Counted from the first letter of the stretch, positions 1 through 50,125 are shown. The stretch: DNA of 50,125 bases from a virus (IMGVR_UViG_3300025586_000006:1-50125); one strand, 5' to 3'. Notes: generated by a model from the sequence alone, not told the origin. Numbers and translations are program-made.

Positions 1-51
1 TTATTTATACTATATTTATATTATTTATATTATTTGAGAATGAAAAGAGCA

Positions 52-88
52 TAAAAATCCCTATACTAAATTTTCTAGTATAGGGATT
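52..88 (-). terminator. Rho-independent terminator of the Ro60 gene
   Basis: A 13-bp perfect stem (56-68 with 76-88) around a short AT loop is followed, on the minus strand, by a run of T. It lies just past the stop codon of the Ro60-like gene, so it ends the leftward transcript. Confidence 0.85.
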
Positions 89-126
89 ACTATTTGGATG
101 AAGTCTAAAGAAGAGGAAGAATCACA

Positions 127-1737
127 TCACAATAATATCTCCTTAATTTCATCCAAGCTATTGCCTCCTTGTTCTATATTATATAACACATTAAAGATTT
201 TTTCGCTCCATCCGGAAATCAAATAAACATCATTCTTTCTAAGGTCTAAAGGAGAATCCCCATAAGAAGCCAGATTAAATAAATACAACTTAGCTTGTGG
301 AACGGCATTTTTATAATGGCCCCATAGAGTATTGATATGATTACTTCTACTTCTACCATTTGAATTCCACATTTGACCGTCTGTAAACATCATAATACGA
401 TCATATGCCTTGTTATTATCAATACACCACTGTAATACTTTCCATCCATTAGTTGAATAACCTACTTCACCTTCCCTTGAATGGATTTCATTGGTAGACT
501 TCAAAACATTATAAGATGGTAAATCATCCAACACCTTCCAGCTATCACCAAACATACCAACAGTAGCATTAGCACAACGAGTTTGTAACAACATTGCTAG
601 CATTGCACCAATATCATATAACTGTATTTGTGACTTAGGAGAAAAGGTATGTTGCATTGAACCTGATACATCTGTTGCTATCAATACAGAGTCATCACTA
701 CCAAACATATGAATATTTTCAATAGAGATTTTAACAGCCTTCTCTAAAGCATCCAATATCATAGGAGGAGTAGTGACAGTTTCCTCTTCACTTCTCGATT
801 CTTCTTCATATCCGTATCCCCAATGTCTAATAGTAGGAGTTTGCCCTAATGCTCTGTAAGCAGATAAGAACCTAAAAGGTAATTGTTTGGACCTTTTTAC
901 TTGATCATAATCAGATAATCTATCAGCAACCTTTACCATATGAGCAAATGATACCCCTTCCTTCACAAAGTTCCTCAAATTACGAATTAGTGCCATATAT
1001 CCTAATTTTCCAGAATCAATAAGTTCTTCCCATACCTCTCTTTTATCCTTACCATCCTCTTTACCTGTTTTGGATAATTCTACTTCCCAGGTGTAAGGGG
1101 TATCTAAAGAATTATTAGCAATCTTGTTCCATAGATTCTTTTGTTCCTGACTATGTGGTTTAGGATGTGAAAGAAACAAAGCATCACGAAGTTTAATTTC
1201 GGTCTTTCTATTGTATTTTGCATAATTATATTCTGAAAAAACACCAGACTCAAATACATCCTTAACACCCTTCTTTAACTGATTAGATAAACCATAGATG
1301 GTCTTATAGGTAGTATGATCACCTTTAGTTTCAGCTACTTTAGGTTCCCTTTTATTAGCCTTGACATAGTAAGCTAATAGTTCAGTTATTTCATCAGCTC
1401 TTTGAACTACTCTTCTTGTTAGCTTTCTGATAAGATCATCCTTACCTTTATAGATCTTTGTCAATTCAACTGTAAGAACTAGAGGAATGGTTCTCAAATA
1501 CATTTTTTCACGGGCATACACAGCCAGCTTAGCAGCAAACAGAGGATCAACCTTGCGTAAAGCAGTTTTAATCTTATTTAACTGATCATTTGTATCGGAA
1601 ACATAAAAGGTAGGTTGTAAAGCACTAGTACAAACTAAGGAATACAATTCCATTTCAGGAGTAAGTTTATAGGAAACATCCCCTTCATAGTTTTTTTCAG
1701 TATATTTTTTTGAAGATTGAACATTAAATCTTGCCAT
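127..1737 (-). CDS. rsr: Ro60/TROVE-domain RNA-binding protein (Rsr-like)
   Basis: A 536-residue protein, the usual length of Ro60/Rsr (about 530-540). The N-terminal two thirds has the TROVE pattern of basic helical repeats. The C-terminal third is a vWA domain with an intact MIDAS: DVSGS at residues 356-360 and a later FTDGQ near 451-455. Known Ro proteins form a ring that binds misfolded RNA ends and Y RNAs, and in bacteria they work with exonucleases in RNA decay. The ATG follows AAGGAGG. The gene is preceded by its own promoter and a 340-base structured leader, and is followed by a strong terminator, so it forms its own unit. RtcB, often linked to Ro in bacteria, is encoded at 25 kb. Confidence 0.93.
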   Translation of the reverse strand: MARFNVQSSKKYTEKNYEGDVSYKLTPEMELYSLVCTSALQPTFYVSDTNDQLNKIKTALRKVDPLFAAKLAVYAREKMYLRTIPLVLTVELTKIYKGKDDLIRKLTRRVVQRADEITELLAYYVKANKREPKVAETKGDHTTYKTIYGLSNQLKKGVKDVFESGVFSEYNYAKYNRKTEIKLRDALFLSHPKPHSQEQKNLWNKIANNSLDTPYTWEVELSKTGKEDGKDKREVWEELIDSGKLGYMALIRNLRNFVKEGVSFAHMVKVADRLSDYDQVKRSKQLPFRFLSAYRALGQTPTIRHWGYGYEEESRSEEETVTTPPMILDALEKAVKISIENIHMFGSDDSVLIATDVSGSMQHTFSPKSQIQLYDIGAMLAMLLQTRCANATVGMFGDSWKVLDDLPSYNVLKSTNEIHSREGEVGYSTNGWKVLQWCIDNNKAYDRIMMFTDGQMWNSNGRSRSNHINTLWGHYKNAVPQAKLYLFNLASYGDSPLDLRKNDVYLISGWSEKIFNVLYNIEQGGNSLDEIKEILL

Positions 1738-1744
1738 TTTACAA

Positions 1745-2052
1745 GTCCCTCCTTAGAAAAGCTAAAGGATTAAAAATTAAGGGGAGCAATAATCACCAAG
1801 AGGAGTGATTAATAGGCATTTAAGGAAGGTCGGCCAATCGACCTTACTGCTTAATTTACTACTGGCTAACGTCCCAGGTAGACGGTTAAGGTTTTTCTTT
1901 TAGCAATTTATATGAAGTATCTCTTGATTACAGCATCCCCCTGTGTAAATTTTTAGAAGAAACGATAAACGAGTAGACAGATTTTCCTCCTTTTGACGGG
2001 AGGTTCATTTCAAGTGATGTATGTCAATTCTACAGTATTCTCCCTAACAACT
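1745..2052 (-). ncRNA. Structured leader of Ro60; candidate Y RNA or autoregulatory element
   Basis: This is 340 bases without an ORF between a consensus promoter and the Ro60 start. On the minus strand it contains a hairpin CUAC(C)UGG/CCAGUAG, AAGGUCG/CGACCUU, UAAUCAC/GUGAUUA, ACAG/CUGU and a CCUCC/GGAGG stem. A last hairpin (CCUU-AG/CUAAGG) covers the AAGGAGG ribosome site of Ro60. Bacterial Y RNAs are commonly encoded beside rsr, so a processed Y RNA or a Ro-responsive leader is plausible. No T-loop consensus is present here, so the identity is inferred. Confidence 0.5.
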
Positions 2053-2059
2053 ATCTATA

Positions 2060-2088
2060 ATTCTAACACAATCAAACTAACTTGTAAA
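2060..2088 (-). promoter_or_regulatory. Promoter for Ro60 and its leader
   Basis: On the minus strand TTTACA, 17 bases, TAGAAT. The -35 box overlaps the 3' end of the JAB gene, so Ro60 can be transcribed separately from the ubiquitin-like cassette upstream. Confidence 0.8.
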
Positions 2089-2844
2089 CACATTTTTTTC
2101 ATCATCAGAATCAAACATTCCAGAATCTTCCATATATCTTAACTCTTCCTCTAAGGTTCTTTCATCATCCTTATCTTTGAGAGATTCTATATATGCTTCT
2201 ACACCGTCATCATCATCAAACCCCCGTATACCATATTGACCGTTATATTGACCATTATAAGAATTTTTTTTAAAATAGGTTTCTTTGTAGATGGTTGTTT
2301 CCCTTTTGATATTTTTTTTAATTATTTCTTCGAATTCCTCAACATCATAATCTACATCTATCTTCAATTTTACTACAGCCTTAACGATGTTCAAAGATCC
2401 ACATGGAGTTTCCCATCTTACCTGACCGTTTATACCACTCTTAGATATACAAAGTGAGATATCGTTATTTTGGTTTATCCATTCATCATCTGTGCCTGAA
2501 AAACCATTACCCATACCATGATGCGAATGAATAACACCTATAACAGGAAGTCTATTACATACAGAAGAATCAATACCTGTAACACTACCAGCAGATACAC
2601 TTTGCTTTGGTATATAAATATCATTAATATTATAACCCTCACCTATAAGGTAAGCCAACCATTCAATGTTAGTGAACTTTTCCATCAAACGCTCAATCTT
2701 ATCTTTAGCTAAAGGACTGATAAAAACATTAACAACATCAGGTGCTTTACCACATTCAGAAACAGTATCAATCTCAACCTCCCAACAAGTTTCTTTAGCT
2801 TCAACTACCTTTTTTTTATCATTCTTCCTTAGTATGTAACCCAT
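2077..2844 (-). CDS. JAB/JAMM metallopeptidase (putative deubiquitinase-like)
   Basis: A 255-residue protein with a full JAMM zinc site: Glu61, H106-x-H108, then seven residues, S116-x-x-D119. JAMM enzymes cut isopeptide or peptide bonds next to ubiquitin-like C-termini, and they process Ubl precursors in bacterial operons. The acidic tail (about 205-255) has a tandem NGQYNGQY and is probably disordered. It is the last gene of the Ubl-E2-E1-(Cys-rich)-JAB series on this strand. Its leader GAAAGGATAAGACATA is repeated exactly before the next gene upstream. A phage-tail JAB (NlpC-linked) is less likely, because no tail genes surround it and E1/E2/Ubl genes do. Confidence 0.88.
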   Translation of the reverse strand: MGYILRKNDKKKVVEAKETCWEVEIDTVSECGKAPDVVNVFISPLAKDKIERLMEKFTNIEWLAYLIGEGYNINDIYIPKQSVSAGSVTGIDSSVCNRLPVIGVIHSHHGMGNGFSGTDDEWINQNNDISLCISKSGINGQVRWETPCGSLNIVKAVVKLKIDVDYDVEEFEEIIKKNIKRETTIYKETYFKKNSYNGQYNGQYGIRGFDDDDGVEAYIESLKDKDDERTLEEELRYMEDSGMFDSDDEKNVFTS

Positions 2845-2867
2845 TATGTCTTATCCTTTCCTATAGT

Positions 2868-3071
2868 TCAGAGTTCTTTTTGTTTAAAATACTTGCAATC
2901 ATTATATTCATTCACATTATATATATAAGACAGACATTTTTGGTAGGGTGTTTTATATTTTAAATGTTCATTTGTACAATAAGAATCACCATCTAAAAAA
3001 TCACAAGTTTCACAAAACACATCACCTTTTTTAGGTTCAAAACCCATCAGTCCCCAAAATTTTTTAAACAT
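2868..3071 (-). CDS. Small Cys-rich protein inside the Ubl cassette
   Basis: A 67-residue protein with CETCDF, YC and TPYQKC plus a late C-K-Y-F, probably one zinc site. It shares the CxxC...TPYQK pattern with the product at 11252-11500, so it belongs to a small in-phage family. It sits between E1 and JAB and carries the same 16-base leader as JAB, which suggests co-expression. Its function is unknown. A zinc-binding adaptor of the Ubl system is possible, but so is an unrelated small phage protein. Confidence 0.7.
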   Translation of the reverse strand: MFKKFWGLMGFEPKKGDVFCETCDFLDGDSYCTNEHLKYKTPYQKCLSYIYNVNEYNDCKYFKQKEL

Positions 3072-3077
3072 TATGTC

Positions 3078-3659
3078 TTATCCTTTCATCAATATACCTA
3101 TGTTATTATACACTTCACTATCAGAATACTTCATAATTTTAGCAACTGTTAAAGCGGCAACTATGGATGCGGGTACTACCCATGAAGGTGTTATTGTATA
3201 ACCATCTTCTGCTTCACCCCATTCAGCCACCGTATCATTAATACTGAATGATTCTCCATCGTATCCAGCCTTGCAGTAAACGGAACCCATTGATTTCGCT
3301 ATCTTTTGGTTATTAATCTGTGATTCATAATTATCAGTACAATCCACCACCCAGTCAGTTTTTACGGCATTGAAATCCTGATATTTAAATGGTCTTGCAG
3401 ATACACTACACATAGGTCTTAGCATTTCTACAACTATCTTAACCATGTCAGCCTTGTTTTTTCCTATAAATCTTTCAGGAATATCCAAACGGTTTAGGTT
3501 GGATTCTTCAATGACATCAGGATCAAAAACATATATATCTTTGATACCCGACATAGCGGCAAATTTACAAACCCAAAAGCCAATTCCCCCTGAACCAACC
3601 ACACTTATGGATATATCAGTGTTCAAATCTAATGTAAGCTGTCTCTCGTAGATACTCAT
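3078..3659 (-). CDS. E1-like ThiF/UBA-fold adenylyltransferase
   Basis: A 193-residue protein from the ATG that overlaps the E2-like stop (TAATG); SD GGAG lies 9 bases upstream. It opens YERQL as ThiF/E1 proteins do. It then has the nucleotide loop GSGGIG (22-27), the acidic strand end at D46/D48, N54-x-N56-R57, K67 and K69, and VDCTDN (105-110). These match the ATP and Mg contacts of E1/ThiF/MoeB. C129 (VYCKAG) is a candidate active cysteine. It lacks the CxxC zinc pair of many ThiF proteins, and at 193 residues it is a minimal domain. Its role should be to adenylate the C-terminus of the Ubl encoded upstream. An upstream ATG at 3674 would add five residues. Confidence 0.9.
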   Translation of the reverse strand: MSIYERQLTLDLNTDISISVVGSGGIGFWVCKFAAMSGIKDIYVFDPDVIEESNLNRLDIPERFIGKNKADMVKIVVEMLRPMCSVSARPFKYQDFNAVKTDWVVDCTDNYESQINNQKIAKSMGSVYCKAGYDGESFSINDTVAEWGEAEDGYTITPSWVVPASIVAALTVAKIMKYSDSEVYNNIGILMKG

Positions 3660-4519
3660 TATCTCACACTCCATATGTCATCCCTAACAAAGTTATCATT
3701 TATACCCATTTGGTCTGACCTTTTATTAGATTCAAAATCCAGGGTATTACCACCATCATCTCTAAGTGTACTATGTTTTCTTAATGTTGATACTCTCATT
3801 AAACCTCTTGGAGAATGATCAGCTAATGAACCTGTATTAATAGTTTCTAATACAACTTCTGCTTGGTGTGCAATATCAAGTATATCATCAGGTGTTTTCC
3901 ATTCTCTTGGAGGGGACCATTGCCCCCAGCACTCCCTATGATAATGATTAAATGTACCAAGACCTATAGGTTTTCTAACACCCACATTCATCACCTTATT
4001 ACCACTAGTTTCAATAGTAAGGATTACATGATTTACTAACCTTTTAGAATACTTAGGGTCAATTACTCTATCATCTATATACTTAGGCCAGTAAACAGAT
4101 TGAACCAGCCATAAAAGTGTGCCATCATAACCTTTAGTAAGAGACAATCCTTTTTGTGTATGCTCATAAGTGATATCAGGCATAATATTAGAAGAATTTA
4201 TTTTCTTGTCCAGGTCTCTTTTCTTTGATTCGTATTCATTCTTAACAGTAGAAACAAAAGTGGACATTTCATCCAATTTACCTTTTATCTTTGCACCAAT
4301 ATTTAAAAGTCTTTCAGATAATTTATCCCTTAACTCATTTAGTATTTCATCTTCAATAGAGGTGTTATCACAGTCCTCTTGCACGGTCATTTTCAGAATT
4401 TTATTTCCACTTCTTATAGTAAAACCATTAGATTTTAGATCATCAATACTAAAATCATTGATATCATTCATAACATTATCCATGGTTTCTTTTATCTTAG
4501 TTTCAATAGTTTTGCTCAT
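3659..4519 (-). CDS. Putative E2-like ubiquitin-conjugating protein with coiled-coil N-terminus
   Basis: A 286-residue protein; the ATG at 4519 follows AAAGG. Residues 50-110 are heptad-rich and likely coiled coil. Residues 130-230 follow the order of an E2 core: a strand pair, then H192-x-H194-x-x-C197, a short W-x-x-W-S-P-P turn, then a long amphipathic helix ending in ETINTGS. In E2s the HPN motif is followed by the catalytic Cys, then W-x-P and a helix, so C197 is the predicted thioester residue. The assignment rests on this pattern and on the position between Ubl and E1. A TTG start 32 codons upstream is possible. The 218 bases before it show nothing firm. Confidence 0.6.
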   Translation of the reverse strand: MSKTIETKIKETMDNVMNDINDFSIDDLKSNGFTIRSGNKILKMTVQEDCDNTSIEDEILNELRDKLSERLLNIGAKIKGKLDEMSTFVSTVKNEYESKKRDLDKKINSSNIMPDITYEHTQKGLSLTKGYDGTLLWLVQSVYWPKYIDDRVIDPKYSKRLVNHVILTIETSGNKVMNVGVRKPIGLGTFNHYHRECWGQWSPPREWKTPDDILDIAHQAEVVLETINTGSLADHSPRGLMRVSTLRKHSTLRDDGGNTLDFESNKRSDQMGINDNFVRDDIWSVR

Positions 4520-4737
4520 CGTCCTTATCATCCTTTCATGTTTATAATTTACTGTATCTTTGGTTTCCCGCATCCAAAGTTCCCTAAATCCTGATAGAAA
4601 GGGTACTACTATCAATAAATACTACTTCTAAACAATACTACTCTTCTACTTTTATCTTAATCCATTAGTTCTATTTTATATAATCCTATCAAAGATTTTA
4701 AGTAATCATCCCATGTACATCATATACAGTAAACTAA

Positions 4738-5013
4738 TTAACCCGCAACGTCATACTTGCGTAATTCGATGCGATCGTCCCCTCCAACAAACTCTGGAGA
4801 TTCAGATGGTAGAATTTCATTACCATTTAAGAAAACACGAAACTTTCCCAGACCAGCATTTTTTGCAACATCACCGACGGATGATACAAAACTGGAACCC
4901 GTTTCTACATCTACCTTGGCACCATTCACGAAAACAAATGGATTAGCACTACTAACACCATCGTCTTCGAAAACTTCTTCCTCTGGAGAGTTATCCCAAT
5001 AATCATTACTCAT
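4738..5013 (-). CDS. Ubiquitin-like modifier (beta-grasp Ubl)
   Basis: A 91-residue protein: an acidic, probably flexible tail (1-24), then a beta-grasp-like module of two strands with FVFVNGAKVDV, a helix near GDVAKNAGL, and strands FRVFLNG and DRIELRKY. It ends in DVAG, with the last glycine exposed at the natural C-terminus. It is first in the Ubl-E2-E1-JAB series, with its own promoter and a GGAGG site. The end is a single Gly rather than GG, unlike eukaryotic ubiquitin, so the mature form may be made without trimming. The fold call is from pattern and context. A ThiS/MoaD sulfur carrier is less likely, because an E2-like gene and a JAB gene are present. Confidence 0.7.
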   Translation of the reverse strand: MSNDYWDNSPEEEVFEDDGVSSANPFVFVNGAKVDVETGSSFVSSVGDVAKNAGLGKFRVFLNGNEILPSESPEFVGGDDRIELRKYDVAG

Positions 5014-5047
5014 AACAAATTTCCTCCTTTTTCTTAGATTTAACTAC

Positions 5048-5076
5048 ATTATAAATCATTAAATAGTAAATGTAAA
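5048..5076 (-). promoter_or_regulatory. Promoter of the Ubl cassette
   Basis: On the minus strand TTTACA, 17 bases, TATAAT, close to consensus and 35 bases before the Ubl start. It should drive Ubl, E2-like, E1-like, Cys-rich and JAB genes as one unit. Confidence 0.85.
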
Positions 5077-5087
5077 CATCTTTTTTA

Positions 5088-5846
5088 TTAAATTTCGTCT
5101 TCCATTTGGTGGGACATTAAATAGTACTTCTCTGTTTCCCCTTCTCTTTCAGCCAATAACATCCCCATACCCTCTTCTTTAATATAGGAAAAATTCAATT
5201 GAAAATCTTCTGCACTTCCATTTACAACGGCCATAAGGTTTAAAAAATTCTTCAAATCAAACCTTAGAGAAAGATCATCTACATCTTTCAAATCATCTAC
5301 AAGGTCAAATTTTAAACCATTTGAAAATCTGTTTGTCCTATCAGAAGTTTCAATATTGAATATACCATTATCTACATTAAAGTACACATCACCAAATCTT
5401 GTTCCAATTTTTTTGATCTTGGCAAACGCTTCGTTCATAATGTCATCAATATCAATGGTTAAAAAATATTCTACCTTTTTTCTAACATCACCTTCAAACA
5501 CACTTACAATATCAGGTGAACAGAAATGAATATTTGATCTTTGTCTTCCACTAGATAGTATTATCTTGTTATCTTTAACCGAAATATTTGCTTCTTCCTC
5601 ATCAATAAGTTTAAGAAAAGGTATAAGCTGTTGATTAGGCTGACTAAAATTGAATTCATATTCAGCTGATTTTTTTAGAGCCATCATATTGTTAGGTATA
5701 TCTAAAACAGCCACGGCATTCCTTCTCTCCGAAATCATATCAGACTTAATTTTATCTTTAGTGAGCTCTAACCTAACAGATTCGATAGAAAAATTCAGTG
5801 TTGCTTTCCTCAATACTTCTTTAAACTCCTCCACATTAAATTTCAT
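5088..5846 (-). CDS. DNA polymerase sliding clamp (gp45/PCNA-like)
   Basis: A 252-residue protein from the ATG at 5846 (SD GGAG). It has two repeats of the clamp fold, with stretches such as LRFDLKNFLNLM and FQLNFSY in the second. Length and order match the T4 gp45 trimeric clamp rather than the 370-residue bacterial beta clamp. It tethers the phage polymerase to DNA. The two loader genes are nearby on the same strand (6660-7016 and 7871-8770), which supports the call. Confidence 0.75.
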   Translation of the reverse strand: MKFNVEEFKEVLRKATLNFSIESVRLELTKDKIKSDMISERRNAVAVLDIPNNMMALKKSAEYEFNFSQPNQQLIPFLKLIDEEEANISVKDNKIILSSGRQRSNIHFCSPDIVSVFEGDVRKKVEYFLTIDIDDIMNEAFAKIKKIGTRFGDVYFNVDNGIFNIETSDRTNRFSNGLKFDLVDDLKDVDDLSLRFDLKNFLNLMAVVNGSAEDFQLNFSYIKEEGMGMLLAEREGETEKYYLMSHQMEDEI

Positions 5847-5862
5847 ACATTTTATCTCCTTT

Positions 5863-6111
5863 TTAAAATTCATAAACAACACAGACATCTAATATGTTAT
5901 AATCATTAAATTTCCATTTGTCCCCACCCCATGTTTCATACTTGTAAACATCATTATAATCATACCATAACTCCATAATGGCTTCATAATCAAAAGCATC
6001 AGTAGAATTTAAATCCTTAAATAATTGTTCACTTTCAAGTGATTTTTCAAGAAAATAAATCTCTAAACCATCTATTCCATGTGTTATAACGAAATACCCT
6101 TCTTTTTGCAT
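5863..6111 (-). CDS. Hypothetical acidic protein
   Basis: An 82-residue acidic protein, rich in aromatic residues (YDYNDVYKYETWGG). Not recognised. It is translated just before the clamp gene and starts directly after the stop of the repeat protein upstream. Confidence 0.55.
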   Translation of the reverse strand: MQKEGYFVITHGIDGLEIYFLEKSLESEQLFKDLNSTDAFDYEAIMELWYDYNDVYKYETWGGDKWKFNDYNILDVCVVYEF

Positions 6112-6663
6112 TTACTCTCCCTTCTTCAGGAACTCTAATAGTTGTTTCAAGCATTTCACCAACTCAGTATTCTTAGGCTTGGTTCTACTAAGGGGTTCCT
6201 TTTCGGTTATTTCACCATTTAAGGACCAATATATAGCATTATCACGTACAGTCTTATTAAGGAATTCCTTTTCGGTTACTTCTTTACCATCCAAAAACCA
6301 TTGCTTCTCACCATTAGCCCATTCTACAGCAGGACCATCTGTTCTATGACGTTTATTATTCAACCACCAATGCTTATTACCATTAGCACATTCTATAGCA
6401 GGACCATCTACTCTATGGAGTTTATCATTCATATACCATGATTTATCACCATTAGCCCATTCTATAGCAGGTAGCCCACCTTCTCTATGGAGTTTGTTGT
6501 TTAAATACCATTCAGTTTTACTATCATAAACCCTTACTGTATATTCTTTCATATTTTTTCTCCCATTCGTCTTATATTGACAAAAACCTTGATACCCACA
6601 CTCACCATATAATGGAACCCTATATTTACAAGGGTTTAGTGTCTTACATTTAGGTCTAATCAT
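6112..6663 (-). CDS. WYLNGKLHR-repeat (MORN-variant/YwqK-like) protein
   Basis: A 183-residue protein with three to four copies of a 22-24 residue repeat, W-Y/F-L-N-x-K-x-H-R-x-D/E-G-x-P-A-x-E-W/C-A-N-G. This is the YwqK-type MORN variant that is common in large phages; the function is unknown. The first 37 residues are a Cys-rich segment (KCKTLNPCKY...GECGYQGFC) ahead of a second good start, MKEYTV, preceded by GGGAG. The Cys-rich part may be a fused domain or a non-translated upstream ORF. Relatives are at 9215, 10750 and 37226. Confidence 0.75.
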   Translation of the reverse strand: MIRPKCKTLNPCKYRVPLYGECGYQGFCQYKTNGRKNMKEYTVRVYDSKTEWYLNNKLHREGGLPAIEWANGDKSWYMNDKLHRVDGPAIECANGNKHWWLNNKRHRTDGPAVEWANGEKQWFLDGKEVTEKEFLNKTVRDNAIYWSLNGEITEKEPLSRTKPKNTELVKCLKQLLEFLKKGE

Positions 6664-7016
6664 AAACCCTCCTTAAACTTCACAACCATCATTGCTTCTC
6701 TTTTTGAGATTTTTCTATTAAGCATTTCCTTTTCCACATTCTTATCAAACAGTTTATCTTTAGGAGTTTTCTTTGTCCATTTGATAAATCTTTTCCCTTT
6801 TGGAACTTTACTCACGTAATACTTATATATTATATCATCTTTCAATGTAAATTGTAAACTATTCATTTTATTAACTATATCAATCAACTTAGGATCATGT
6901 GAGAGACCTAAAGTTATGATATAAGCAGAAGCGATTTTCTTATCATAGTCATACTTAGAGGTCTTATAGAATATTTGATTGAAGTAATCGAATAGAGTAA
7001 CCTTTTTAGTAGCCAT
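6660..7016 (-). CDS. Clamp-loader small subunit (gp62-like)
   Basis: A 118-residue basic protein. The segment YYVSKVPKGKRFIKW (about residues 66-80) matches the best-conserved stretch of T4 gp62 (NYLMAAVPRGKRYGKW). It is shorter than T4 gp62 (187). It lies between the clamp and the AAA+ loader genes, the same gene neighbourhood as T4 45-44-62. Its stop overlaps the start of the next gene (ATGA). With the gp44-like ATPase it would open and load the clamp. Confidence 0.75.
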   Translation of the reverse strand: MATKKVTLFDYFNQIFYKTSKYDYDKKIASAYIITLGLSHDPKLIDIVNKMNSLQFTLKDDIIYKYYVSKVPKGKRFIKWTKKTPKDKLFDKNVEKEMLNRKISKREAMMVVKFKEGL

Positions 7017-7019
7017 CTT

Positions 7020-7436
7020 TCATATCTCCACCAATTCTCTCGTTGCTAAGCATACCAACCCAAACCCCTCTTTTATCCAACCATCAATAACATTAGGATG
7101 AAAGGTATGTTTGATATCTGCTGGATTATCAAATTTCATCATCATTTTATTGAAACCGTTACCCCCAATATAATTATAGAGTACCATATCATTTTTAATA
7201 GGACACTCTAAATAGTCCCTTATAAGATGTAACCTTCCAGCTTTTTCAGCTTTCGGCCCCCACATACCATAAATACAACGCAATCCATAAGTGTTATGCC
7301 TGAAGGTTCTATGATAGTCAAGAAAATAACCCACATTAAATATTTGAGCATATTCATCCAGCCATAAATGAACCTCCGTAAAAGGTCCACCTAAATAAGT
7401 TTCACAATCTTCTATATGATATTTAACGAATGTCAT
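7020..7436 (-). CDS. Hypothetical protein with His-rich core
   Basis: A 138-residue protein with VHLWLDEYA followed by YHRTFRHNTYG and a later HLIRDYLECP. The spaced histidines and aspartate suggest a metal site. The pattern resembles small DUF6915-type proteins, but I cannot confirm the family. The start overlaps the preceding gene by 14 bases, which points to coupled translation. Confidence 0.6.
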   Translation of the reverse strand: MTFVKYHIEDCETYLGGPFTEVHLWLDEYAQIFNVGYFLDYHRTFRHNTYGLRCIYGMWGPKAEKAGRLHLIRDYLECPIKNDMVLYNYIGGNGFNKMMMKFDNPADIKHTFHPNVIDGWIKEGFGLVCLATRELVEI

Positions 7437-7635
7437 ACTTATCTTCCCATTGATTCCTGAACATTATTCTCTTATCTGATAAAGCATGCCTTAACCTCTC
7501 ATGCTCAGGCCATCCATCCTTTTTATCATACCCATAAAAGGCTTCAAGCTCATTTACAGTAAAGATAAATTCCTGCTCCACATATTCCCTTACTTTTGCT
7601 TCATATTCTGTTTCTTTGTATTCTTTTAAGGGCAT
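7423..7635 (-). CDS. Hypothetical protein
   Basis: A 70-residue charged protein with GWPEHERLRHAL. Not recognised. It overlaps the next gene and is preceded by AAAGG. Confidence 0.55.
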   Translation of the reverse strand: MPLKEYKETEYEAKVREYVEQEFIFTVNELEAFYGYDKKDGWPEHERLRHALSDKRIMFRNQWEDKYDIR

Positions 7636-7652
7636 TATATCATACTACCTTT

Positions 7653-7874
7653 CTACATATTCTTTAAAAAAAAGAACAGCATTATTATTGATAGAAGTAT
7701 ACCCAAACCACCAGCAATCCATAATGGAGAAAGTACCCACAACCATGACCAAGCTATTGTACTTGTTAATTTCAACACTAAAAAAATTAAAGTAGGGAAC
7801 TGAGCAGCACCAACACAACTAAGTATCATCCATAATGATCCCCCTATGCCTAATATTACATTTTCTCCTCTCAT
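7653..7874 (-). CDS. Small membrane protein, WSWxWVLxPLW family
   Basis: A 73-residue protein with two to three hydrophobic segments. LKLTSTIAWSWLWVLSPLW is closely matched by LKLTGYIAWSWWWVLCPLW in the product at 28912-29130, so the phage carries two copies. The family is common in phages and is annotated only as a transmembrane protein. The start is coupled to the stop of the loader gene with SD GGAGGGG. Confidence 0.75.
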   Translation of the reverse strand: MRGENVILGIGGSLWMILSCVGAAQFPTLIFLVLKLTSTIAWSWLWVLSPLWIAGGLGILLSIIMLFFFLKNM

Positions 7875-8770
7875 ATTACCCCTCCTTTCATCATTTTGAC
7901 TGCCATGTGGATCAGGTTGATTTCCTTTATTGCCATACTATCATTCCTATAAAGATGTTCCCCTATCTCTATAATAGCGTCACCTGGAGACTTAAATTCC
8001 CCAGCATTATCAAATAAGAACCCATACAAACCAATATAATCAATCACATTACTTCTTAACGATTTTCTTAAACTATCAAGATCACCATTCTTTATCATCT
8101 CTAAAATTTCTTTGAATACTTCTTCTGACCTTGATATGATATCACTTTTGAGCACGTTATTAATGGTGTTTCCTTGTATGCCCCAAATTGTGCTCCTTAT
8201 ATCAGGATAGCATTTTTTAACTATATTTATCAACGTTTTCTTATCGTATTTAACTCTTTCGGATTTCAATATTTTTTCACAAAGTTTATAAATCTCTCCA
8301 CCAGGGGGATTTGACATTTCTATAACTTGACAACGGGATTTAATTTCAGGTATGAATAGGTGTTCATAATTGGCAAGTAGTATAAAACGGGTAATCTTTT
8401 GAACGTCCTCCATCAATTGCCTCAGCATTTTTTGAGCACCTTGCTGACCTGATGAAAGTGAATCCGCTTCATTTAATACAACAACCTTTAGGGGTGTTAT
8501 GCCCATTGAAGTAGCAAACGATTTGATTTTATCCCTCATAGTATCAATGCCCGTATCATCAGAAGCATTAACCCATAAATAATCATAAGCCGTTTTCCTC
8601 AATAGCATATGGGTAAACGTTCCCTTACCAACACCAGGTTTACCATATAATAGAAGATTAGGGACCTCTTTAAGTGCCTTTTTTAACTTAGGTTTTATGT
8701 CCTTATTGAGAATTAGGTCCTTAAATTCTTTAGGTTCATGTATGAAGGTCCATATATCACTTTTACTCAT
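7871..8770 (-). CDS. Clamp-loader ATPase (gp44/RFC small subunit-like, AAA+)
   Basis: A 299-residue protein from the ATG at 8770 (SD GGAGG). It has Walker A YGKPGVGKGT (about 42-51), Walker B VVVLNEADS (about 98-106, NEAD instead of DEAD), a sensor stretch LLANYEH, and the SRC arginine finger after EIKSR. Domain order and length fit RFC small subunits and T4 gp44. With the gp62-like protein it loads the clamp at primer ends. Confidence 0.9.
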   Translation of the reverse strand: MSKSDIWTFIHEPKEFKDLILNKDIKPKLKKALKEVPNLLLYGKPGVGKGTFTHMLLRKTAYDYLWVNASDDTGIDTMRDKIKSFATSMGITPLKVVVLNEADSLSSGQQGAQKMLRQLMEDVQKITRFILLANYEHLFIPEIKSRCQVIEMSNPPGGEIYKLCEKILKSERVKYDKKTLINIVKKCYPDIRSTIWGIQGNTINNVLKSDIISRSEEVFKEILEMIKNGDLDSLRKSLRSNVIDYIGLYGFLFDNAGEFKSPGDAIIEIGEHLYRNDSMAIKEINLIHMAVKMMKGGVI

Positions 8771-8978
8771 TATCTTTAACCTCCATAAAATCATTTATTT
8801 TCTTCGTGAGAATACCCACAAGTTTCTTCATTCTACTTTCTATTTTATCCATTTCATCAAGGTGTTTATCTATCTCTTTTCTACCTTTTTTATCTTTCCA
8901 ATAGATATCTAAACCTTCTCCTATACCAGACCCTTCTACATAATTTAAAAATTGTTCACTTATATTAAACCCACCCAT
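8763..8978 (-). CDS. Small MGGFxIxEQF protein, copy 1
   Basis: A 71-residue, mostly helical charged protein. The start MGGFNISEQF pairs it with the neighbour at 8978-9175 (MGGFDIGEQF), so they are tandem paralogs. Function unknown. It overlaps the loader start by 8 bases. Confidence 0.6.
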   Translation of the reverse strand: MGGFNISEQFLNYVEGSGIGEGLDIYWKDKKGRKEIDKHLDEMDKIESRMKKLVGILTKKINDFMEVKDNE

Positions 8979-9175
8979 TATTCCATCTCCTCAACATTTT
9001 TTATCAATTTCTTCAGATGCTTATATAGGTTACCTTCTATGTCTTGAAGATACTCTACCAATCCCTCAATATCTTCTTTACCTTCGGGTGTTTCGAAATA
9101 AGCATCAATTTTTTTACCTACCTCAAATTCCACTATATGAAAAAATTGTTCACCTATATCAAATCCACCCATCAT
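8978..9175 (-). CDS. Small MGGFxIxEQF protein, copy 2
   Basis: A 65-residue acidic, helical protein, tandem paralog of the next gene. The shared N-terminus (MGGF-I-EQFxxxVE) is the best-kept part. It ends at the first base of the next start. Confidence 0.6.
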   Translation of the reverse strand: MMGGFDIGEQFFHIVEFEVGKKIDAYFETPEGKEDIEGLVEYLQDIEGNLYKHLKKLIKNVEEME

Positions 9176-9214
9176 GTATACTCCCTTTCTTCCAATTGAT
9201 TAGCCTTTTATGAT

Positions 9215-9619
9215 TTAGATACTTATTCGTATTTCTGGATCATCTAAACATGCTAACAATTCCTTTAAGCATTTCACCAATTTAGAATTCTTAGGTTTGG
9301 GCTTAGTTGTTCTGTTAAGGAACCCCTCTTCGGTTAATATTTCACCTTCAAAGAACCAATATTTCCTACCATTAGCACATTCTACAGCAGGTAGACCGTC
9401 TTCCCTATAAAGTACACCATTCAACCACCATTCCTTATCACCATTAGCACATTCTACAGCAGGTAGACCGTCTTCCCTATAAAGTACACCATTCAACCAC
9501 CATTCCTTATCACCATTAGCACATTTCATAGCAGGTAGATCATCTTCCCTATGAAGTTTACCATTTAGGAACCAATGCTCAGTTTTATCATTATATACCT
9601 TTACTATATATTCTATCAT
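9215..9619 (-). CDS. WYLNGKLHR-repeat (MORN-variant) protein
   Basis: A 134-residue protein with about four repeats of W-F/W-L-N-G-x-L-x-R-E-D-x-L-P-A-x-x-C-A-N-G. Two neighbouring repeats are nearly identical at DNA level (9360-9510), so recent duplication is likely. The tail KNSKLVKCLKELL is also found in the products at 6112 and 37226. Function unknown. Confidence 0.75.
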   Translation of the reverse strand: MIEYIVKVYNDKTEHWFLNGKLHREDDLPAMKCANGDKEWWLNGVLYREDGLPAVECANGDKEWWLNGVLYREDGLPAVECANGRKYWFFEGEILTEEGFLNRTTKPKPKNSKLVKCLKELLACLDDPEIRISI

Positions 9620-9849
9620 CCTTCTTCCTCTTTTAAGTCACTCTGATAATCCTCTATACCATATACATTATCATCAATAAAGGTATCAATATCAGTCTTG
9701 AAATCTCTCAACATGTCATCCAGGTCGATATCAAAATTGACATCATAACCATTAACGTATACTTGTAAGAACTCAGGTTCAATATCAGCCTTTTTTATGA
9801 TAGCATTTACAACACATTTTTTAATATCACTCAAAGAAATATCCATCAT
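9616..9849 (-). CDS. Hypothetical acidic protein
   Basis: A 77-residue, strongly acidic protein (DIDLDDMLRDFKTDID). First gene behind the promoter at 9882-9910. Not recognised. It overlaps the next gene by 4 bases (ATGA). Confidence 0.6.
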   Translation of the reverse strand: MMDISLSDIKKCVVNAIIKKADIEPEFLQVYVNGYDVNFDIDLDDMLRDFKTDIDTFIDDNVYGIEDYQSDLKEEEG

Positions 9850-9881
9850 TTTAATACCCCCACATTTGCATTATTTTATAC

Positions 9882-9910
9882 ATTATACAACAATTTCATG
9901 AGGTTGTAAA
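9882..9910 (-). promoter_or_regulatory. Promoter of the clamp-loader transcription unit
   Basis: On the minus strand TTTACA, 17 bases, TATAAT. It sits just past the HU terminator and restarts transcription toward the loader and clamp genes. Confidence 0.85.
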
Positions 9911-9920
9911 CATCTTTTAG

Positions 9921-9961
9921 CAAAAAATGCCGGAACTAAAAGTGTATATTAATTCCGGCAT
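9921..9961 (-). terminator. Terminator after the HU gene
   Basis: ATGCCGGAA (9927-9935) pairs with TTCCGGCAT (9953-9961), followed by six T on the minus strand. It isolates the HU gene as a single-gene unit. Confidence 0.9.
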
Positions 9962-9981
9962 CATCTTTAGGCTTACTGCTT

Positions 9982-10254
9982 TTACGCTACGGCTTCTTTA
10001 AGAGCCTTAGAAGCCTTGAACTTCGGTACTGTCTTGGCGGGGATATCAATAGCTTCCCCGGTTTTAGGGTTACGGCCTTTACGAGCGGCCCTGTCAGCCT
10101 TGGAAAAGGTTCCGAAACCTACGAGCGTAACCTTGTCGTCTTCAACGAGACCATTTCTGATACCTGAAACTACACTATTTACTGCAATCCGGGCATCTTT
10201 CTTGGTCATCCCTGTGTCCTCTGCCACAAAATTAGTCAAATCTGCTTTATTCAT
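9982..10254 (-). CDS. HU-family DNA-binding protein
   Basis: A 90-residue protein from the ATG at 10254 (SD GAGGAGG), the normal HU length. It has the N-terminal MNKADLTNFVA, the core VTLVGFGTFSKADRAARKGRNP and the DNA-arm region TGEAIDIPAKTVPKFKASKALKEAV. HU bends and compacts DNA. It is monocistronic, with its own promoter and terminator. Its GC content and codon choice are clearly higher than its neighbours, which suggests recent gain from a bacterium. Confidence 0.95.
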   Translation of the reverse strand: MNKADLTNFVAEDTGMTKKDARIAVNSVVSGIRNGLVEDDKVTLVGFGTFSKADRAARKGRNPKTGEAIDIPAKTVPKFKASKALKEAVA

Positions 10255-10297
10255 GTACACATCCTCCTCTTTTAATTTAATCTTCCTCAGTAAAACC

Positions 10298-10326
10298 AAG
10301 GTATCACATTATTGTGAATTCGTCAA
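10298..10326 (-). promoter_or_regulatory. HU promoter
   Basis: On the minus strand TTGACG, 17 bases, TACCTT, 44 bases before the HU start. The -35 overlaps the end of the upstream zinc-finger gene. Confidence 0.7.
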
Positions 10327-10488
10327 CTTATTTTTAATTAATTTATCAATTTCTTCCTTTAGTTTATTCGATTTTTCTATTAAGGAAAGGTTGTAACACT
10401 CTATACAAACGGTTCCTACTTCGGGATCTAACTGTGCTAACATTTGCCTCATAGAATCCAATTCTTTACCACATTTGTTACAATTCAT
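10309..10488 (-). CDS. Small zinc-finger protein
   Basis: A 59-residue protein from the ATG at 10488. CNKCG...CIEC gives a four-cysteine zinc site, followed by a basic helix (SLIEKSNKLKEEIDKLIK). A GTG five codons upstream is possible. It has its own promoter. Role unknown; a DNA- or RNA-binding regulator is possible. Confidence 0.7.
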   Translation of the reverse strand: MNCNKCGKELDSMRQMLAQLDPEVGTVCIECYNLSLIEKSNKLKEEIDKLIKNKLTNSQ

Positions 10489-10512
10489 TTTTTCCAACCT
10501 CACTTAACTACC

Positions 10513-10541
10513 ATTCTAAACCATTGGAATCATTATGTCAA
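10513..10541 (-). promoter_or_regulatory. Promoter of the small zinc-finger gene
   Basis: On the minus strand TTGACA, 17 bases, TAGAAT, 25 bases upstream of the start. Confidence 0.8.
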
Positions 10542-10553
10542 TCTTTTAATTTT

Positions 10554-10763
10554 TTAATTTTCAAAATCCGAAAATATTTTCCTGAAAAGTGAAATATTAT
10601 CCCAAGTTAAGGACACATTGACATCGGGTAGATTTCTCCTTGCTATATATACATCAAGACCCTCACCGTTTTGCCATTTGGTCATTATAGCATTTTTGAT
10701 ATCGGTGTAATCCTCAAAACCATCATAATGATACTGATTCACTTCAAATTTAGTTGTTTCCAT
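10554..10763 (-). CDS. Hypothetical protein
   Basis: A 69-residue protein. The ATG overlaps the end of the repeat gene upstream by 14 bases. Contains YHYDGFEDYTD. Not recognised. Confidence 0.5.
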   Translation of the reverse strand: METTKFEVNQYHYDGFEDYTDIKNAIMTKWQNGEGLDVYIARRNLPDVNVSLTWDNISLFRKIFSDFEN

Positions 10764-10944
10764 TACTCTCCTTTAAACATTCTTTAGGCTTGGTACGGTT
10801 AAGGAATTCCATATAGGTTAATTCTACACCATTCAAATACCAATACTTATCACCATTTGCGCATTCTATAGCAGGACCGTCTTCTCTATGAAGTTTATTA
10901 TTTCGGTACCATTCCCTAACTAATACTGTAGATTCTATTTCCAT
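10750..10944 (-). CDS. Single-repeat WYLNG (MORN-variant) protein
   Basis: A 64-residue protein with two repeats (EWYRNNKLHREDGPA and KYWYLNGVELT). It is a shortened relative of the products at 6112, 9215 and 37226 and keeps the closing LTYMEFLNRTKPKE. Function unknown. Confidence 0.65.
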   Translation of the reverse strand: MEIESTVLVREWYRNNKLHREDGPAIECANGDKYWYLNGVELTYMEFLNRTKPKECLKESNGNN

Positions 10945-11090
10945 TACTCTCCCTCCCTTTCCACTTCTTCGTCTTTAAAATCATACACCTCATTGTAGTC
11001 ATCTATGCATTCATTATAGCCTATATTGTAAAATTTCATAGCCACACAAATAACTATCAAGGCAATAACTCCAAGCTCTAACCATATCAT
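10944..11090 (-). CDS. Small membrane-anchored acidic peptide
   Basis: A 48-residue ORF: one N-terminal membrane segment (WLELGVIALIVICVAM) and an acidic cytosolic-type tail. SD GGGAG. Its stop overlaps the next ATG (TAATG) and its start overlaps the upstream stop (ATGA), as expected for a coupled gene. Confidence 0.6.
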   Translation of the reverse strand: MIWLELGVIALIVICVAMKFYNIGYNECIDDYNEVYDFKDEEVEREGE

Positions 11091-11236
11091 ATTACTCCCT
11101 TTCGACAAGCATATTTGTTAGCTTGTTTCTTTTTGTCTCTATGGATTACTCTGGAAGTGGTTATCCGCCATTCTTTTGCGGGCACCACCTTCATATCCTT
11201 AAAGAATTTATTTATTTGTTTTTTGTTTACCTTCAT
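11087..11236 (-). CDS. Small basic protein
   Basis: A 49-residue basic protein with AKEWRITTSRVIHRDKKKQ. SD GAGGTG. Translationally coupled to the next gene. Not assigned. Confidence 0.6.
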   Translation of the reverse strand: MKVNKKQINKFFKDMKVVPAKEWRITTSRVIHRDKKKQANKYACRKGVI

Positions 11237-11251
11237 AATAATCACCTCTAT

Positions 11252-11500
11252 TTAAACACAGGGCTTTATACCCATAGAATTATACCAGCGTGCCCAAAAC
11301 CTCATTTTTCTATCAACCTTTGGTGCTTCATATTTTTCATACAACTCACAATGATTATCCTTATTGAGTACCTTGATATCACCATATATAGCCGTTTTTT
11401 GATAAGGTGTATGCTCATATTTTATAACAGAAGAATGTGAACAACCATCATTCCATATATTATCATATCTACATTCTTTACAATACACTTTTTTATCCAT
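11252..11500 (-). CDS. Cys-rich CxxC/TPYQK protein
   Basis: An 82-residue protein with CKEC, a later C, HTPYQK and HCELYE, giving one likely zinc site. Same pattern as the product at 2868-3071 in the Ubl cassette. Function unknown. Confidence 0.65.
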   Translation of the reverse strand: MDKKVYCKECRYDNIWNDGCSHSSVIKYEHTPYQKTAIYGDIKVLNKDNHCELYEKYEAPKVDRKMRFWARWYNSMGIKPCV

Positions 11501-11505
11501 AATTT

Positions 11506-11916
11506 CTACTCCTCATATTCACAACCATGCCTGTATTCCCATTGATTCCTAAGTACATCCTTTTCAGATTCAGTTGTCAACGCAGAAACAGCCCATCTAT
11601 CTGCATCCTCTTCGTCCTTGATACCAACAAGGTGAGCAACCTCATGTGCTATGATAGCCCTTTGCTCATCCTCTGAAAGGTCCTTAACGACCTCTTTAAA
11701 CACTATCATAGGAACAGTACTATCAATAGCAAACGCTAAATTACTTTTCAAATCAGGCACATGACAACCAGCATTTTTAATAGTATCCAGCAATTCATTA
11801 TAACTGTTATCGCCTAAAAAGATTACTTTGATGTCTCTCAATAAATCCATATAGGTCCTTTCTTTTAACTTTTCTTGCTCTACAAGGTCTATTAATTCAT
11901 CGGTTGGTATGTACAT
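11506..11916 (-). CDS. HExxH metallopeptidase-like protein
   Basis: A 136-residue protein. HEVAH (about residues 90-94), then GIKDEEDADRWA gives the zincin HExxH plus a downstream E/D-x-x-A-D, as in minimal ImmA/IrrE-type or gluzincin peptidases. No signal peptide is seen, so it probably acts in the cytoplasm. ImmA-like enzymes cleave repressors; this substrate is unknown. The ATG at 11916 overlaps the previous stop and has AAGGAG nine bases upstream. Confidence 0.75.
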   Translation of the reverse strand: MYIPTDELIDLVEQEKLKERTYMDLLRDIKVIFLGDNSYNELLDTIKNAGCHVPDLKSNLAFAIDSTVPMIVFKEVVKDLSEDEQRAIIAHEVAHLVGIKDEEDADRWAVSALTTESEKDVLRNQWEYRHGCEYEE

Positions 11917-12089
11917 CACACATTTCTCCTTGGTGAAACTGTTAACCTTAAAGTATCAAATAACCTTAAAGTATCAAATATCAATGCAGATGTAAACGCT
12001 ATGATGAAAAAAATGAAACTCCAGGTATCAGTATAGGTCACACCGTCCAACCATGTAGTGAACAATATCACATCATTCATTGTCATCAT
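11916..12089 (-). CDS. Small membrane protein with tandem FDTLRL repeat
   Basis: A 57-residue protein with one membrane segment (WSFIFFIIAFTSALIF), then FDTLRLFDTLRL encoded by an exact 18-base tandem repeat. It overlaps both neighbours by a few bases. Function unknown. Confidence 0.6.
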   Translation of the reverse strand: MMTMNDVILFTTWLDGVTYTDTWSFIFFIIAFTSALIFDTLRLFDTLRLTVSPRRNV

Positions 12090-12241
12090 TTTCTATTTTT
12101 CCTCCGTGACTTTTTAGACTTTTTATTTTTGGCTTTCTTTTTCAACCGCTTCTTCAATTTCTCAGTCATATATTCATTATACGCTTTTTGTTCTAAATCT
12201 GTCAACTCTAAAATTTCTAATTCTTTTTCAGTCCAAGTCAT
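12086..12241 (-). CDS. Small protein with basic tail
   Basis: A 51-residue protein: an acidic N-terminal half and a very basic C-terminal half (KKRLKKKAKNKKSKKSRR). It may bind nucleic acid. SD GGAG. Not assigned. Confidence 0.6.
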   Translation of the reverse strand: MTWTEKELEILELTDLEQKAYNEYMTEKLKKRLKKKAKNKKSKKSRRKNRK

Positions 12242-12256
12242 AATACAACTCTCCTT

Positions 12257-12598
12257 TTAACTTGACGCAATGCCAAAAAAGATGTATGCTCTTATCCCCC
12301 TTTTCCCTTTACACCATGAATTATGAGGATTCTTTTTCACCTCTGCTAAATAGGACCTTTTAATTTCAATACAATAGGCGGATCCCCACTTATCGTTATC
12401 TCCAATGATTTCACCTGCATAGTCAGAAGGGTTTTTTCTTGGTGGGTATTCTTTCATGATAAAACCATCTTTTTCTGCAATGGTACCAGTATATCCACCA
12501 TGACCATCTTCATAAGCAGCAGATTCCTTTAACTCTCTAAAAGCATCTTCAGGGGATAATTTACCAATATAAAATTTACTAAAATCTTGACCACCCAT
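12257..12598 (-). CDS. Hypothetical protein (MGGQDFSKFY)
   Basis: A 113-residue protein from the ATG at 12598 (SD GGAGG). GGYTGTIAEKDGF and WGSAYCIEIKRS suggest a small alpha/beta domain. Similar small proteins are frequent in large phages. No function assigned. Confidence 0.65.
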   Translation of the reverse strand: MGGQDFSKFYIGKLSPEDAFRELKESAAYEDGHGGYTGTIAEKDGFIMKEYPPRKNPSDYAGEIIGDNDKWGSAYCIEIKRSYLAEVKKNPHNSWCKGKRGIRAYIFFGIASS

Positions 12599-12599
12599 C

Positions 12600-12815
12600 C
12601 TATTCCTCCTTTTCAATTAGTTGTAATGCCTTTTGCAAACAAGTCTTACATACTTCTGTTGTTGCACTATCTTCTCGTAAAATTGACCCCCGAGTAGAGG
12701 CTTCCCCAATAACAACAGTAATATTGACATATCTGTTGCATTCTTCACATTGGTTTATTTTACCTTTGTTTCCAGGATATCGCTTCTTGAGTTCTTTTTC
12801 AATTTCTAAGTACAT
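12600..12815 (-). CDS. Small zinc-ribbon protein
   Basis: A 71-residue protein with CEEC and CKTC separated by 31 residues, a zinc ribbon. It lies directly downstream of two structured RNA elements, so it may be expressed from the same transcript. Confidence 0.65.
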   Translation of the reverse strand: MYLEIEKELKKRYPGNKGKINQCEECNRYVNITVVIGEASTRGSILREDSATTEVCKTCLQKALQLIEKEE

Positions 12816-12835
12816 TTAGGCCTCTCTTTTTCAAA

Positions 12836-12998
12836 TTATTAAATAGACACATAAAAGCTGTACATAATCAATAGTTATTATAGTTCTGATGTGTAATGAT
12901 AAGGTTATGACTCTTTTCCGATTGCTCTTTCAACCAGACGGATCGCCACTCTGGTATCACAAATATCTATTGATTACTCTTATGTGCCTGTTTAATAA
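12836..12998 (-). ncRNA. Structured RNA element, GAGUGGCGA motif, copy 2
   Basis: There is no good ORF here. The ends pair in three stacked helices: 12836-12843 with 12991-12998 (8 bp), 12848-12854 with 12980-12986 (7 bp) and 12865-12874 with 12967-12976 (10 bp). Inside, on the minus strand, ACCAGA/UCUGGU closes a loop GUGGCGAUCCG. The next element starts one base away. Strand follows the flanking genes. Confidence 0.6.
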
Positions 12999-12999
12999 T

Positions 13000-13086
13000 A
13001 TCTTGGAGTGTATGGTCGCACTCATCAGAGGTACCTTCTTCAATACTAATTACCATACAGACCGATACGCCACTTTACTCCAAGAT
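13000..13086 (-). ncRNA. Structured RNA element, GUGGCG motif, copy 1
   Basis: The ends form a perfect 10-bp helix (13000-13009 with 13077-13086). A second 6-bp helix GUAUGG/CCAUAC sits inside, and between them is AGUGGCGUAUCGGUCUG, very like AGUGGCGAUCCGUCUG in the neighbouring element. The two look like a tandem pair of one RNA family. Confidence 0.6.
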
Positions 13087-13098
13087 TTTACACAAAAA

Positions 13099-13365
13099 TT
13101 AACCTCTAACTGTCAATTGGCCCCCACTCAGGTAAGAACTTATAGCGGGTAGGATGTCAACCAGCTTCTCAACTTCCCCTTCACTAATTCTTCCAGCCTT
13201 CCTGAACCCTTCTTCACCGTTTTTCTTGGTGTAGGTTCTAGGTCCAATCTGTAACTTATTGTCTCCACCATTGTAGGAGTAAACAGAAACCTTCAAAATG
13301 GTCCCATCCTCACTGTGGATATTCGCCTCATACAGTACTTTGTCAAGACCTTTATTATATGCCAT
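13099..13365 (-). CDS. PC4/YdbC-like single-stranded DNA-binding protein (putative)
   Basis: An 88-residue protein with the strand-turn-strand then helix pattern KVSVYSY..KLQIGPRTYTKKNGEEGFRKAGRISEGEVEKLVDILPAI. This resembles PC4-type domains, in which a basic sheet binds single-stranded DNA and a final helix pairs the subunits. A role in phage transcription or replication is plausible; the fold call comes from the pattern alone. SD GAGGAG. Confidence 0.55.
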   Translation of the reverse strand: MAYNKGLDKVLYEANIHSEDGTILKVSVYSYNGGDNKLQIGPRTYTKKNGEEGFRKAGRISEGEVEKLVDILPAISSYLSGGQLTVRG

Positions 13366-13410
13366 CTAAATCTCCTCTTATAAACATTTCAAAAAGGTTA
13401 ATATTGTAAA

Positions 13411-13520
13411 GATGATGGTCGGTTCTGCCCCGACAGGGTATCAGCATTCTACGTAGAATGCTTTATCGCCGGCCCGTAGGCCAAGTAGATGCATTATTAT
13501 CCCCCTACATCACATCATCT
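13411..13520 (-). ncRNA. Structured RNA, leader of the PC4-like gene
   Basis: Downstream of a consensus promoter. Its ends pair GAUGAUG/CAUCAUC (13513-13519 with 13411-13417). Inside are a perfect 20-base palindrome AGCAUUCUAC/GUAGAAUGCU, GGCC/GGCC and GUCGG/CCGAC hairpins. It could be a stable RNA or a regulatory leader. Confidence 0.6.
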
Positions 13521-13526
13521 ATAAAC

Positions 13527-13555
13527 ATACTACATCAAAAAATCCCCTTTGTCAA
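13527..13555 (-). promoter_or_regulatory. Promoter for the 13.4 kb RNA and the PC4-like gene
   Basis: On the minus strand TTGACA, 17 bases, TAGTAT. Confidence 0.75.
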
Positions 13556-13694
13556 TCTCTTATTTGGACAGCGGAGGAGGATTCGAACCTCCAGTATGGA
13601 TATTTCCTATTATTAGTAATGGCCACTTCCAATAATATTTCATAAACAATTCTCCTTTCCTAAAGAGCCGCCGTATTCGTCAATCTCTTATTTG
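13551..13694. repeat. 16-bp direct repeat flanking a tRNA-like gene
   Basis: GTCAATCTCTTATTTG occurs exactly at 13551-13566 and 13679-13694, on both sides of the tRNA-like element at 13565-13673. A third, inverted and slightly changed copy forms the far arm of the helix at 13822-13849. The arrangement suggests a duplicated insertion unit. Confidence 0.75.
13565..13673 (-). ncRNA. tRNA-like RNA with T-arm and CCA but abnormal anticodon region
   Basis: The 3' part is fully tRNA-like: T-arm GGAGG-TTCGAAT-CCTCC, acceptor strand TCCGCTG, T, CCA. The 5' end CGGCGGC pairs with it apart from one mismatch. A D-arm-like CTC-TTTAGGAAAG-GAG follows. The middle is about 60 bases, with TATTATT/AATAATA, and has no 7-base anticodon loop. 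Candidate tRNA mimic, possibly of Y-RNA type, or a decayed tRNA. Confidence 0.55.
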
Positions 13695-13849
13695 AAGTAT
13701 GATACTCTCAGGGACCATATTTATCAGTGACAGTACCAGGTTTCACCCGTTAGTCCGTGACTAGTATAGGACCTCCGTGTTGTTTTTTCATCCTGTGATG
13801 TATAATACAGTGATAGTTTACAGTATCATACCTCAAATAAAGGATTGAG
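13679..13849. ncRNA. Structured RNA closed by a 28-bp helix
   Basis: 13679-13706 pairs with 13822-13849 with only G-U exceptions, giving an end helix of about 28 bp around 115 bases of unpaired or weakly paired sequence. No ORF of note. The strand is not decided by the sequence; neighbouring RNAs run leftward. Confidence 0.6.
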
Positions 13850-13854
13850 AGACA

Positions 13855-14032
13855 ATTTTTGTGTGGAGAGCTTGGCGACTAAGGGAACCCGTTTAGGGAC
13901 GCACCGAAAACGATAGATATTATTGTACACCAAGAAACGAACCTCTCTACAAAAACCCGGCCAGAGCAACTTTTACTCCAAGAAACAGACCCTACCGACT
14001 GCTTGGGAATTGATGGCCGAGAGTTAAACCTT
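13855..14032 (-). ncRNA. Structured RNA tract behind its own promoter
   Basis: On the minus strand the first part closes with CUCGGCCA/UGGCCGGG followed by UUUUU, like a small RNA ending in a terminator (about 13953-14020). The second part closes with GAGAG and CUUGG against CCAAG and CUCUC (13866-13955). No ORF. The two parts may be separate RNAs. Confidence 0.5.
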
Positions 14033-14038
14033 AAAAAC

Positions 14039-14067
14039 ATCTTACATCATTCAATTTCCTTTGTCAA
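14039..14067 (-). promoter_or_regulatory. Promoter for the 13.9-14.0 kb RNA tract
   Basis: On the minus strand TTGACA, 17 bases, TAAGAT. The spacer AAGGAAATTGAATGATG is identical to that of the tRNA-His promoter at 14253-14281. Confidence 0.75.
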
Positions 14068-14087
14068 TTTCTAATTCTTAAATTTAC

Positions 14088-14158
14088 TGGCAGAGACGAC
14101 CGGATTCGAACCGGCAATTCAAGCGTGTTGCGTGTTAGCCACTTAACACTACACCTCT
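14088..14158 (-). tRNA. tRNA-like gene with shortened anticodon arm
   Basis: Acceptor AGAGGTG/CGTCTCT, D-arm GTGT...ACAC with a GG-containing loop, T-arm GCCGG-TTCGAAT-CCGGT, then G and CCA. Only about 16 bases lie between the D and T arms instead of about 22, so no normal anticodon arm plus variable loop can form; GCAA/TTGC is the only stem there. No reliable anticodon. Likely a tRNA mimic or relic. Confidence 0.55.
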
Positions 14159-14170
14159 ATATTCATTTTT

Positions 14171-14246
14171 TGGGTCACCCAGAGAGGATCGAACTCTCAT
14201 CTTGCGGGTCACAGCCGCAGGCTCTAACCATTAAGCTACAGGTGAC
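14171..14246 (-). tRNA. tRNA-His (GTG)
   Basis: Normal cloverleaf with anticodon loop CTGTGAC. It has the extra G at -1 opposite C73 that marks tRNA-His, and an encoded CCA. A second, different tRNA-His lies on the other strand at 26283. Confidence 0.93.
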
Positions 14247-14252
14247 ATAACC

Positions 14253-14281
14253 ATTTCACATCATTCAATTTCCTTTGTCAA
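14253..14281 (-). promoter_or_regulatory. Promoter of tRNA-His
   Basis: On the minus strand TTGACA, 17 bases, TGAAAT. It shares its spacer with the promoter at 14039-14067. Confidence 0.65.
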
Positions 14282-14283
14282 TT

Positions 14284-14312
14284 TTTAAAAAGGCTGATAC
14301 CTAATATCAGCC
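14284..14312 (-). terminator. Rho-independent terminator
   Basis: On the minus strand, an 8-bp stem with loop TTAGG followed by TTTTTAAAAA. It separates the short RNA from the tRNA-His unit. Confidence 0.85.
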
Positions 14313-14364
14313 CAACTCCTTCTACACATGGCAGACGAGATCTGAAAACATCTTACACTCAAAA
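14284..14364 (-). ncRNA. Short RNA ending in a strong terminator
   Basis: Between the promoter at 14371-14399 and the hairpin GGCTGATA-TTAGG-TATCAGCC (14292-14312) with a T run at 14287-14291. The body has a CAGA/UCUG hairpin and an AAGGAG, but no ORF of useful length. Confidence 0.55.
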
Positions 14365-14370
14365 ACTTAC

Positions 14371-14399
14371 ATATATCATATCATCTCCTCCTTTGTCAA
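14371..14399 (-). promoter_or_regulatory. Promoter of the short RNA
   Basis: On the minus strand TTGACA, 17 bases, ATATAT (weak -10). Confidence 0.5.
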
Positions 14400-14404
14400 T
14401 TTCT

Positions 14405-14563
14405 AATTTCGCTTTCCGGAAAGACTTGGATAAGATTAATAAATTCAGACGATTAGACAGCTACTCCAGCGGTGCACTCGCTTTTTCACCAGTCCCTTCT
14501 GGAACACCCAGAAGTCATATAAATTCAAAGGGTTATGTTTGTTAGTTACTCTCTCAACGAGTT
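14405..14563 (-). ncRNA. Structured RNA family N1, leftward copy
   Basis: On the minus strand it begins with GUUGAGAGAGUAAC and AACAUAAC, then hairpin CUUCUGG-GUGUU-CCAGAAG, and near the end CUGAAUUUAUUAAUC. The same blocks in the same order occur on the plus strand at 15300-15440, with the hairpin stem changed but still paired. A CTTTCCGGAAAG palindrome follows. Confidence 0.65.
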
Positions 14564-14569
14564 AAAAAC

Positions 14570-14598
14570 ATTGTACCACACACATCACATCTTGTAAA
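14570..14598 (-). promoter_or_regulatory. Promoter of the leftward N1 RNA
   Basis: On the minus strand TTTACA, 17 bases, TACAAT. Confidence 0.8.
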
Positions 14599-14657
14599 TT
14601 AAATTTTTTCCCAAATGATTTCAGACACTTGAAAATCCTTAACCATTTGATACTCTT

Positions 14658-14686
14658 AGTATAACACAGGTCACCAACAATGTCAA
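14658..14686 (-). promoter_or_regulatory. Outermost leftward promoter
   Basis: On the minus strand TTGACA, 17 bases, TATACT. It borders the repeat region and is the first leftward promoter of the divergent control region. Confidence 0.8.
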
Positions 14687-14707
14687 GAGAAAAAATGACT
14701 GAATCAC

Positions 14708-15040
14708 ATTCATTGTAAGCGCCTGAAATTACATGATTGTATACTGTATACAGTACACCGTATACACCGTTGGATTTTCCTACACCCTAAGCGCTTGAAA
14801 TCATTGAGCCCTCAGATCAACGAGGTGGGACGGCGTCCCAGGACACACTATCCATCACGCTCACTCTAGATCGTCTATCCACCTTGATCCTGGACGCTCT
14901 CCAGGTCTATCTGTACCACCCGTAGACTCATAATGGAATCAGGCGTTTAGACAGCTGTATACAGTATACAGTATACAATGAATCCCATTCACTGTAAGCG
15001 CCTGAAATTATTGAGCCCTCAGATCAACGAGGTGGGATGC
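14708..15040. repeat. Repeat-rich intergenic region with GTATAC palindromes
   Basis: This is noncoding and visibly more GC-rich than its surroundings. CATTCAYTGTAAGCGCCTG starts two blocks (14708, 14987). TAAGCGCYTGAAATYATTG followed by GAGCCCTCAGATCAACGAGG and TGGGA occurs at 14788 and 14994. Clusters of GTATAC (TGTATACTGTATACAGTACA near 14738; CTGTATACAGTATACAG near 14955) form overlapping inverted repeats. It lies between leftward (14658-14686) and rightward (15172 on) promoters. Candidate operator cluster or origin/partition site. From 15041 to 15171 I see nothing firm. Confidence 0.65.
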
Positions 15041-15171
15041 CACCCCCAAGCCATACTACCCCCTTAGTCATGTCTGGAACACCCCTCCACGTCAATCCTA
15101 CACGCTCTCAGAGGGTATCCCTGTCTCCCATGCAGTGGTAGTCAGGGTCTCCAGAGCTATTATTTTTTCTG

Positions 15172-15200
15172 TTTACATAGCCTCAAATATATGGTACCAT
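15172..15200 (+). promoter_or_regulatory. First rightward promoter
   Basis: TTTACA, 17 bases, TACCAT. Opens the rightward side of the divergent region. Confidence 0.75.
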
Positions 15201-15265
15201 TGACGTAGTTGATGTTGAAGTTTTTTGTCTGGTAAGTCACTGATTTTTAAATTGAATTAAATCTG

Positions 15266-15294
15266 TTTACGGTTTTTGATCTGTGTGATACAAT
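15266..15294 (+). promoter_or_regulatory. Promoter of the rightward N1 RNA
   Basis: TTTACG, 17 bases, TACAAT, immediately before the N1 RNA copy. Confidence 0.75.
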
Positions 15295-15299
15295 GTATT

Positions 15300-15440
15300 T
15301 AGTTTGTTGAGAGAGCAACTTAAAACATAACAATTTTAACTGTTTACATATAAACCCATGGATGTCCTGTGGGTCAATCCGAGAAAACTTAGCGCTGAGT
15401 GAAGTGTAGGATTGTAACACCCTGAATTCATTAACCTTTT
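15300..15440 (+). ncRNA. Structured RNA family N1, rightward copy
   Basis: Starts GUUGAGAGAGCAAC, then AACAUAAC, a hairpin ACCCA...UGUGGGU with loop containing GGAUGUCC, a CAAUCC/GGAUUG stem, and ends CUGAAUUCAUUAACC. The block order matches the leftward copy at 14405-14563. No ORF on this strand. Confidence 0.65.
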
Positions 15441-15492
15441 CCAAGTCTGACCGGTCAGCACAACCAAAAACATAAAGATTTCAGATAGTTAT

Positions 15493-15629
15493 AAGGGTTG
15501 TAAAATAGAATACCTGTTTATATTTTCTTTTGCCAACTGACAATACCAGTACCTTTATCACTGCGATACTATGGACTGTTGATATTGCCACCAGAGGAAG
15601 ACAAACCCGGTTCCGCTTTACAACCCCTT
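15493..15629 (+). ncRNA. Structured RNA closed by a 12-bp helix
   Basis: AAGGGTTGTAAA (15493-15504) pairs with TTTACAACCCCTT (15617-15629) with one bulged base. The 110 bases between have no ORF. It ends 33 bases before the zinc-ribbon gene, so it may be its leader or a separate RNA. Confidence 0.55.
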
Positions 15630-15661
15630 TAAGTACCTGAAATTAAAAGGAGAGATGGATT

Positions 15662-15799
15662 ATGTTATATATTTGTAAAAATTGTGGATGGACTGGAGAG
15701 GAAGGATTTACAGAACGAAATGGTGATCCTTATGTAGGTGAGACCAAGTGGTGGACTGTATGTCCTGAATGTTTTGAGCTTATTGAAGAAGATGATTAA
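15662..15799 (+). CDS. Small zinc-ribbon protein
   Basis: 45 residues with CKNCGW and CPECF, a classic four-cysteine ribbon, and an acidic end. SD AAGGAG. First coding gene of the rightward set. Confidence 0.75.
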   Translation: MLYICKNCGWTGEEGFTERNGDPYVGETKWWTVCPECFELIEEDD

Positions 15800-15806
15800 T
15801 TTTTGA

Positions 15807-15835
15807 TTTACAGTTCAGAGTTCATGAGATACAAT
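15807..15835 (+). promoter_or_regulatory. Promoter
   Basis: TTTACA, 17 bases, TACAAT, ahead of the small basic gene at 15887. Confidence 0.8.
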
Positions 15836-15886
15836 GGTTTCAGTCTTTGTGAGAGAGAATAATTTAAACAAAAAGGAGAATGTGAT

Positions 15887-16054
15887 ATGAAGAAAATGAA
15901 ATGTGTTGTGGCTAAAAAGGGTCGTGTCTTAATGGCAAATGATAGGGTCGCTCGTAAGTTCATTAGTAAAACATCCGCAAGACGTTTCGTTGGAAATTTG
16001 GTTCAGAAATCCACCCGTTTGAGAGTGAAAGATTTTGAGATGATTACCATTTAG
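15887..16054 (+). CDS. Small basic protein
   Basis: 55 residues, strongly basic (RVARKFISKTSARRFVG). SD AAAGGAG. Not assigned; its size and charge fit nucleic-acid binding or a host-directed early peptide. Confidence 0.65.
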   Translation: MKKMKCVVAKKGRVLMANDRVARKFISKTSARRFVGNLVQKSTRLRVKDFEMITI

Positions 16055-16065
16055 TAAAGTTCAAA

Positions 16066-16086
16066 AACCCTCATTTTTTGAGGGTT
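16066..16086. terminator. Hairpin between small early genes
   Basis: AACCCTCA (16066-16073) pairs with TGAGGGTT (16079-16086). The T run on the minus side (read leftward) is better than on the plus side, so it may work in both directions or only against leftward transcripts. Confidence 0.5.
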
Positions 16087-16113
16087 GACATAAGCCCTGT
16101 TACATGATAGGGT
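16085..16113 (+). promoter_or_regulatory. Promoter
   Basis: TTGACA, 17 bases, TAGGGT. The -35 starts within the last two bases of the hairpin above. Confidence 0.6.
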
Positions 16114-16154
16114 TTGTTTCAGCTCTTAAATTTAAACAAAAAGGAGAAAGTGAT

Positions 16155-16334
16155 ATGAGAAAAGCAGATGTGTCTGTAGGCAAAACTTACATTGTGAAAG
16201 TTTCTGGCAAATTGGCCCGTGTAAAGCTGTTGTGTAAAGTTTCCAGGGGTGGCTGGATGGGAGTTAACCTTGACACCAATCGTGAGGTCCGTATCAAGAC
16301 TGGTGGAAAGCTTCGTAGGGAGATTGTAGGTTAA
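16155..16334 (+). CDS. Small conserved beta-rich phage protein
   Basis: 59 residues from the ATG at 16155 (SD AAAGGAG). VGKTYIVKVSGKLARVKLL and GGWMGVNLDTNREVRIKTGGKLR suggest an SH3-like barrel found in many phage small proteins. Function not known. Confidence 0.7.
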   Translation: MRKADVSVGKTYIVKVSGKLARVKLLCKVSRGGWMGVNLDTNREVRIKTGGKLRREIVG

Positions 16335-16342
16335 GTAAAATT

Positions 16343-16425
16343 TGTGACCATATCAACTGTAAGTAATAATTAGCAGTCAGCCGGGGTGATAACCGCAGTC
16401 AGTCTAATGAGCTTACAGGGTCACA
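16343..16425 (+). ncRNA. Structured RNA element Z
   Basis: Nested helices UGUGACC/GGUCACA (16343-16349 with 16419-16425), CUGUAAG/CUUACAG and AUUAG/CUAAU, with GCAGTCAG twice in the inner part. First of four consecutive elements between 16343 and 16884. Confidence 0.65.
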
Positions 16426-16430
16426 TCTTT

Positions 16431-16624
16431 TTAATCGTTGTAAGGGACAAAAGGGGGTCCTACTTCCAGAGAGGTGGATGGGAAGTCTACTCCAAGAGAG
16501 GTAGGGGGTCGGAAGTCTGAAAGACCAAACGTATCACAAGAGGTAAGAAAAACGCCAATCTTACATCTTAGCCTAATAGGAGTGGCGACCTGTTTACATC
16601 CCTTTTGTCTCTTGTAAAGGTTAA
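16431..16624 (+). ncRNA. Structured RNA element A (family N2)
   Basis: 16431-16455 pairs with 16600-16624 over about 20 bp, including GGGACAAAAGGG/CCCUUUUGUCUC. Inner hairpins include GUAAGA/UCUUAC. AGGAGUGGCGACCUGUU stands just before the 3' closing strand, as AGGAGUGGUGACUUGUU does in element B. It starts 6 bases after element Z. Confidence 0.7.
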
Positions 16625-16630
16625 AGAAAT

Positions 16631-16718
16631 ATAGTGGTTCATCTGAGGTGGGAGACTTGCATTGCATGTCGGGCTGGTATAACGGTCCACGCCGTTATAG
16701 TGTAAGATGAACCACTAT
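16631..16718 (+). ncRNA. Structured RNA element C
   Basis: A perfect 14-bp end helix AUAGUGGUUCAUCU/AGAUGAACCACUAU (16631-16644 with 16705-16718), with an inner 8-bp hairpin UAUAACGG/CCGUUAUA. Followed by TTTTT, so it may also end transcription. Confidence 0.7.
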
Positions 16719-16720
16719 TT

Positions 16721-16884
16721 TTAATCGTTGTAAGGGGGTAAAAAGAATCCTATGCGATGTGCGTAGGTGGTAGTTACGGGGCCGCGAGACCCTGTACAAA
16801 GAATGTGAAGGTCACACCAGCCTTACAATTCTTGCCTGACAGGAGTGGTGACTTGTTATTCTTTTTGTCCCTTAGAACGATTAA
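16721..16884 (+). ncRNA. Structured RNA element B (family N2)
   Basis: The two ends pair over about 27 bp (16721-16748 with 16858-16884) with one mismatch and a small bulge. Inner hairpins: CCUAUGC/GCGUAGG, UACGGGG/CCCUGUA and AAGAAU-GUGAAGG/CCUUAC-AUUCUU. It shares its first 16 bases and the 3' motif AGGAGUGGYGAYYUGUU with element A. Begins 2 bases after element C. Confidence 0.7.
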
Positions 16885-16918
16885 AAGGATGTAATTGTAT
16901 AAAGGAAAGGATGATACT

Positions 16919-17092
16919 ATGAATGAAAAAGAAGTAATGGAAGAGCTGTTTGGTGGTGTAGTTCAGGGTCCACCTTCAATAGATGTTATGTATCATTTAG
17001 TGGTTGACCGTGACCCAAAAGAGTTCTATAATCAAGATGTTTCGGAAGTAAAAATGGGAAATTTCATTATGGAGATGTTGAAAAGGGGGTAA
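16919..17092 (+). CDS. Hypothetical protein
   Basis: 57 residues, acidic, MNEKEVMEELFGG. SD AAAGG. Not recognised. It opens a run of tightly packed small genes. Confidence 0.6.
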   Translation: MNEKEVMEELFGGVVQGPPSIDVMYHLVVDRDPKEFYNQDVSEVKMGNFIMEMLKRG

Positions 17093-17096
17093 TAAA

Positions 17097-17294
17097 GTGG
17101 CAACATCAACAACATGCCGAAGGTGTGGAACTGAGACACATTTTACAAAGATGAGCATGATAGACTATTACGATTTGTGCTATCCGTGCAGAAGAAAGGA
17201 GGATGATGATGGAATCTTGGTTATTAGCTCAATATTCAGAGATAGAGGCTATAAAAGCAGAGATACAGGGGATGATAGCGGAAAATCAATATAG
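17097..17294 (+). CDS. Small zinc-ribbon protein (GTG start)
   Basis: 65 residues with CRRCGTETHF and CYPCRRK in the first half. GTG start behind AAAGGGGG. Its last third overlaps the next gene by 86 bases, so one of the two frames may be non-coding there. Confidence 0.5.
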   Translation: MATSTTCRRCGTETHFTKMSMIDYYDLCYPCRRKEDDDGILVISSIFRDRGYKSRDTGDDSGKSI

Positions 17295-17394
17295 GGTTGA
17301 TCGACAAGAAACTGTGACCTTTGTGGAAGAGCATTTCATAGAAAAGGCTTCAGATTTGAGAAGTATTGCAAATGTTATCATGACACATAGATGA
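17209..17394 (+). CDS. Hypothetical helical protein
   Basis: 61 residues, all-helical and charged (MESWLLAQYSEIEAIKAEI). Chosen start is the third of three ATG codons, six bases after GGAGG. Not assigned. Confidence 0.6.
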   Translation: MESWLLAQYSEIEAIKAEIQGMIAENQYRVDRQETVTFVEEHFIEKASDLRSIANVIMTHR

Positions 17395-17412
17395 AAAGGG
17401 AGGATTAAGGAT

Positions 17413-17574
17413 ATGAAAAATTTGAGGAATGCTGCAAAATATGGATCATCTGTTCGCAAATGTCGTTGTAAATCTGACTTCCAGGACAAAAAATATGGCA
17501 AGGGAAAGAGATTACACAATGTAACTACAAAAGGCTGGCGTTGCACCGTTTGTGATATAGAAAAATTTGTATAG
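17413..17574 (+). CDS. Small basic zinc-binding protein
   Basis: 53 residues with CRC and CTVC flanking a basic middle (GKGKRLHNVTTKGW). SD GGAGG. Probably one zinc site. Not assigned. Confidence 0.6.
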   Translation: MKNLRNAAKYGSSVRKCRCKSDFQDKKYGKGKRLHNVTTKGWRCTVCDIEKFV

Positions 17575-17603
17575 TATTGAAGTAGGGGTGTAGATTTTTA
17601 GAG

Positions 17604-17632
17604 TTTACATTCCCTGTTTTTTGTGTTACACT
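17604..17632 (+). promoter_or_regulatory. Promoter, GTGTTACACTAAG type
   Basis: TTTACA, 17 bases, TACACT. The core GTGTTACACTAAGTT is nearly identical to the promoters at 19055 and 19833, which makes a subgroup that may share a control. Confidence 0.85.
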
Positions 17633-17649
17633 AAGTTAAGGAGAATAAA

Positions 17650-18372
17650 ATGACCAGTAACTCATTATTCAAAGATATAGCAAAACAAGTCCACCCTGAT
17701 GTGAATGGTGGGTCTGTGAATGCCACCAAGATGATGCAAGAGGCTATCAAGCATCGTAACAATGGTGATATGCTCTTGAACCTTGCTCGTAAATGGGGTC
17801 TCAAATTGAATGGTACCTTTGATGATACTGCTTTCAATAAACGATCTTCTGGTTTCAGTGAGGAAGTGTTTGAGGTCGTTGTGGGTGCTATTATAGAGTA
17901 TACCTTCAACCACAATAGAAAAAGACATAACATAAAGGGTGTAGTTATCAATATTCGTCCCATCACTAAGGGTAGGTTTAAGGGTGCTAAGGAGTACTCT
18001 GTCTATGATTTTAGGACCCAAGTGATATGGAAACACAAGGACCGATACATCCCCGATTTTAAGGTTGTGGGTAAAGCCTCTCAGGGGGAGTTACAGTTAG
18101 GCCAAGACACTCAGGACAGAATTAAAGAGAGTAAGAAGGTGAGATCCGCTTTTTATCAATCAAGGGCTGATAATAAGTTTAGTATCCTCAACCTTCAAAA
18201 GAGTAAAGACTATCGTAACAGTAACTTAGAGGTTTTGGTGAATTATAAAACTGGACTTATGTGGAGAAAATTAGTTAGGACTACTGCTAAATGCGCCTTT
18301 GTGGAAGAATGGATGTACAGTAAAGAGCATATGATAAAGATTGGTTCTGTAATGGATACAAGGAGAATGTAA
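17650..18372 (+). CDS. J-domain (DnaJ-like) protein
   Basis: 240 residues. The N-terminus LFKDIAKQVHPDVNGG contains HPD, the J-domain tripeptide that activates Hsp70 ATPase, followed by a helix with MMQEAIKHRNNGD. The rest (about 60-240) is not recognised. Phage proteins of this kind may recruit host DnaK. First gene behind the promoter at 17604. Confidence 0.75.
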   Translation: MTSNSLFKDIAKQVHPDVNGGSVNATKMMQEAIKHRNNGDMLLNLARKWGLKLNGTFDDTAFNKRSSGFSEEVFEVVVGAIIEYTFNHNRKRHNIKGVVINIRPITKGRFKGAKEYSVYDFRTQVIWKHKDRYIPDFKVVGKASQGELQLGQDTQDRIKESKKVRSAFYQSRADNKFSILNLQKSKDYRNSNLEVLVNYKTGLMWRKLVRTTAKCAFVEEWMYSKEHMIKIGSVMDTRRM

Positions 18373-18599
18373 TGAATGAAAAGGAAGCTCAGTATTTATA
18401 TAAGTGTCGTAGGTGTGGTAAGGTGGATAGGAGTACTTGTTCAGGTGAGGATTCAGCAATGACAACTACCGTTGATATTGTTTTAGGTATACCAACAACA
18501 GGCATTACTCTTAGGTTATTTGATATGCATATTTGTAAAGATGGTAATTATGGTGTAACAGATTTCATCGGTACAGAAATTGTGGAGACTAATTATTGA
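18372..18599 (+). CDS. Small protein with N-terminal zinc knuckle
   Basis: 75 residues. CRRCGKVD and a second C/H set (C...MHICKDG). Start overlaps the previous stop (TAATG). Function unknown. Confidence 0.6.
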   Translation: MNEKEAQYLYKCRRCGKVDRSTCSGEDSAMTTTVDIVLGIPTTGITLRLFDMHICKDGNYGVTDFIGTEIVETNY

Positions 18600-18615
18600 A
18601 AGGAGGTAAAACCAT

Positions 18616-18786
18616 ATGAATAAAGCCAAAGAAGTCAAACGGATGGAGGCTGATAAAAGACAGGCATTGTATGATGTCCTTTCCCCCAAAAAGAAACTTG
18701 ATAAGCTCAATGATGGGGGTTTCAGAGCTTCCAAAGAGAGAGCAAAGCTTGGATTTCCTGAAATTCCCAAAAATTGTGTAAGATAA
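18616..18786 (+). CDS. Small basic phage protein
   Basis: 56 residues with LSPKKKLDKLNDGGFRASKERAKL, a pattern seen in small proteins of large phages. SD GGAGG. Ends four bases before the tRNA-like RNA. Confidence 0.65.
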   Translation: MNKAKEVKRMEADKRQALYDVLSPKKKLDKLNDGGFRASKERAKLGFPEIPKNCVR

Positions 18787-18790
18787 TATT

Positions 18791-19044
18791 TTGTGGTAGT
18801 GGCGGAATTGGCAAGTAAAGGCAACATGACAGGTCGAGACAGCACGAAGGATCGTAACCTCATGCTTGAGCCTTGTATGAGCAGAGAGCTTGTCATTGGT
18901 AGACGCAAGGGACGGTTACAATACATCATGTGTCGTCTGTATCGGGCAGGGGTAATGACCGAGATAGGGAATGACCCAAAAAACCTATCGTCCAGGTTCG
19001 AATCCTGGTTCAGTAATGGATGGCGGAATTCACTACTACCACAA
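18791..19044 (+). ncRNA. tRNA-like RNA with long insert and extended end helix (candidate Y RNA)
   Basis: About 254 bases. The ends pair TTGTGGTAGT/ACTACCACAA (10 bp). The 5' part GTGGTAGTGGCGGAATTGGC is typical of a tRNA-Leu acceptor and D-arm. Near the 3' end is a perfect T-arm CCAGG-TTCGAAT-CCTGG. No CCA follows, and 25 extra bases separate the T-arm from the acceptor strand. TGGCGGAATT is repeated near both ends (18800 and 19021). The middle is about 180 bases with no clear anticodon loop. Confidence 0.6.
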
Positions 19045-19054
19045 CAAAATTATG

Positions 19055-19083
19055 TTTACATCTTCAAATTTTTGTGTTACACT
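19055..19083 (+). promoter_or_regulatory. Promoter, GTGTTACACTAAG type
   Basis: TTTACA, 17 bases, TACACT; the same extended core as at 17604 and 19833. Confidence 0.85.
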
Positions 19084-19123
19084 AAGTTTAGAATTTTGAA
19101 TGAAAGAGAGAGGAGATAAAAAA

Positions 19124-19321
19124 ATGATACATGAATTGATAGTACCTGCTTGTGTGGGGTGTAATAAAGTAGATGGTGATATCTGTATAGCGTACGCAAA
19201 ACCCGCTATGAAGCATCGTATATTTACCTGTCCATTGAAGAGTGATAAGATAATTGAGGGCGGTGAAAAGGCTAAAAAATTCATCAACCCTATAAAAGCA
19301 TCCAAGAGAGGTAATAGATAA
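19124..19321 (+). CDS. Small Cys-containing protein
   Basis: 65 residues from the ATG at 19124 (SD GGAG). CVGC, C and C in the first 40 residues suggest a zinc site. Basic C-terminus. Not assigned. Confidence 0.6.
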   Translation: MIHELIVPACVGCNKVDGDICIAYAKPAMKHRIFTCPLKSDKIIEGGEKAKKFINPIKASKRGNR

Positions 19322-19322
19322 T

Positions 19323-19829
19323 ATGAGTAATGAACTGAGTTTATACAAAGATGGTAAGTATGTAGCAGGTTTTGGACCAGCCTATAATTTTGAGGTTGAT
19401 GGTGTTCGGGATTTTGAATATGATTTTCTTAGAAAGGAATTTAATGAGTTCAAAGGTAAAATGCTATCCGATATGGTTAAGAGTATTGCGTATTCCCCAA
19501 AATCCAAAGAGGAAATGGATGATATGGTTGAGGAATTCTTAGGCAATATGGAATACTTTACTGATGAAATGATGAAGTTTGGTACGATGTTCCTTATTTC
19601 CTATGCCCTTGAGGATGAAGGTGTTGAGGTAAAGGATGATTATGAGGAGATAGATGATAAGATACCCCTCAAAGAAGAAGAAGATAGTGAATCCAGTAAA
19701 GATCGTAAAGCACTTGAAGAATGGAGAGAGAAAGAAGGTAGAAAGGGTTTTCCAGATAAAATGGTTAGCTTTTGGAAACATGAAGGTGTTGAAGTATTCG
19801 GAAATGATTGGGATAAAACTGGAGGATAA
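19323..19829 (+). CDS. Hypothetical acidic helical protein
   Basis: 168 residues, strongly acidic, mostly helical, with a low-complexity middle (PLKEEEDSESSKD). Starts one base after the previous stop. Not recognised. Confidence 0.65.
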   Translation: MSNELSLYKDGKYVAGFGPAYNFEVDGVRDFEYDFLRKEFNEFKGKMLSDMVKSIAYSPKSKEEMDDMVEEFLGNMEYFTDEMMKFGTMFLISYALEDEGVEVKDDYEEIDDKIPLKEEEDSESSKDRKALEEWREKEGRKGFPDKMVSFWKHEGVEVFGNDWDKTGG

Positions 19830-19832
19830 TTG

Positions 19833-19861
19833 TTTACATTCTGAGAATTCTGTGTTACACT
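19833..19861 (+). promoter_or_regulatory. Promoter, GTGTTACACTAAG type
   Basis: TTTACA, 17 bases, TACACT; third member of the subgroup. Confidence 0.85.
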
Positions 19862-19892
19862 AAGTTTAAATTTGAGTGAGGAGAAAATAATT

Positions 19893-20090
19893 ATGAGTTC
19901 TAAAAAGAAAGTAGTCAAGAAAGCAGTCAAGAAGGTTACTAACAAGATGTTTGCCAAGGGTGATAGCTTTTTCAATAAGGCTTGTGGTATGGCAGAGGTA
20001 GAACCCACAACCCGTCAGGCTTCTAAGTTTCGTATGGGTAAAGGTTTGGCTTACAAGCATCGTAAACAGGTGGTGGAGGTAGAGGAATAA
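19893..20090 (+). CDS. Small basic protein
   Basis: 65 residues, MSSKKKVVKKAVKKV at the start, basic throughout. SD GAGGAG. The Lys/Ala N-terminus resembles nucleoid- or ribosome-binding tails, but no family is recognised. Confidence 0.6.
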   Translation: MSSKKKVVKKAVKKVTNKMFAKGDSFFNKACGMAEVEPTTRQASKFRMGKGLAYKHRKQVVEVEE

Positions 20091-20332
20091 TGGCCTGTCA
20101 AAGGTGTGGTAAGGAAAGGGTAATTGACATATCCTCAAAATGCTCTGATTGTTTTAATTTAGACTATCTCGGTATAGAATATGACGGATATGTGCCTGAT
20201 TTCCTTGGTATAGGTGGTGATGATTATGTGGAATTCTCCTATTGTATAGATTGTGGTCAAATACAAGGGGATTTTCCTTTGGATATAGGTCCAGATGATA
20301 TGATAGAAATAGGGGGAAGAAAATATGTATAA
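20090..20332 (+). CDS. Zinc-ribbon protein, CGQIQG family
   Basis: 80 residues with CQRCG...KCSDC and CIDCGQIQGDFP, two cysteine pairs. This arrangement recurs in small proteins of large T4-like phages. Function unknown. Coupled to both neighbours (TAATG and an 8-base overlap). Confidence 0.75.
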   Translation: MACQRCGKERVIDISSKCSDCFNLDYLGIEYDGYVPDFLGIGGDDYVEFSYCIDCGQIQGDFPLDIGPDDMIEIGGRKYV

Positions 20333-21143
20333 AGAGGAAAGAAATCCGTTTTTTAGTGTCCGTAAAGAGACTATCAAGACCGAAAGTGGACTGAGTATAC
20401 CCAAGGTAGCACTTATCAATGATGAAACCGATGATATCTTAGGACTGGTTTCAGAGAATTATGAGTTGCTTCCTAACAGTAATATCAATTCCCTGTTTGA
20501 TGAAGCCCTTGATGGACTTGAGGTGAAAGAGGTTCATGACCATTTAGATGCAACAACTCGAAGATGGCGTAGGAGAATTATATTCGGAGAGGATAGCTTC
20601 AATTTTGAGGTTCTTCCAGATGATAGTGTTGGGTTGCTATTAGAGATTTTCAACGGTTATGATGCTCGTACTGCATTTGGATATGAACTGATGGGATATC
20701 GTAGCATTTGTGAGAATGGTCAGGTGTTGGGTCGTAAGTCCTTCTTTCGTGAATCCTATGCTCATTATGTTGACAACCCCGAAAGGTTAAGATTGTCAGT
20801 GGATTCCAAATTGGATGCTTTCCAGGAGAATGTACTGACCTGGTCTGGCTGGGCAGAGATTGGATTCAACCAGGCTGACTTTGATGCCTTTGTTGATGGA
20901 AGAGAATACCTTGGTAAGAAAGTGGGTGAGGCTGTTAAGGATGCCTATGAGCCTACTATGAACAGCCAGAAGTTGAATGAGGACAAATATGGTGCATATA
21001 ACGTGCTCACATTTTTGGCTACACATGAAACCAAAGCACGCAACGGTTCTAATGTGTTCTCTAGTAGGTTCAATACAATAAATCGCATGGCTGGTGACCT
21101 TTATGGGTATGATGAAAGAGCATTAGTCGTGAATGGTGAGTAA
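20325..21143 (+). CDS. DUF932-like protein
   Basis: 272 residues. GYDARTAFGYELMGYRSICENG and FSSRFNTINRMAGDLYGYD follow the DUF932 pattern of phage and plasmid proteins with a double-stranded beta core. The biochemical role is not established. It overlaps the zinc-ribbon gene by 8 bases. Confidence 0.75.
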   Translation: MYKEERNPFFSVRKETIKTESGLSIPKVALINDETDDILGLVSENYELLPNSNINSLFDEALDGLEVKEVHDHLDATTRRWRRRIIFGEDSFNFEVLPDDSVGLLLEIFNGYDARTAFGYELMGYRSICENGQVLGRKSFFRESYAHYVDNPERLRLSVDSKLDAFQENVLTWSGWAEIGFNQADFDAFVDGREYLGKKVGEAVKDAYEPTMNSQKLNEDKYGAYNVLTFLATHETKARNGSNVFSSRFNTINRMAGDLYGYDERALVVNGE

Positions 21144-21195
21144 AAAATGATTATATCTCTATGTGTGTAGGGGTACAATCGAAAGGAAATACAAC

Positions 21196-21471
21196 ATGAC
21201 AGTCAAAAGAGGCATTATAAAAGCATTTAAGGGTAGTTGGAATTCTGGTATGGGTACCCTTATTATAGAGGATAGTAAGACAGGAGAGACCGACAGCGTT
21301 CCTTGTGATAATGGACCTACTGTAAGAGCATTGGATCGTTGCTTCGGTGATTCTATAGGTGATGGTCATACAGTCAAAAAACAAGCTGGTTTTATAAATA
21401 AAGAAATCCATTGGGCTTATGATGATATGGGTTTATATTTAGAGGGTTTTGCGCCTGTAGAGGAGATGTAG
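21196..21471 (+). CDS. Small beta-rich phage protein
   Basis: 91 residues from the ATG at 21196 (SD AAAGG). GIIKAFKGSWNSGMGTLIIED and a following VPCDNGPTVRALDRCFGD suggest a small OB-like barrel. Not assigned. Confidence 0.6.
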   Translation: MTVKRGIIKAFKGSWNSGMGTLIIEDSKTGETDSVPCDNGPTVRALDRCFGDSIGDGHTVKKQAGFINKEIHWAYDDMGLYLEGFAPVEEM

Positions 21472-21474
21472 TGA

Positions 21475-21909
21475 ATGCGATTAAAATACTCGTCACCTAA
21501 GAATGTTCCTTACATAGAGTTTGATGATGGTAACAAGCTGATATTTACTACTATTTTGGAAGATAAGGATAAGGGCTTCCATAGCATGACCTTTAGTGGT
21601 AAGAGCATATCAAGCATCTGTGTAAGTGGTAAGAGAGCAAAAGTTAGGAGATACATTGACACCTCCGAAGTAATAACCTTTGCAACTGATATGAAATTCA
21701 ATAACCTTGATAAGAGAATAAAAGGAAAGAATGAAACGTTGTCCCCTGTAACTTTAGGGTTTTTGAAGAAAGTGTTCAATAAGCTGGCTCCTGGAGGTTG
21801 GATGTCAAGGGAAGCTTTATGGAAATTGGAAAAGGTGTTTGATAAGATGAATAATGTGGAAGAAGATATGGTAGATGAAGATATAACTGCAAATGGAGAT
21901 GAATGGTAA
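21475..21909 (+). CDS. Hypothetical protein
   Basis: 144 residues, beta-rich N-terminal half, helical C-terminal half. SD GAGGAG. Stop overlaps the next start. Not recognised. Confidence 0.6.
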   Translation: MRLKYSSPKNVPYIEFDDGNKLIFTTILEDKDKGFHSMTFSGKSISSICVSGKRAKVRRYIDTSEVITFATDMKFNNLDKRIKGKNETLSPVTLGFLKKVFNKLAPGGWMSREALWKLEKVFDKMNNVEEDMVDEDITANGDEW

Positions 21910-22082
21910 TGGGTAAAAATATAACAATTACTGAAACGCAAAAAGAAGAATTTGAAAAGATCACTCGACCACTAATTAAATGGTTGAATGATAATTATCA
22001 CCCTTATGTTACTGTTATAGCTAATGGTAGCCATGCTGAACTAACCGAAGGTGTGTATTATTTTCCTACTGAAGAACAATAG
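21909..22082 (+). CDS. Small conserved phage protein (WLNDNYHP)
   Basis: 57 residues. PLIKWLNDNYHPYVTVIANG is a signature seen in small proteins of many large phages. Function unknown. Confidence 0.7.
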   Translation: MGKNITITETQKEEFEKITRPLIKWLNDNYHPYVTVIANGSHAELTEGVYYFPTEEQ

Positions 22083-22093
22083 GAGGATTAACA

Positions 22094-22360
22094 ATGATGT
22101 ATGCTTATAAAGATAGGAAAAAGAAATTGGAAATGCCTGATTGGATGATATATCAGTCGTTTAAGTACTGTTTCAAGTCCCATGATACCTTTCCAGTAAT
22201 AGAATTTGTTGACTGGGCTAAAAGGAATTGGGAGCTGATGCCTGAAATGGAAAGGTTCTTCATAATGAGGGATTTGAAAGGTGATCTAAGCTTTAAACCC
22301 AAAGATATCAAGGAGTTATGGGAAGAATTGAGAGAATTTTGTAAAGAAAAGGATAAATAG
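22094..22360 (+). CDS. Hypothetical helical protein
   Basis: 88 residues, MPDWMIYQSFKYCFKSHDTF followed by W-rich helices. SD AGGAGG. Recurrent in T4-like phages without a known role. Confidence 0.65.
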   Translation: MMYAYKDRKKKLEMPDWMIYQSFKYCFKSHDTFPVIEFVDWAKRNWELMPEMERFFIMRDLKGDLSFKPKDIKELWEELREFCKEKDK

Positions 22361-22389
22361 TTTACAATTTTCTGGAAAAATGTTACCAT
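22361..22389 (+). promoter_or_regulatory. Promoter
   Basis: TTTACA, 17 bases, TACCAT. Confidence 0.8.
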
Positions 22390-22419
22390 AAAGTATAAAT
22401 AGAAATAAGGAATAAAATT

Positions 22420-22524
22420 ATGGAGAATAAACGACACTTACAATTTAGAAAACATTATCTTACTGCGAGTCCGGCATGGTCAGGTTTGCTTAATATTAAT
22501 GATAAGAGGACAGAACCAATGTAA
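22420..22524 (+). CDS. 34-residue peptide
   Basis: A short ORF with SD AAGGA behind a promoter and before a strong terminator, so it is the only candidate product of this unit. LTASPAWSGLLNINDKR. Function unknown; the unit could instead be a small RNA. Confidence 0.5.
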   Translation: MENKRHLQFRKHYLTASPAWSGLLNINDKRTEPM

Positions 22525-22555
22525 GCGGTAGAAATCCATAGAAGAAGTAATACCC

Positions 22556-22592
22556 AAGGGTTTCTGCCATACAAAGTAGAAACCCTTTTTTA
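22556..22592 (+). terminator. Terminator just before the tRNA array
   Basis: AAGGGTTTCT (22556-22565) pairs with AGAAACCCTT (22578-22587), then a T run. It ends five bases before tRNA-Trp, so the array must be read through it or start from a promoter not seen here. Confidence 0.9.
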
Positions 22593-22596
22593 TTGT

Positions 22597-22673
22597 GCGT
22601 CTGTGGTCTAACTGGCTAAGGCACTAGTCTCCAAAACTAGATGATGGGAGTTCAAATCTCTCCAGACGTGCCA
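22597..22673 (+). tRNA. tRNA-Trp (CCA)
   Basis: Anticodon loop CTCCAAA, acceptor GCGTCTG/CAGACGT, T-loop TTCAAAT, encoded CCA. First of the array. Confidence 0.92.
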
Positions 22674-22678
22674 AAAGA

Positions 22679-22755
22679 GGAGGATTAGCTCCAACGGTAG
22701 AGCTCCGGTGTGAAGTACCGGGTAGTTGCTGGTTCGATTCCAGTATCCTCCACCA
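22679..22755 (+). tRNA. tRNA-Phe (GAA)
   Basis: Anticodon loop GTGAAGT, acceptor GGAGGAT/ATCCTCC, T-loop TTCGATT, encoded CCA. Confidence 0.92.
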
Positions 22756-22761
22756 AACTAA

Positions 22762-22839
22762 GCGCCTGTAACTCAGTGGAATTAGAGATTTTGACTACGA
22801 ATCAAAAAGTCGGGGGTTCGAGTCCCTCCAGGCGTTCCA
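22762..22839 (+). tRNA. tRNA-Arg (ACG)
   Basis: Anticodon loop CTACGAA (A34, normally edited to inosine by host TadA), acceptor GCGCCTG/CAGGCGT, encoded CCA. Confidence 0.92.
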
Positions 22840-22866
22840 TTAACAATTACGAGGGGGTTTACAAGA

Positions 22867-23028
22867 ATGAAGTTTTGTGATAGAATATGTAAGTACGCTG
22901 AAACAGCAAAGGTAGAAGCATTAGATGGTTATGGTAGTTGTAGAACATTTGATGTACTATACTGTTCTAAGAAAAAATGTCACGTTATAAAGAATATAGT
23001 ATGTGAATTGAAAGAAATAAGAGAATAA
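22867..23028 (+). CDS. Small Cys-rich protein in the tRNA array
   Basis: 53 residues with seven cysteines (FCDRICKY, SCRTF, YCSKKKC, VC). Likely zinc-binding. SD GAGGGGG. Lies between tRNA-Arg and tRNA-Ala. Not assigned. Confidence 0.6.
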   Translation: MKFCDRICKYAETAKVEALDGYGSCRTFDVLYCSKKKCHVIKNIVCELKEIRE

Positions 23029-23032
23029 ATAT

Positions 23033-23106
23033 GGGGGCTTAGTTTAACGGAAGAATTCTGCTTTTGCAAGGCAGGGACGAGGGTTCGATTCCCTCAGCTT
23101 CCACCA
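23033..23106 (+). tRNA. tRNA-Ala (TGC)
   Basis: Anticodon loop TTTGCAA, acceptor GGGGGCT/AGCTTCC with two G-U pairs, encoded CCA. Starts five bases after the stop of the upstream gene. Confidence 0.9.
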
Positions 23107-23133
23107 ATATTGAAAATAAGGAGATTAAGACAA

Positions 23134-23268
23134 ATGAAAGATAAATGTGCATCATGTGGTAAAGAAACTGAATATGAACAGGAAACACATATTGACTATA
23201 GAATGTACTATGTGGAAGGCGCAGGTCAATTGTGTAGAGAATGTTGGGAAAGGATATATAAAGAGTAG
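23134..23268 (+). CDS. Small zinc-ribbon protein
   Basis: 44 residues with CASCGKE and CRECWE. SD AAGGAG. Between tRNA-Ala and a tRNA-like gene. Not assigned. Confidence 0.65.
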   Translation: MKDKCASCGKETEYEQETHIDYRMYYVEGAGQLCRECWERIYKE

Positions 23269-23278
23269 TAAATTTTTT

Positions 23279-23352
23279 CAGGTAGTGAGGGCAATTGGTT
23301 GCCTACTCCGTCTGGACCGGAGACTATGTGGGTTCGAGCCCCACCTACCTGA
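23279..23352 (+). tRNA. tRNA-like gene, Pro-type anticodon TGG, 12-bp end helix, no CCA
   Basis: Clear D, anticodon (CTCCG-TCTGGAC-CGGAG) and T (GTGGG-TTCGAGC-CCCAC) arms. But position 33 is C instead of U, CCA is replaced by AAA, and the acceptor helix CAGGTAG/CTACCTG is extended by TTTTT/GAAAAA to 12 bp. It could be a Pro tRNA needing CCA addition, or a tRNA mimic of Y-RNA type. Confidence 0.65.
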
Positions 23353-23366
23353 AAAAGTTTATTTCT

Positions 23367-23382
23367 TTGGGTTCAAAACCTA
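23367..23382 (+). pseudogene. T-arm fragment of a lost tRNA
   Basis: TGGGTTCAAAACCTA has T-stem and TTCAAAA loop form but no acceptor or other arms. It lies 43 bases before the endonuclease gene at 23425. A matching fragment precedes the HNH gene at 27626. Confidence 0.5.
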
Positions 23383-23424
23383 TAAAAATGACCTCTTTTG
23401 TATAAATATATGAAGGAGGTAAAA

Positions 23425-24354
23425 ATGAAATTAGAAAACTTTATACGAAAATTCGGACATGAAAGAATCAAGGAAAGTATCAGTAATAATAAGAATAGAA
23501 ATGATATATCAATAAATTTATTTGGATATACTAAAGGTGATACTACTCTTATACTAAAAGAATATATAGAAACATATGATATTGATACTACACATTTTGA
23601 TAAACAATGGAGAAATAGAAAATATGAAAAAATTATAAAGAAAGTGTGTCCGCAATGTAACAAAGAATTTGAAACTAGTGGGAAGGATAACAATACAACA
23701 TGTTCCTATAAATGTTCCAATATATATTTTGCTGATAAAAGAAAAGTGGATGGGTTTAAGGATGTAAAATGTTGTGATTGTAGTGAATTAGTAACAGTTA
23801 AATTACAAACGGACCCTAAAAGAGTATTTTGTAAGGAATGTTTTCCTAAACATGCAAAGAATATATGTAAGAATTGTGGTAAAGTATTAAGAAGAAAAAC
23901 AAAATGGGGTTTGTGTAAAAAATGTCTTCCTAAAGATCCGGAATATATAAAACAAGCTATAAGAATAGGAAAAGAAATAGCAAAGAGAAGTTCTTTTAAA
24001 GGTTGGGCTACAAGAACAAAATTAAAACCATCATATCCTGAACAATATTTTATGGATGTTTTTAAAGAAGAAGACATAGATTATATAAGGGAAAAGAAAA
24101 TAGGTAAATATTTTGCTGATTTTGTAATAAATGATAGAATAGTATTAGAGGTTGATGGTAAACAACATAGACAAAAAAGAAGGATGGAAAGTGATATAAA
24201 AAAAGATGCCTATTTAACTAAAAATGGTTATACAGTATATAGAATTCAATGGTTTGTACCGTATACAAAAAATGGAAGAAAAAAGTTATATAGACAAATA
24301 AGAGAGTTTTATGATATAATAAAACATGAAAGTAATTACAATTTGGGTGCTTAG
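23425..24354 (+). CDS. Free-standing homing-type endonuclease (zinc fingers plus DUF559/Vsr-like nuclease)
   Basis: 309 residues from the ATG after GGAGG. Residues about 70-180 hold four CxxC pairs (CPQC, CCDC, CKEC, CKNCG, CKKC), likely two to three zinc knuckles for DNA binding. Residues about 215-300 have YPEQYFMDVFKEEDIDY, then FADFVINDRIVLEVDGKQH and DAYLTKNGYTVYRIQWF, the E...D...ExD/Q core of DUF559/Vsr-like PD-(D/E)xK nucleases. The stop codon is bases 8-10 of tRNA-Asn, and a T-arm fragment lies upstream, as expected for a mobile gene set into a tRNA array. Confidence 0.8.
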   Translation: MKLENFIRKFGHERIKESISNNKNRNDISINLFGYTKGDTTLILKEYIETYDIDTTHFDKQWRNRKYEKIIKKVCPQCNKEFETSGKDNNTTCSYKCSNIYFADKRKVDGFKDVKCCDCSELVTVKLQTDPKRVFCKECFPKHAKNICKNCGKVLRRKTKWGLCKKCLPKDPEYIKQAIRIGKEIAKRSSFKGWATRTKLKPSYPEQYFMDVFKEEDIDYIREKKIGKYFADFVINDRIVLEVDGKQHRQKRRMESDIKKDAYLTKNGYTVYRIQWFVPYTKNGRKKLYRQIREFYDIIKHESNYNLGA

Positions 24355-24422
24355 CTCAAATAGGATAGAGCAATAGTCTGTTAAACTATAAGATAGGAGT
24401 TCAAGTCTCCTGGCACCCGCCA
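24345..24422 (+). tRNA. tRNA-Asn (GTT)
   Basis: Anticodon loop CTGTTAA, acceptor GGGTGCT/GGCACCC, encoded CCA. Its first ten bases are also the last codons and stop of the endonuclease gene. Confidence 0.92.
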
Positions 24423-24439
24423 TTAAAAATTAACATTAT

Positions 24440-24515
24440 GGGAGCGTAGCCAAGTGGAATGGCACCGGCCTTTTAAGCCGGGTATCGGTGAGTTCGATTC
24501 TCCCCGCTCCTACCA
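24440..24515 (+). tRNA. tRNA-Lys (TTT)
   Basis: Anticodon loop CTTTTAA, acceptor GGGAGCG/CGCTCCT, T-loop TTCGATT with one stem mismatch, encoded CCA. Confidence 0.9.
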
Positions 24516-24539
24516 TAAATTAAAAAGGAGGAAAGTGTG

Positions 24540-24737
24540 ATGCATGAAAAATCTTGGAAGAATGAAAAAATTGAGGTAACGTTATCAAGAACTGTAAATA
24601 TTGGTAATTATGAATCCAAAAAAATCCAAGTAGGGTTGACTGTGGATGTTTTAGAAGGTGAGAGTTTACAAAATGCCTATAGTGAAGTAAAATCAGTAGT
24701 ATTAGACCAATTAAACAAAATTGCTAAGGAAATATAA
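24540..24737 (+). CDS. Hypothetical protein
   Basis: 65 residues from the ATG (SD GGAGG). Beta-rich start, then a helix LQNAYSEVKSVVLDQLNKI. Not recognised. Ends two bases before tRNA-Ser. Confidence 0.6.
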   Translation: MHEKSWKNEKIEVTLSRTVNIGNYESKKIQVGLTVDVLEGESLQNAYSEVKSVVLDQLNKIAKEI

Positions 24738-24738
24738 A

Positions 24739-24827
24739 GGAGAGTTGGACAGTGGGGAAAGTCAATCATGTTGGAAGCGTGTCTAAAGGTAATGCTTTTG
24801 AGGGTTCGAGTCCCTCACTCTCCTCCA
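24739..24827 (+). tRNA. tRNA-Ser (GGA)
   Basis: Anticodon loop TTGGAAG, long variable arm with AAAG/CTTT, acceptor GGAGAGT/ACTCTCC, encoded CCA. Confidence 0.9.
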
Positions 24828-24838
24828 TTAAGAGACTG

Positions 24839-24949
24839 GTGAAGAAATGGGTTGAACGAGCTTCTCATACAATGACTCTTGAAGGTCAAGCACTTACAGA
24901 AGAAGAGAATAAGAAGATGTATAAAGAATGGGTTGAGAAATTAAAGTGA
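24839..24949 (+). CDS. Possible small helical peptide
   Basis: 36 codons from a GTG, no clear ribosome site. Charged helix (ALTEEENKKMYKEWVEKLK). It fills the gap between tRNA-Ser and the next ORF. Weak call. Confidence 0.3.
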   Translation: MKKWVERASHTMTLEGQALTEEENKKMYKEWVEKLK

Positions 24950-24967
24950 GAAAGGATAAAATGTATT

Positions 24968-25141
24968 ATGAAATTAACTGATTTGAAACGGTTCAGAGTT
25001 GATAAAAAAGGAAAATTAATATTACAGGTGGAAGAAAAATACTATGATGTACCTTTTAATACAACTGAATATAGGTGGAGGGATGCCAAAGTAGAGGATA
25101 TAACAAGAAATATGAAATTGAAAGGTGTAGAGTGTGAATAA
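24968..25141 (+). CDS. Hypothetical protein
   Basis: 57 residues, basic, MKLTDLKRFRVDKKGKLILQ. Three bases before RtcB, so co-translated. Not recognised. Confidence 0.55.
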   Translation: MKLTDLKRFRVDKKGKLILQVEEKYYDVPFNTTEYRWRDAKVEDITRNMKLKGVECE

Positions 25142-25144
25142 GAA

Positions 25145-26263
25145 ATGGCTAACTTAGATAAATTAAGAACTTTGATACCCTTAGAGGAATTAGAACAAGA
25201 AGCTCAGCAACAAATATACTATGCTTTGAATTTGGATTTCTTGAAAGTGTTGGCTGTAATGCCTGATTGTCATGTAGGGTATTCTTTACCAATAGGTGGG
25301 GTTGCTTTATTGGATGGTGTTATCTCTCCTTCTTACGTTGGCTATGACATCGGATGCGGCATGTGTTGTATAATGTCCGGTGAACATGTATCTTATATAT
25401 ATGGTAAAGAGAACTACATATTTGATGATATATATGAAAAGATACCTGTAGGATTTAATTCCAGAGAGAAAGGATTGGACTATAAATCTTTCAAATCTGC
25501 AAGTGGTGATAAAAAATTAGATAAAAAGGTTGCAAAAAGATTGTGGGTACAAATTGGCACTTTAGGTAGTGGTAATCACTTTATAGAGATAGGTGAAGCA
25601 TATAGTAGAGGTTCTTTATCCATAACCATACATTCGGGTTCTCGTAACATAGGACATAGCATAGCGTCTTATTGGATGAAGTTGTCCAAGAATGTAGATA
25701 AAGATTTGCCTAATGGTTTCTTGCACTTAGATGGTGAGTATGGTAAAGCCTACTTACAAGATATGAAGTTTGCCCAAGAATATGCATTATATAATCGAAA
25801 GATAATGATGGAAAAGGTGTTAGAGATTTTAGGTTTACATCATATGTATATTCGTGATATGATAAACGAAAATCATAACCATGCTATTGTTCAATCTGAT
25901 GGTACAGTTTTACATCGTAAGGGTGCAACACCAGCAGACAAAGGACAATTAGGTGTGATACCTGGTAACATGAAAGATGGTGTATATGTTACAAAGGGTT
26001 TAGGTAATGATGAATATTTATCTTCCGCTTCTCATGGAGCAGGAAGGAGATTTAGTCGTAGAAAAGCAAAGGAAACCATAGACTTAGATGATTTTATCAA
26101 GGATATGGAAGGTATAGTCTGTAAAGCTGATAAAAGTACCTTAGATGAATCACGGTTTGCTTATAAAGATATCAGTGATGTTATGAGTAGACAAGAAGGT
26201 ATCGTTATTGAAGTTGTGGACTATATAAAACCAATAATAAATATAAAAGGGGTAAGTAAGTAA
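25145..26263 (+). CDS. rtcB: RNA 3'-phosphate/5'-OH ligase RtcB
   Basis: 372 residues, a compact RtcB (bacterial forms are about 380-480). It shows MPDCHVGYSLPIGG (39-52), GYDIGCGM with metal ligands D68 and C71, GTLGSGNHF, HSGSRNIG, ENHNHA and SHGAGR with the histidine that is guanylated in known RtcB. It joins 2',3'-cyclic phosphate or 3'-phosphate ends to 5'-OH ends using GTP and Mn. No archease gene is seen. In the middle of the tRNA array it probably repairs tRNAs cut by host anticodon nucleases. Bacterial RtcB is often linked to Ro and Y RNA, and both types of component are candidates in this window. Confidence 0.95.
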   Translation: MANLDKLRTLIPLEELEQEAQQQIYYALNLDFLKVLAVMPDCHVGYSLPIGGVALLDGVISPSYVGYDIGCGMCCIMSGEHVSYIYGKENYIFDDIYEKIPVGFNSREKGLDYKSFKSASGDKKLDKKVAKRLWVQIGTLGSGNHFIEIGEAYSRGSLSITIHSGSRNIGHSIASYWMKLSKNVDKDLPNGFLHLDGEYGKAYLQDMKFAQEYALYNRKIMMEKVLEILGLHHMYIRDMINENHNHAIVQSDGTVLHRKGATPADKGQLGVIPGNMKDGVYVTKGLGNDEYLSSASHGAGRRFSRRKAKETIDLDDFIKDMEGIVCKADKSTLDESRFAYKDISDVMSRQEGIVIEVVDYIKPIINIKGVSK

Positions 26264-26282
26264 CATTCCTTACCCGAATTAT

Positions 26283-26358
26283 GTCAAACGAACCTAAACG
26301 GCGCGGGACTTGACTGTGAATCAAGTGTTAGGGGGTTCGACTCCCCTCGTTTGACCCA
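26283..26358 (+). tRNA. tRNA-His (GTG)
   Basis: Anticodon loop CTGTGAA, G-1 opposite C73, encoded CCA. Different sequence from the leftward tRNA-His at 14171. Confidence 0.92.
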
Positions 26359-26372
26359 AATGAAATGAATAT

Positions 26373-26451
26373 GGTGGTATGATCTAGTCAGGTCGAGGAT
26401 ATTCGGTTGTCGCCCGAAATGTCGCGGGTTCAAATCCCGCTACCACCGCCA
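26373..26451 (+). tRNA. tRNA-Asp (GTC)
   Basis: Anticodon loop TTGTCGC, acceptor GGTGGTA/TACCACC, encoded CCA. Confidence 0.92.
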
Positions 26452-26460
26452 AAATATCAA

Positions 26461-26535
26461 GCCCTGATAGTTTAATTGGTAGAACAAAAGATTTGTAACC
26501 TTTAGACGTGGGTTCAATTCCCTCTCGGGGCTCCA
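26461..26535 (+). tRNA. tRNA-Thr (TGT)
   Basis: Anticodon loop TTTGTAA, acceptor GCCCTGA/TCGGGGC, encoded CCA. One mismatch each in the anticodon and T stems. Confidence 0.88.
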
Positions 26536-26547
26536 TAATAAAGCTAT

Positions 26548-26621
26548 GGCCGGGTCTTCTAACGGTAAGAAAGTCGCCTGATGAGCGATTAATGAGGGTT
26601 CAACTCCTTCTCCGGCTACCA
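26548..26621 (+). tRNA. tRNA-Ile (GAT)
   Basis: Anticodon loop CTGATGA, acceptor GGCCGGG/TCCGGCT, encoded CCA. Confidence 0.9.
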
Positions 26622-26645
26622 AAATTAAGAAAGGAAGATGTCGTG

Positions 26646-27293
26646 ATGAAATATGATCCATGGAAAGTGCAGGCAGTGTTGGATAAATTACAACAAAAAT
26701 TTCAGAAAAACAGTTATAAAGGGTATATGAATTTTTTTACATGGGAGGAATTACAAGAAATATGGCTCATAAGTGATACACATTTTTGGCATAAGAACAT
26801 AATTGAGTATTGCGGTAGACCCCAAGATTGGCAAGAGATATGTATAAATAATTGGAATGATGTGATTAAGGATGATGATACAGTACTCCATCTTGGTGAT
26901 TTTTCTCTTGGTAATAAAGAAATGACCAAAGAAGTTACCTCTATGTTGAATGGAAACATCATTATGATAGGTGGTAATCACGATAGACATGGTAAACAAT
27001 GGTATAAGGATGTAGGTATAACTAAAATAGGTCCATTCGTAGTACATAGTGGTAAATTAGAGGATGATAAGATAGTTTATTTTACACATAGACCTCTACA
27101 AGACGATGACCTTGGTAAAGGATGTTATTGCATTCACGGGCACTGGCATCAGAAGTCCCTGTTTGTTTGGGAAGGCTTTAATGGATGTAAGTATATGAAT
27201 GTAAGTGTGGAACAGATGCATTATAAACCAAGAAAATTCAAGAACCTGTTACCTATATTGGTGGGTTTACAATCAGAAAAGGGGATGGTATAA
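26646..27293 (+). CDS. Calcineurin-like metallophosphoesterase
   Basis: 215 residues. All family motifs are present: SDTHFWH, GDFSLG, GGNHD, FTHRPL and CIHGHWH, giving a two-metal phosphoesterase site. Phage members can act on 2',3'-cyclic phosphate or other nucleotides. Its place among RtcB, Rnl2 and cREC suggests RNA-end processing, but the substrate is not shown. GTG ATG start region; the next gene overlaps its stop (TAATG). Confidence 0.88.
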   Translation: MKYDPWKVQAVLDKLQQKFQKNSYKGYMNFFTWEELQEIWLISDTHFWHKNIIEYCGRPQDWQEICINNWNDVIKDDDTVLHLGDFSLGNKEMTKEVTSMLNGNIIMIGGNHDRHGKQWYKDVGITKIGPFVVHSGKLEDDKIVYFTHRPLQDDDLGKGCYCIHGHWHQKSLFVWEGFNGCKYMNVSVEQMHYKPRKFKNLLPILVGLQSEKGMV

Positions 27294-27529
27294 TGGATAA
27301 AATAGGAAATACAAAAGTTAAGAGATACTACTATGATGAGGATGGAGATGAATTTATCTCTTATGTTGATGAAAATGATATCCCTGAAAAATACAAGGAA
27401 GAGTTTGGTAAATGGATGAACGGACAAACTGTACCTATGGTTCCTGGTATCAAATATGCTGTGTATTCCTGGGATTATGAACGTTGGTTTAACTTGAAAA
27501 CAAAGGGTATACCAACATATTTTGATTAA
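27293..27529 (+). CDS. Hypothetical acidic protein
   Basis: 78 residues, YYYDEDGDEFISYVDENDIPEKYKEEF. Coupled to the phosphoesterase. Not recognised. Confidence 0.6.
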   Translation: MDKIGNTKVKRYYYDEDGDEFISYVDENDIPEKYKEEFGKWMNGQTVPMVPGIKYAVYSWDYERWFNLKTKGIPTYFD

Positions 27530-27540
27530 AAGGATAATTA

Positions 27541-27625
27541 GCGGGTGTGATGTTTAATTGATAGAATATGGAAAAATTTGAACCAAGAGTATAAATAAGA
27601 GTATAAAATATTGGAGGTTCAAATT
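27541..27625 (+). pseudogene. Broken tRNA remnant before the HNH gene
   Basis: GCGGGTG, then a D-arm-like ATGTTTAATTGATAGAATAT, a GG...CC loop with TTTGAA, and at 27613-27624 a T-arm-like GGAGGTTCAAAT. The last element now serves as ribosome site of the HNH gene. No acceptor 3' strand remains. Confidence 0.5.
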
Positions 27626-28210
27626 ATGAAATGTGAGAATGAGAAATGCGGTAAAGAACATGATGGAAGTTTCGGAAGTGGTAGATTTTGTTGTAGGTCT
27701 TGTGCTAACAGTAGAGGAGCAAGGTCATATGAAACAAAAAAGAAAGTAAGTGAAACATTAAGTGGTGGTAAACCTTACATACCGAGAGAAGTTTACACAC
27801 ATTGTTTGAATTGTGGAAAGAAGTTGTTAGATAATTACAGAAAAAAGTATTGTAATCACCAATGTCAATGGGAATATACATATAAACAATACATTGAAAG
27901 GTGGAAACAAGGATTAGAAAAGGGTTCGAATGATAACGAATATTTATCTCGCCATATAAGAAGGTATATGTTTGAAATATATGATAACGAATGCCAAGAA
28001 TGTGGTTGGTCAAGAACAAACATACATACTGGTAATATACCGTTGACAGTTCATCATATTGATGGTAATTGTAAAAATAATAAAGAGGAAAATTTAGAAC
28101 TTCTGTGTCCTAATTGTCATTCACTAACTGATAATTATGGTAGTAGAAATGAAAATTGTATAAGAGAAGATAGAAGAAATTGGAGAAAAAGAAGTGCAGG
28201 TGTAATTTAA
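27626..28210 (+). CDS. HNH homing-type endonuclease
   Basis: 194 residues. Two zinc clusters near the N-terminus (CENEKCG, CCRSCAN, CLNCGKKL, YCNHQC), then the HNH core: CQECGW, LTVHHIDGNCKNN, LELLCPNCHSLTDNYG. HNH enzymes of this layout are mobile nicking or cutting nucleases. The stop codon lies inside tRNA-Gly, and a broken tRNA precedes the gene, so it is probably a mobile gene inserted at a tRNA. Confidence 0.85.
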   Translation: MKCENEKCGKEHDGSFGSGRFCCRSCANSRGARSYETKKKVSETLSGGKPYIPREVYTHCLNCGKKLLDNYRKKYCNHQCQWEYTYKQYIERWKQGLEKGSNDNEYLSRHIRRYMFEIYDNECQECGWSRTNIHTGNIPLTVHHIDGNCKNNKEENLELLCPNCHSLTDNYGSRNENCIREDRRNWRKRSAGVI

Positions 28211-28270
28211 TTGGTAAAATTTTTGGCTTCCACCCAGAATACGAGGGTTCAATCCCCTCCACCTGCTCCA
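28196..28270 (+). tRNA. tRNA-Gly (TCC)
   Basis: Anticodon loop CTTCCAC, acceptor GCAGGTG/CACCTGC, encoded CCA. The 5' 15 bases are shared with the HNH reading frame. Confidence 0.9.
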
Positions 28271-28341
28271 AAATTTAATACGCCTTGAGGGCGGGCGTTA
28301 ATAAAGGGTATGAATAACCCAGCTCTCTCCACAGAAATTAT

Positions 28342-28434
28342 AGTGAGTTGGCCGAGTTTGGTTTATGGTACTGGTTTGCTAAACCAGCGTGACCTGTAAA
28401 GGCACCAGGGGTTCAAATCCCCTACTCACTGCCA
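28342..28434 (+). tRNA. tRNA-Ser (GCT)
   Basis: Anticodon loop TTGCTAA, long variable arm, acceptor AGTGAGT/ACTCACT, encoded CCA. The 70 bases before it hold two small hairpins (ACGCC/GGCGT and GGGT/ACCC) and no ORF. Confidence 0.9.
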
Positions 28435-28446
28435 AAAAGAATATAT

Positions 28447-28535
28447 GGGGGATGTTCCCTGTCGGCGGCTGTAACCCGCTGGACCTATTATGCAGGGTGG
28501 TCGGTCAGGAGGTTCGATTCCTTCATCCCTCACCA
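28447..28535 (+). tRNA. tRNA-Tyr (GTA)
   Basis: Anticodon loop CTGTAAC, long variable arm as in bacterial tRNA-Tyr, encoded CCA. Confidence 0.9.
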
Positions 28536-28556
28536 AAATACAAAGGAGCATATAGT

Positions 28557-28775
28557 ATGTCTGGAATGGTTGTAGATAATTGGAGAAATGAAAAGGGTGG
28601 ATTTGAGAATGAATGGATGGTTTGTTCTTTATGTGGCTGCCAAACAGAAGTGTATATGAGATATTCTATTCCTACGGGCGCATCCATGATCTTATGCAAA
28701 GGTTGTCTGAACGATGCCATTAAGAGTATTGATAATCACTATGTTGCTTACATGAAGGATAATAAGCCGTTGTAG
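28557..28775 (+). CDS. Small zinc-binding protein
   Basis: 72 residues from the ATG after AAAGGAG. CSLCGC and CKGC form the zinc site. Its UAG stop is bases 8-10 of tRNA-Thr. Confidence 0.65.
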   Translation: MSGMVVDNWRNEKGGFENEWMVCSLCGCQTEVYMRYSIPTGASMILCKGCLNDAIKSIDNHYVAYMKDNKPL

Positions 28776-28841
28776 CTCAGTTGGTAGAGCATCTGCTTGG
28801 TAAGTAGAAGGTAGTGGGGTCAGAACCCATCAACGGCTCCA
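28766..28841 (+). tRNA. tRNA-Thr (GGT)
   Basis: Anticodon loop TTGGTAA, acceptor GCCGTTG/CAACGGC, encoded CCA. The T-loop is GTCAGAA instead of TTCRANN, which is unusual. Confidence 0.85.
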
Positions 28842-28911
28842 TAAAAGGAGGAAGATGGATCTATTTAATTACAAGGAAACAGTTGATGGTGTAATTACAA
28901 AGGAGAAGAAT

Positions 28912-29130
28912 ATGTCAAGTTCAAGTGGTGGAATAGGGTTTGCTGGTTTATTAACTGTTGTATTCATAACACTAAAGTTGACAGGTTATATTGCTTGGTC
29001 ATGGTGGTGGGTATTATGTCCATTGTGGGCAGGATTTGCAATAGGTTTAGGATTTTTAGTTATTATTGGTATTTTGGCATTATTTGGTGTTTCAATAGCA
29101 AGTATAATGTACTGGTTAACAAGATCTTAA
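28912..29130 (+). CDS. Small membrane protein, WSWxWVLxPLW family
   Basis: 72 residues from the ATG after GGAGAAGAAT; an upstream ATG at 28855 would add 19. Two membrane segments with LKLTGYIAWSWWWVLCPLW. Paralog of the product at 7653-7874. Confidence 0.75.
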   Translation: MSSSSGGIGFAGLLTVVFITLKLTGYIAWSWWWVLCPLWAGFAIGLGFLVIIGILALFGVSIASIMYWLTRS

Positions 29131-29137
29131 AATTTAT

Positions 29138-29217
29138 GCTCATTTGAAGGGAATCTTGGCATACCTTGTTAGCTCAAATCTAACAGTTTCCCGGTTCGAC
29201 TCCGGGAATGAGCACCA
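29138..29217 (+). tRNA. tRNA-Leu (CAA)
   Basis: Anticodon loop CTCAAAT, acceptor GCTCATT/AATGAGC, encoded CCA. The variable region is only five bases, whereas bacterial tRNA-Leu normally has a long arm; the D-loop is large. Confidence 0.85.
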
Positions 29218-29218
29218 T

Positions 29219-29294
29219 GGGGGTGTAGGCCAACGGCAGAGTCAGCGGACTTAAAATCCGTACAGTATGGGTTCGAATCCCATCATCCCTACCA
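29219..29294 (+). tRNA. tRNA-Leu (TAA)
   Basis: Anticodon loop CTTAAAA, acceptor GGGGGTG/CATCCCT, encoded CCA. Again a short variable region. One base after the previous tRNA. Confidence 0.85.
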
Positions 29295-29319
29295 TAAGAT
29301 TATAAAGAGGAGACCGTAA

Positions 29320-29481
29320 ATGAAAAAATTACTTTGCAAGTTTGGTTTTCATAAATTTGATAAAACGATTAAATTTGTGCCAAGAAACATGAATGGTCCT
29401 GTATCTATTAAGAAATGGTTTCGAGATGAGAATTTCGATTGGAAATGCTCACGTTGTCCCAAAATCAGACATGGGGTATAA
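29320..29481 (+). CDS. Small Cys-containing phage protein (DUF1660-like pattern)
   Basis: 53 residues, LCKFGFHK at the start and CSRCPKIR at the end, like small CxxxGH...CxRC phage proteins. SD GAGGAG. Confidence 0.65.
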   Translation: MKKLLCKFGFHKFDKTIKFVPRNMNGPVSIKKWFRDENFDWKCSRCPKIRHGV

Positions 29482-29509
29482 CAAATCATTTTTTATTCAT
29501 AAATAATAT

Positions 29510-29593
29510 GCCGCTATAGATGAATTGGCCTAATCAGCAGGCTTAGATCCTGTGCCTTCGGGCGTCCCGGTTCGACTCCGGGTAGCGGTACCA
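29510..29593 (+). tRNA. tRNA-Leu (TAG)
   Basis: Anticodon loop CTTAGAT, normal long variable arm GCCTTCGGGC, encoded CCA. Confidence 0.9.
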
Positions 29594-29607
29594 AAAAAGA
29601 GAATACA

Positions 29608-29676
29608 ATGGAACCACACGAAATGTATATATACATGATGTTATTACTTCTAACGGTAATTTTTCTAATGTTGTAA
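29608..29676 (+). CDS. Possible 22-residue membrane peptide
   Basis: MEPHEMYIYMMLLLLTVIFL, one membrane span, weak ribosome site. Spacing to its neighbours is typical of a gene here, but it may be chance. Confidence 0.35.
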   Translation: MEPHEMYIYMMLLLLTVIFLML

Positions 29677-29688
29677 GAAGGGGGTAAA

Positions 29689-29937
29689 ATGTTTATTAGT
29701 AGAAAAAGGTTAAATAGAATTCAAAAGAGGATAGAGGATAATGAGGTACAATTCAATCTCTTTAGAAAAGACATGATAAGGACTAATAGTGCTGTTGTTA
29801 AACGATTCATTGAGATCGATAAATTACAAGAACCCAACCTCATACTCAATAAAGAGGATTCGAAGATTTTACGAAGGATGTTGGATTATGAAAAAGAACT
29901 CATATTAGAAGAGGAAGGAAAGGAGTGGTTTGAGTAA
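29689..29937 (+). CDS. Hypothetical helical protein
   Basis: 82 residues, charged helices (RKRLNRIQKRIEDNEVQF). SD AAGGGGG. Stop overlaps the next start. Confidence 0.6.
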   Translation: MFISRKRLNRIQKRIEDNEVQFNLFRKDMIRTNSAVVKRFIEIDKLQEPNLILNKEDSKILRRMLDYEKELILEEEGKEWFE

Positions 29938-30125
29938 TGGGTAGTCTTAGAATCTGTACATATGAAGATAATCATAATCCTTATATACCAAGAGATGAAT
30001 TAGTAGATTTAGCTGGTACGATATACTTACAATTAAGGAAATATCAATATGAGGGTATGTTTTTTGAGGAATATTTTGAAAAATACTATAATCATGAAGG
30101 TGTTTACAAGTCTTGGAAAAAATGA
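29937..30125 (+). CDS. Hypothetical protein
   Basis: 62 residues, Tyr-rich (YNHEGVYKSW). Coupled to the preceding gene. The segment YIPRDELVDLA resembles YIPTDELIDLV at the start of the HExxH protein (11506-11916). Confidence 0.55.
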   Translation: MGSLRICTYEDNHNPYIPRDELVDLAGTIYLQLRKYQYEGMFFEEYFEKYYNHEGVYKSWKK

Positions 30126-30153
30126 TACAATAAGCTATGAAAGGAAATGAAAA

Positions 30154-30390
30154 ATGCATTATCTGTTAAGAATGTTTTTTGGTCCAAAGGTGAAAATCGG
30201 TCAAGTATGGGAATTGGATTATAGTGATTCTCCATTCGATAGAAAGATATATTTTGAAGTAACTGATGTAAAAGATGGATGGGTTCAGTATGAAGGTCAA
30301 AATTGGAAACATAAAAATTCAAAGACAATTAGAATGTTTAGAGCATGTTATAGATTGGTAAAAGATGAAAACAGAAAAATTAATACCTAA
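30154..30390 (+). CDS. Small beta-rich protein
   Basis: 78 residues. VKIGQVWELDY...VTDVKDGWVQYEG suggests an SH3-like barrel, seen in many phage small proteins. SD AAAGG. Confidence 0.6.
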   Translation: MHYLLRMFFGPKVKIGQVWELDYSDSPFDRKIYFEVTDVKDGWVQYEGQNWKHKNSKTIRMFRACYRLVKDENRKINT

Positions 30391-30568
30391 AGGTCTATAC
30401 TGTTACAGCACAAATGGGTATCTTTGTCCTTTCTGGAAAATAATAGACAGTAAACCTCATCAGTTGAATGGTTACTGTGAATACCTTGATGTAGGAGATT
30501 GGATGATAGAACATTCTAGTGAGCTTTGGGATCAAATTAAATACTGTGATGTAAATGAGGATTGGTAA
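30365..30568 (+). CDS. Hypothetical Cys/Trp-rich protein
   Basis: 67 residues, GLYCYSTNGYLCPFW and GYCEYLDVGDW, then LWDQIKYCDVNEDW. Overlaps the preceding gene by 26 bases. Not assigned. Confidence 0.6.
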   Translation: MKTEKLIPKGLYCYSTNGYLCPFWKIIDSKPHQLNGYCEYLDVGDWMIEHSSELWDQIKYCDVNEDW

Positions 30569-30572
30569 ATAA

Positions 30573-30649
30573 AGGCGGGTAGCCCAACTGGTAGGGCACA
30601 AGACTTTGAATCTTGGATTTTATGGGTTCGACCCCCATTCCGCCTTCCA
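30573..30649 (+). tRNA. tRNA-Gln (TTG)
   Basis: Anticodon loop CTTTGAA, acceptor AGGCGGG/TCCGCCT, encoded CCA. Confidence 0.9.
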
Positions 30650-30664
30650 CACAAAGGGGATAAA

Positions 30665-30940
30665 ATGTCAAAAATAAATATAAAATATAATGGCGAATAT
30701 CCTAACTTATGTAGAGGTACTTTACAAGTATTTGTTGATGGAAAAGAATGGGATTTTGGTGAATATTGTTTAAGTTCAGGTGGTTCCGTTTATTTTGATG
30801 ATGATTGGAGTGAGCATATTGAATCAGGACCATGGACTATTGATGAATGGCCAGATGGTTTTCCAGAAGAATATAAAGAGGGTGTTTTAAATAAAGTTAA
30901 TTCTGAAATACCATATGGATGTTGTGGAGGTTGTGTATAA
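30665..30940 (+). CDS. Hypothetical protein
   Basis: 91 residues, LQVFVDGKEWDFGEYCLSSGG and a C-terminal YGCCGGCV. Coupled to the RNA ligase gene (TAATG). Not assigned. Confidence 0.6.
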   Translation: MSKINIKYNGEYPNLCRGTLQVFVDGKEWDFGEYCLSSGGSVYFDDDWSEHIESGPWTIDEWPDGFPEEYKEGVLNKVNSEIPYGCCGGCV

Positions 30941-31896
30941 TGTTCAGAAAATATTTCAGCATCGATAATTCATATAGGCAAAAAGAAATTGATTATTGGC
31001 TGGAAAGGTTTCCTGAATTAGAGACAGAGGACTACATCATACAGGTAAAGATTGATGGTGCCAATATTTCTCTTGTCTTTGAATCTGATGGTACATGGAG
31101 TATAGTTAAGAGAAGTGGTATAGTAGGGCCAAAGGAAAATTTCTATAATATTCAATTCATTGTAGAAACTAAGTATATGGATGTTGTAGATGTGCTAAAG
31201 AAATATGCTAAAGAAACAGAATCCACTCTTAATGTTTACTGTGAGGTGTTTGGTACAGGTATTCAAAAGAGAATCAATTATGGTGATGGTAAGTTTCTAT
31301 TGGCTTATGACATGATTATCAATGATGTGTTACTGACACCTTGGGAAATGGAGGATATGTTCTCATTACTCAATATAGAAGATTTTCTGATCCCCTCTTT
31401 TGGTATAGTTAAGGGTCTCCAGGAAGCCTTAGATTTTAATGTTGAGGATGTCAAAAGCCTTGTGTACCCCGAAGGTGGGGATAACATTGAAGGTGTAGTA
31501 ATCAAACCATATAACAAGATTTATAGTATAACTTATGGTGAGGATACCCCGACCACCAAGATAGGTAACGTGTTCTATCTAAAGAAGAAGGGAGAAAAGT
31601 TTGGGGAAGTCAAGCCTAAGAGGGAAAGAAAACCTGTAGATGATAAATTGGTTGAACTACAAGAAGGTTTCAAGGATTACATAACAAAGAACAGGCTTCT
31701 GAGTGTATTTTCTAAACATGGTGAGATTTCAAATCCAAAGCAAATAGGGAAATATATCAAGTATGTTCTGAATGACGCTAAGGAAGAGTTTGACAAGGAT
31801 TACATTGATGAACTTCAAGGTTTAAAGAAGAAGGAATTGCAGTATGTATACAATGTAAGTAAGATTGTAGTAGAAATGTTAGGTGGGTATTTGTAA
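30940..31896 (+). CDS. RNA ligase, Rnl2 (T4 gp24.1-like) family
   Basis: 318 residues. It has the nucleotidyltransferase motifs in order: K37-I-D-G-A-N (lysine takes AMP), KRSG, YCEVFG, IEGVVIK and FYLKKKG. Start MFRKYFSIDN resembles T4 Rnl2. Rnl2 enzymes seal nicks in double-stranded RNA with ATP. With RtcB this gives the phage both 5'-OH and 5'-phosphate RNA sealing routes. The ATG overlaps the preceding stop; an upstream ATG at 30919 lies inside the previous gene. Confidence 0.9.
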   Translation: MFRKYFSIDNSYRQKEIDYWLERFPELETEDYIIQVKIDGANISLVFESDGTWSIVKRSGIVGPKENFYNIQFIVETKYMDVVDVLKKYAKETESTLNVYCEVFGTGIQKRINYGDGKFLLAYDMIINDVLLTPWEMEDMFSLLNIEDFLIPSFGIVKGLQEALDFNVEDVKSLVYPEGGDNIEGVVIKPYNKIYSITYGEDTPTTKIGNVFYLKKKGEKFGEVKPKRERKPVDDKLVELQEGFKDYITKNRLLSVFSKHGEISNPKQIGKYIKYVLNDAKEEFDKDYIDELQGLKKKELQYVYNVSKIVVEMLGGYL

Positions 31897-31929
31897 TATA
31901 TGTGGTAGTAACATAAGGAGGCTGTAGAC

Positions 31930-32130
31930 ATGGATAAAACAACTAAGATTGAAATAGGAGATGGAACTCCGCAATCTGGCTGCAATTCTAACAACACAAT
32001 ACCAATAGAAATGAAACTTTGTGCTGATTCTCGGAAAGATCAGTGTCCATATTATGTAAGAATTACTATCAACACAGAATACCTGTCATTTTTTCAAGGG
32101 TTTTGTGGATTCGGATTTAAGAAAAAGTAA
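31930..32130 (+). CDS. Hypothetical Cys-containing protein
   Basis: 66 residues, four cysteines, basic end FGFKKK. SD AAGGAGG. TGTGGTAGT just upstream (31902-31910) repeats the 5' end of the tRNA-like RNA that follows it, so the gene may sit between a partial duplication of that RNA end. Confidence 0.55.
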   Translation: MDKTTKIEIGDGTPQSGCNSNNTIPIEMKLCADSRKDQCPYYVRITINTEYLSFFQGFCGFGFKKK

Positions 32131-32131
32131 T

Positions 32132-32327
32132 GTGTGTGGTAGTGGCGTAAAAATTGACAATCGGGCGTTAAATGGGGAGTAAAGGAAGGCTCGGCATATT
32201 TGTCAATTCCGATGGGCGCTAAACGCGAATCAGAAACATAAGGCATCCGTTTTATTGGCGTGAGGGGTGAGGTTAGCCAGTTTCGCAGTCCCCTCGTCCA
32301 GGGTTCAAATCCCTGGCTACCACATAC
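32132..32327 (+). ncRNA. tRNA-like RNA with large insert, 11-bp end helix, no CCA (candidate Y RNA)
   Basis: The 3' side is tRNA-like: T-arm CCAGGG-TTCAAAT-CCCTGG joined directly to CTACCAC and A. But TAC stands where CCA should be, and the end helix GTGTGTGGTAG/CTACCACATAC is 11 bp. The D/anticodon side is replaced by about 130 bases with AATTGACAA/TTGTCAATT and GAGGGG/CCCCTC helices and no standard anticodon arm. The 5' end GTGGTAGTGGCG is shared with the RNA at 18791. Confidence 0.65.
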
Positions 32328-32331
32328 AAAC

Positions 32332-32459
32332 AATTGAATATGTCTTGCAATGAGGGCGGTCGTCACTAAGACGTAGGTAGAGGTTGCCTGTTGGCCGTGG
32401 GATAAGTAAACGGCGTCTGCATTTATCAACCGAGCGACCTGGTCAAGGCATATTCAATT
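32332..32459 (+). ncRNA. Structured RNA element D in the tRNA array
   Basis: A 16-bp end helix (32332-32347 with 32444-32459, one G-U), then GGUCG/CGACC, AGACG/CGUCU and GCCG/CGGC inside. GAGCGACCUGGU precedes the 3' strand, like GAGUGGCGACCUGUU in family N2. Five bases after the tRNA-like RNA; followed by a T run. Confidence 0.7.
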
Positions 32460-32466
32460 TTTATAC

Positions 32467-32553
32467 TTGACCATAAGTAACCGCAAACCCACCGGTAGTA
32501 GGTTTTAGAAGATGATGGAACGCTACTTCTAAGTCAATCCTGCTTATGGTCAA
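32467..32553 (+). ncRNA. Structured RNA element F in the tRNA array
   Basis: A perfect 11-bp end helix TTGACCATAAG/CTTATGGTCAA (32467-32477 with 32543-32553), extended by TATA pairs, and an inner UUAGAAG/CUUCUAA hairpin. No T-loop, no ORF. Confidence 0.65.
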
Positions 32554-32563
32554 TATATACTAT

Positions 32564-32637
32564 AGCCCCTTAGTAGAAAAGTATTACACCCTCCTTACAA
32601 GTGGGAAAACACGGGGCGGTACCGTGAGGGGCTACCA
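32564..32637 (+). tRNA. tRNA-Val-like (TAC) with abnormal D and T loops
   Basis: Acceptor AGCCCCT/AGGGGCT, A, CCA and anticodon loop CTTACAA (Val). The T-stem CACGG/CCGTG closes a seven-base loop GGCGGTA instead of TTCRANN, and the D-loop GAAAAGTAT lacks GG. The usual D-T loop contact cannot form. It may still decode Val, or it may be a mimic. Confidence 0.7.
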
Positions 32638-32640
32638 TAC

Positions 32641-32714
32641 AGGTCCATGATGTAGCGATAACATACTCGGCTCTGATCCGAACTACCCAGGTTTGAATCC
32701 TGGTGGACCTGCCA
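32641..32714 (+). tRNA. tRNA-Gln (CTG)
   Basis: Anticodon loop CTCTGAT, acceptor AGGTCCA/TGGACCT, T-loop TTTGAAT, encoded CCA. Confidence 0.85.
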
Positions 32715-32733
32715 TTAATAAAAATTTCTAAAG

Positions 32734-32762
32734 TTTACAATTATCTTCATATCTGTTATTAT
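32734..32762 (+). promoter_or_regulatory. Promoter inside the tRNA array
   Basis: TTTACA, 17 bases, TATTAT, 17 bases before tRNA-Glu. It re-initiates transcription for the second half of the array. Confidence 0.85.
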
Positions 32763-32778
32763 AGAAGTATAAGAATTT

Positions 32779-32852
32779 GGTGCTGTCGTCTAATGGTAGG
32801 ACATGCGACTTTCTATCGCATAATCGGAGTTCGATTCTCCGTAGCACTACCA
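32779..32852 (+). tRNA. tRNA-Glu (TTC)
   Basis: Anticodon loop CTTTCTA, acceptor GGTGCTG/TAGCACT, encoded CCA. Confidence 0.9.
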
Positions 32853-32863
32853 AAGAAAGTTTT

Positions 32864-32935
32864 ATCTCGGTCGTCTAAATGGCAGGACATTGGTCTCTAA
32901 CCAAAGACAGGGTTCAAATCCCCTTCGAGATACCA
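32864..32935 (+). tRNA. tRNA-Arg (TCT), C33 variant
   Basis: Acceptor ATCTCGG/TCGAGAT, encoded CCA. Anticodon loop TCTCTAA gives TCT with C at 33; the T-stem is weak. A second Arg TCT gene follows at 33476. Confidence 0.75.
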
Positions 32936-32951
32936 TATATAGAACAAATTA

Positions 32952-33028
32952 AGCGGGTTTGGTGTAACAGTAGCATACCCGACTACCCGTTGGGAGGTCT
33001 TGGTTCAAATCCTGGGACCCGCTCACCA
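32952..33028 (+). tRNA. tRNA-Gly-like (ACC)
   Basis: Acceptor GCGGGTT/GACCCGC, anticodon arm CCCGA-CTACCCG-TTGGG. The CCA is offset by three bases (TCACCA), and the T-stem has a mismatch. Anticodon ACC would be unusual for a bacterial Gly tRNA. Confidence 0.6.
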
Positions 33029-33048
33029 AATTTTAAAAAGGTAATTAC

Positions 33049-33213
33049 ATGAAAGGTTTTAGAGAACAATATTTAGAATGTGTTGAAAATGGTAATCTAA
33101 TAAAGGTGAAATGCTTTTGGTGTAATCATGAAGTGTTAGTGTGTAAGAAGTATGATACATATTGTCATTCTAAGGCATGTAGAAATGAAAGATTAGAGAA
33201 GAAGGGAGAGTAA
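33049..33213 (+). CDS. Small zinc-finger protein
   Basis: 54 residues, CFWCN, C, CHSKAC: a zinc finger of the kind used in small phage proteins. Weak SD AAAGG. Ends five bases before the next gene. Confidence 0.6.
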   Translation: MKGFREQYLECVENGNLIKVKCFWCNHEVLVCKKYDTYCHSKACRNERLEKKGE

Positions 33214-33217
33214 TAAA

Positions 33218-33475
33218 ATGGGTAGACAAGGTGGAAGAGGTGGTGGCGGAACAAGGAAATTTGGACGTGATGAAAAAAATTGTAAGAAATACCGTCTTGA
33301 AGGCCGTAGAGAAAAGAATAAAGCAAAACGAATTGCAAAGGAAGCCAAACGTCAAGAGAGATTAAAAGCTTGCAAAGAGAAAAGACAAGCAGCACACTTG
33401 AAAAGATCAAAAGATGAAAAAATGACAAAGAAGAAATGGTTGAAGATTAAAGAAATAAATAAAGAAAGAATATAA
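33218..33475 (+). CDS. Very basic Lys/Arg-rich protein
   Basis: 85 residues, Gly-rich start MGRQGGRGGGG then a long basic helix. Probably nucleic-acid binding. Immediately upstream of an odd tRNA-Arg. Not assigned. Confidence 0.6.
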   Translation: MGRQGGRGGGGTRKFGRDEKNCKKYRLEGRREKNKAKRIAKEAKRQERLKACKEKRQAAHLKRSKDEKMTKKKWLKIKEINKERI

Positions 33476-33553
33476 CCGCCTGTATGCCGACCGACTTCTA
33501 ATCGGTAGAAAGCTAATGGACACATGGGAGTTCGACTCTCCCCAGGCGGTCCA
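33476..33553 (+). tRNA. tRNA-Arg (TCT) lacking the D-arm
   Basis: Acceptor CCGCCTG/CAGGCGG, T-arm GGGAG-TTCGACT-CTCCC, CCA and anticodon arm ACCGA-CTTCTAA-TCGGT are all good. Only seven bases lie between acceptor and anticodon stem, so there is no D-arm. Instead 18 bases with AGCTAATGG, a D-loop-like string, sit between the anticodon and T arms. Confidence 0.75.
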
Positions 33554-33558
33554 GATTT

Positions 33559-33690
33559 TGCTGTGTTGCCATTTAAATATGGATGCTAATCTTCACCAGT
33601 ATATGGGCGTGTGCTACTCTATACGGAAGCAACGGAAGCTATTTTCGGGAGATGATAAATAGCCAGTAGGTATAAACTACCAACACAGCA
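33559..33690 (+). ncRNA. Structured RNA element H in the tRNA array
   Basis: A 10-bp end helix TGCTGTGTTG/CAACACAGCA (33559-33568 with 33681-33690), inner GCUAUUU/AAAUAGC, GUAG/CUAC and CCAU/AUGG hairpins. No ORF. Five bases after tRNA-Arg and 10 before tRNA-Lys. Confidence 0.7.
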
Positions 33691-33700
33691 TTTAAAATAT

Positions 33701-33775
33701 GGGCTCGTAGTTCAAATAGTAGAATATTTGGTTCTTACCCATAAGACGAGGGAGCATTACCTTCCGGGCCTACCA
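33701..33775 (+). tRNA. tRNA-Lys-like (CTT) with abnormal T-loop
   Basis: Acceptor GGGCTCG/CGGGCCT, D-stem GTTC/GAAT, anticodon loop TTCTTAC, CCA. T-stem GAGGG/CCTTC closes loop AGCATTA, and the D-loop lacks GG. Same type of oddity as the Val-like gene. Confidence 0.7.
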
Positions 33776-33784
33776 AAAAATTAA

Positions 33785-33859
33785 ACCCCTGTAGCTGAGT
33801 AGAACAGCAATATCCTCCTAAGATATCGTACGCAGGTGCAATTCCTGTCAGGGGTTCCA
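33785..33859 (+). tRNA. tRNA-Arg (CCT)
   Basis: Anticodon loop CTCCTAA, acceptor ACCCCTG/CAGGGGT, T-loop TGCAATT (slightly off consensus), encoded CCA. Confidence 0.88.
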
Positions 33860-33888
33860 TAATTAGAGGAATTAGAGGAATTTGTATA

Positions 33889-34182
33889 ATGGCAAGTAAA
33901 ATTCATGTGATAACTACCATAAATGATGTGAAGTGGCCAAAGGGTTCTAGAACCGTGGGGTTTTATTATGACCTGAATGATGCTATTGAAAGTGTTGAGT
34001 ATAATAATGGTGATATTTATGAGAATGGATGGTTTAGGTATTGTGTCATTGAGAGCATTGATGAAGGTATGTATAATATTGACATGAATGCTTTATGGTT
34101 TGAATGGAAAGAAGATAAAGGGTATAGAGTTATAAATAAACCTGAGAAATTTAAAGGTGTAGCGGGGTTTGGAATGGGATAA
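33889..34182 (+). CDS. Hypothetical protein
   Basis: 97 residues, mixed alpha/beta with many acidic and aromatic residues (RYCVIESIDEGMY). Similar small proteins with an ETDVW-type core occur in large phages. Not assigned. Confidence 0.6.
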   Translation: MASKIHVITTINDVKWPKGSRTVGFYYDLNDAIESVEYNNGDIYENGWFRYCVIESIDEGMYNIDMNALWFEWKEDKGYRVINKPEKFKGVAGFGMG

Positions 34183-34192
34183 GGGGGATTAT

Positions 34193-34381
34193 ATGAAATT
34201 TGATAGATGGATGTTGACGGAGGCCTCATATCCAGGAAATCTTGGGATAGAAGAAATGGTAAAGTTCTATAGGGTTGCTTCTAAAAATGAAATCAAATCA
34301 ATGGAGAAAACAGTGGAAAAGAAGGACTGGGATGAGTTTAGAAAGATCATCAAAAATGTATTGAATGTGGAATTAAAATGA
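34193..34381 (+). CDS. Small protein with capsid-targeting-like N-terminus
   Basis: 62 residues from the ATG after AGGGGG. MKFDRWMLTEAS matches the M-x-F-x-x-W/Y-x-x-x-E-A pattern also seen at 47235 and 49787. Internal-protein candidate; see the finding on this motif. Confidence 0.6.
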   Translation: MKFDRWMLTEASYPGNLGIEEMVKFYRVASKNEIKSMEKTVEKKDWDEFRKIIKNVLNVELK

Positions 34382-34614
34382 ATGTAGTATTCAAAAAAAT
34401 TGGGGATATTGTGAACCCCGGTATGTATCCTGTATTAGCGGAAGACATGATAAAATTCTTTGATGGTGTAACCATTAGGAAGGTTACAAATTTTGAAGAT
34501 GATTGTTATAATTATGTAGATGCTGATAGAACTTATTGGTTAGTACATAAAGATTGGACAATGGACGTAAATAGACACGAAGATTTAGATGAATTGTTTA
34601 GTATGAAATTATAG
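34378..34614 (+). CDS. Hypothetical protein, paralog of 35287
   Basis: 78 residues. EDMIKFFDGV...YWLVHKDWTMDVNRHEDLDELF parallels SDMEKYFDGV...LYHKDWIDRIEYSRYSDLDELF in the product at 35287-35559. Unknown function. Coupled to the preceding gene (ATGA). Confidence 0.65.
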   Translation: MNVVFKKIGDIVNPGMYPVLAEDMIKFFDGVTIRKVTNFEDDCYNYVDADRTYWLVHKDWTMDVNRHEDLDELFSMKL

Positions 34615-34619
34615 TACAT

Positions 34620-34713
34620 GCCCTGATAGTGTAACGGTAACACACCCGGCTTATACCCGGCATAGTCTCCAGATTAGAGAGCATTACAGGTTCGAATCCT
34701 GTTCGGGGTACCA
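34620..34713 (+). tRNA. tRNA with long variable arm, anticodon TAT by position
   Basis: Acceptor GCCCTGA/TCGGGGT, T-arm ACAGG-TTCGAAT-CCTGT, CCA. Anticodon loop CTTATAC reads TAT (Ile, AUA), but the 22-base variable region with TCTC/GAGA is a class II feature (Leu, Ser, Tyr). Identity uncertain. Confidence 0.75.
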
Positions 34714-34724
34714 CACAAAAATAT

Positions 34725-34796
34725 GTCCCTGATAACTGATGTTAGTAGTGGTCTGCAAAATCATTAGAGAGGGCTTGATTCCCTCCAGGGACTCCA
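34725..34796 (+). tRNA. tRNA-Cys (GCA)
   Basis: Anticodon loop CTGCAAA, acceptor GTCCCTG/CAGGGAC, CCA. T-loop CTTGATT and a D-loop without GG are off consensus. Confidence 0.85.
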
Positions 34797-34807
34797 CACA
34801 AAATTAT

Positions 34808-34877
34808 CGTAGAGAGGAGGGGTCTCCCACTTGGGTTCATATCCCAGGCTTTCCAGGTTCAACTCCTGGCTCTACAT
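34808..34877 (+). tRNA. tRNA-Met-like (CAT), no encoded CCA
   Basis: Anticodon loop TTCATAT, T-arm CCAGG-TTCAACT-CCTGG, acceptor GTAGAG/CTCTAC (six pairs and one mismatch), then TCCT in place of CCA. Could be elongator Met or an Ile tRNA with modified C34. Confidence 0.75.
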
Positions 34878-34888
34878 CCTGAATTTAT

Positions 34889-34961
34889 GGCGATGAACTT
34901 TGGTAAGTGACACAAGCTCATATCTTGTTGTAAGAAAGTTCGATTCTTTCCTTCGCTACCA
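34889..34961 (+). tRNA. tRNA-Met (CAT)
   Basis: Anticodon loop CTCATAT, anticodon stem ACAAG/CTTGT, acceptor GGCGATG/CTTCGCT with one mismatch, encoded CCA followed by a second CCA. Confidence 0.85.
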
Positions 34962-34987
34962 CCATTACAGAAAGGAAGTTGTGAGCA

Positions 34988-35284
34988 ATGAAGGTTTATC
35001 TTGATGATATTCGTATACCCACCAGTGATTGGGAATTAGTTAAATGGCCTAAAGAAGCTATCAAATTACTTGAAACAGGTAGAGTAACAGTAATTTCTTT
35101 AGATCATGACCTTGGTAATGATCAGAAAGGCACAGGATATGATGTGATACTATGGATGGAGGAAAGGGTTGCTACAACAAGTTTTATACCTCCTAATATC
35201 ATGATACACACATCTAATCCATCAGCCTACAAGAAAATGGAAAATGGTGTAAAAAGCATATATAGATTGTATAAGGAAAAGTAA
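34988..35284 (+). CDS. cREC-like receiver-fold protein (cyclic-phosphate processing)
   Basis: 98 residues. MKVYLDDIRIPTSDW, VISLDHDLG, GTGYDVILWMEER and IMIHTSNPSAYKKM are the signatures of the stand-alone cREC family, a receiver fold predicted to act on cyclic phosphate RNA ends. It fits beside RtcB, Rnl2 and the phosphoesterase as part of an RNA-repair set. SD AAAGGA. Confidence 0.8.
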   Translation: MKVYLDDIRIPTSDWELVKWPKEAIKLLETGRVTVISLDHDLGNDQKGTGYDVILWMEERVATTSFIPPNIMIHTSNPSAYKKMENGVKSIYRLYKEK

Positions 35285-35286
35285 AA

Positions 35287-35559
35287 ATGTTTATAACCCT
35301 GAAGACATTAGACATGCTAAAGTATTATGGTAATAAGCCTTTAGATGATTACAAGTACTTTATTACATCTGATATGGAGAAATACTTTGATGGTGTGCCT
35401 CATGAGGGTGAAATATTTGATGAACGTAATGGTGGATGGAGATTTATAGTGTTCACTGATTCTAAGACTTATCAAAGACTTTATCATAAAGATTGGATTG
35501 ATAGGATTGAATATTCAAGATATTCTGATTTGGATGAATTATTTGAAAAGGAGTTATGA
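35287..35559 (+). CDS. Hypothetical protein, paralog of 34378
   Basis: 90 residues. Shares the YFDGV...HKDW...DLDELF frame with the product at 34378-34614. Three bases after the cREC gene. Function unknown. Confidence 0.65.
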   Translation: MFITLKTLDMLKYYGNKPLDDYKYFITSDMEKYFDGVPHEGEIFDERNGGWRFIVFTDSKTYQRLYHKDWIDRIEYSRYSDLDELFEKEL

Positions 35560-35738
35560 GAGAAATGGCTAATGATGAAAGAATTTATGAAGGTTGTGCT
35601 GTGGCTGATTTGTGTGAAGGTATTTGTAGAAAAAAGTATAAAAATACCTGTCCTGCTTTCTTTAAGTATAAGAAGGTAAGGAGGGTGACTAAAACAGGTA
35701 AATTGAGTAACAAAACTTACATAGTAGAGGTAACATAA
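35556..35738 (+). CDS. Small Cys/Lys-rich protein
   Basis: 60 residues with four cysteines (YEGCAVADLCEGICRKKYKNTCPAFF) and a basic end. Overlaps the preceding stop (ATGA). Probably zinc-binding. Ends two bases before tRNA-Ser. Confidence 0.6.
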   Translation: MREMANDERIYEGCAVADLCEGICRKKYKNTCPAFFKYKKVRRVTKTGKLSNKTYIVEVT

Positions 35739-35739
35739 G

Positions 35740-35836
35740 GGAGGGTTGGTAGAGTCCGGCTGATTACGTCTGTCTTGAAAACAGAAAGCGATACGAAGAA
35801 TATCGTTCGTGGGTTCGAATCCCACACCCTCCTCCA
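35740..35836 (+). tRNA. tRNA-Ser (TGA)
   Basis: Anticodon loop CTTGAAA, long variable arm with GCGATA/TATCGT, acceptor GGAGGGT/ACCCTCC, encoded CCA. Confidence 0.92.
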
Positions 35837-35849
35837 CAAAAGGTGATGT

Positions 35850-36077
35850 ATGGATGGTATAATTAAAGAAATGAACAAGTTATCATTAGAGAAAGGTGAT
35901 ATACTGGTTGTTAAATTACCTATTGAAACCACTGTTGAAGAGTATGATAGAATAAAAAATAGTCTTAAACATTATTTACCTAAAGATGTTCAGGTAATGA
36001 TAGTTAGTGATAATGTCGATATAGGAATTATAAAAAATAGAACAGGAGAGTATTGGGACCTTTTTAGGATAGAATGA
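35850..36077 (+). CDS. Hypothetical protein
   Basis: 75 residues, KGDILVVKLPIETTVEEYDRIKN; a small alpha/beta protein family common in phages, without a known role. Overlaps the next gene by 4 bases. Confidence 0.65.
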   Translation: MDGIIKEMNKLSLEKGDILVVKLPIETTVEEYDRIKNSLKHYLPKDVQVMIVSDNVDIGIIKNRTGEYWDLFRIE

Positions 36078-36361
36078 GAAATGATACAACATATGTGATG
36101 GCTGCAAATCATCGAGATTATTATAATTTTTTACAAAAGGATGGTATAGAAGGTCATTCATATCGTTATATATGTAATGAGGTAAGTATTAGAGGTTGTC
36201 GGCTTGGTCAGGTAATTAGATTAGAGAATTGGGATAGAAATCCAGCATACAATTATAATTTTTTACAAATGCTAAAATATGCACATAAAGCAACTTTCGA
36301 TGATTCTTATTGTTCAGCAAAATATGATTCCATTATGGGTCTTTTTGCCAAGCCTCTGTAG
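36074..36361 (+). CDS. Hypothetical protein
   Basis: 95 residues, YVMAANHRDYYNFLQKDG and a later NYNFLQMLKYAH. Not assigned. Its UAG stop is bases 8-10 of tRNA-Thr. Confidence 0.6.
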   Translation: MRNDTTYVMAANHRDYYNFLQKDGIEGHSYRYICNEVSIRGCRLGQVIRLENWDRNPAYNYNFLQMLKYAHKATFDDSYCSAKYDSIMGLFAKPL

Positions 36362-36426
36362 TTCAAATGGTAGAATAATGCTTTCGTAAGGCAAAAACGG
36401 GGATTCAATTTCCTCCAGAGGCTCCA
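36352..36426 (+). tRNA. tRNA-Thr (CGT)
   Basis: Anticodon loop TTCGTAA, acceptor GCCTCTG/CAGAGGC, encoded CCA. Last tRNA of the array. Confidence 0.9.
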
Positions 36427-36435
36427 CACAAATAG

Positions 36436-36464
36436 TTTACAATTCTCATTATTTATGGTACTAT
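36436..36464 (+). promoter_or_regulatory. Promoter after the tRNA array
   Basis: TTTACA, 17 bases, TACTAT. Drives the HD gene and those behind it. Confidence 0.85.
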
Positions 36465-36488
36465 AGAAGATAAAAAGGAGTATTTTAT

Positions 36489-37229
36489 ATGAGTGATTCG
36501 TTACTTAAAAATATTATAAACCTTGACTACCCTTTGATGGATAAATTTAAAGAGGCCGCTCCTGGTACTTTTCGTCATTGTAATAATGTTATGAACTTCT
36601 GTGAATCTGTATCTAATATACTGGAGTTAGATACGGATATTATGAGAGCATCAGCAATGTATCATGATATAGGTAAAATGAATAATCCTGATGCTTTTGG
36701 TGAGAATCAGAATGGTACAAATATACATGATGATATTGACCCAATGGTAAGTTACAATTTGATAACAAGGCATGTAGGTGATAGTATACTGGTTCTATTA
36801 CAAATACCTGATATACCACATAAAATGCTTGAAATAATTTCCCAACATCATGGTAACACAGTATTACAATACTTTTATAATAAGTCAAAAAGTAATCTTG
36901 ATGATGTTTATCGTTATAAATGTAAACCACCACAATCAATAGAAGCGGCTGTATTAATGTTATGCGATAGTGTAGAAGCTACTGCTAAAGGTCTATTTAA
37001 CAATGGTGACCTAAAAGATTCCGATGATAGGAAAAGAGTTGTGGATAACACTATTAAGAAATTAGTCGATGATGATCAGTTGGATGAAATGAAGGTTGGT
37101 GAATTAAAAACCATTAAGAAGGTGTTGTACAAAGAGTTGGAGAGCCTGTATCATAAGAGGGAAGTATATGATAAGGATGAAATTGTTAAAGATAATAAGG
37201 ACAGCTTGTTTTCAGAGGAGGAAGGATGA
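36489..37229 (+). CDS. HD-domain phosphohydrolase, PgpH/c-di-AMP phosphodiesterase-like
   Basis: 246 residues, soluble. HD-family metal and ligand motifs: GTFRH (26-30), YHDIGKM (58-64), PDAFGENQ, NIHDD, RHVGD, SQHHGN and AVLMLCDSVEA. These follow the catalytic domain of PgpH/YqfF in order (YYHDIGK, P-FxxENQ, HD, S-xx-HV, QHHG, ADSVEA). PgpH hydrolyses cyclic di-AMP. The membrane and sensor parts are absent. It could lower the host's c-di-AMP or remove a cyclic-nucleotide alarm signal. Other HD substrates remain possible. Confidence 0.82.
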   Translation: MSDSLLKNIINLDYPLMDKFKEAAPGTFRHCNNVMNFCESVSNILELDTDIMRASAMYHDIGKMNNPDAFGENQNGTNIHDDIDPMVSYNLITRHVGDSILVLLQIPDIPHKMLEIISQHHGNTVLQYFYNKSKSNLDDVYRYKCKPPQSIEAAVLMLCDSVEATAKGLFNNGDLKDSDDRKRVVDNTIKKLVDDDQLDEMKVGELKTIKKVLYKELESLYHKREVYDKDEIVKDNKDSLFSEEEG

Positions 37230-37666
37230 TAGAATATACGGTAAAGGTGTATGATGATAGTACTAAGCAATGGTTTCTAAATGGTAAACTTCATAGAGTA
37301 GATGGGCCTGCTTTAGAATATCCCAATGGTGATAAGAAATGGTTCCTGAATGGTAAACTCCATAGAACAGATGGTCCTGCTATAGAATGCGCAAATGGTG
37401 ATAAGTATTGGTACTTGAATGGTAAATTCCATAGAACAGATGGTCCTGCTATAGAATGTATTAATGGTGATAAGGAATGGTACCTGAATGGTAAATTTCA
37501 TAGAACAGATGGTCCTGCTATAGAATGTATTAATGGTTGGAAGTATTGGTATCTTAATGATGTAGAATTAACCGAAGAGGAATTTAACAATAGGATCAAA
37601 CTTAAAAATACCAAACTGATTAAGTGTTTAAAGCGACTATTGGAATGCTTGGAAGGGGAAGCATGA
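37226..37666 (+). CDS. WYLNGKLHR-repeat (MORN-variant) protein
   Basis: 146 residues with five repeats W-Y/F-L-N-G-K-F/L-H-R-T/V-D-G-P-A-x-E-x-x-N-G-D/W. The middle repeats are almost identical in DNA. The tail KNTKLIKCLKRLLECL matches the leftward copies. ATG overlaps the HD stop. Confidence 0.8.
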   Translation: MIEYTVKVYDDSTKQWFLNGKLHRVDGPALEYPNGDKKWFLNGKLHRTDGPAIECANGDKYWYLNGKFHRTDGPAIECINGDKEWYLNGKFHRTDGPAIECINGWKYWYLNDVELTEEEFNNRIKLKNTKLIKCLKRLLECLEGEA

Positions 37667-37935
37667 TAGAAAAACCTGTAGAACAAACCATATTTATCAA
37701 AGAAGAGGATTACAATCTTTTCTGGGAAACGAAGATAGCAAAACTCGTAGAGGTTGTGTATAAATCTGACACTAATTTTATCAATGCTTATACATCTAAC
37801 CCTAAAAAGGTAATGGGTAAACTGGTATTCAATATGAAAGTGGTTCCTATTGATTTGAAGGAAACATTACAAGCATTTTTAAAGGTGTTAGTAGAAGGAC
37901 AACCTACACTACCAGATGGGGGAATGTTAGCATGA
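37663..37935 (+). CDS. Hypothetical protein
   Basis: 90 residues from the ATG coupled to the preceding stop (SD AAGGGG). Mixed alpha/beta. Not recognised. Confidence 0.6.
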   Translation: MIEKPVEQTIFIKEEDYNLFWETKIAKLVEVVYKSDTNFINAYTSNPKKVMGKLVFNMKVVPIDLKETLQAFLKVLVEGQPTLPDGGMLA

Positions 37936-38102
37936 GAAAGAAAGAAGAAATAATGAATGGACTAAAAGAAATTGGTGGTAATGCTTTATATAGTGTTAGT
38001 GAAGCAAAATTGAGTGTAGAGGTGTGTAAACTTGAAGCTCTTTTAGATATAAGGAATATACTTAAACATTGGAAAGAGACAGGGAGTTATTTAGATGATT
38101 AA
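37932..38102 (+). CDS. Small helical protein
   Basis: 56 residues, charged helices. Overlaps both neighbours by a few bases, as expected for coupled genes. Not assigned. Confidence 0.6.
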   Translation: MRKKEEIMNGLKEIGGNALYSVSEAKLSVEVCKLEALLDIRNILKHWKETGSYLDD

Positions 38103-39873
38103 GAAACTAAAAGAATATGATTTGTTGTATTACACTGATGGTACCTCTCCTATATCTGATGAAGAATATGACTATCTAAAGGAACAGGCTAAAGAGGAAT
38201 ATCCAAACGACCCCTATTTTAAAACTGTGGGTTCACCTTCAAAGGATAAGATAAAGCTACCCTATGTATTAGGTAGTCTTAATAAGTTGAAACCTGATAC
38301 CGTAGATGGGTGGATTGAAAAACATCCTGGTGAAATTTTAGCAAGTCAGAAATTAGATGGTGTAAGTATACTTGTTATATATAGAGATGGTGAAGTAGAA
38401 TTTGCTTCTACTAGAGGTGATGGTGAATATGGTAGAGATATAACGGATAAGGCTAAAATATTTTGTGAGCCTATAGAAAATAAGAGTCTCATGGTAGTAC
38501 GTGGAGAAGCATTGCTTGTAGGTGGTTCTCATTTGGACCTTGGATTTAAGACCGCAAGAAATGGTGTAGCCGGTATGCTTAATAGAGATGAATTAAATGA
38601 TGTAGAATTGATTTTTCCATTTTTCTATGAACTGATTGAATATGCTGAATTAAAAACCTATACTGAGTATGAAAGATTTGTGCTTATTGAATCTTTGGGT
38701 TTAAGAACACCTGAATGGGTATTGATGGAAGAATTTGATATTAAAGAAGTAATGTCTATGATAAGCAGTAAAGGGGATTGGGATGTAGATGGTGTTGTAT
38801 TAACCGTCAATAATTCAGAAAGGGAAGATGTAAAATACCCTAAAAATAAAATAGCGTTTAAGGTACAAGGGGAATCAGTCGAAACTAAAGTATTATCAGT
38901 AGAGTGGAATGTTGGTAGGACAGGAAGGATTATACCCGTTGTGATATTTGAAACCATAGAAATAGGTGGTGTCAAAATAAATAGGACTACAGGATTTAAT
39001 GCCAAATTTATATTGGACAATAGTATTGTTTCTGGAGTTACTGTAAAAATAACGAGGAGTGGTGATGTAATTCCATATTTAACCTCCGTAGAGAACAATA
39101 CATCTAAGAAGAAGGATGTACCTGATTATTGTCCATCTTGTGATACTAAAGTTGAATGGAAGGGTGTTGATATTGTTTGTACTAATAAAAACTGTCATTC
39201 AAGGACACTAAAAAGCGTAGAGTATTTTCTAAGAGCATTAGGTGCAGAGAATATAACAAGTATAACATTAGAGAAGCTTGGTGTCCATTATATTGAAGAA
39301 GTATATGACCTTAATGAATTTGAAATATCGGAAATAGATGGTTTCGGTATAAGAAGTGGTGAAATGATAGTAGATGAAATAACTAAGACCCTTACTACTA
39401 CACAAGAAAAATTATTACAATCATTCGCTATACCAGGTGTGGGTAGAAGGATGTCAAAAACTTTATTAGGATGCTTTGGTACTATTGAAAATATATTTGA
39501 ATCTGGGATAGATGAACTAACAGAATGTGAGAGTGTAGGTCCTAAGATAGCAGGAAATATTGTAATGAACATTTATAGGTGTGAAAACTTGTATAAATAC
39601 CTTACAGAACAAATTGGTATGAAGTTTGAGAAAGAAGGAGATAATAATATGTTACTGAAAGGACAACAATTTGCTTTAACTGGTAAAGGTGATATAGGTA
39701 GAAAGGAAATTATATCACTCATAGAAGATCAAGGCGGAACAGTAAAAGGTATGAGTAAAACAACCAACTACCTTGTTACTAATGATGTAGATTCTCAATC
39801 AGGTAAGACAAAAAAGGCAAGAGAATATGGTACACAAATAATTAGTTATGATGATTTAATGGGAATATTATGA
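38095..39873 (+). CDS. ligA: NAD-dependent DNA ligase
   Basis: 592 residues, slightly short of bacterial LigA (about 670). Order: a short domain Ia (SDEEYDYL), adenylation domain with K86-L-D-G, TRGDG and a later GEAL, OB domain, a four-Cys zinc finger (CPSC...CTNKNC, about 345-365), helix-hairpin-helix repeats and a C-terminal BRCT (LTGKGDIGRKEI). It seals DNA nicks with NAD. The ATG sits inside the preceding gene's end (7-base overlap). T4 instead uses an ATP ligase. Confidence 0.95.
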   Translation: MIKKLKEYDLLYYTDGTSPISDEEYDYLKEQAKEEYPNDPYFKTVGSPSKDKIKLPYVLGSLNKLKPDTVDGWIEKHPGEILASQKLDGVSILVIYRDGEVEFASTRGDGEYGRDITDKAKIFCEPIENKSLMVVRGEALLVGGSHLDLGFKTARNGVAGMLNRDELNDVELIFPFFYELIEYAELKTYTEYERFVLIESLGLRTPEWVLMEEFDIKEVMSMISSKGDWDVDGVVLTVNNSEREDVKYPKNKIAFKVQGESVETKVLSVEWNVGRTGRIIPVVIFETIEIGGVKINRTTGFNAKFILDNSIVSGVTVKITRSGDVIPYLTSVENNTSKKKDVPDYCPSCDTKVEWKGVDIVCTNKNCHSRTLKSVEYFLRALGAENITSITLEKLGVHYIEEVYDLNEFEISEIDGFGIRSGEMIVDEITKTLTTTQEKLLQSFAIPGVGRRMSKTLLGCFGTIENIFESGIDELTECESVGPKIAGNIVMNIYRCENLYKYLTEQIGMKFEKEGDNNMLLKGQQFALTGKGDIGRKEIISLIEDQGGTVKGMSKTTNYLVTNDVDSQSGKTKKAREYGTQIISYDDLMGIL

Positions 39874-40139
39874 AATTTACAGACCGGTTAAGATATAGGG
39901 ATATAAATGATTATAAGATTTCAGAAAGGAAGATTCTTATAGATAATGAGAAGCATTGGTTTGCTCTTGAATCTATAGATGATAGGTTATGGTATAAAGA
40001 TGGTATTATCCAGGAATATTATTCATTAAATGGAGAATTGTTAAAGGAAGGCATATCACCACATCAAATGAGTTTAGATAAGTTCAAAGGTGGTATAATA
40101 GTATTTTCAACAGATGTAAATGCTGTAGATAAAAAATAA
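39870..40139 (+). CDS. Hypothetical protein
   Basis: 89 residues. Coupled to the ligase stop (ATGA). HWFALESIDDRLWYKDG; beta-rich. Not assigned. Confidence 0.6.
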   Translation: MKFTDRLRYRDINDYKISERKILIDNEKHWFALESIDDRLWYKDGIIQEYYSLNGELLKEGISPHQMSLDKFKGGIIVFSTDVNAVDKK

Positions 40140-40150
40140 GGAGAGTAAAC

Positions 40151-40402
40151 ATGGGTCTTTGTCAACGTTGCCGCACGATACTGCCGCCAACTATGATGTT
40201 TGTGACAGAAAAGGGTGAGCAGATATGTGCATTTTGTAAGACAGGAAAGGCAGTAATAACGCTGGAGGATGATAACGGTAATTTTAAGAAGTTTACTAAG
40301 CAAGAGGCTTCGGGTAAGTATAAAGAGTTTGCGGACAATGTTATGAAAAAACCTGAACTCAAAAAGCTATTGGTGCAGGATGATAAGAGAATTATAACAT
40401 GA
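40151..40402 (+). CDS. Zinc-ribbon protein
   Basis: 83 residues: CQRCRTILPP and CAFCKTG, then a charged helical tail ending in VQDDKRIIT. The ribbon followed by VITLEDDNGNFKKFTK is a recurring phage layout. SD GGAG. Confidence 0.7.
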   Translation: MGLCQRCRTILPPTMMFVTEKGEQICAFCKTGKAVITLEDDNGNFKKFTKQEASGKYKEFADNVMKKPELKKLLVQDDKRIIT

Positions 40403-40647
40403 AAATTTTAGATGAAACTACTAAATATTTAAGAGTCACCAATGGAGATGAAGATTATAGTAGCTATATGATAACGAATGGTACCACAGCAAAACAGCGT
40501 TTATCAATAGAACAGGGTGGATCTGTATATGGAGTTTTAACAAGGGAAGATAAAGAACAATTAGATAGAATAGAGTCTATGTTAGAAGAATTAATGAAAT
40601 GGGGGGTTGAAAATGAGCAATATAATACTTTTAAATGCAGATTATAG
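40399..40647 (+). CDS. Hypothetical protein
   Basis: 82 residues. Coupled to the previous stop. Contains a helix EDKEQLDRIESMLEELMKWG. The last 35 bases overlap the HNH gene. Not assigned. Confidence 0.55.
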   Translation: MKILDETTKYLRVTNGDEDYSSYMITNGTTAKQRLSIEQGGSVYGVLTREDKEQLDRIESMLEELMKWGVENEQYNTFKCRL

Positions 40648-41122
40648 CTACCTTGGTTCAATTGGATGGCAGAAAGCTGTTTGCTTAATGGTTAAAGGTA
40701 AAACAGAAGTATTAAAGTACTCTGAGAGAATCATTAAGAACTTCGATGGAAGTGTGGTAATGAGGATTCCGTTAGTTTTGAAATTAGTAAAATTCATTAG
40801 AACCCTTTTCAAGACTAAAGTGCCGTTTTCCAAGCGCAATGTTTTAGTAAGGGATGGTTTCAAATGCGTATACTGTGGTAAGGAATCTAAGAAATTGACC
40901 ATTGACCATGTTATCCCTAAATCTAAAGGTGGTAAGTCAACTTTTGAAAATTGTGTTGCCTCATGTAAGCAATGCAACCTGAAGAAAGGTCATAAATCAT
41001 GCATAGAAGCTAAAATGTTCCCTCATGTAAAGATCTATCAGCCAACCATTTCAGAGTTTTTGAATTTGAAATTGAAGAAACTTGGAATTAATGAAACACT
41101 AAAGGAATTGGGGGTATTTTAA
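40613..41122 (+). CDS. HNH endonuclease (McrA-like)
   Basis: 169 residues from the ATG at 40613. CVYCGKESKKLTIDHVIPKSKGGKSTFENCVASCKQCN is the complete HNH core with two CxxC pairs for zinc, in the C-terminal half. The N-terminus (NIILLNADYSYLG) matches the common phage/bacterial HNH family that has an extra 70-residue N-terminal part. Unlike the HNH at 27626 it is not next to a tRNA; it may be a packaging, recombination or mobile nuclease. Confidence 0.85.
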   Translation: MSNIILLNADYSYLGSIGWQKAVCLMVKGKTEVLKYSERIIKNFDGSVVMRIPLVLKLVKFIRTLFKTKVPFSKRNVLVRDGFKCVYCGKESKKLTIDHVIPKSKGGKSTFENCVASCKQCNLKKGHKSCIEAKMFPHVKIYQPTISEFLNLKLKKLGINETLKELGVF

Positions 41123-41123
41123 T

Positions 41124-41357
41124 ATGTTGGTTAAAGATTTAAGACGTTTACTTGCACCATTGGATGATGATGTATTGGTTGTATTACCTTTAGATAGTGA
41201 AGGTAATGGTTATTCTCCATTGGCTGGTTTTTCGAAGCAAACTTATGTACCAGATTCACAATATTCAGGTGAAATTTATATGCCTGAACTTACAGAAGAA
41301 GATGTATATGCCGGTGATGATGGTGTAAATGCTATCGTCCTATGGCCAGGTAATTAA
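41124..41357 (+). CDS. Hypothetical acidic protein
   Basis: 77 residues, LRRLLAPLDDDVLVVLPLDSEGNGY...AIVLWP. This fits a small phage family that recurs without a known function. One base after the HNH stop. Confidence 0.65.
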   Translation: MLVKDLRRLLAPLDDDVLVVLPLDSEGNGYSPLAGFSKQTYVPDSQYSGEIYMPELTEEDVYAGDDGVNAIVLWPGN

Positions 41358-41380
41358 AGGAGGAACGAAATTAATTAAAT

Positions 41381-42487
41381 ATGTCAGTAAAGAAAAAGTT
41401 GTTACCAATAAAAACACCGTCTCGCATAGGCTTCCTTAGCTTCTTAGGCGACCTCGGAGGTTGCGGAATTCTTAGGACCGTGACCCCCTATCTCCTTCTC
41501 AATTATCTAAAGATACCTAAAATATCAGTTCATACATCTTACTTTTCTCAATACATAGGGGATACTAACTTCTATAAAAACTTCTCCTTTATACAATTTC
41601 AACGTTCCGCAACTGAAGCACACCTTAACATTCATAGAAAATTCCGTCAATTAATCCAACCTAAACATAAAATACCATTAATATATGAAATTGATGATCT
41701 GCTTATGGACATACCTAAGTGGAATTTCGCCCATACATATTATAGGGATAATGTTCATCATATAGAAGCCATGATGAGAGAATCTGATGGTATAGTTGTC
41801 TCTACTCACCCATTAAGAAAAATTTACTCCAAATATAATAAGAATATCAAAGTTATACCTAATCATCTTGCTAAATTCATATGGGGTGATATCAAACCTA
41901 AGCATGAAAGGTATGAAGAAAGTAATAAGATAAGGATATTATGGGCTGGGAGTCAGAACCATTTCAAACATCCTTCAATGAAAAGTTCTTCCGATGGTGG
42001 GGATTTAGGTAACGAACTTATGGATTTCATCAAAAGGACAACTGATGTATATGAATGGGTGTTTATGGGAGCATTACCTATGGAGTTAGAAGATGTTAAA
42101 GGTAAGATAGAATTTCATGACTGGCAGAACACATTTGAGTATCCTAATTATTTGAAGAGTTTGAATGCTGATATAGGAATAGCACCATTACAAAAAGGGG
42201 AGTTTAATGATAGCAAGAGTAATATCAAGGCCTTGGAATTTACTGCTTCTGGAATACCTGGTATATATAGCAATGTTGCACCATACAATCTAATGAAAAT
42301 GAAGTGTGATACAGAAGAATATATGATAGACCGTATAGAAGCATTAGCCAAAGATGTAGAATTGAGAGAAAGAATTTGGAATGATGATTATAAAACACTA
42401 AAGGGTCAATTATGGTGGGAAGAAAACGATAACTTGAGGAAATATGTTAGCACCTATTTGAGTTTTATGGGACGAAGACTTCCATAG
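41381..42487 (+). CDS. GT-B glycosyltransferase-like protein (GT4 type)
   Basis: 368 residues. The N-terminal half has IEIDDLLMDIP and DGIVVSTHPLRK, the C-terminal half IRILWAGSQNHF, DIGIAPLQKGEFNDSKSNIKALEFTASGIPGIYSN, i.e. the acidic EFTASG pocket of GT4 enzymes. Length is normal for a GT-B fold. It could modify phage DNA bases, or virion or host surface glycans; the sequence does not say which. The SD AAAGGAGG is 18 bases from the ATG, unusually far. The 5' part uses more C-ending codons than its neighbours, which suggests transfer. Confidence 0.75.
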   Translation: MSVKKKLLPIKTPSRIGFLSFLGDLGGCGILRTVTPYLLLNYLKIPKISVHTSYFSQYIGDTNFYKNFSFIQFQRSATEAHLNIHRKFRQLIQPKHKIPLIYEIDDLLMDIPKWNFAHTYYRDNVHHIEAMMRESDGIVVSTHPLRKIYSKYNKNIKVIPNHLAKFIWGDIKPKHERYEESNKIRILWAGSQNHFKHPSMKSSSDGGDLGNELMDFIKRTTDVYEWVFMGALPMELEDVKGKIEFHDWQNTFEYPNYLKSLNADIGIAPLQKGEFNDSKSNIKALEFTASGIPGIYSNVAPYNLMKMKCDTEEYMIDRIEALAKDVELRERIWNDDYKTLKGQLWWEENDNLRKYVSTYLSFMGRRLP

Positions 42488-42516
42488 TTTACAAATAATT
42501 AGAATAGTTGTATAAT
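42488..42516 (+). promoter_or_regulatory. Promoter
   Basis: TTTACA, 17 bases, TATAAT, right after the glycosyltransferase stop. Confidence 0.9.
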
Positions 42517-42542
42517 AAAAAGTAAAAGAGGAGGAAAGTGTG

Positions 42543-42821
42543 ATGGATTGTGAAAAAACTGAAGAAAAACAAGGGCAAATTTTTAATTATATGGGCAGAT
42601 TGGAAAATTTAATAAAGGAATCTGCTAATACACAAGCAAGTCTATCAAATAGACTTGTTACAATTATTGGTCCCGAATCACCAGAAACAGAAGCAGAAGA
42701 AGGTAAAAGTGAAATTGAAACTGAATTGGCACCATTAGCTAATAAGTTACGAGCATATTGTAATGCAATGGTGTCAATTAACAGTGATTATGGAAATTTA
42801 TTGGCAAGGATACAGTTATAA
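42543..42821 (+). CDS. Hypothetical helical protein
   Basis: 92 residues, MDCEKTEEKQGQIFNYMGRL, long helices with ANKLRAYCNAM. SD GAGGAGG. Similar helical proteins occur in many phages. Not assigned. Confidence 0.65.
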   Translation: MDCEKTEEKQGQIFNYMGRLENLIKESANTQASLSNRLVTIIGPESPETEAEEGKSEIETELAPLANKLRAYCNAMVSINSDYGNLLARIQL

Positions 42822-42831
42822 AGAGGAACCA

Positions 42832-42990
42832 ATGCTTATAAAAACGGACGAAGAGTTAATGGAAATATTTGAGGATTTAAGAAATGGGGTAAAAGAAGGA
42901 ACACTTACTTTCAAAAGAATAGGAATGTCTTTTGAAGAATTGTATGAAGAAATGGTGGAAGAAAGACAAAAAAATGTACGAAACACTTGA
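42832..42990 (+). CDS. Small acidic protein
   Basis: 52 residues, TDEELMEIFEDLRNG. SD GAGG. Overlaps the next gene by 17 bases. Not assigned. Confidence 0.55.
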   Translation: MLIKTDEELMEIFEDLRNGVKEGTLTFKRIGMSFEELYEEMVEERQKNVRNT

Positions 42991-43564
42991 TATATATATA
43001 GCTTTCAGGAGAGCACAAGCAGAATTTAACAATAGAGGATACAGGATTCCTAAAGATTTTGACAAGCACCTTAAAACAAAGATGTCCAAGAAGAATAGGG
43101 AGGCATTAGAATTAGCCACGAAATACTTCAATACTAAATGGACCAACATAAATCCTGATAAATTTTTTGATTGTGGGTTTGAATTGTATAAGAGCTTCAC
43201 ATACTTACAATTTTTTGAACCAAAGGTGTTGAATATATATAAGGTAAGGGATAAAAACCATAAAAGGGAGATGGAAATTGACAAAGGAGAGTTGAAAAAA
43301 TCCATTGCTTGGGTTAAACATTGGATATCAAAATATAATGGTGAAAAGCTAAAGGGTGTAAGGGATTATTGTAGACTTAGAGATAAAAACTTTAGTGTTC
43401 CTGTACAGCACTATTTACACAATAAAATTGACAAATATTTCTTGGTTCATTTAATCAGTAAAGGAGTATTAAAACTCACAGACGAGGATAGAGCATTGAT
43501 ACCTTATATAGTAGAACAATATAGAGAATGTTTGGTGAAATTAGAGGAAATGAAAGGTGTTTAA
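42974..43564 (+). CDS. Hypothetical basic helical protein (position of T4 gp59)
   Basis: 196 residues. YIAFRRAQAEFNNRGYRIPKDF followed by helical segments with KYFNTKWTNINPDKFFDCGFELYKSFTY. Size, charge and place upstream of the gp32-like SSB recall the T4 helicase loader gp59 (217 residues), but the sequence match is weak. Treat as unknown with that possibility. Confidence 0.6.
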   Translation: MYETLDIYIAFRRAQAEFNNRGYRIPKDFDKHLKTKMSKKNREALELATKYFNTKWTNINPDKFFDCGFELYKSFTYLQFFEPKVLNIYKVRDKNHKREMEIDKGELKKSIAWVKHWISKYNGEKLKGVRDYCRLRDKNFSVPVQHYLHNKIDKYFLVHLISKGVLKLTDEDRALIPYIVEQYRECLVKLEEMKGV

Positions 43565-43591
43565 TACATTAACTAATTCAAGTTTTTCTAC

Positions 43592-43783
43592 TTGGTCGGG
43601 TTTTGTTGTTTTTGTGGTAGAAGATGGCAAACATTTTTTGTAATTGCAGGAGAAAAAACTGTGATAAAGTACTATGTCAATCAAGAGGAAATGCTACCGT
43701 TTTCTGAAACAAAATGTCCTGTTTGTAATGGTACACTTGTTGATTATAAATCTTTAGAATTAGTGGAATTAATAGTAAGATGA
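43592..43783 (+). CDS. Small zinc-binding protein (start uncertain)
   Basis: 63 residues from a TTG with no good ribosome site. CCFCGRRW and CPVCNG give four cysteines for zinc. The end overlaps the next ATG (GATGAG). The real start may differ. Confidence 0.5.
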   Translation: MVGFCCFCGRRWQTFFVIAGEKTVIKYYVNQEEMLPFSETKCPVCNGTLVDYKSLELVELIVR

Positions 43784-44061
43784 GTTGGGTATGGTATGAA
43801 AAAAACTTAGGTAATGGTTACATATTTGGTTGTTGGTCTAAAAAACCTATTACTATAGTATGTAATGATGATTCAATAGTATTAGAAAATAAAGACCTTG
43901 AAATTGAAGATATATCTGATGCATGTATAATTTTAGACCAAAAAAATGCCGATTTAAGAGATAAAAAGGTAATGTTTGGTGCGCATTTATTTTCTTATGA
44001 TGATTCAATAGGTGCATGTTTATTAGCTGAAATTAAAGATATAATAGAGGATATTAGGTGA
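43780..44061 (+). CDS. Hypothetical protein
   Basis: 93 residues, MSWVWYEKNLGNGYIFGCW and an acidic end. Coupled to the previous gene. Not assigned. Confidence 0.6.
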   Translation: MSWVWYEKNLGNGYIFGCWSKKPITIVCNDDSIVLENKDLEIEDISDACIILDQKNADLRDKKVMFGAHLFSYDDSIGACLLAEIKDIIEDIR

Positions 44062-44067
44062 TATGTT

Positions 44068-44376
44068 TTGAAACAGAAGAAGAAAAAAGAGGATGAAGTA
44101 AAGGTTATACCTAATGATAGTATGCACCCACCAGAAAGAATGATAGATGATGAAATAAAAAAGCTATTAGTCAAACGATTGAAGTTAGATCCTAATGCTG
44201 TTGTTGGTATAATGTATCGTGCCTCTGTAGTATTTGGAAATGATGAAAAGGAAACTTTAATAGAATATTTTCATCCTGACTTATGGTATGATTTATGTGT
44301 ACAATATGAGGAAGTGTTACCGGGATTTAATGGTGGAAAATGTGAATGGTACGAAATGAAAAGGGAGGATAAATGA
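44068..44376 (+). CDS. Hypothetical protein (TTG start)
   Basis: 102 residues, Lys-rich start MKQKKKKEDE, then DDEIKKLLVKRLKLDPNAVVG and a Trp/Tyr-rich end. TTG with AGGTGA upstream. Not assigned. Confidence 0.55.
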   Translation: MKQKKKKEDEVKVIPNDSMHPPERMIDDEIKKLLVKRLKLDPNAVVGIMYRASVVFGNDEKETLIEYFHPDLWYDLCVQYEEVLPGFNGGKCEWYEMKREDK

Positions 44377-44377
44377 T

Positions 44378-45154
44378 ATGAGTGGATTTGATGATTTAGT
44401 AAGTGATATGGAAGAGGAAGGAAAGGTTAAACTTAATGATAGTAGACCAGTAAATCATATAGCATTTGTGATGGATCATAGTGGTTCAATGTGTGATCTC
44501 GCAGAACAATCAAGAACAAATTTCAATGAACAGTTAGAACAGATAAAAAAGGATTCTGACGAGCAATCAAACTATGTTACTATTATTGAGTTTGATAGTA
44601 AGGTAAAGGAAGTTTGTAGAGGTAAAGATATCAATGCTATAGAACCTCTTAAAACTTATTGGCTTGGAGGAATGACGGCACTTTACGATGCTATAATGTA
44701 TGCCGTAAGCTGTATAGAGAATGATATGCCTAAAGAAGGTAATCATGCTGCATTAGTTACTATTATTACTGATGGATTTGAAAATGCTTCTGTGGAAAAC
44801 AAATGGGACGAAGGTAGATTGAGAATAAAGGAACGAATAGAAAGGTTACAAAAGACTGATAATTGGACCTTTGTGTTTATGGGTGCTAACCAAGATGTAT
44901 TAGAAACTGCGGTGGATGGTCTTGGTGTAAATAGGCTCAATACTATATCTTTTGATGCTTCTAATAAAGGAGTAAGGGATTCCGGTGCTACATATAAAAT
45001 GTCCTATGAAAATTACTCCTCCAGTAGACTGAAAGGTGCCACAAATACCACAAATTTCTTTAACAATGATACTAAGGATGATACTGTAAAAACAAGCGCT
45101 ACAAGTGAAAGTGGTGGGGGAACAAGCGAAAGAGGTACAGCTAATGACAACTAA
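44378..45154 (+). CDS. vWA-domain protein
   Basis: 258 residues. MIDAS motif DHSGS (33-37), a Thr in GGMTALYDAI, and TDGFEN near residue 132 give a complete metal site. The vWA core covers about 25-200. The tail is Ser/Thr/Gly-rich and probably disordered. vWA proteins bind partners through Mg; the partner is unknown. It is a separate protein from the vWA half of Ro60. Confidence 0.88.
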   Translation: MSGFDDLVSDMEEEGKVKLNDSRPVNHIAFVMDHSGSMCDLAEQSRTNFNEQLEQIKKDSDEQSNYVTIIEFDSKVKEVCRGKDINAIEPLKTYWLGGMTALYDAIMYAVSCIENDMPKEGNHAALVTIITDGFENASVENKWDEGRLRIKERIERLQKTDNWTFVFMGANQDVLETAVDGLGVNRLNTISFDASNKGVRDSGATYKMSYENYSSSRLKGATNTTNFFNNDTKDDTVKTSATSESGGGTSERGTANDN

Positions 45155-45344
45155 TATACGAGGCAATCCGTTATGGAAAATGGATGGAAGTAGAAAATAT
45201 AAATGTGGATGTATAGCAATTCGTGATAAAGCTGTATGCCCTATACATATGGAACCATTAAGAGAACAAATGATATATGGTAACGATACAGTGGGAACCC
45301 TTAACGAAAAAGATAAATATAAGGAACAAAATTTAAATGAATAG
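45144..45344 (+). CDS. Small protein
   Basis: 66 residues from the ATG at 45144, overlapping the vWA stop by 11. KYKCGCIAIRDKAVCPIHME has C-x-C...C-x-x-H, a possible zinc site. Not assigned. Confidence 0.55.
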   Translation: MTTNIRGNPLWKMDGSRKYKCGCIAIRDKAVCPIHMEPLREQMIYGNDTVGTLNEKDKYKEQNLNE

Positions 45345-45373
45345 TTTACAATTTACACTAACTCCTATATAAT
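45345..45373 (+). promoter_or_regulatory. Promoter of the SSB unit
   Basis: TTTACA, 17 bases, TATAAT. Confidence 0.9.
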
Positions 45374-45392
45374 ATACTAAAGGAGGTAAAAT

Positions 45393-45542
45393 ATGAACGT
45401 ATTAAACATAAGAGATAAAGATGATGGAAGTTGTGAATTAGATTGCGAATTCGCAGATGAAGAAGTAAAATTATTGTTAAATTACGCAGTCGTAAACATA
45501 ATAAGAGAATATGTAGAAAAGGAGGGTGTAAAGCATGAGTAA
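45393..45542 (+). CDS. Small acidic protein coupled to SSB
   Basis: 49 residues, CELDCEFADEEVKLLLNYAVVNIIREYVEKE. SD GGAGG. Its last codons overlap the SSB start by 8 bases, so translation is probably coupled. The D/E-E-x-x-L-L-N-Y-A-V/I-x-x-I/L-L pattern is common in small phage proteins. Confidence 0.65.
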   Translation: MNVLNIRDKDDGSCELDCEFADEEVKLLLNYAVVNIIREYVEKEGVKHE

Positions 45543-46521
45543 ATGGATAAATGGTGACTTGTTTGACAAATTCCAGGAGCAGAAAAAGAATGAGAAAGAC
45601 AAACCAGCAGGTGGTGGTGGATTGAGAAGGTCAGAATTAGCATGGAAGAATCCTGATAAGGGAACTGTTGATAAAGCTAAGGTTTATGTAGGTAGATTTT
45701 TACCAGATCCTAAAGGTCAATTCTATAAGAAGTATCATTATCATATGTTTAAGATAGGGGATCAATGGTCATTTTTCCTTTGTCCTAAAACCTTTCATTT
45801 TGATAACTATTGTCCTTGGTGTTCTGTAAGTAGTAAACTTTATACTGGAACCAAAGCTGATAAAGCTATGGCTTATGATTTTAAAAGAAAGGAAAAGTTT
45901 GTTGGCAATTGGTTTGTAGTTGATGATCCAAGAGATGCTGAAGCTGAAAGTGAAGAAGATAAAGTTACTGAAACTGTTAGAGCATATGAATTTCCTGGTA
46001 AGATTGAAAAGAAGGTCAAGGAACAAGTCACAGATGTAAAGAATGGATTAGGTCCTCTAATCTTTGATCCTGGTAAAGATGGATTTGATTTCTTTTTGAA
46101 AGTAACATCAACCATAAAGGATAAAAGAGGTAAGGTATGGCCTGATTATGGTCTTAGTGAATTTGGAAGAAAGCCTCATGCCATAGCTGATAGTGATAAG
46201 AAAATTGAAGAAGTTATGAAGACAACTATTGACCTTGATGAATATCTTGAAGGTATGGAAAGGGATGAGGAAGATGTTATAGAGTCTTTGAAATCACTTA
46301 TGTTGTGGGACCTTGTAAGTTCTGAATGGAAAAAGGCAAAAGGTATGGAGAAAGAGATTGCACAGGATGATATACCCGATTTCAAAAACGAGGAGGGACC
46401 TAATAAAGAAGACGAACCTGTAGTAGAAAAAGGAGAAGAAGATCCCCCACCATTTGAGCCTGATAATGAAGAAGAAGATCAATCCAACGAAGAACTTTTG
46501 AAAGAACTTGATAATTTGTAA
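45535..46521 (+). CDS. Single-stranded DNA-binding protein (T4 gp32-like)
   Basis: 328 residues. LRRSELAWK near the basic N-terminus, an OB core with a zinc site C83...H88...C93-x-x-C96, aromatic-rich strands, and a very acidic C-tail (370-type tail of gp32, here about 280-328, ending LLKELDNL). gp32 covers ssDNA during replication and recombination and its acid tail docks partner proteins. Length is close to T4 gp32 (301). Confidence 0.88.
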   Translation: MSKWINGDLFDKFQEQKKNEKDKPAGGGGLRRSELAWKNPDKGTVDKAKVYVGRFLPDPKGQFYKKYHYHMFKIGDQWSFFLCPKTFHFDNYCPWCSVSSKLYTGTKADKAMAYDFKRKEKFVGNWFVVDDPRDAEAESEEDKVTETVRAYEFPGKIEKKVKEQVTDVKNGLGPLIFDPGKDGFDFFLKVTSTIKDKRGKVWPDYGLSEFGRKPHAIADSDKKIEEVMKTTIDLDEYLEGMERDEEDVIESLKSLMLWDLVSSEWKKAKGMEKEIAQDDIPDFKNEEGPNKEDEPVVEKGEEDPPPFEPDNEEEDQSNEELLKELDNL

Positions 46522-46524
46522 GCC

Positions 46525-46560
46525 ATGAAAGTAGAATGGATGGCTGACGAAAATACTTAA
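46525..46560 (+). pseudogene. Truncated copy of the 46898 gene start
   Basis: 24 bases (ATGAAAGTAGAATGGATGGC plus TGAC) are identical to the start of the gene at 46898, but the frame ends after 11 codons. GATAATTTGT precedes both copies, so this is a partial duplication left behind the SSB gene. Confidence 0.7.
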
Positions 46561-46574
46561 AGAGAGGAAACATC

Positions 46575-46901
46575 ATGGACAAAATTGAGATATTTAATAA
46601 GCAGTTTAAGGCGGACTTACAGGTTTTACTAAATTCACATTGCATTGAAAATGAGTGTGATGTGCCTGACTTTCTACTAGCTGAGATGATTATCAATTTT
46701 ATCCAAGCAGTAGGAGAACCAATTAAGAAAACCTTGGATTGGCATGGCTGTGATTCTGTTTGCCATCCAAGGTATAATTCTGTTAAGACGGAATTATGTC
46801 AACCGACTGTGGATATGCTTAATCCAGATAATCCTCCGAAAGGTGGTAGTGGTGTGCCTAAAATGAGGCCATTACCCGATAATTTGTTTGAATTGGAATG
46901 A
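46575..46901 (+). CDS. Hypothetical protein
   Basis: 108 residues, helical N-terminal part, then WHGCDSVCHPRYNSV and a C-terminal LPDNLFELE. The end is nearly the same as the end of the next gene (LPDDLFELN), perhaps a shared docking peptide. SD GAGAGG. Confidence 0.6.
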   Translation: MDKIEIFNKQFKADLQVLLNSHCIENECDVPDFLLAEMIINFIQAVGEPIKKTLDWHGCDSVCHPRYNSVKTELCQPTVDMLNPDNPPKGGSGVPKMRPLPDNLFELE

Positions 46902-47128
46902 AAGTAGAATGGATGGCTGACAAACAACTTGTCAAATTTATATCTGAAAGTGATCTAGAAAAGAAAATCTTAGAGAGGTGTAGTGAAAGGTTGTATAGTG
47001 TTTTAGAAAAGCACCTCTATGAATATATAAGTTCCGCAAGATTGTATGATATAGAAAGTGAGGTCAATACTATTATAGAGGTGGAATCATTAACAGAATT
47101 ACCCGATGATTTGTTTGAATTGAATTAA
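46898..47128 (+). CDS. Hypothetical protein
   Basis: 76 residues, helical, ends LPDDLFELN. Coupled to the previous gene. Its first 24 bases are repeated at 46525. Not assigned. Confidence 0.6.
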   Translation: MKVEWMADKQLVKFISESDLEKKILERCSERLYSVLEKHLYEYISSARLYDIESEVNTIIEVESLTELPDDLFELN

Positions 47129-47147
47129 AATAATTTGTTATATTTTT

Positions 47148-47186
47148 ACCCCAGTATATAAATAGATATGTACTGGGGTTTTTTTA
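47148..47186 (+). terminator. Rho-independent terminator of the SSB unit
   Basis: ACCCCAGTA (47148-47156) pairs with TACTGGGGT (47171-47179), then seven T. Confidence 0.92.
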
Positions 47187-47188
47187 TG

Positions 47189-47217
47189 TTTACATATAAG
47201 TAAAAATGAGTTATAAT
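47189..47217 (+). promoter_or_regulatory. Promoter
   Basis: TTTACA, 17 bases, TATAAT, directly after the terminator; drives the genes before tmRNA and probably tmRNA. Confidence 0.9.
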
Positions 47218-47234
47218 TAAGGAGGCGTGGCAAT

Positions 47235-47528
47235 GTGAGGTTTAAAGACTGGTTAATAAATGAAGCACCTATTGCAGCCAAGGGTTGGACGGATAAAAGC
47301 ATTTCAAAATTTGAGAAGACTATCGGTAAGAAAGCTGATGAGGAAGGTTTTTTTTCTGCCTGTGTCAAACGAATGGAAGGTAAGATGGGTGAACAAGCAC
47401 AAGGATTCTGCGCTGCCATAAAAGATAAAAAATATGGCAGCACACATTGGAGAGGAAAAGGCAAGACTAAAAAACAAGCAAAGAAGGATGTTAAAATGAA
47501 TCCATATAAAGAAAAAGGAGGTAAGTAA
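47235..47528 (+). CDS. Small basic protein with capsid-targeting-like N-terminus
   Basis: 97 residues from a GTG (SD AAGGAGG). MRFKDWLINEAPIAAKG carries the M-x-F-x-x-W-L-x-x-E-A motif with I-N-E before A, the T4 gp21 cleavage consensus. The rest (FFSACVKRMEGK...GFCAAIKDKKYGSTHWRGK) is a compact basic domain with two Cys. Candidate packaged internal protein. Confidence 0.65.
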   Translation: MRFKDWLINEAPIAAKGWTDKSISKFEKTIGKKADEEGFFSACVKRMEGKMGEQAQGFCAAIKDKKYGSTHWRGKGKTKKQAKKDVKMNPYKEKGGK

Positions 47529-47530
47529 TT

Positions 47531-47734
47531 ATGCCAAGAGGCGATGGAACAGGACCAGATGGCCAAGGTCCAAAAACGGGAAGAGGACTTGGAGATTGTT
47601 CAGATAATAATGAACAACCACAACAACCCAATTATAAACCTGGATTTTACTTCGGAGGACGAGGACAAGGACAAGGAAGGGGTAAAAGACAAGGAGGAAG
47701 ATTTCGTAGATGGTTCAGTAGAGGAAATAAATAG
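47531..47734 (+). CDS. Gly/Arg-rich DUF5320-like protein
   Basis: 67 residues. MPRGDGTGPDGQGPKTGRGLGDC is the hallmark start of DUF5320 proteins of anaerobic bacteria and archaea; the end is a GRGQGQGRGKRQGGR tail. Function unknown. Suggests gene exchange with anaerobes. SD AAGGAGG. Confidence 0.75.
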   Translation: MPRGDGTGPDGQGPKTGRGLGDCSDNNEQPQQPNYKPGFYFGGRGQGQGRGKRQGGRFRRWFSRGNK

Positions 47735-47742
47735 ATAATTAT

Positions 47743-48112
47743 GGGTCTGAAATGGCTTCGATTGGTTGTTTGTTTGTTACAACTGCATTCGGTGAAAATT
47801 CTAATCAACACCTTAAAAGGTTTGGAAACTTAAAGTAATTGCAGATGATTATAATTACGAATATGCAATGGCCGCTTAAAGGCTTTGCCGTTTCTTCATA
47901 TGTTTCCTGGACGTATGAAAGAGGCGTAGACTAAACAGGATACGTTATACATCTTTTCGTGTTAAACGGTGTATAACAAAGGCATTGTAACACGGTCAAT
48001 GAACAGTTTATAAAGTTTGGGTTCATTGATTTACACAAACTTTATGATGAATGTAACTCAGTTAGTAATGGATACAGTCAAGACCTCGGTTCGACTCCGA
48101 GCAGATCCACCA
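47743..48112 (+). ncRNA. ssrA: tmRNA (transfer-messenger RNA)
   Basis: About 370 bases. The ends pair GGGTCTG/CAGATCC, followed by A and CCA; T-arm CTCGG-TTCGACT-CCGAG. Internal reading frame from GCA at 47841 to TAA at 47879 gives the tag ADDYNYEYAMAA, of typical length and ending in small hydrophobic residues. tmRNA frees stalled ribosomes and marks the unfinished protein for proteolysis. It acts with host SmpB; no smpB is seen here. Confidence 0.93.
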
Positions 48113-48153
48113 TAAAAGGAAAGTATGAGATTTCAAGAAAGGATGTGTTGTAT

Positions 48154-48849
48154 ATGAGGAATTGGAATGATTTTTATGGATGTAAAGAACTCAGTATGGA
48201 TGAAAATATTAGTTTTCTTTTGTATTTAGAGAACTGTAATAGAATTGAAACGAAAGAAGGAAAATTTCTTCATTATCAATATTTGAGATACCTATTGAAA
48301 AGACAGGGTTGTTTAGTAAAGAATTACTTACCACCTGAATATGGTTCCTTTTATTATTATACAATTAGTAATCTTCAAATTGAAATTGATAAAATTAAAA
48401 AATCACATGGTTGGGGCCGTATGCTTATACCTACGTATAAAAGGTATATAGGTATTATAAACAATATATATACAGAGGAATGGTATAGTACAACAAAGAT
48501 TACAGATGCTTATAATAGTATCGAACCATTAAAATATTCAAAGTTTTCAGATGTAATAGAATCAGCGGTCGATAACTATTATAATATGTTGTTAATCAAT
48601 TATGAAATTATCAATAAACGATTTGATGATGTATATATAAAGAAGAATGGTAAGGTAAAATATTTATCTGTGAAGGAACTTTTTTCTGGATGGTATAACA
48701 ATAAGTATAGGATAGATAATACATACTTATACCAAATGGAAGTAAAATCTCTTTTAATGAATTTTAAATGGGTGGGTTATAGTAATTATTATAGAAAAAT
48801 TACTAAGGGTATTTCAAAAATATATAATATGGAATGGTTAAATATATGA
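48154..48849 (+). CDS. Hypothetical Tyr-rich protein
   Basis: 231 residues, unusually rich in Tyr, Asn and Ile (YYYTISNLQIEIDKIKK). Not recognised. Just upstream, 48125-48139 reads ATGAGATTTCAAGAA, the same as the start of the gene at 48846, in a frame that ends after 10 codons; a leftover of duplication. It overlaps the next gene by 4 bases. Confidence 0.6.
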   Translation: MRNWNDFYGCKELSMDENISFLLYLENCNRIETKEGKFLHYQYLRYLLKRQGCLVKNYLPPEYGSFYYYTISNLQIEIDKIKKSHGWGRMLIPTYKRYIGIINNIYTEEWYSTTKITDAYNSIEPLKYSKFSDVIESAVDNYYNMLLINYEIINKRFDDVYIKKNGKVKYLSVKELFSGWYNNKYRIDNTYLYQMEVKSLLMNFKWVGYSNYYRKITKGISKIYNMEWLNI

Positions 48850-49790
48850 GATTTCAAGAATATATGAAAGAAACCACTAAATTTGCTAAGGCTATGCAAT
48901 ATTTTAATGGTTTAAAGGATTTTGGTGTTGGAATGGGTATTTTTACAACTATGAACCCATCAGCTAAAGAAGTAGGTCAGGAAAAAAATAAAAAATTATA
49001 TAAAGACTTATTATCACTACTAAAATCAAAGGGTAAAAAATATATTAAACAAATAGGACAATATGATGTGAGTGAAAAATCCGTTATTGTTATTAATATA
49101 TCTTTAAAGGAAATCCTTAATATTGCTAAATCTTCTCTATGGAAACAACAATCTGTTATATGGTTTTCTAAGAAAGATAATGAAAAAATTAAATCGGCAT
49201 TGATAGGTAATGGTGGTATAATAAAATCTAAATCAATAGATAGTGGTAAAATTACACAAGAATTAACAAACTATTATAGTATAATTGGTAATAGGAAATA
49301 CTCCATGAAATTTGAATCTGATAAGAGAATATTTTATAGAACTCAATTGGGTGATATGATTGAAGAAAAATGGTACAGTAATATTAAATCAACTGTACCT
49401 GGTAAAGATAAGAAGGTTGAAGTTTTTAAGAATCCAACCTCAAGAGATAAGAAGTCATTAGGTAACATAATAAGATTTACAGCCTATAACAAAACCAAGA
49501 CTGTATATGCTTGGGTTTATGATCAAGCTCACCACCACGATGTTTCAAAAGCAGTTGGCATCAAACATAGATTTAATGATCCTGATTTACTTACAGGTGT
49601 AGCAACATGGAAAGGAGGTAAGTGGGTTTTTAGCTCTTCTGATTTCTTAAAAGATTTCAAAAAGATGGTTGGTTCCGAAGGAGAGTTTCTTAATGATTTA
49701 CTAAATAATGATTGGTCGTGGGTAACCTCTTTTCTTGATTTAGAAACTACATTAGATAAACTGAGAGGATATCTGAAAGGTAAGTTATGA
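48846..49790 (+). CDS. Protein with DUF3293-like domain and capsid-targeting-like start
   Basis: 314 residues from the ATG at 48846. MRFQEYMKETTKF resembles the E-A motif proteins but has T instead of A. Residues about 28-105 (GIFTTMNPSAKEVGQEKNKKLYKDL...QQSVIWF) follow the DUF3293 pattern: an NP with spaced N, L, and a final Q-x-x-V/A-x-W. The C-terminal 200 residues are not recognised. Probably a virion-associated or packaged protein; inference. Confidence 0.6.
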   Translation: MRFQEYMKETTKFAKAMQYFNGLKDFGVGMGIFTTMNPSAKEVGQEKNKKLYKDLLSLLKSKGKKYIKQIGQYDVSEKSVIVINISLKEILNIAKSSLWKQQSVIWFSKKDNEKIKSALIGNGGIIKSKSIDSGKITQELTNYYSIIGNRKYSMKFESDKRIFYRTQLGDMIEEKWYSNIKSTVPGKDKKVEVFKNPTSRDKKSLGNIIRFTAYNKTKTVYAWVYDQAHHHDVSKAVGIKHRFNDPDLLTGVATWKGGKWVFSSSDFLKDFKKMVGSEGEFLNDLLNNDWSWVTSFLDLETTLDKLRGYLKGKL

Positions 49791-50125
49791 ATTTCAAAGA
49801 CTATATAACAGAAGCAACAATCAAGGGTGCCTTTTTTATTTCACCGAGAGGGGAACTTATAACTACAAAGGGAACCCACATAGATACGATTATTAAGTAT
49901 CCTAAAAAGTTTGGACTGACCAAGGAATATATAGAAGGTGTTTATGATAAATATGACGAAAAAATCGGGCAAGAAGGTAGTGCTAGAAGAGTAATCATAA
50001 AAAAACTTATGAAAAGTGGGTGGATTCGTATAAGGAGATACCCTAATAAGTTTTGGTCAGTACAATTATCAAAACTAAATAATAAGACCAAAGATTACTT
50101 ACATGATTGGGCGAATAGAATACTT
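49787..50125 (+). CDS. Large-phage conserved protein with capsid-targeting-like start (partial, runs off the window)
   Basis: At least 113 residues; no stop before the end of the window. MNFKDYITEATIKG has I-T-E before A, matching the prohead-protease consensus. AFFISPRGELI, KYPKKFGLTKEYIEGVYDKY, EGSARRVIIKKLMKSGWIRIRRY follow a family that recurs in large myoviruses, without known function. ATG overlaps the preceding stop (ATGA). Confidence 0.7.
   Translation, partial: MNFKDYITEATIKGAFFISPRGELITTKGTHIDTIIKYPKKFGLTKEYIEGVYDKYDEKIGQEGSARRVIIKKLMKSGWIRIRRYPNKFWSVQLSKLNNKTKDYLHDWANRIL

Follow-up and report, generated by a model that had tools for sequence, protein, structure and literature searches.

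Operons that combine an E1, an E2, a ubiquitin-like protein (Ubl) and a JAB peptidase occur in bacteria, and Ubl and JAB proteins are found together in the tail gene clusters of lambdoid phages, but the accessible parts of the survey that describes them include no phage with a full Ubl/E1/E2/JAB set (Iyer et al. 2006, PMC1779556). In the Bil system, BilA contains two Ubl domains, and BilD has a Cys domain and a second adenylation domain (PMC11354881). Here we describe a phage cassette made up of a stand-alone Ubl, an E2-like protein, an E1 and a JAB, located next to T4-type clamp genes in a 50,125-nucleotide stretch of DNA from an IMG/VR virus entry (the window). In a full-text literature search that covered few subscription journals, no paper brought phage genomes together with terms for a Ubl and for ubiquitin activation and conjugation, and we provisionally regard a phage-borne full set as new.

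We take the type 6d operons of Iyer et al. 2006 to be the PRTRC (ParB-related ThiF-related) cassette, which resembles the phage cassette in its 4 parts (stand-alone Ubl, E2-like protein, ThiF/E1 and JAB) and in its mobile-element setting. For a direct comparison we used PRTRC profiles built from 8 plasmid loci, which a PRTRC_C query had located; PRTRC was not found in the stretches examined of p5482 and part of pMOL28. With hhalign, the ThiF (96%) and JAB (28%) proteins show a superfamily-level relation, whereas the Ubl (0.2%) and E2 (3.3%) proteins are not detectably related. The phage proteins also match neither the TIGRFAM PRTRC_C-type Ubl nor the PRTRC_B-type E2. In the phage cassette the conserved His precedes the Cys rather than following it, the ParB, E and F proteins are missing, and the neighbours are clamp genes. 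Membership of the PRTRC group was therefore rejected on the Ubl and E2 values and on the neighbourhood.

Bil (BilABCD), Bub and CBASS Cap2/Cap3 use, in the interplay of phage and host, the kind of E1, E2 and JAB chemistry that is likely for the phage cassette, and their E1 shares the ThiF core, but all of these systems are host-encoded. Cap2 is an E2-E1 fusion. The initial annotation of this DNA had pointed to Bil and CBASS-linked operons, but a Bil-like or type II CBASS-like architecture does not hold, given a single-domain E1 of 193 residues, one Ubl domain and no E2-E1 fusion. In the tail-assembly genes of lambda and T1, a phage Ubl (TAPI) again occurs with a JAB, the JAB-NlpC protein TAPK (Iyer et al. 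2006, PMC1779556). However, these lack an E1 or E2 and lie among tail genes, not replication genes.

The cassette and its genomic setting

All 4 ORFs proposed in the initial annotation were confirmed on the minus strand, where they encode, from 5013 to 2077, the Ubl, the E2-like protein, the E1 and the JAB (Table 1). The E1 ATG overlaps the stop codon of the E2-like gene (TAATG). A short Cys-rich ORF, absent from that earlier description, matched no family. The gp44-gp62-clamp set of the T4-like replication module is also present in the window, with gp62 and the clamp assigned by position, and in every record showing both, the clamp adjoins the Ubl gene on its upstream side. This replisome neighbourhood did not feature in the initial annotation. 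The window's clamp gave no match of its own to named phage records. The window further codes for 27 tRNAs and one tmRNA, the latter fitting a bacterial host; an Rfam scan of the first 12 kb yielded nothing useful.

Table 1. Features of the cassette and its surroundings in the window.
Feature	Position	Strand	Evidence and remarks
Ro60/TROVE gene	127-1737		beyond the cassette; 2e-31
JAB/JAMM metalloprotease	2077-2844	-	metal-site residues E61, H106, H108, S116, D119 all present; tail non-conserved
Cys-rich ORF, 67 aa	2868-3071	-	between E1 and JAB; outside the conserved core
E1, minimal ThiF/MoeB-type adenylyltransferase, 193 aa	3078-3659	-	PF00899, 9e-22
E2-like protein, 286 aa (probable E2)	3659-4519	-	invariant C197, H192/H194 shortly before; long N-terminal coiled coil 56-109
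Ubl, 91-aa ThiS/MoaD-like beta-grasp protein	4738-5013	-	C-terminus YDVAG; AF2 model, Foldseek, family alignment
sigma70-type promoter, TTTACA-17-TATAAT	5048-5076	-	before the Ubl gene; 11/12 match
sliding clamp, gp45-like	5088-5846	-	by position: synteny with gp44/gp62, and family alignment
gp62-like clamp-loader small subunit	6660-7016	-	by position: between gp44 and clamp in nearly all records
gp44-like clamp-loader large subunit	7871-8770	-	phrog_168 clamp loader, 1.7e-58

In profile scans with E1, E2, Ubl and gp44, the series gp44, gp62, clamp, Ubl, E2, E1 and JAB was located on one strand of about 45 other IMG/VR contigs, a count that includes near-duplicates and contigs ending inside the cassette. 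In contig L029, by itself, the E1 and JAB genes stand alone, and a stretch of 7 kb around them contains neither Ubl nor E2 nor clamp. Compared with contig L008, dN/dS is about 0.19 for the Ubl, 0.21 for the E2, 0.13 for the E1 and 0.17 for the JAB, and all 4 genes are under purifying selection. Since the same order recurs downstream of the clamp genes under such selection, the set is not a chance arrangement, and the set seen in the initial annotation is upheld as coherent and conserved.

Two copies of the cassette come from contigs that were binned into a Thermoplasmata MAG, as might be expected if it were an assembly artefact or consisted of host genes misbinned as phage. We regard this as exceedingly improbable: T4-type replication genes flank the cassette in the approximately 45 contigs, which reach 235 kb; 3 sister contigs contain the gp23 capsid gene; and GIY-YIG homing endonuclease-like genes, which often invade conserved genes, are inserted in the cassettes of 4 contigs (L008, L079, L091, and L095). 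The synteny refutes an artefact, and together with the IMG/VR record, the T4-type clamp loader and gp23 support the earlier assignment of the cassette to a phage.

A gp44 tree with 52 rows includes 42 members that were scored for the cassette: 33 have it, and the 9 cassette-free members are scattered over about 5 places; from this pattern, the cassette is old in this phage clade and was probably lost repeatedly. E1 is absent from the whole contigs L145 (171 kb) and L133 (133 kb), which may be incomplete. Wherever it is present together with the clamp, the cassette sits at the clamp locus, and it has been retained there across clamps down to 24% identity. Because some relatives have the same locus without the cassette, we consider it accessory but locked to this position. 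No cassette relative was found in named phages searched with E1, E2, JAB, and clamp. Separately, phage Rctr197k encodes a ThiF and a JAMM-like protein in a different setting.

The Ubl, its promoter, and the E1 and JAB enzymes

The 91-residue protein, initially described as beta-grasp-like and ending in Gly, has a -DVAG terminus and passed the fold check by structure prediction and Foldseek: the AF2 model (pLDDT 75) has a bb-a-bb-b topology, and its top Foldseek matches are ThiS (prob 0.99, E only 0.02). Scans of Pfam, NCBIfam, PADLOC, and PHROG gave no match for the Ubl. Across the family its end is near-fixed as [YF][DE]xAG (once VPG), followed by lineage-specific tails of 0 to 6 residues (A, T, R, I, LV, SK, VE, NCN, NVNP, RANR, NVVLV, and GEITG). 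The C-terminal Gly is missing in 3 of 32 relatives, all of them deep members (L017, AA; L018, ASAS; L035, PASS). The lineage-specific tails imply maturation, presumably by the JAB, and the pattern is the one known from pro-Ubls that a peptidase trims.

The near-consensus promoter reported before the cassette is a recurrent feature. A match of at least 10/12 is present upstream of the Ubl in 79% of 33 records compared to 5% of shuffles, nearly always as a TT[TG]ACA-17-TATAAT-like sequence, and is less frequent upstream of the clamp (18%), E1 (23%), and JAB (13%) genes, with E2 intermediate (38%). This conservation before the Ubl argues for transcription of the Ubl by host sigma70 in addition to the replication transcript.

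The E1 of the window contains the YxRQ Arg finger and the motifs GxGGIG, DxD, NxxR, GxNK, and DCTD, and in the family YxRQ, GxGGxG, DxD, NxxR, GxNK, and DxTD are kept in 31 to 32 of 32 members. Together with the Pfam match, this bears out the minimal ThiF/E1 with intact nucleotide motifs proposed previously. The family profile matches yeast Uba1 in the PDB (3e-13), as well as BubCD (2e-6) and Cap2 (1e-6). The JAB of the window alone matches Prok-JAB at E 2.5e-4, which is under the curated cut-off, while 7 of 7 JAB relatives match, the best at 5e-7. The JAMM signature E..HSH..S..D is intact in all 31 alignable JABs, in agreement with the peptidase with every metal residue that had been annotated. 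Ubl chemistry of the cassette is likely.

Given the ThiS matches of the Ubl, the minimal ThiF type of the E1 and the 27 tRNAs and tmRNA of the window, the cassette could also be a sulfur-carrier pathway. Here, a ThiS/MoaD-type Ubl would be thiocarboxylated after adenylation and donate sulfur, e.g., to tRNA or DNA; the 286-residue protein would serve as sulfurtransferase or acceptor, with the JAB freeing the product as in CysO/Mec+ pathways. We consider this improbable. The E1 carries no fused rhodanese or sulfur-pathway domain, and in the loci examined, no rhodanese, SirA, cysteine synthase, or thiolase is fused to or located between the cassette genes; moreover, the C-terminal tails require a protease step. 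Sulfur operons have been described with partners such as rhodanese and SirA, whereas an E2-like protein and a JAB mark conjugation operons (Iyer et al. 2006, PMC1779556). ThiS, MoaD, and CysO carriers and their ThiF/MoeB enzymes share the Ubl fold and the minimal E1 with the cassette, but the cassette differs by the extra E2-like protein, the tailed Ubl and the absence of visible sulfur partner genes. Conjugation of the Ubl is the reading that we retain.

The E2-like protein and bacterial counterparts

The 286-residue protein had been assigned an E2-like H-x-H...C...W-S-P-P core. In the family alignment, Y193, H194, C197, W198, and G199 are found in 32 of 32 members and H192 in 31, so that the H-x-H and the Cys stand, while W-S-P-P is specific to the window. 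C197 is the single invariant Cys of the protein and lies in an HxH..CWG loop. An AF2 model based on an alignment of 7 sequences (pLDDT 61) predicts a long helix (56-109), 5 strands (125-129, 135-143, 151-153, 163-172, and 175-182), the HxH..C loop and a helix (210-223). The distance from the Cys to the following helix is 13 residues in this low-confidence model; in UBC folds it is about 14. The predicted topology is compatible with a UBC fold, and both the strand-to-Cys and the Cys-to-helix spacings resemble those of UBC folds. With the same low-confidence model, Foldseek gave no E2 among the 50 PDB matches listed and was uninformative against BFVD. Scans of Pfam, NCBIfam, PADLOC, and PHROG returned nothing, the profile had no hhalign match to eukaryotic UBC sequences in an exploratory comparison, and a genome scan with it was likewise without a match.

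Bacterial loci related to the cassette were obtained by an E1 profile search (33% to 37% identity) in Omnitrophota, Thermodesulfobacterium and 2 unclassified MAGs (L043-L048 and L065-L068). Loci examined over their full length have the same 4 parts in the same order, a Ubl with a -VKAG end, a JAB with HSHHxMGAFHS..D and an E1 with a PSWV motif. The bacterial Ubls have 77 to 79 residues and end in -YVKAG, except for a tailed one (...YVKPGC); our scripts retrieved no Ubl ORF from L046, L047, L065, and L068. The bacterial E2-like proteins (195 to 217 residues) are shorter than the phage protein, without its long N-terminal extension, and their H109 and C121 are invariant in 10. The bacterial E1 differs by its length of about 310 residues and a Cys-rich C-terminal tail, and the JABs also have Cys-rich tails, unlike the phage JAB. 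Moreover, the bacterial cassettes adjoin SpoVG-like or conjugation-like genes, whereas those of the phages adjoin clamp genes. Of 384 genomes sampled from the G004 phylum, 7 encode the E2-like protein. Among Pfam, NCBIfam, and PADLOC models, none matched the Ubl and E2 proteins that were scanned. The bacterial Ubl family is apparently undescribed so far.

Phage and bacterial profiles align by hhalign at 100% for E1, 99% for JAB and 97% for Ubl (4e-10). For the E2-like proteins the match is weak, at 43% (E 2.5e-4), with an alignment that spans the active-site Cys, and at 24% (8e-4) when the bacterial set was broadened; when the phage E2 profile was paired with other controls, the best value was 0.013 (PRTRC_B), weaker than the bacterial match. 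The bacterial cassettes are most probably genuine, though diverged, homologues of the one in the phages.

The lack of detectable E2 homology or fold, and a predicted long coiled coil that makes up about a fifth of the protein, would suit a dedicated substrate or regulator, on whose Cys or Lys the E1 alone loads the Ubl to give a Ubl-modified replication accessory protein. This is quite unlikely in our view, given the single invariant Cys in a loop after strands and before a helix, the Cys-to-helix spacing close to that of UBC folds, and a bacterial counterpart that keeps the His and Cys in 10 of 10. We label the 286-residue protein a probable E2 with a putative fold, on the strength of the logic of the operon, the invariant Cys and the existence of a bacterial counterpart.

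Proposed role at the replisome

We favour, with moderate confidence, a phage-own system for attaching and removing the Ubl that is expressed with the replisome. The host sigma70 polymerase, reading the strong, dedicated promoter observed before the Ubl gene, would presumably give rise to the Ubl and then to the E2-like protein, E1, and JAB. In the lineages with tails, the JAB may trim the Ubl after ...xAG. The E1, probably a MoeB-type homodimer, would use its intact motifs to adenylate the C-terminal glycine, with the YxRQ arginine of one E1 completing the site of its partner. The activated Ubl would then pass directly to Cys197 of the E2-like protein, the E1 having no dedicated catalytic-Cys domain. 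Joining the Ubl to a target would fall to the E2-like protein, which has a long coiled coil at its N-terminus, and the JAB would undo the attachment. As the position of the cassette is locked behind gp44-gp62-clamp, we hypothesize that the most likely target is the clamp, its loader or another partner in the replisome, and a clamp target would, by analogy, parallel the modification of the clamp (PCNA) in eukaryotes.

Coevolution lends no support to a clamp target: the only clamp residues that differ between cassette-bearing and cassette-free relatives are C110 and K200, and their association with cassette presence is not significant by independent pairs, a comparison with too few contrasts and hence underpowered. 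Several relatives replicate without the cassette.

The same chemistry might instead be aimed at the host, acting early in infection on a defence protein or a transcription or replication protein of the host, or competing with its Ubl defences (Bil or CBASS). The dedicated sigma70-type promoter suggests early expression, the repeated absence among relatives resembles a conditionally useful function, and Bil and CBASS use Ubl chemistry in phage-host conflict (PMC11354881, PMC11153139). However, the likeness to Bil or CBASS does not extend beyond the superfamily, and we view a host target as rather unlikely. Counter-defence genes usually move around within accessory regions; the cassette has stayed at the clamp locus across highly divergent clamps. 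This invariant neighbourhood points to the replisome, and no observation points to virion modification or counter-defence, which had been envisaged initially. A more specific proposal, which is possible but doubtful, is that T4-like phages evolved or kept a system that modifies their own replisome with a Ubl, the sliding clamp or its loader being the most likely target, as a counterpart of PCNA ubiquitylation and SUMOylation in which a minimal E1 hands the Ubl directly to the E2.

Full Ubl conjugation sets are known in bacteria, where some are anti-phage; here, what looks like such a set is owned by a whole clade of uncultured T4-like phages, which links it to DNA replication and suggests that bacterial viruses tag proteins while their genomes are copied. 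If this role is true, the cassette would provide a small, readily reconstituted system for studying minimal Ubl conjugation, and a case of replication-clamp or clamp-partner modification that may have originated in bacterial viruses.

Ro60/TROVE and RNA genes

A gene for a Ro60/TROVE RNA-binding protein lies directly 3' of the ubiquitin-like cassette and likewise follows the JAB metalloprotease gene in five relatives (L008, L014, L015, L018 and L035). The gap preceding it may encode a Y-RNA-like RNA; Rfam gave no match. The window also carries, within 50 kb of phage DNA, 27 tRNA genes and one tmRNA gene (14171-48112).

Cassette variants and the neighbouring clamp

The JAB of L015, which is the same as that of L004, carries a fused extension with a pair of RanBP2/NZF-type zinc fingers as well as additional CxxC motifs. 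Several other JABs, in L009, L023, L030 and L031, have long tails of no assigned family. Tandem E2-like paralogues are present in L031 and L038, both copies keeping the HYH..CWG core. GIY-YIG homing endonuclease-like ORFs interrupt the cassette at points that vary among four contigs. In the adjoining sliding clamp (window 5088-5846), conservation among relatives with the cassette is 97% for C110 and 88% for K200, versus 44% among cassette-free relatives, an association without significance once ancestry is corrected for.

Coordinates of features in the window and in cassette relatives
Feature	Sequence	Position	Strand
Ro60/TROVE gene	window	127-1737	-
Candidate Y-RNA-like gap	window	1738-2076	
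tmRNA gene	window	47743-48112	
GIY-YIG ORF	L008	8424-9095	-
GIY-YIG ORF	L079	8193-9029	-
GIY-YIG ORF	L091	9661-10590	-
GIY-YIG ORFs, two	L095	7256-7876, 9588-10322	-
JAB-zinc finger fusion	L015 (= L004)	6863-8608 (= 6585-8330)	
Tandem E2-like paralogues	L031	5231-6973	
Second Ubl-like ORF	L043	5268-5672	

Bacterial surroundings

A second Ubl-like ORF lies upstream of the Thermodesulfobacterium cassette (L043). The Omnitrophota cassettes L045, L065, L066 and L068 are bordered by several small, conserved ORFs together with a SpoVG-like gene. Near the bacterial cassette L067 are genes for a TraD-like ATPase and a DUF932-like protein, and its setting is perhaps an integrative element.
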